DNA of 9,981 nt from assembly GCA_946408295.1 (NCBI GenBank), contig CAMJRT010000029.1, positions 1-9,981 on the forward strand, in the 5' to 3' direction. The notes beneath the pieces are model-generated. The model saw only the letters and a list, made by a program, of their open reading frames with translations. It was not told the DNA's origin and did not search any database. Numbering within the stretch: position 1 is the stretch's first letter; every line of letters starts with the position of its first letter. Positions 1 through 9,981 of the stretch are shown piece by piece. Made by a program: the position numbers and the translations under genes. The DNA comes from an uncultured Bacteroidales bacterium (GTDB lineage Bacteria; Bacteroidota; Bacteroidia; Bacteroidales; UBA932).

Positions 1-305
1 ATCCAGGGATAGGTCTTGGAGTCCTTGAGCAGGATGTTGTATTTGGGCTTGTACTGCTTGATGAGGTTGTTTTCCAGCAGGAGCGCATCGGCTTCGCTGT
101 CCACGATGGTGTATTCGGCCCGGGCGATGTGCGAAACCAGCAGGGCGGTCTTGCGCGTCAGGCGGGACGGGTCCACGAAGTATTGCGTCACCCGTTTGTG
201 CAAATCCTTGGCCTTGCCCACATAGATGATAGTCCCCGATGCATCGTAATAGCGATAGACACCGGGGCTGTGGGGGAACAGTTTTATGGCCTCGCGGACT
301 TCCAT
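1..305 (-). CDS. uvrC: UvrC, excinuclease ABC subunit C (N-terminal part, cut by window edge)
   Basis: UvrC is the nuclease subunit of UvrABC nucleotide excision repair; it cuts the damaged strand on both sides of a lesion in the cytoplasm. About 101 residues are visible of a protein usually near 600. They form the GIY-YIG domain for the 3' incision: GVY at 15-17, IYVGKAKDL from 27, the likely catalytic Arg at 38, and the LLLENNLIK segment at 75-83 with the likely metal-binding Glu78, followed by KPKYN. The UvrB-binding and C-terminal nuclease/HhH parts lie outside the window. The ATG at 305 is the only reasonable start: the in-frame codons back to the preceding gene contain no ATG, GTG or TTG, although only 12 residues precede PGVYR. 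It begins 31 nt after the thioredoxin-fold gene on the same strand, so the two are probably co-transcribed. The gap holds a 5-bp GC hairpin (316-320 with 329-333) without a T-run. Confidence 0.95.
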   Translation of the reverse strand, partial: MEVREAIKLFPHSPGVYRYYDASGTIIYVGKAKDLHKRVTQYFVDPSRLTRKTALLVSHIARAEYTIVDSEADALLLENNLIKQYKPKYNILLKDSKTYPW

Positions 306-336
306 AGGACGGGTCGCCTGTCGGCTGGCAGGCAGG

Positions 337-834
337 CTACAAGCCCAGGGCTTTCTTGACGGCCGTCCGGATCTGCCGACCGCGCAGGCCGTCTCCGATG
401 ACTTTGCCGTCGGGGTCAATCAAGATGATGTAGGGGATGCCCTCGATGCCATAGACCCGGGTGGGCACCTGGTTGGTCTTGGCGCTGCACACAATCTGCG
501 TCCAGTTCATCCCCTCTTCCTGAATCGCCTCGAACGAATCTTCCGCCTTGTCCCAGACCGCCACGCTCACGATTTCAAAATCGTCTCCGCCGAACTCGTC
601 ATAGACGGCTTTGAGGTTGGGCACCTCACCCCGGCAAGGGCCGCACCACGAAGCCCAGAAGTCTACCAGGATATACTTTCCCTGTCCCACATAATCGGAC
701 AGGCGCACCTGCTTGGTGACTTCCTTACCGTTTTCGATAGACTGCACGGCATCCACCACGAAATTGCGATAATTCCAGGCACCCGCCGTCACGCTCACGG
801 CCATCGCCGCCAAAAGGAACATAAACTTTTTCAT
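337..834 (-). CDS. Secreted thioredoxin-fold protein (TlpA/ResA-like)
   Basis: A 165-residue thiol-disulfide oxidoreductase, probably acting in the periplasm. Residues 1-19 look like a Sec signal peptide (MKK, hydrophobic stretch, cleavage likely after AGA at 17-19) with no lipobox Cys. The AhpC-TSA/TlpA fold follows: VDFWASWCGPC places the CXXC active site at Cys64 and Cys67, then the EVPNL helix, and the cis-proline motif GIP with Pro134. Cys116 is an additional cysteine. Many Bacteroidota TlpA-like proteins carry an N-terminal DUF4369 domain; it is absent here, so this is a minimal form. An in-frame ATG at 891 exists, but its extra 19 residues would be encoded by the terminator of the preceding operon and would hide the signal peptide, so ATG 834 is preferred. 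Substrate unknown: reductase or reductant for cytochrome maturation or oxidised envelope proteins are both possible. It precedes uvrC by 31 nt. Confidence 0.9.
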   Translation of the reverse strand: MKKFMFLLAAMAVSVTAGAWNYRNFVVDAVQSIENGKEVTKQVRLSDYVGQGKYILVDFWASWCGPCRGEVPNLKAVYDEFGGDDFEIVSVAVWDKAEDSFEAIQEEGMNWTQIVCSAKTNQVPTRVYGIEGIPYIILIDPDGKVIGDGLRGRQIRTAVKKALGL

Positions 835-861
835 ACGCTGACTTTCTTTTTGTTTTCCCGG

Positions 862-892
862 CGAAGATACAAAAAAAGACCGGTCCGACAAA
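862..892 (-). promoter_or_regulatory. Promoter of the thioredoxin-fold gene / uvrC
   Basis: On the minus strand, TTTG (892-889) is followed by exactly 19 nt and TATCTTCG (869-862), one mismatch from the Bacteroidota -7 consensus TAnnTTTG. Transcription would start about 28 nt before ATG 834. The -33 box lies in the loop of the rpsC terminator hairpin, and the downstream stem arm and T-run lie in the promoter spacer. Confidence 0.65.
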
Positions 893-906
893 ATGCCCGA
901 CCGGTC
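871..906 (-). terminator. Intrinsic terminator of the ribosomal protein operon
   Basis: Two copies of the self-complementary octamer GACCGGTC (899-906 and 878-885) can pair as an 8-bp GC-rich stem with a 13-nt loop. On the minus strand seven T follow (877-871). It lies about 40 nt after the rpsC stop codon. The plus strand has no T-run after the hairpin, so it works in one direction only. Confidence 0.85.
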
Positions 907-945
907 CGGTAAAAAATATAAGATTGCTAAATTAGATGCAAAACT

Positions 946-1695
946 TTATTTGCGCTCTTCGCGACGACCGCCACGGCGACCGCCCCTGCGTCCGTCGCGA
1001 CCGCCACGGCCCTGGGGCTGGGCAGCCTGCGCAGCAACGCCGGCATTGGGAGAAAGGTCTTTCTTTCCATAGACCTCGCCGTTGCAGATCCACACCTTGA
1101 TACCGAGCACACCGACTTTGGTGTGGGCTTCGGCCAAAGCGTAGTCGATATCCGCACGGAAAGTATGGAGCGGGGTACGACCTTCCTTGAACATCTCGTT
1201 GCGGGCCATTTCGGCGCCGCCCACGCGACCGGCAATCTGGACCTTGATGCCCTCGGCGCCCGTACGCATCGCGGTGGCAATCGCCATCTTGATGGCGCGA
1301 CGGTAGGACACACGGCCCTCGATCTGGCGAGCGATGGAGTCAGCCACGATGTTGGCATCCACTTCGGGTTTTTTCACCTCGAAGATGTTGATCTGGATAT
1401 CCTTGTTGGTGACCTTCTTCAACTCTTCTTTCAGACCTTCCACATTCTTGCCGTCTTTGCCGATGATGAAACCGGGACGGGCGGCGTGAATGGTGACGGT
1501 AACGAGTTTCAAGGTTCTCTCGATGACAATCTTGCTCAACGAAGCCTTGGAAAGGCGGTTGACCAGATACTGGCGAATCTTATAGTCCTCGGCGATGCGC
1601 TCTGCGTATTCGGCGCTGGAGCGTCCGATCCAGTTGGAGTCCCACCCGCGGGTGATGCCGATACGGTTGCTGATAGGATTGGTTTTCTGTCCCAT
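946..1695 (-). CDS. rpsC: Small ribosomal subunit protein S3
   Basis: S3 binds the head of the 30S subunit at the mRNA entry channel and contributes to mRNA unwinding. The 249-residue product is full length. It has the N-terminal MGQKTNPI and RGWDSNW segments, a type II KH domain with the GXXG loop in GFIIGKDG (75-82), and the C-terminal S3 domain with [13 protein letters not shown] and GIKVWI. After residue 220 comes a low-complexity tail of about 30 residues rich in Gly and Arg (RGGR-like repeats, ending REERK); such tails vary between species. The start lies 2 nt after the rplV stop. A GGAGG lies at good Shine-Dalgarno spacing, but those bases are also the Ser-Glu-Glu codons ending rplV, so it may be incidental. 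This is the last gene of the operon: a terminator follows, and the usual next genes rplP, rpmC and rpsQ are absent. Confidence 0.98.
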
Positions 1696-1697
1696 AA

Positions 1698-2108
1698 TTA
1701 TTCCTCCGACTTTTTGACATCCAAAATAATGGTAACGTGGTTGGAACGCTTGCGGATCCGACCGGCACGGCCCTGAGGGCAGGGACGGATGCGCTTGAGC
1801 ATACTGCCACCGTCAACCATAATGGTCTTGACATACACATTCCCGTTCTCGAGTTCCTCGCTGCGGTCGGCGTTCTTCGCCTCCCAGTTGGCAATCGCAC
1901 TCTTGAGCAGTTTCTCAAGGCGGATGGACGCCTCCTTCTTGGAGAATTTCAAAATATCAAGGGCTTTATTGACCTCAACACCACGGATGATGTCTGCGAC
2001 GAGGCGCATTTTACGAGGGGAAGTAGGTGCATCTTTGAGCACCGCGATAGCTGTCACTTTCTTTTCGGCCTTCAGCTTATCAGCCATAATTCTTTTACGA
2101 GCTCCCAT
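1698..2108 (-). CDS. rplV: Large ribosomal subunit protein L22
   Basis: L22 is an early assembly protein of the 50S subunit; its long beta-hairpin lines the nascent peptide exit tunnel. The 136-residue product contains the signature stretch [28 protein letters not shown], and the tunnel hairpin region around [16 protein letters not shown] followed by [11 protein letters not shown]. The N-terminus MGARKR is the form I associate with Bacteroidota L22, which supports ATG 2108 over the Met seven codons later. A 22-nt A+T-rich gap separates it from rpsS; no Shine-Dalgarno sequence is seen. The tunnel hairpin, where macrolide-resistance changes arise in other bacteria, shows no obvious insertion or deletion. 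Confidence 0.97.
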
Positions 2109-2130
2109 AATACTGTACTCATTTTACTTA

Positions 2131-2397
2131 TTAACGATTGCCCGAATGGCCTCTGAAGGTACGCGTCGGCGCAAATTCGCCGAGTTTGTGACCCACCATA
2201 TTCTCGGTGACGTAAACGGGAATAAATTTGTTTCCGTTATGCACGGCGACGGTGTGGCCGACGAAATCAGGGGAAATCATACTGGCACGGGACCAGGTCT
2301 TGACAACCTCTTTTTTCGCAGCGCCCTCATTCATCGCAATGATTCTTTTTTCAAGGGCTTCCTGGATATAGGGACCTTTTCTTAATGAACGACTCAT
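2131..2397 (-). CDS. rpsS: Small ribosomal subunit protein S19
   Basis: S19 sits in the head of the 30S subunit, pairs with S13 and contacts the A-site finger of 23S rRNA. The 88-residue product is close to the usual length and collinear with the family: [10 protein letters not shown] at the start, KTWSRAS in the middle, [28 protein letters not shown] core, and the C-terminal TRTFRGHSG. It stands between rplB (19 nt upstream) and rplV in the canonical S10-cluster order. The upstream gap is A+T-rich with no clear Shine-Dalgarno sequence. Confidence 0.97.
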
Positions 2398-2416
2398 AAT
2401 CTATACATTTATTCCG

Positions 2417-3241
2417 TTATTTTTTCCTTCTTTCAATGATAAACTTGTTAGAAGTGCTCTTCGGATTACGCGTCTTGTAACCCTTTGCAGGCAGACCCTT
2501 GCGAGAACGAGGATGGCCGCCGGAAGCACGACCTTCACCACCACCCATCGGGTGATCGACAGGGTTCATCACGACACCGCGGTTGCGGGGACGACGTCCG
2601 AGCCATCTCTTGCGTCCGGCTTTACCGTGAGATTCCAAGTTGTGCTCCACGTTGGAGACGATGCCGACCGTAGCACGGCAATCGCACAGCACCATACGGG
2701 TTTCGCCCGAAGGCAGACGGAGAATGGCGTGGTTGCCTTCGCGGGCGGCCAACTGGGCGAACGCACCGGCGGAACGGGCCATCGCAGCACCTTGTCCGGG
2801 ACGCAGCTCAATGTTGTGTACGAGGGTACCGAGGGGAATTTCACCGAGCGGCAGGCAGTTGCCCACTTCGGGAGCGACGCCTTTGCCGGAGACAATCACC
2901 TGTCCGACCTTGAGGCCGTTGGGGGCGATGATGTACTTCTTCTGGCCGTCTTCGTACTGCACGAGGGCGATACGGGCGCTGCGGTTCGGATCATACTCGA
3001 TGGTCTTCACCTCGGCGTTGATGCCGTCCTTGTCGCGCAGGAAGTCGATGATACGGTACATTTTCTTGTGACCGCCACCGATGTAGCGCATGGTCATCTT
3101 GCCCTGATTGTTGCGACCGCCGGAACTCTTGAGGGGTTCGAGCAGCGACTTTTCGGGCTTCTTGCAGGTAATGTCGTCAAAGGCGGAGATTACCTTGTTT
3201 CTTTGTCCGGGGGTAACCGGTTTGAATTTTCTTACTGCCAT
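2417..3241 (-). CDS. rplB: Large ribosomal subunit protein L2
   Basis: L2 is one of the largest and most conserved 50S proteins; it is needed for subunit association and lies near the peptidyl transferase centre. The 274-residue product is full length: an N-terminal OB-fold region containing [20 protein letters not shown], the SH3-like middle domain with [13 protein letters not shown], and a C-terminal [13 protein letters not shown]. The His of VDH corresponds to the functionally important His229 of Escherichia coli L2 and is present. The following His of the E. coli sequence is Met here, which I recall as usual in Bacteroidota. The start ATG 3241 gives [14 protein letters not shown], as expected for the family. 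It follows rplW after 12 nt. Confidence 0.98.
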
Positions 3242-3253
3242 TGCCTTATTACC

Positions 3254-3544
3254 TTAAATGTTTGCATAGAAGTCGATCTTGTCATCACCGGAGAGCGTGA
3301 CATACGCTTTCTTGTAGTGATTGCAACGACCGGTGAGCACGCCGGCCTTGGTGTAACGGCGTTTCACTTTGCCGTTGTAACGGATTGTATTCACGTCTTT
3401 GACCGTGACATTGTAGCGGGCCTCGACCTCAGCCTTGATCTGAAGTTTGTTGGCCTCTGCATCCACGATAAAGCCGTAGCGGTTCAATTTTTCGCCCTGA
3501 ACCGTCATCATCTCTGTGAGGATTGGCTTAATAATGATTCCCAT
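3254..3544 (-). CDS. rplW: Large ribosomal subunit protein L23
   Basis: L23 lies at the peptide exit of the 50S subunit and is the docking point for trigger factor and signal recognition particle. The 96-residue product has the expected short alpha/beta fold: IIKPILTEMM at the start, then YGFIVDAEANKLQIKAEVE and VKDVNTIRYNGKVKRR, with a basic loop and the C-terminal KKAYVTLSGDDKIDFY. The length is normal. It lies 8 nt after rplD and 12 nt before rplB, in canonical order. Confidence 0.97.
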   Translation of the reverse strand: MGIIIKPILTEMMTVQGEKLNRYGFIVDAEANKLQIKAEVEARYNVTVKDVNTIRYNGKVKRRYTKAGVLTGRCNHYKKAYVTLSGDDKIDFYANI

Positions 3545-3552
3545 CGCTTTGC

Positions 3553-4179
3553 TTATTTAATCCTGTCGACAAGAATCTCCTGGACACCGTCTACCAGCAC
3601 GAGCGAGCAAGCGTTCATAATGGCGTAGGTATTGATTTCGTCCACAGTGATTACGTTGATTTCAGGAAGGTTACGAGAAGAAAGGAAAATATTGTCGGAG
3701 TTCTCGGGCAACACGAACAACACTTTGCGGCCGTTGGCCTTGAGGTTGTTGAGGATGCCGATGAAATCCTTGGTCTTGGGCGCATCCATCGTAAAGTTCT
3801 CAACGAGGGTAATCGCATTCTCCTGCGCCTTGTAGGAAAGGGCGGAGAAACGGGCGAGTTGTTTGAGCTTCTTGTTGAGTTTGAAGCCGTAGAAACGCGG
3901 CTTGGGACCGTGGATGTTGCCGCCGCCGACATAAGTACCGGCTTTGATGCTGCCGTGACGCGCACCGCCGCCGCCCTTCTGGCGATCCATTTTCTTGGTG
4001 CTGTATGCGACCTCGCTGCGGTCTTTGGTCTTGGAGTTGCCTTGGCGCTGGTTGGCCAGGTACTGCTTCACATCAAGCCAGATGGCGTGATCGTTGGGGG
4101 TAATGCCGAAAATGCGCTCGTCGAGCGTAACTTTCTTTCCGGATTCGCTACCGTCGATTTTGTAAACTGACAATTCCAT
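3553..4179 (-). CDS. rplD: Large ribosomal subunit protein L4
   Basis: L4 is an assembly protein of the 50S subunit whose long loop reaches the narrowest part of the exit tunnel; in gammaproteobacteria it also represses its own operon through the S10 leader RNA. The 208-residue product has a globular N-terminus, the extended basic loop (roughly residues 45-95, with RQKGGGGARHGS followed by VGGGNIHGPKPR), and a Rossmann-like C-terminal part with KVLFVLPEN. The glycine-rich loop tip resembles other Bacteroidota L4 proteins from memory. It begins 3 nt after the rplC stop, so the pair may be translationally coupled. Whether L4 regulates here is unknown; the inverted repeat before rplC would be the place to look. 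Confidence 0.97.
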   Translation of the reverse strand: MELSVYKIDGSESGKKVTLDERIFGITPNDHAIWLDVKQYLANQRQGNSKTKDRSEVAYSTKKMDRQKGGGGARHGSIKAGTYVGGGNIHGPKPRFYGFKLNKKLKQLARFSALSYKAQENAITLVENFTMDAPKTKDFIGILNNLKANGRKVLFVLPENSDNIFLSSRNLPEINVITVDEINTYAIMNACSLVLVDGVQEILVDRIK

Positions 4180-4182
4180 AGC

Positions 4183-4806
4183 TTAGTCCTCCACCATTAC
4201 ATAAGAACCTTTGGCTCCGGGAATGGAACCTTTAACGACAAGCAGGTTGTTTTCAGGGATTACCTTGACCACTTCGAGGTTGAACACCTTGACCCGGTCA
4301 CCGCCCATCCGGCCGGCCATACGCATTCCGGGGAATACGCGGGAAGGCCAGGAAGATGCGCCCATAGAGCCGGGGTGACGAAGACGGTTGTGCTGACCGT
4401 GGGTCTGGCCGCCGACACCGGCGAAGCCGTGACGCTTCACGACGCCCTGAAAGCCCTTGCCTTTGGAAGTACCGACGACATCCACGAACTTGACCGACGT
4501 GAAAATGTCAGCCACCGTGAGGGTGTCGCCTAATTTGAGTTCCCCGGCAAAGTCGGCCTTGAACTCGGCCAGTTTGCGCTTGGGAGTGGTTCCTGCCTTT
4601 TCGAAGTGTCCCATCAGGGACTTGCCGGCGTGTTTTTCTTTCATTTCGTCATAGGCAAGCTGTACAGCGGCATAACCATCTTTTTCGACTGTACGAATTT
4701 GCGTGACAACACACGGACCAGCCTCGATGACGGTGCATGGAATATTCTTTCCATCAGCACCGAAAACGGAAGTCATTCCGATTTTCTTTCCAATTAATCC
4801 AGGCAT
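4183..4806 (-). CDS. rplC: Large ribosomal subunit protein L3
   Basis: L3 is a primary 50S assembly protein that reaches toward the peptidyl transferase centre and the factor-binding region. The 207-residue product starts [15 protein letters not shown], has the beta-barrel core, and carries the central extension with [20 protein letters not shown] and [10 protein letters not shown] that approaches the active site; the C-terminus is [15 protein letters not shown]. It is the first gene of the operon in this window. In most bacteria rpsJ (S10) comes immediately before it, but here a promoter and then a divergent peptidase gene occupy that space. The leader before ATG 4806 is about 55-60 nt, A+T-rich, and ends in AACCAAACCA with no Shine-Dalgarno sequence, as is common for Bacteroidota ribosomal genes. 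Confidence 0.98.
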
Positions 4807-4842
4807 TGGTTTGGTTAATTAATTGATAATAAATAATTTAAT

Positions 4843-4865
4843 GCCCACAATCCAATTTTGTGGGC
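4843..4865 (-). promoter_or_regulatory. Inverted repeat / RNA hairpin at the start of the rplC transcript
   Basis: GCCCACAA (4865-4858 on the minus strand) and TTGTGGGC (4850-4843) form a perfect 8-bp dyad with a 7-nt loop. It begins 3 nt after the -7 box, so the first arm should coincide with the transcription start. No T-run follows on either strand, so it is not an ordinary terminator. It could be a 5'-terminal RNA hairpin affecting stability or autoregulation, or a DNA operator for a dimeric protein. Confidence 0.6.
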
Positions 4866-4867
4866 TG

Positions 4868-4898
4868 CAAATATACGACTTAATTTTCAAATATCAAA
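4868..4898 (-). promoter_or_regulatory. Promoter of the rplC-rpsC operon
   Basis: On the minus strand TTTG (4898-4895) is followed by exactly 19 nt and TATATTTG (4875-4868), a perfect match to the Bacteroidota primary sigma factor consensus. The extended context TCGTATATTTGCAG resembles the -7 regions before the peptidase gene and fabF. The predicted start is near 4863, about 57 nt before the rplC ATG. It is back-to-back with the peptidase promoter. Confidence 0.85.
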
Positions 4899-4903
4899 AT
4901 TTA

Positions 4904-4967
4904 ATACTTCCGCCTCGGAAAAGAAAATTTCATTTGCTTTTCTCCCGGCTGGCTCGTATTTTTGCAG
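4904..4967 (+). repeat. Promoter-bearing repeat, copy A (inverted partner at 8998-9060)
   Basis: These 64 bp before the peptidase gene match the minus strand at 9060-8998, before fabF, at 52 of 64 aligned columns with one 1-nt gap (about 81%). Shared blocks include CGCCTCGGAAAA upstream of the -33 box, CATTTG at the -33 box, TTTTCTC and CGGCT in the spacer, and TCGTAT-TTTGC at the -7 box. The spacer and the upstream block need not be conserved for a promoter, so common descent or an added regulatory role is likely. Confidence 0.7.
4933..4964 (+). promoter_or_regulatory. Promoter of the prolyl oligopeptidase gene
   Basis: TTTG (4933-4936), 20 nt, then TATTTTTG (4957-4964), a perfect -7 match. 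Transcription would start near 4969, leaving a leader of about 25 nt before ATG 4994. It lies inside repeat copy A. Confidence 0.8.
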
Positions 4968-4993
4968 TCCGGAACAAATATATTCCATAAAAT

Positions 4994-7099
4994 ATGAAGA
5001 CGTTGAAATACTTTTCCTGGATGACAATGACGGCGATTTTGGCGGGGGCCTGCGCCCCCCGGGTTCCCCAGACGCGGGAAGACGACACGGTGGATGTCTA
5101 TTTCGGAACGGAGGTGGCCGACCCCTATCGTTGGCTGGAAGATGACAACTCCCCGGAGACGGCCGCCTGGGTGGAAGCCCAGAACAAAGCGACCCATTAT
5201 TACCTGCAGCACATTCCTTTCCGCGCGCGCCTGCTCGACAGACTTAAAGAGGTAAGCAACTACGAGCGCGTCAGCGCCCCCCGGCACCAGCGGAACGGAA
5301 AATGGTACTTTTCCCGCAATGATGGTACGCAGAACCAGAATGTCCTGTACGAAATGGACGAGCCGGGCGGGGAGCCGCGGGTGTTTCTCGACCCCAACAC
5401 CCTGAGCGAAGACGGTACGGTCGCCCTCAAAGGCACTTCCTTCAACAAGGACGGCAGCCTGTTGGCCTACTGCATTTCGCGCAGCGGCAGCGACTGGCAG
5501 GAATTTTATGTAATGGACGTCAAGACGGGCGCCTTGCTCGATGACCACATCCAATGGGCCAAATTCTCGGGTGCCGCCTGGTGGGGGAACGGTTTCTTCT
5601 ACAGCGCTTACGGCATTCCCGAAGAGGGTCACGAATTTTCAGTCAAAAACGAGGGGCACAAAGTCTATTATCATCAAATAGGCACCCCGCAGAGCGAAGA
5701 CCGCGTTTTCTATGAAAATCCGGCGGAACCCCTGCGCTTCTACACCCTTACGACCAACGAGGAGGAGACGATGGCCTTCTTGTCCGAAGACGGGGCGGAC
5801 ATCGGCAACCACCTGTATGTGATGGACCTGAACAACGAGCAGGCGGGATTCGTGCAGATGACCCCGGATATGCGGCACCATTGCTACCCCGTGCAGACGG
5901 ACGGCACCCGAATCTATCTGATGACCAACCTGGACGCCCCGATGAACCGGTTGGTGGTCGCCGACCTGCGCCGCCCGGACTGGAAACACTGGAAGACCCT
6001 TCTGGGCAAGGCGGACTGCGTGCTGGACGATGTCTGTTTCGCCGGAGAGAAAATCATCGCCTCCTATCTGGAAGATGCGTCCGTCCACAGTTACGCCTAC
6101 ACGCTTGATGGAGGGAGCGGCACCCCGATCGCCCTTCCGGGCATCGGCAACGCCTATTTCACGGGTCGCAAGGGAGAAGATTGGTGCTACTACGGCTATT
6201 CTTCCATCACCGCCCCCGACACCATCTACGACCTGGACCTCAACAGCCTGCAAAGCAAGGTGTATTACGCGCCCAAGACGAATTTCGACCTCTCGGACTT
6301 CGAGACCGTCCAAGTCTTTTTCCCCGGCAAGGACGGGACGCGCATCCCGATGTTCCTGACCTATAAGAAAGGTCTGACGCTCAACGGGGAAAACCCCGTC
6401 TATCTCTATGGCTACGGCGGATTCAACATCTCCCTGACCCCGGACTTCGCCGCAACCCGCGTCCCCTTCTTCGAGGCGGGCGGCATCTATGCCCAGGTAA
6501 CCCTGCGGGGCGGCGGAGAGTATGGAGAAGCGTGGCATTTGGCGGGCACGAAGATGAACAAGCAGAATGTTTTCGACGACTTTATCGGGGCGGCCGAATG
6601 GCTCATCGCCCAAGGCTATACTTCTCCGTCCAAACTCGCCATCGTGGGCGGCTCCAACGGCGGTCTGTTGGTCGGTGCCTGTATGACGCAGCGTCCTGAC
6701 CTGTTCGCCGTGGCCGTTCCGCGCGTAGGCGTAATGGATATGCTGCGCTACCACAAGTTCACCATCGGCTGGAACTGGGCGTCCGATTACGGCACCAGCG
6801 AAGAGAGCGAAGAAATGTTCCGCTACCTGCTCGGCTACTCCCCGCTGCACAACCTCAAGCCCGGCACCGTCTATCCCGCCACCCTGGTGACCACCGCCGA
6901 CCACGACGACCGGGTCGTGCCCGCGCACTCCTTCAAATTTGCCGCGACCTTGCAGAAAGACCAGGCCGGCAGCGCCCCCGTCCTCATCCGCATCGACACC
7001 AAAGCCGGTCACGGCGGCGGCAAGCCCCTCTCCAAAATCCTCGAAGAACAAGCCGACATCTACGCCTTCATCCTTCAGAACCTCGGAGAAAAGTACTAG
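4994..7099 (+). CDS. Prolyl oligopeptidase (S9A family), probable lipoprotein
   Basis: A 701-residue serine peptidase that would cut short proline-containing peptides after proline, similar to porcine prolyl oligopeptidase (EC 3.4.21.26). The N-terminal DPYRWLED (43-50) and a seven-bladed propeller region (about 80-430) precede an alpha/beta-hydrolase domain. The catalytic triad is visible: Ser554 in GGSNGG, Asp638 in DHDDRVVP, His673 in AGHGGGKP. Tyr474 (LYGYGGF) matches the oxyanion tyrosine; Trp595 and Arg640 match substrate-binding residues. Residues 1-20 form a hydrophobic signal ending LAGAC; Cys20 may be a lipidation site, although the residue at -3 is Ala rather than the preferred Leu. 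The enzyme is therefore probably periplasmic or envelope-anchored, suggesting peptide scavenging rather than cytosolic turnover. It has its own promoter, is divergent from the ribosomal operon, and converges on an Xre-type gene. No truncation or frameshift is seen. Confidence 0.95.
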   Translation: MKTLKYFSWMTMTAILAGACAPRVPQTREDDTVDVYFGTEVADPYRWLEDDNSPETAAWVEAQNKATHYYLQHIPFRARLLDRLKEVSNYERVSAPRHQRNGKWYFSRNDGTQNQNVLYEMDEPGGEPRVFLDPNTLSEDGTVALKGTSFNKDGSLLAYCISRSGSDWQEFYVMDVKTGALLDDHIQWAKFSGAAWWGNGFFYSAYGIPEEGHEFSVKNEGHKVYYHQIGTPQSEDRVFYENPAEPLRFYTLTTNEEETMAFLSEDGADIGNHLYVMDLNNEQAGFVQMTPDMRHHCYPVQTDGTRIYLMTNLDAPMNRLVVADLRRPDWKHWKTLLGKADCVLDDVCFAGEKIIASYLEDASVHSYAYTLDGGSGTPIALPGIGNAYFTGRKGEDWCYYGYSSITAPDTIYDLDLNSLQSKVYYAPKTNFDLSDFETVQVFFPGKDGTRIPMFLTYKKGLTLNGENPVYLYGYGGFNISLTPDFAATRVPFFEAGGIYAQVTLRGGGEYGEAWHLAGTKMNKQNVFDDFIGAAEWLIAQGYTSPSKLAIVGGSNGGLLVGACMTQRPDLFAVAVPRVGVMDMLRYHKFTIGWNWASDYGTSEESEEMFRYLLGYSPLHNLKPGTVYPATLVTTADHDDRVVPAHSFKFAATLQKDQAGSAPVLIRIDTKAGHGGGKPLSKILEEQADIYAFILQNLGEKY

Positions 7100-7132
7100 G
7101 GGGCAAAATGTAACGAGGAAATTTTCAATTTT

Positions 7133-7155
7133 AAGGGGAACTTACCCTTCTTTTT
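7133..7155 (+). terminator. Possible weak terminator of the peptidase gene
   Basis: AAGGG (7133-7137) can pair with CCCTT (7145-7149) around a 7-nt loop, followed by C and five T. The stem is short and overlaps the 3' end of the convergent Xre-type gene, so this is a weak candidate. No better terminator is visible after the peptidase stop codon. Confidence 0.3.
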
Positions 7156-7564
7156 CGGCATCTTTCCCGAATTGGGCGAGTTGGGTGCGGAGGTGGCGGA
7201 TGATGAAATCTTTGTCGTCGATGCAGCCGTTGAGACGATCCACTTCCCGATGAAGTTTTTCGACATCGTCGCGAAGACGGACGATTTCCAGCCGAAGGTC
7301 GGACACCATATTCTCGAAGGCGCTGCGCTCATCCTTGAGCAAGGAAGGTTTGTCTTCTTCGTCTTCTATCAATTCCGACAACGGGACATTCAAGAGGTTG
7401 GCGATTTCTTCCATCCGTCCATAGAGCAGGCGGGTGCCGCCGTAAGACTCGACCAACTTGTAGGTGCGCTCCTCGATACCCAGTTGCTCCGCCATCCACG
7501 CCTGCGTGTATCCGAGTTCTTTCCGCCGCTCCCGAATGGCCTTTTTGATGGAGTTGTCATTCAT
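7142..7564 (-). CDS. Xre-family helix-turn-helix protein with C-terminal coiled coil
   Basis: A 140-residue predicted cytoplasmic DNA-binding protein. Residues about 6-66 form a Cro/C1-type (HTH_3) domain: IRERRKELGYTQAWMAEQLGI gives the first helices, ERTYKLVESYGG lies in or near the recognition region, and MEEIANLLNVPLSELI closes the fold. An acidic linker (68-72) leads to a highly charged heptad-like segment (about 78-132, with EIVRLRDDVEKLHREVDRL) that probably dimerises. There is no ligand-binding or enzymatic domain. It resembles stand-alone Bacteroidota regulators of unknown target; no toxin gene lies beside it, so an antitoxin role is not supported. It converges on the peptidase gene (stop codons 42 nt apart) and lies downstream of the fabF terminator with its own -7 box. 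Regulation of either neighbour is possible but unproven. Confidence 0.85.
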   Translation of the reverse strand: MNDNSIKKAIRERRKELGYTQAWMAEQLGIEERTYKLVESYGGTRLLYGRMEEIANLLNVPLSELIEDEEDKPSLLKDERSAFENMVSDLRLEIVRLRDDVEKLHREVDRLNGCIDDKDFIIRHLRTQLAQFGKDAEKEG

Positions 7565-7590
7565 CTCTTTCGTTACCTTGGTTGTGTCGG

Positions 7591-7621
7591 CAAAATTATT
7601 TCATAGGCAACAAAGAAAAAA
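7591..7621 (-). promoter_or_regulatory. Promoter of the Xre-type gene
   Basis: The minus strand has TAATTTTG (7598-7591), a perfect -7 match. At 19 nt spacing the -33 position reads TTTT (7621-7618), three of four consensus bases, and lies in the T-run of the fabF terminator. The leader would be about 23 nt. Confidence 0.5.
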
Positions 7622-7657
7622 GGAAGAAACCTTTCCCCGGGGGAATAGTTTCTTCCT
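7616..7657 (-). terminator. Strong intrinsic terminator of fabF
   Basis: On the minus strand AGGAAGAAAC (7657-7648) pairs with GTTTCTTCCT (7630-7621), 10 bp. After a 2 x 2 internal mismatch an inner stem TTCCC/GGGAA closes a 3-nt loop. Together with the last stem base, six T follow the hairpin (7621-7616). It lies about 40 nt after the fabF stop. Confidence 0.9.
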
Positions 7658-7696
7658 GTTTCAGAGATGTTTTCGCCTTGGCGCGCGAAAAGGAAA

Positions 7697-8953
7697 TTAT
7701 ATCTTGCGGAAAGCGATGCAGGCGTTGTGTCCACCGAAGCCCAGGGAGTTGGACAGGGCCAGGGTCAAATCGACACGACGGGCTTCATTGGGCGTATAGT
7801 CCAGGTCGCAGGCCGGGTCGGGCGTGTCCAGATGGATGGTGGGAGGGACAATGCCTTCTTTCAACGCGAGGATGGCCGCGATGGCTTCCACCGCACCGGC
7901 GGCCCCCAACAGGTGACCGGTCATCGACTTGGTGGAATTGATGTGGGCCTTGTAGGCGTCGGCACCGAGGGCCAGCTTGTAGGATTGGGTTTCCGCCGGG
8001 TCGTTGAGGCCGGTGCCCGTCCCGTGCGCATTGATGTGCAGCACGTCTTCGGAGGTGTATCGGGCTTCTTTCAGGCATTGCTTGATGGCTTCCGCCTGCG
8101 TCAGGCCGGTGGGATTGGGGGCCGCCACGTGATAGGCGTCGCAGGTGTGTCCGTAGCCTACCACTTCGGCAAAAATCTCCGCTCCCCGGGCCCGGGCGTG
8201 CTCATACTCTTCCAGGACGAGGGCACCGGCTCCTTCGCCCATCACGAAACCGGCCCGGTTGGCATTGAACGGCAGGGAGGCATATTGCGGATCCTCGCTG
8301 CGGGAAAGCGCACGGGCGTTGGCGAAAGCGGCGATACCCATCGGAATCAGGGGCGCTTCCGAACCGCCGGCGACAATGGCGTCGGCATAGCCGTGCTTGA
8401 TGGCGCGAAAGGCCTCTCCGATGGAGTTGGTGGAGGTAGCGCAAGCCGCTACGACGGTCAGGTTGGGGCCGCAGGCATTGTTGCGGATAGCGATGTTGCC
8501 GCCCGCGATGTTGGCAATCATCTTGGTAATGAAAGTCGGGGACACCATATGGGCACCCACCGTATACATCTTGACCGATTCGTTGTATTGCTGGAAAAAG
8601 CCGCCGACCCCGCTGCCCATATAGACACCCAGCCGGAACGGGTCGATATTGCCGCCTTCTTCCCCCTCTTTCGCCGCTTTCAGGCCGCTCAACCGCAGAG
8701 CCTCTTCGGCGGCAATCGTCGCAAACACCGTAAAGCGGTCCTGCTTACGGACAAAGGGGAGGTCGAGGCCCAGGGCGACGGGGTCGAAATCCTTGACCTC
8801 TGCGGCCACTTTGGAGGGGAGGTCATCCGTCGGGAAACTTTTGATGAAATCAATCCCGCAGACACCGTCCAGCAGGTTCTTCCAATAAGATGCCACATTA
8901 TGACCAATAGGGGTAACCGCGCCAAGGCCGGTAACGACGACTCTTTTTTCCAT
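7697..8953 (-). CDS. fabF: 3-oxoacyl-[acyl-carrier-protein] synthase II (KAS II)
   Basis: FabF condenses malonyl-ACP with acyl-ACP in the elongation cycle of type II fatty acid synthesis. The 418-residue product is a normal thiolase-fold KAS II: MEKRVVVTGLGAVTPIG at the start, nucleophile Cys171 in AACATSTNS, His310 in NAHGTGTGLND, Lys342 and His347 in STKSMTGHLLGAAG, and the GFGGHN loop (405-410) with the gatekeeper Phe406. The reading frame stays open upstream to 9187, but the added 78 residues would cover the promoter and have no family counterpart, so ATG 8953 is correct. The gene has its own promoter and terminator and appears monocistronic; acpP, which often sits directly before fabF, is not here. 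The sequence fits KAS II better than KAS I (FabB), and no polyketide or arylpolyene genes are nearby. Confidence 0.95.
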   Translation of the reverse strand: MEKRVVVTGLGAVTPIGHNVASYWKNLLDGVCGIDFIKSFPTDDLPSKVAAEVKDFDPVALGLDLPFVRKQDRFTVFATIAAEEALRLSGLKAAKEGEEGGNIDPFRLGVYMGSGVGGFFQQYNESVKMYTVGAHMVSPTFITKMIANIAGGNIAIRNNACGPNLTVVAACATSTNSIGEAFRAIKHGYADAIVAGGSEAPLIPMGIAAFANARALSRSEDPQYASLPFNANRAGFVMGEGAGALVLEEYEHARARGAEIFAEVVGYGHTCDAYHVAAPNPTGLTQAEAIKQCLKEARYTSEDVLHINAHGTGTGLNDPAETQSYKLALGADAYKAHINSTKSMTGHLLGAAGAVEAIAAILALKEGIVPPTIHLDTPDPACDLDYTPNEARRVDLTLALSNSLGFGGHNACIAFRKI

Positions 8954-8997
8954 AATCTTGTTGTACTCCGTTGTTTGCAGAGATTTATATTTCAATT

Positions 8998-9060
8998 CGG
9001 CAAAGATACGAACAAGCCGAGAGAAAAACAAATGAATATGATTTTCCGAGGCGAAAGCAT
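8998..9060 (-). repeat. Promoter-bearing repeat, copy B (inverted partner at 4904-4967)
   Basis: Read on the minus strand this 63-bp segment aligns with copy A over 64 columns with 12 differences including one gap. It lies wholly in the gap between the DUF4293 gene and fabF. The -33 and -7 boxes of both copies align with each other, and both copies point inward over the 4-kb segment holding the peptidase, Xre-type and fabF genes. I found no third copy in the window; the rplC promoter shares only the -7 block. Confidence 0.7.
9001..9032 (-). promoter_or_regulatory. Promoter of fabF
   Basis: On the minus strand TTTG (9032-9029), 20 nt, then TATCTTTG (9008-9001), a perfect -7 match. The start would be near 8996, leaving a leader of about 40 nt before ATG 8953. 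It lies within repeat copy B. I see no FapR- or FadR-like operator, only the upstream block shared with the peptidase promoter. Confidence 0.8.
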
Positions 9061-9104
9061 CAACCTGCAAGCGGGAACATACAACAAAGTTTGCAAAAAG
9101 CAAA

Positions 9105-9563
9105 TCAGTCCCGCCGCTTGCGGCGCTCCTTGTGCCGGCGCCGGGCTCCCTGACGCAGGCGGTAACTCGAACGCACCATCGCCTCATCCAGAAAAATATT
9201 GCGCAAGGCCAGCAGGTCCAGAATTACGCATACGAGCGGAAAGACGGCGGGAATGAGAAAAATCATCGCATCCGGCCGGCGGAAGAAAAAGTCGTAGGCC
9301 ACCACTCCCTGCAAACCCAGGTTCAGCAAGGCGGCAATCACCGTCAAACGCATTTGCAGGATTCGCCACTTATAGGTAAACAGGGAAGCCAGATCGGCCA
9401 CCAGGCAGGCAAGCACCAGATACAAGTAGAGCGAACGGTCGCAAAAACCGATATACTCGACGGCGCCCTCCGCACCGATGACGCGCGCGACATCCACCCA
9501 AAAGTAAGAAAGCGTCAGCGCAACGGCCAATCCCAAAAACAAGGTCTGAAATCTTTGCCACAT
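9105..9563 (-). CDS. DUF4293 family membrane protein
   Basis: A 152-residue inner-membrane protein of unknown function. Four hydrophobic segments are visible at about 6-27, 45-63, 71-92 and 99-120, followed by a cytoplasmic-type tail ending in an extremely basic RRRHKERRKRRD. The N-terminus MWQRFQTLFLGLA (family members usually begin MIQR-QT) and the LDEAMVRSSYRLR stretch (family: DEA-V-S--R-R) after the last helix fit DUF4293, which I know from Bacteroidota. No catalytic motif is visible. It lies 151 nt upstream of fabF on the same strand, but the fabF promoter in that gap argues against a shared operon. It is divergent from the nucleoside phosphorylase gene. The family assignment is from recall of conserved segments and should be confirmed by profile search. 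Confidence 0.8.
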   Translation of the reverse strand: MWQRFQTLFLGLAVALTLSYFWVDVARVIGAEGAVEYIGFCDRSLYLYLVLACLVADLASLFTYKWRILQMRLTVIAALLNLGLQGVVAYDFFFRRPDAMIFLIPAVFPLVCVILDLLALRNIFLDEAMVRSSYRLRQGARRRHKERRKRRD

Positions 9564-9583
9564 AATCGATATCGTTGAACGTA

Positions 9584-9591
9584 CAAAAATA
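9584..9591 (-). promoter_or_regulatory. Probable -7 box of the DUF4293 gene
   Basis: The minus strand has TATTTTTG, a perfect -7 match, 20 nt before ATG 9563. No TTTG is found at 19-21 nt upstream, so only half of the promoter is supported. Confidence 0.4.
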
Positions 9592-9634
9592 AGATTTTTT
9601 CTGCAAAGAGGATGGAAAATTCAGGAAATATTGC

Positions 9635-9642
9635 GAACTTTG
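9635..9642 (+). promoter_or_regulatory. Weak candidate -7 box of the phosphorylase gene
   Basis: GAACTTTG differs from TAnnTTTG at the first base and lies 34 nt before ATG 9677. No -33 TTTG is seen at the right distance. It is the best candidate in this intergenic region but remains speculative. Confidence 0.25.
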
Positions 9643-9676
9643 GGCAGGCAACCATTCAAAAACGATTTTCAGGCTT

Positions 9677-9981
9677 ATGCGCATCCCCGAATCAGAACTC
9701 ATCATCAACCCGGACGGCACGGTATTCCACCTGCACCTGCTTCCCGAAGAACTGGCTGAGAACATCATTCTGGTGGGAGACCCCAGCCGCGTCGCCCTCG
9801 TTTCGGCTTTTTTCGACAGCGTCGAATCCCACCGCGAAAACCGGGAGTTTTTCTCCACGACCGGTATCTACAAGGGGAAACGCATCACGGTGCAGTCTAC
9901 GGGCATCGGCACGGACACGGTCGATATCGTGATGGCCGAACTCGACGCCCTTGCCAACGTCGATTTTGCCACGCGCGAAAT
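9677..9981 (+). CDS. Nucleoside phosphorylase, uridine phosphorylase-like (N-terminal part, cut by window edge)
   Basis: The visible 101 residues begin a PNP/UDP-family phosphorylase, which cleaves a nucleoside with phosphate to a free base and (deoxy)ribose-1-phosphate in nucleoside salvage. Seen: an N-terminal strand region (SELIINPDG), the phosphate-binding ILVGDPSRV with GDPSR at 34-38, and STGIGTDTVDIVMAEL at 74-89, matching the second phosphate-site segment of the family (STGIG in uridine phosphorylase). The frame is open to the window end with no stop. ATG 9677 gives the normal N-terminal length before GDPSR. The residues that decide between uridine, purine and other nucleosides lie beyond the edge, so no gene symbol is given. 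It is divergent from the DUF4293 gene across 113 nt. Confidence 0.88.
   Translation, partial: MRIPESELIINPDGTVFHLHLLPEELAENIILVGDPSRVALVSAFFDSVESHRENREFFSTTGIYKGKRITVQSTGIGTDTVDIVMAELDALANVDFATRE

Follow-up and report, generated by a model that had tools for sequence, protein, structure and literature searches.

The two promoter-bearing stretches of the window, a 9,981-nucleotide contig of an uncultured Bacteroidales bacterium, are probably copies of a short non-autonomous mobile element of about 73-90 bp that enters the -7 box of a promoter and re-forms a putative promoter there. They belong to a family of hairpin repeats of about 75-90 letters that has reached high copy number in certain Bacteroidales genomes from gut and rumen. 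At the level of sequence, this reading draws on the repeat family itself, covariation between the hairpin arms, the position of the copies relative to genes, filled and empty sites in related genomes, arrays, and stacked units of different sequence.

The two copies in the window

Positions 4904-4967 (plus strand) and 9060-8998 (minus strand) agree in a local alignment at about 53 of 65 columns with one 1-nt gap. The alignment score is 39, compared with a mean of 9.9 (sd 1.5) and a maximum of 19 in 2000 dinucleotide-preserving shuffles of two 160-nt stretches. The match of 52 out of 64 columns with one 1-nt gap reported in the first-pass annotation is thus confirmed as far above chance, and the -33 and -7 boxes read from both copies lie where it had placed them. 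The consensus of the primary (sigma-ABfr) promoter of Bacteroidota is TAnnTTTG at -7 and TTTG near -33, as quoted in PMC7366714.

The first copy (4900..4966, plus strand; match to model R1 76.5 bits, E 1.4e-24) forms an imperfect hairpin with a putative promoter. Its arms pair over 4903..4960, with AATAC (4903-4907) opposite GTATT (4956-4960) GCC (4912-4914) opposite GGC (4947-4949), and GGAAAAG (4917-4923) opposite CTTTTCT (4937-4943); these pairs are a sequence reading guided by the family structure, from which the RNAfold fold differs slightly in the outer part. As read from the sequence, the -33 TTTG (4933-4936) adjoins and partly lies within the 3' arm. It is followed after a 20-nt spacer by the -7 box TATTTTTG (4957-4964), which is 29 nt from the ATG at 4994 of a gene for a prolyl oligopeptidase of family S9 (4994..7099, plus strand; PF02897 350 bits, PF00326 223 bits).

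The core of the second copy (8999..9064, minus strand; R1 match 77.4 bits, E 6.6e-25) lies upstream of a beta-ketoacyl-ACP synthase gene, fabF (7697..8953, minus strand; PF00109 176 bits, PF02801 122 bits). Here the -33 TTTG is read at 9032-9029 and, again after 20 nt, the -7 box TATCTTTG at 9008-9001, 47 nt from the ATG at 8953. Both copies were in the training set of R1, and the sets behind R1 and R2 alike include them; R1 matched no further place in the window at E <= 1e-5. According to RNAfold, the block common to both copies is an imperfect inverted repeat. The fabF copy extends further in the 5' direction, with a GC-rich linker beginning at 9075, and its full insert is probably the 73 nt at 9003..9075 (minus strand) including the CCCGCTTGCAGG linker, a length inferred because it equals the 73-74 nt tandem period of units in L093 of the nearest relative, G001. 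Directly beyond it, at 9076..9104 (minus strand), is what looks like an older promoter (TTTG 9104-9101, 19-nt spacer, TATGTT 9081-9076), apparently split by the insertion of the second copy, as at the filled sites described below. The orthologue in G001 has not retained this stretch.

Both copies are kept in G001 at the same genes (L001:5911-5977 and L170:709-774), so the conservation of spacer and upstream bases that the first-pass annotation had pointed to persists in the sole close relative compared. A tblastn search of 80 loci for rplC beside the peptidase-copy site, in which deeper relatives were sought as empty sites, matched L001 only, and the plasmid collection had no match to the fabF copy. 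In Rfam, window positions 4700-9200 have no match at E <= 1, and five element loci returned nothing but a tRNA at E <= 0.1.

A dispersed family of hairpin repeats

The genome-wide profile search suggested in the first-pass annotation found a dispersed repeat family, with 33 places in G001 and as many as about 100 in Prevotella bins. These numbers bear out its reading of a ready-made promoter that has spread; its alternatives of a local duplication or a two-gene regulon do not fit them and are ruled out by copy number. In G001, BLAST gave 37 rows at E <= 10, 25 of these at E < 0.03, and the model search at E <= 0.01 also gave 37 rows, made up of the 33 places and four reverse-strand matches to the same palindromes. 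Seven Prevotellaceae genomes have 62-100 model matches each (62 in G094, 63 in G097 and 76-100 in G099-G103), counted as rows that include some matches to the reverse strand of one and the same palindrome, with rough E-values from our home-made models. At least one copy is present in 47 of 295 sampled genomes of Bacteroidales, with 17 candidates scored per genome.

G097 also has a separate 79-bp subfamily with satellite-like flanks. Its eight near-identical copies lie at separate places, with the same ends at several of them, which shows copying to new places. In G038, copies lie at contig ends, which together with identical scores in G097 had raised the suspicion of an autonomous IS bounded by elements. 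The identical scores were traced to the 79-bp subfamily, and one inverted pair encloses ORFs that resemble ordinary genes; for G097 this candidate was rejected.

The copies fold imperfectly as hairpins whose arms covary, and a short GC-rich linker stands at their left end. On the plain MAFFT alignment, 22 cells are double-changed compared with 9.2 after shuffling; the model-fitted alignments give 99 versus 30.8 and 247 versus 67.3, fitted alignments (A4, A7 and A8, as opposed to A1) leaning to the structure of the model. Further pair types on the plain alignment (13 versus 11.0, reached by 60 of 500 shuffles) are not exceptional, and the outer helix pairs there in only 72% of cells. A linker stem of at least five perfect pairs occurs in 8 of 107 Prevotella arrays versus 4 shuffled; as strict mini-hairpins are this few, we call the linker GC-rich only. 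The arms bear directly on the block upstream of the -33 box, which the first-pass annotation had considered a possible site for a regulator. Its conservation stands, but it is probably the left arm of a mobile hairpin and not a regulator site; that its sequence changes together with the other arm weakens the regulator reading.

Position in putative promoters and probable insertion into the -7 box

The position of the element was scored in 80 stretches of two Prevotella genomes, G099 and G100, picked around known copies or syntenic places; 6 of 136 arrays were left out for short flanks, leaving 130. The 3' end of the element supplies both the -33 TTTG and the -7 TAnnTTTG. An end in TAnnTTTG is found in 107 of the 130 arrays, a count that is partly built in since the search model contains part of that end, and 102 of the 107 have TTTG 19-20 nt upstream of the terminal box, as in sigma-ABfr promoters. 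In such promoters transcription starts about 7 nt after the box. A gene starts within 100 nt off the right (box) end in 89 of the 107 arrays and off the left end in 11, while 1294 of 6000 random positions have a gene start by the same measure. The 23 arrays without a -7 box show no gene orientation (4 versus 3), so not all family members are promoters. We infer that, where present, the -33/-7 box pair is an active promoter. The genes downstream of copies look varied from their translated starts (purA, pyrD, fabF, ftsX-like, S9 peptidase and others). Near-identical promoter-like sequences are found before non-homologous genes and differ in presence between relatives, a pattern which by sequence is that of a putative mobile promoter.

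A second TAnnTTTG lies within 40 nt to the left of the element in 47 of the 107 arrays, and in 36 of those its position is always the same; among control windows 4 of 642 have such a box. Long aligned pieces of G099 and G100 are mostly 91-99% identical, yet they differ by insertions and in unit number. At three filled/empty sites, 73-87 bp are placed in the -7 box and TAnnTTTG is recreated on the gene side (L250/L231, 81 bp; L273/L252, 73 bp; L300/L283, 87 bp, the last with some other changes on the gene side). At L237/L256 there are three units versus two, and the extra unit differs in sequence. A MITE would have terminal inverted repeats and a target duplication matching a resident IS; the two arms of the element are inverted relative to each other and TTTG flanks it on either side at filled sites, and no parent IS came to light in a non-systematic look. 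We read the filled sites as gains; deletion between the flanking TTTG/TAnnTTTG repeats would leave the same empty site. G101-G103, taken as a possible second filled/empty set, had five listed length differences in 149 kb of pairwise alignment, none of which was an element insertion.

Most arrays that can be placed are shared: 45 of 52 mapped box-bearing arrays are common to G099 and G100, with 71 of the 130 arrays lacking a map position on both sides at once and common arrays counted from both genomes. Three of the seven scored absent are the filled/empty sites above. Of the other four, the L229 array has a decayed remnant opposite, two L274 arrays have divergent opposite sequence, and the L284 array faces a different element, whose array was left out for a short flank. 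This sharing, the retention of both window copies at their genes in G001 and the well conserved motif CGCxTCGG...CTCGGCTT would suit a conserved regulated promoter, with the palindrome serving as operator for a vertically inherited regulon of the genes. However, the varied downstream genes, the palindrome whose sequence varies among copies while its pairing is kept, the tandem stacking, and the insertion and unit-number differences between G099 and G100 make such a regulon very unlikely.

In the mechanism that we propose, the mobile element would insert in TAnnTTTG, the -7 box of Bacteroidota promoters. The host's own TAnnTT(TG) would stay on the far side of the insert, and the new TAnn at the end of the element would join the host T(T)TG; with the -33 TTTG in the 3' arm, a complete promoter would thereby arise anew, roughly as far from the gene as the old one. 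Since the new end of the element is again a -7 box, it could take up another element, leading to head-to-tail arrays. Copies do stack head to tail, and L230 holds identical tandem units. Afterwards the left arm would tend to decay while the promoter half is kept; right-half-only remnants are seen in L102, L105, L106 and L107, and in L056 against L057. The covarying outer arm may help to choose a matching target, and a hairpin-recognising recombinase supplied in trans would presumably do the work.

The copies might instead arise with no enzyme of their own, through tandem slippage and microhomology-based template switching at TAnnTTTG, with help from the palindromes. The identical units in L230 are consistent with this, as is the agreement of the left and right TAnn in 18 of 25 "clean" cases where 4.5 are expected from 90 host boxes, a set from which 19 of 44 arrays were removed because their upstream resembled another unit by our own regular expression and in which one or more orthologous pairs contribute two counts. 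Nevertheless, the ends match in three independent filled sites, stacked units differ in sequence, and near-identical copies of the G097 subfamily have the same ends at several places, which makes template switching an unlikely source.

Most mobile elements that land in a promoter either destroy it or supply a new one only by chance. Judged by its sequence, the hairpin element appears to be aimed at the -7 box and to leave a complete promoter behind, and it could therefore spread cheaply where a compact genome is most fragile. Housekeeping genes could also have their -33 region, their spacer and the sequence upstream rewired by it, which would explain the long spacers and upstream blocks common to some Bacteroidota promoters. 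Filled and empty promoters provide a natural set for measuring what the -33 region, the spacer and the upstream parts do.

Candidate enzymes and related repeats

The element poses a clear question, namely which enzyme moves it. One candidate is a tyrosine recombinase that acts on a hairpin site, integron-attC-like or Xer-like, with site-specific insertion at a TTTG core. The topology of an attC site consists of an outer arm, an unpaired spacer, an inner arm, offset bases and a variable tip, and its simple sites carry the R-box motifs RYYYAAC and GTTRRRY. The arms, spacer, offset bases and tip of the element resemble this topology, and the junction host-TAnn/TTTG/element/TTTG/host would fit a 4-bp crossover core. 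The attC motifs, however, are absent (GTTRRRY at the right end in 0 of 107 arrays, RYYYAAC at the left in 3 of 107) and no gene cassettes were seen, and we give this explanation a small but real chance. We give a similarly small one to a novel type of very small mobile DNA acting as a single-strand hairpin, in which the outer arm would guide insertion by pairing with the element's own right end and the host -7 box, the promoter would be restored, and the mover in trans would be other than Y1/RAYT. Targeting would then perhaps take place while RNA polymerase keeps the -7 box single-stranded, and subfamilies with other outer arms would have other targets, such as 7-bp satellites and tRNA flanks.

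The literature searched has no description of promoter-targeted, promoter-restoring repeats of this kind. BrickBuilt, a MITE of Porphyromonas gingivalis (excerpts of PMC4596501), is likewise an intergenic Bacteroidales repeat with promoter activity and a possible mobile promoter, but it has a 23-nt minisatellite, and those excerpts do not report entry into or rebuilding of a -7 box. PINSR of Prevotella intermedia/nigrescens is also lineage-specific, high-copy and intergenic, but is 188 bp long and without a promoter role in the excerpts of PMC4755523; it is set apart by this description. IS200/IS605 elements and their transposase-less derivatives share a subterminal hairpin, insertion beside a short fixed target, the lack of a long target duplication and a target-like end (in part from excerpts of PMC6006769). 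The target of our element is instead a promoter -7 box and no transposase was seen; the likeness is one of working.

REP/REPIN repeats with their RAYT are similarly short, palindromic, intergenic, high-copy, non-autonomous and sometimes clustered or paired. They are smaller (20-40 bp in excerpts of PMC3733652, 21-65 nt in those of PMC6006769), whereas the element is larger, lies in promoters in one orientation, lacks the GT[AG]G tag and is accompanied by no Y1 gene that the searches found in three copy-rich genomes. It might still belong to the REP/BIME-type repeats and owe its movement to a Y1 (RAYT, TnpA-REP) transposase, perhaps one of subclass 2.6, which is Bacteroidetes-rich with atypical hairpins according to the same excerpts of PMC6006769. 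In line with this, the hairpins occupy intergenic space and occur as tandem pairs. A RAYT-like gene of G030 (L141:4286-5257; 41 bits against NF047646, cut-off 80) sits directly between two element pairs, and its G001 homologue is about 470 bp from a tandem pair. R2 matches (E <= 0.01) occur in 6 of 40 loci around Y1-like hits (L326, L327, L324, L307, L317 and L306), though L306 is the locus around a false Y1 hit and the matches in L307, L317 and L324 are about 1.4-2.5 kb from the Y1 stretch. Several copy-rich genomes have PF01797 hits at E <= 0.01 (three in G094, two in G097, two in G092, four in G091, one in G061) or E <= 0.1 (four in G101, three in G102, two in G103). A hit in G092:C41 is a false lead that, by our own reading, sits in a cytidylate-kinase-like ORF.

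On the other side, G099, G100 and G093, with about 100, 99 and 37 copies, respectively, yielded no Y1 relative (PF01797 at E <= 0.1, divergent Y1 profile at E <= 0.01), and a profile of the G030-type protein found none in 11 of 16 genomes searched. A Y1 gene is flanked on both sides by the element in G030 only; one is near it in G001, and other Y1 hits are not beside it save in the loci listed. GT[AG]G stands at the hairpin foot in 3 of 107 arrays and CGTC in 11 of 107, unlike a REP tag. A Y1/RAYT transposase as the mover is thus improbable, and as a general driver it was set aside. The RAYT of G030, for its part, has its own TTAGTAG-type repeats downstream.

Hairpin anatomy of the promoter copies

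Each of the two related stretches of the window carries a Bacteroidota-type promoter (TTTG, 20 nt, TAnnTTTG; PMC7366714 quotes TAnnTTTG/TTTG as the consensus) before a gene: the S9 prolyl peptidase gene (4994-7099) downstream of copy 1 and fabF (7697-8953, minus strand) downstream of copy 2. The first-pass annotation had aligned them as one inverted promoter cassette, and the likeness is confirmed by about 53 identities in 65 columns with one gap (score 39; at most 19 in 2000 shuffles). It had also proposed a conserved block upstream of the -33 box as a possible regulator site. The block is present; it is the left arm of a hairpin whose arms covary, and is probably not a regulator site. Divergent from the peptidase gene lies rplC (4183-4806, minus strand), with which a ribosomal protein operon begins; among the 80 named loci, rplC is matched only in L001.

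In the window and in the nearest relative, G001, the 5' half of the unit consists of a GC-rich linker, the outer arm TATAC, unpaired TTCC, GCC, unpaired TC, GGAAAAGCAAA and a small loop, after which the 3' half continues with TTTGCTTTTCT, CTC, GGC, unpaired TTGCTC, GTATA and then TTTG. The 3' arm contains the -33 TTTG; the outer arm's end, followed by TTTG, makes up the -7 box. In a plain MAFFT alignment (21 copies), pairing holds in 88.4% of arm cells (72% in the outer helix), falling to 41-56% when the partner is slid along the alignment; 22 cells are double-changed versus 9.2 in shuffles, and further pair types (13 versus 11.0) are not exceptional. Model-fitted alignments give 99 double-changed cells versus 30.8 for 57 copies and 247 versus 67.3 for 93 copies.

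Copy number and distribution

The nearest relative found is a yak-rumen Bacteroidales bin (L001; peptidase 93% identical in protein, DNA 93.2% identical over 7.1 kb), in which the orthologous genes carry both window copies. With the peptidase copy as query, its 2.1-Mb genome (G001) returned 25 places at E < 0.03 and 37 rows at E <= 10. R1, a covariance model of the element, returned 37 rows at E <= 0.01, of which 33 are counted as places and 4 as hits to the reverse strand of palindromes already among them. Judged by their first residues, the downstream genes in G001 are a mixed set, including purA, pyrD, FtsX-like, TamB-like and UDP-sugar dehydrogenase genes.

Among G001 and 60 relatives (61 genomes), R1 matched 19 at E <= 0.01. 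The broader model R2 matched 26 of the 40 genomes reached via named loci at E <= 1e-3; at E <= 1e-4, with just 17 candidates scored per genome, it matched 47 of 295 sampled genomes of the order and found nothing in the other 248. Its specificity is indicated by these 248 genomes and by 10 matches at E <= 0.05 in 941 kb (80 named loci). Copy-rich genomes include Prevotellaceae MN60 (G094; 62 rows), RUG209 (G097; 63), Prevotella sp. ne3005 (G093; 37) and the bins G099, G100, G101, G102 and G103 (100, 99, 76, 92 and 83).

Position, probable insertion and decay

Forty stretches each of the Prevotella genomes G099 and G100 (about 1.5 Mb, picked around known copies or syntenic places) contain 171 R2 copies in 136 arrays of one (104), two (29) or three (3) units, of which the 130 with enough flank were used for position counts. 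TAnnTTTG closes 107 of the 130, a figure partly built in, R2 itself containing part of that end; in 102 of these 107, TTTG lies 19-20 nt before the end box. Beyond the right end, an ORF of at least 150 codons starts within 100 nt in 89/107 box-bearing arrays versus 11/107 beyond the left end (random places, 1294/6000), and box-bearing members thus face genes; the 23 box-less arrays gave 4 (right) and 3 (left).

Across 365 kb of aligned G099 and G100 stretches there are 41 length differences of 45-400 bp. Among the 25 of 55-100 bp, 11 involve the element by inspection, and one more touches a match that lacks the box. Three of the 11 are sites empty in one genome and filled in the other: L231 and L250 (81 bp), L252 and L273 (73 bp), and L283 and L300 (87 bp, with some further gene-side changes), respectively, a presence/absence whose polarity at a single site could run either way. 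Where the empty sites read host TAnnTTTG, the filled sites read host TAnnTTTG, element, element TAnn, TTTG, host. Two of the three keep the host nn (CT, AT) at the left and have a different nn (CC, AC) at the right; the right TAnn is therefore the element's and the shared core is TTTG. The fabF copy of the window reads TTTG, 19 nt, TATGTT, a 73-nt unit, then TG of a new box, which would fit insertion into a host -7 box; in G001, tandem units repeat every 73-74 nt.

In 47/107 arrays TAnnTTTG also occurs no more than 40 nt to the left of the element (in 36 at one fixed distance), versus 4/642 control windows. In 25 of 44 arrays the stretch further upstream does not resemble another unit; 18 of these 25 have the same nn on both sides, where 4.5 would be expected with left boxes drawn from 90 element-free host promoters and 7.5 with shuffling among copies (maximum 17 in 5000). 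The element arm (AAGGTAC and variants, complementary to GTACCTT) could help to choose the target; alternatively, a target-linker palindrome could later have been corrected to perfection. Full nn agreement is seen in just one of the three filled/empty sites.

Both flanks could be mapped between G099 and G100 for 59 of the 130 arrays: 29 box-bearing arrays are shared with equal unit number, 16 are shared with different number and 7 are unmatched, while 2 box-less arrays are shared and 5 absent. No element difference was found among G101-G103 in 149 kb of pairwise alignment. Because the extra unit in L237/L256 (3 units versus 2) has a different stem, arrays can, as we read these sequences, grow when a new unit inserts into the -7 box that a previous one left; the additional unit of L230/L249 duplicates its neighbour. 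One promoter bears different element copies in the two genomes (L284:3590-3656 in G100, L300:19592-19668 in G099), which suggests that one copy replaced the other or that two insertions took place independently.

G097 carries a related 79-bp subfamily of the same hairpin type, with eight near-identical copies at separate places (L355:1033-1099 and 3731-3797, L356:2006-2072, L357:1044-1110, L358:2006-2072, L359:1614-1680, L360:2725-2791, L374:1014-1080) and one more diverged (L373:898-964). Most are embedded in satellites of 7-bp units, (TTTTCAC)n or (TTGACCA)n, rather than placed at promoters. Judged from sequence, only copying can explain the eight.

In the G001 set, copies consisting of the right half only are common (L102, L104 second match, L105, L106, L107, L095 third match), and a left-half-only copy occurs once, as a weak match (L110). 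The left arm is gone in L056 and present in L057, with the -7 box retained. This would fit selection that keeps only the promoter half.

Candidate movers and related repeats

The natural suspect for moving the element is a Y1 transposase. A RAYT-like gene of G030 (L141:4286-5257, minus strand) lies exactly between two element pairs, its G001 homologue is about 470 bp from an element pair, PF01797 hits are present in several copy-rich genomes, and R2 matches at E <= 0.01 in 6 of 40 loci around Y1-like hits, one of these six loci lying around a false Y1 hit. PMC6006769 describes a subclass 2.6, mostly of Bacteroidetes, with atypical flanking hairpins. However, PF01797 has no match in G099, G100 or G093 even at E <= 0.1. 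Because PF01797 fails to detect the G001 protein as well, a profile built from 11 divergent relatives was used; at E <= 0.01 it has no match in 11 of the 16 genomes searched, including G099, G100, G093, G094 and G097. The GT[AG]G tag is absent from the element. We therefore favor a hairpin-recognising recombinase as the most likely mover; attC motifs were sought in the element and are absent.

A search by titles and abstract starts, with most subscription papers outside it, found no description of such an element. The nearest described are BrickBuilt (PMC4596501), PINSR (PMC4755523) and the REP/RAYT work (PMC6006769, PMC3733652). Short non-autonomous palindromic mobile DNA and putative mobile promoters are known; the -7-box target and promoter restoration appear to be new.

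Other repeats were observed alongside. The G030 RAYT-like gene has TTAGTAG-type repeats of its own downstream. Near a different RAYT-like gene (G001:C36) are hairpins with GGTAGGTC (L181:1099-1164 and 2387-2474) that resemble ordinary REPs with a GTAG tag. At three places (L227:about 5400-5490, L291:about 13420-13495, L267:about 16595-16670), two of which adjoin AAAGTTCA-like repeats, G099 and G100 differ in the presence of a second hairpin-type repeat, CACGACTCGGCC...CTCGCTGCTCC, about 60-85 bp long. Four element-like hairpins of different kinds occur within 2.3 kb in Prevotella sp. ne3005 (G093:C8, L361:1622-3918). In four genomes, variant copies whose outer arm differs are found in antisense orientation immediately 5' of a tRNA gene (L162:673-734, L165:667-728, L166:711-768, L157:668-731); three of these tRNAs are tRNA-Gly(GCC) by ARAGORN, and the fourth, cut by the contig end, was detected by Rfam only.
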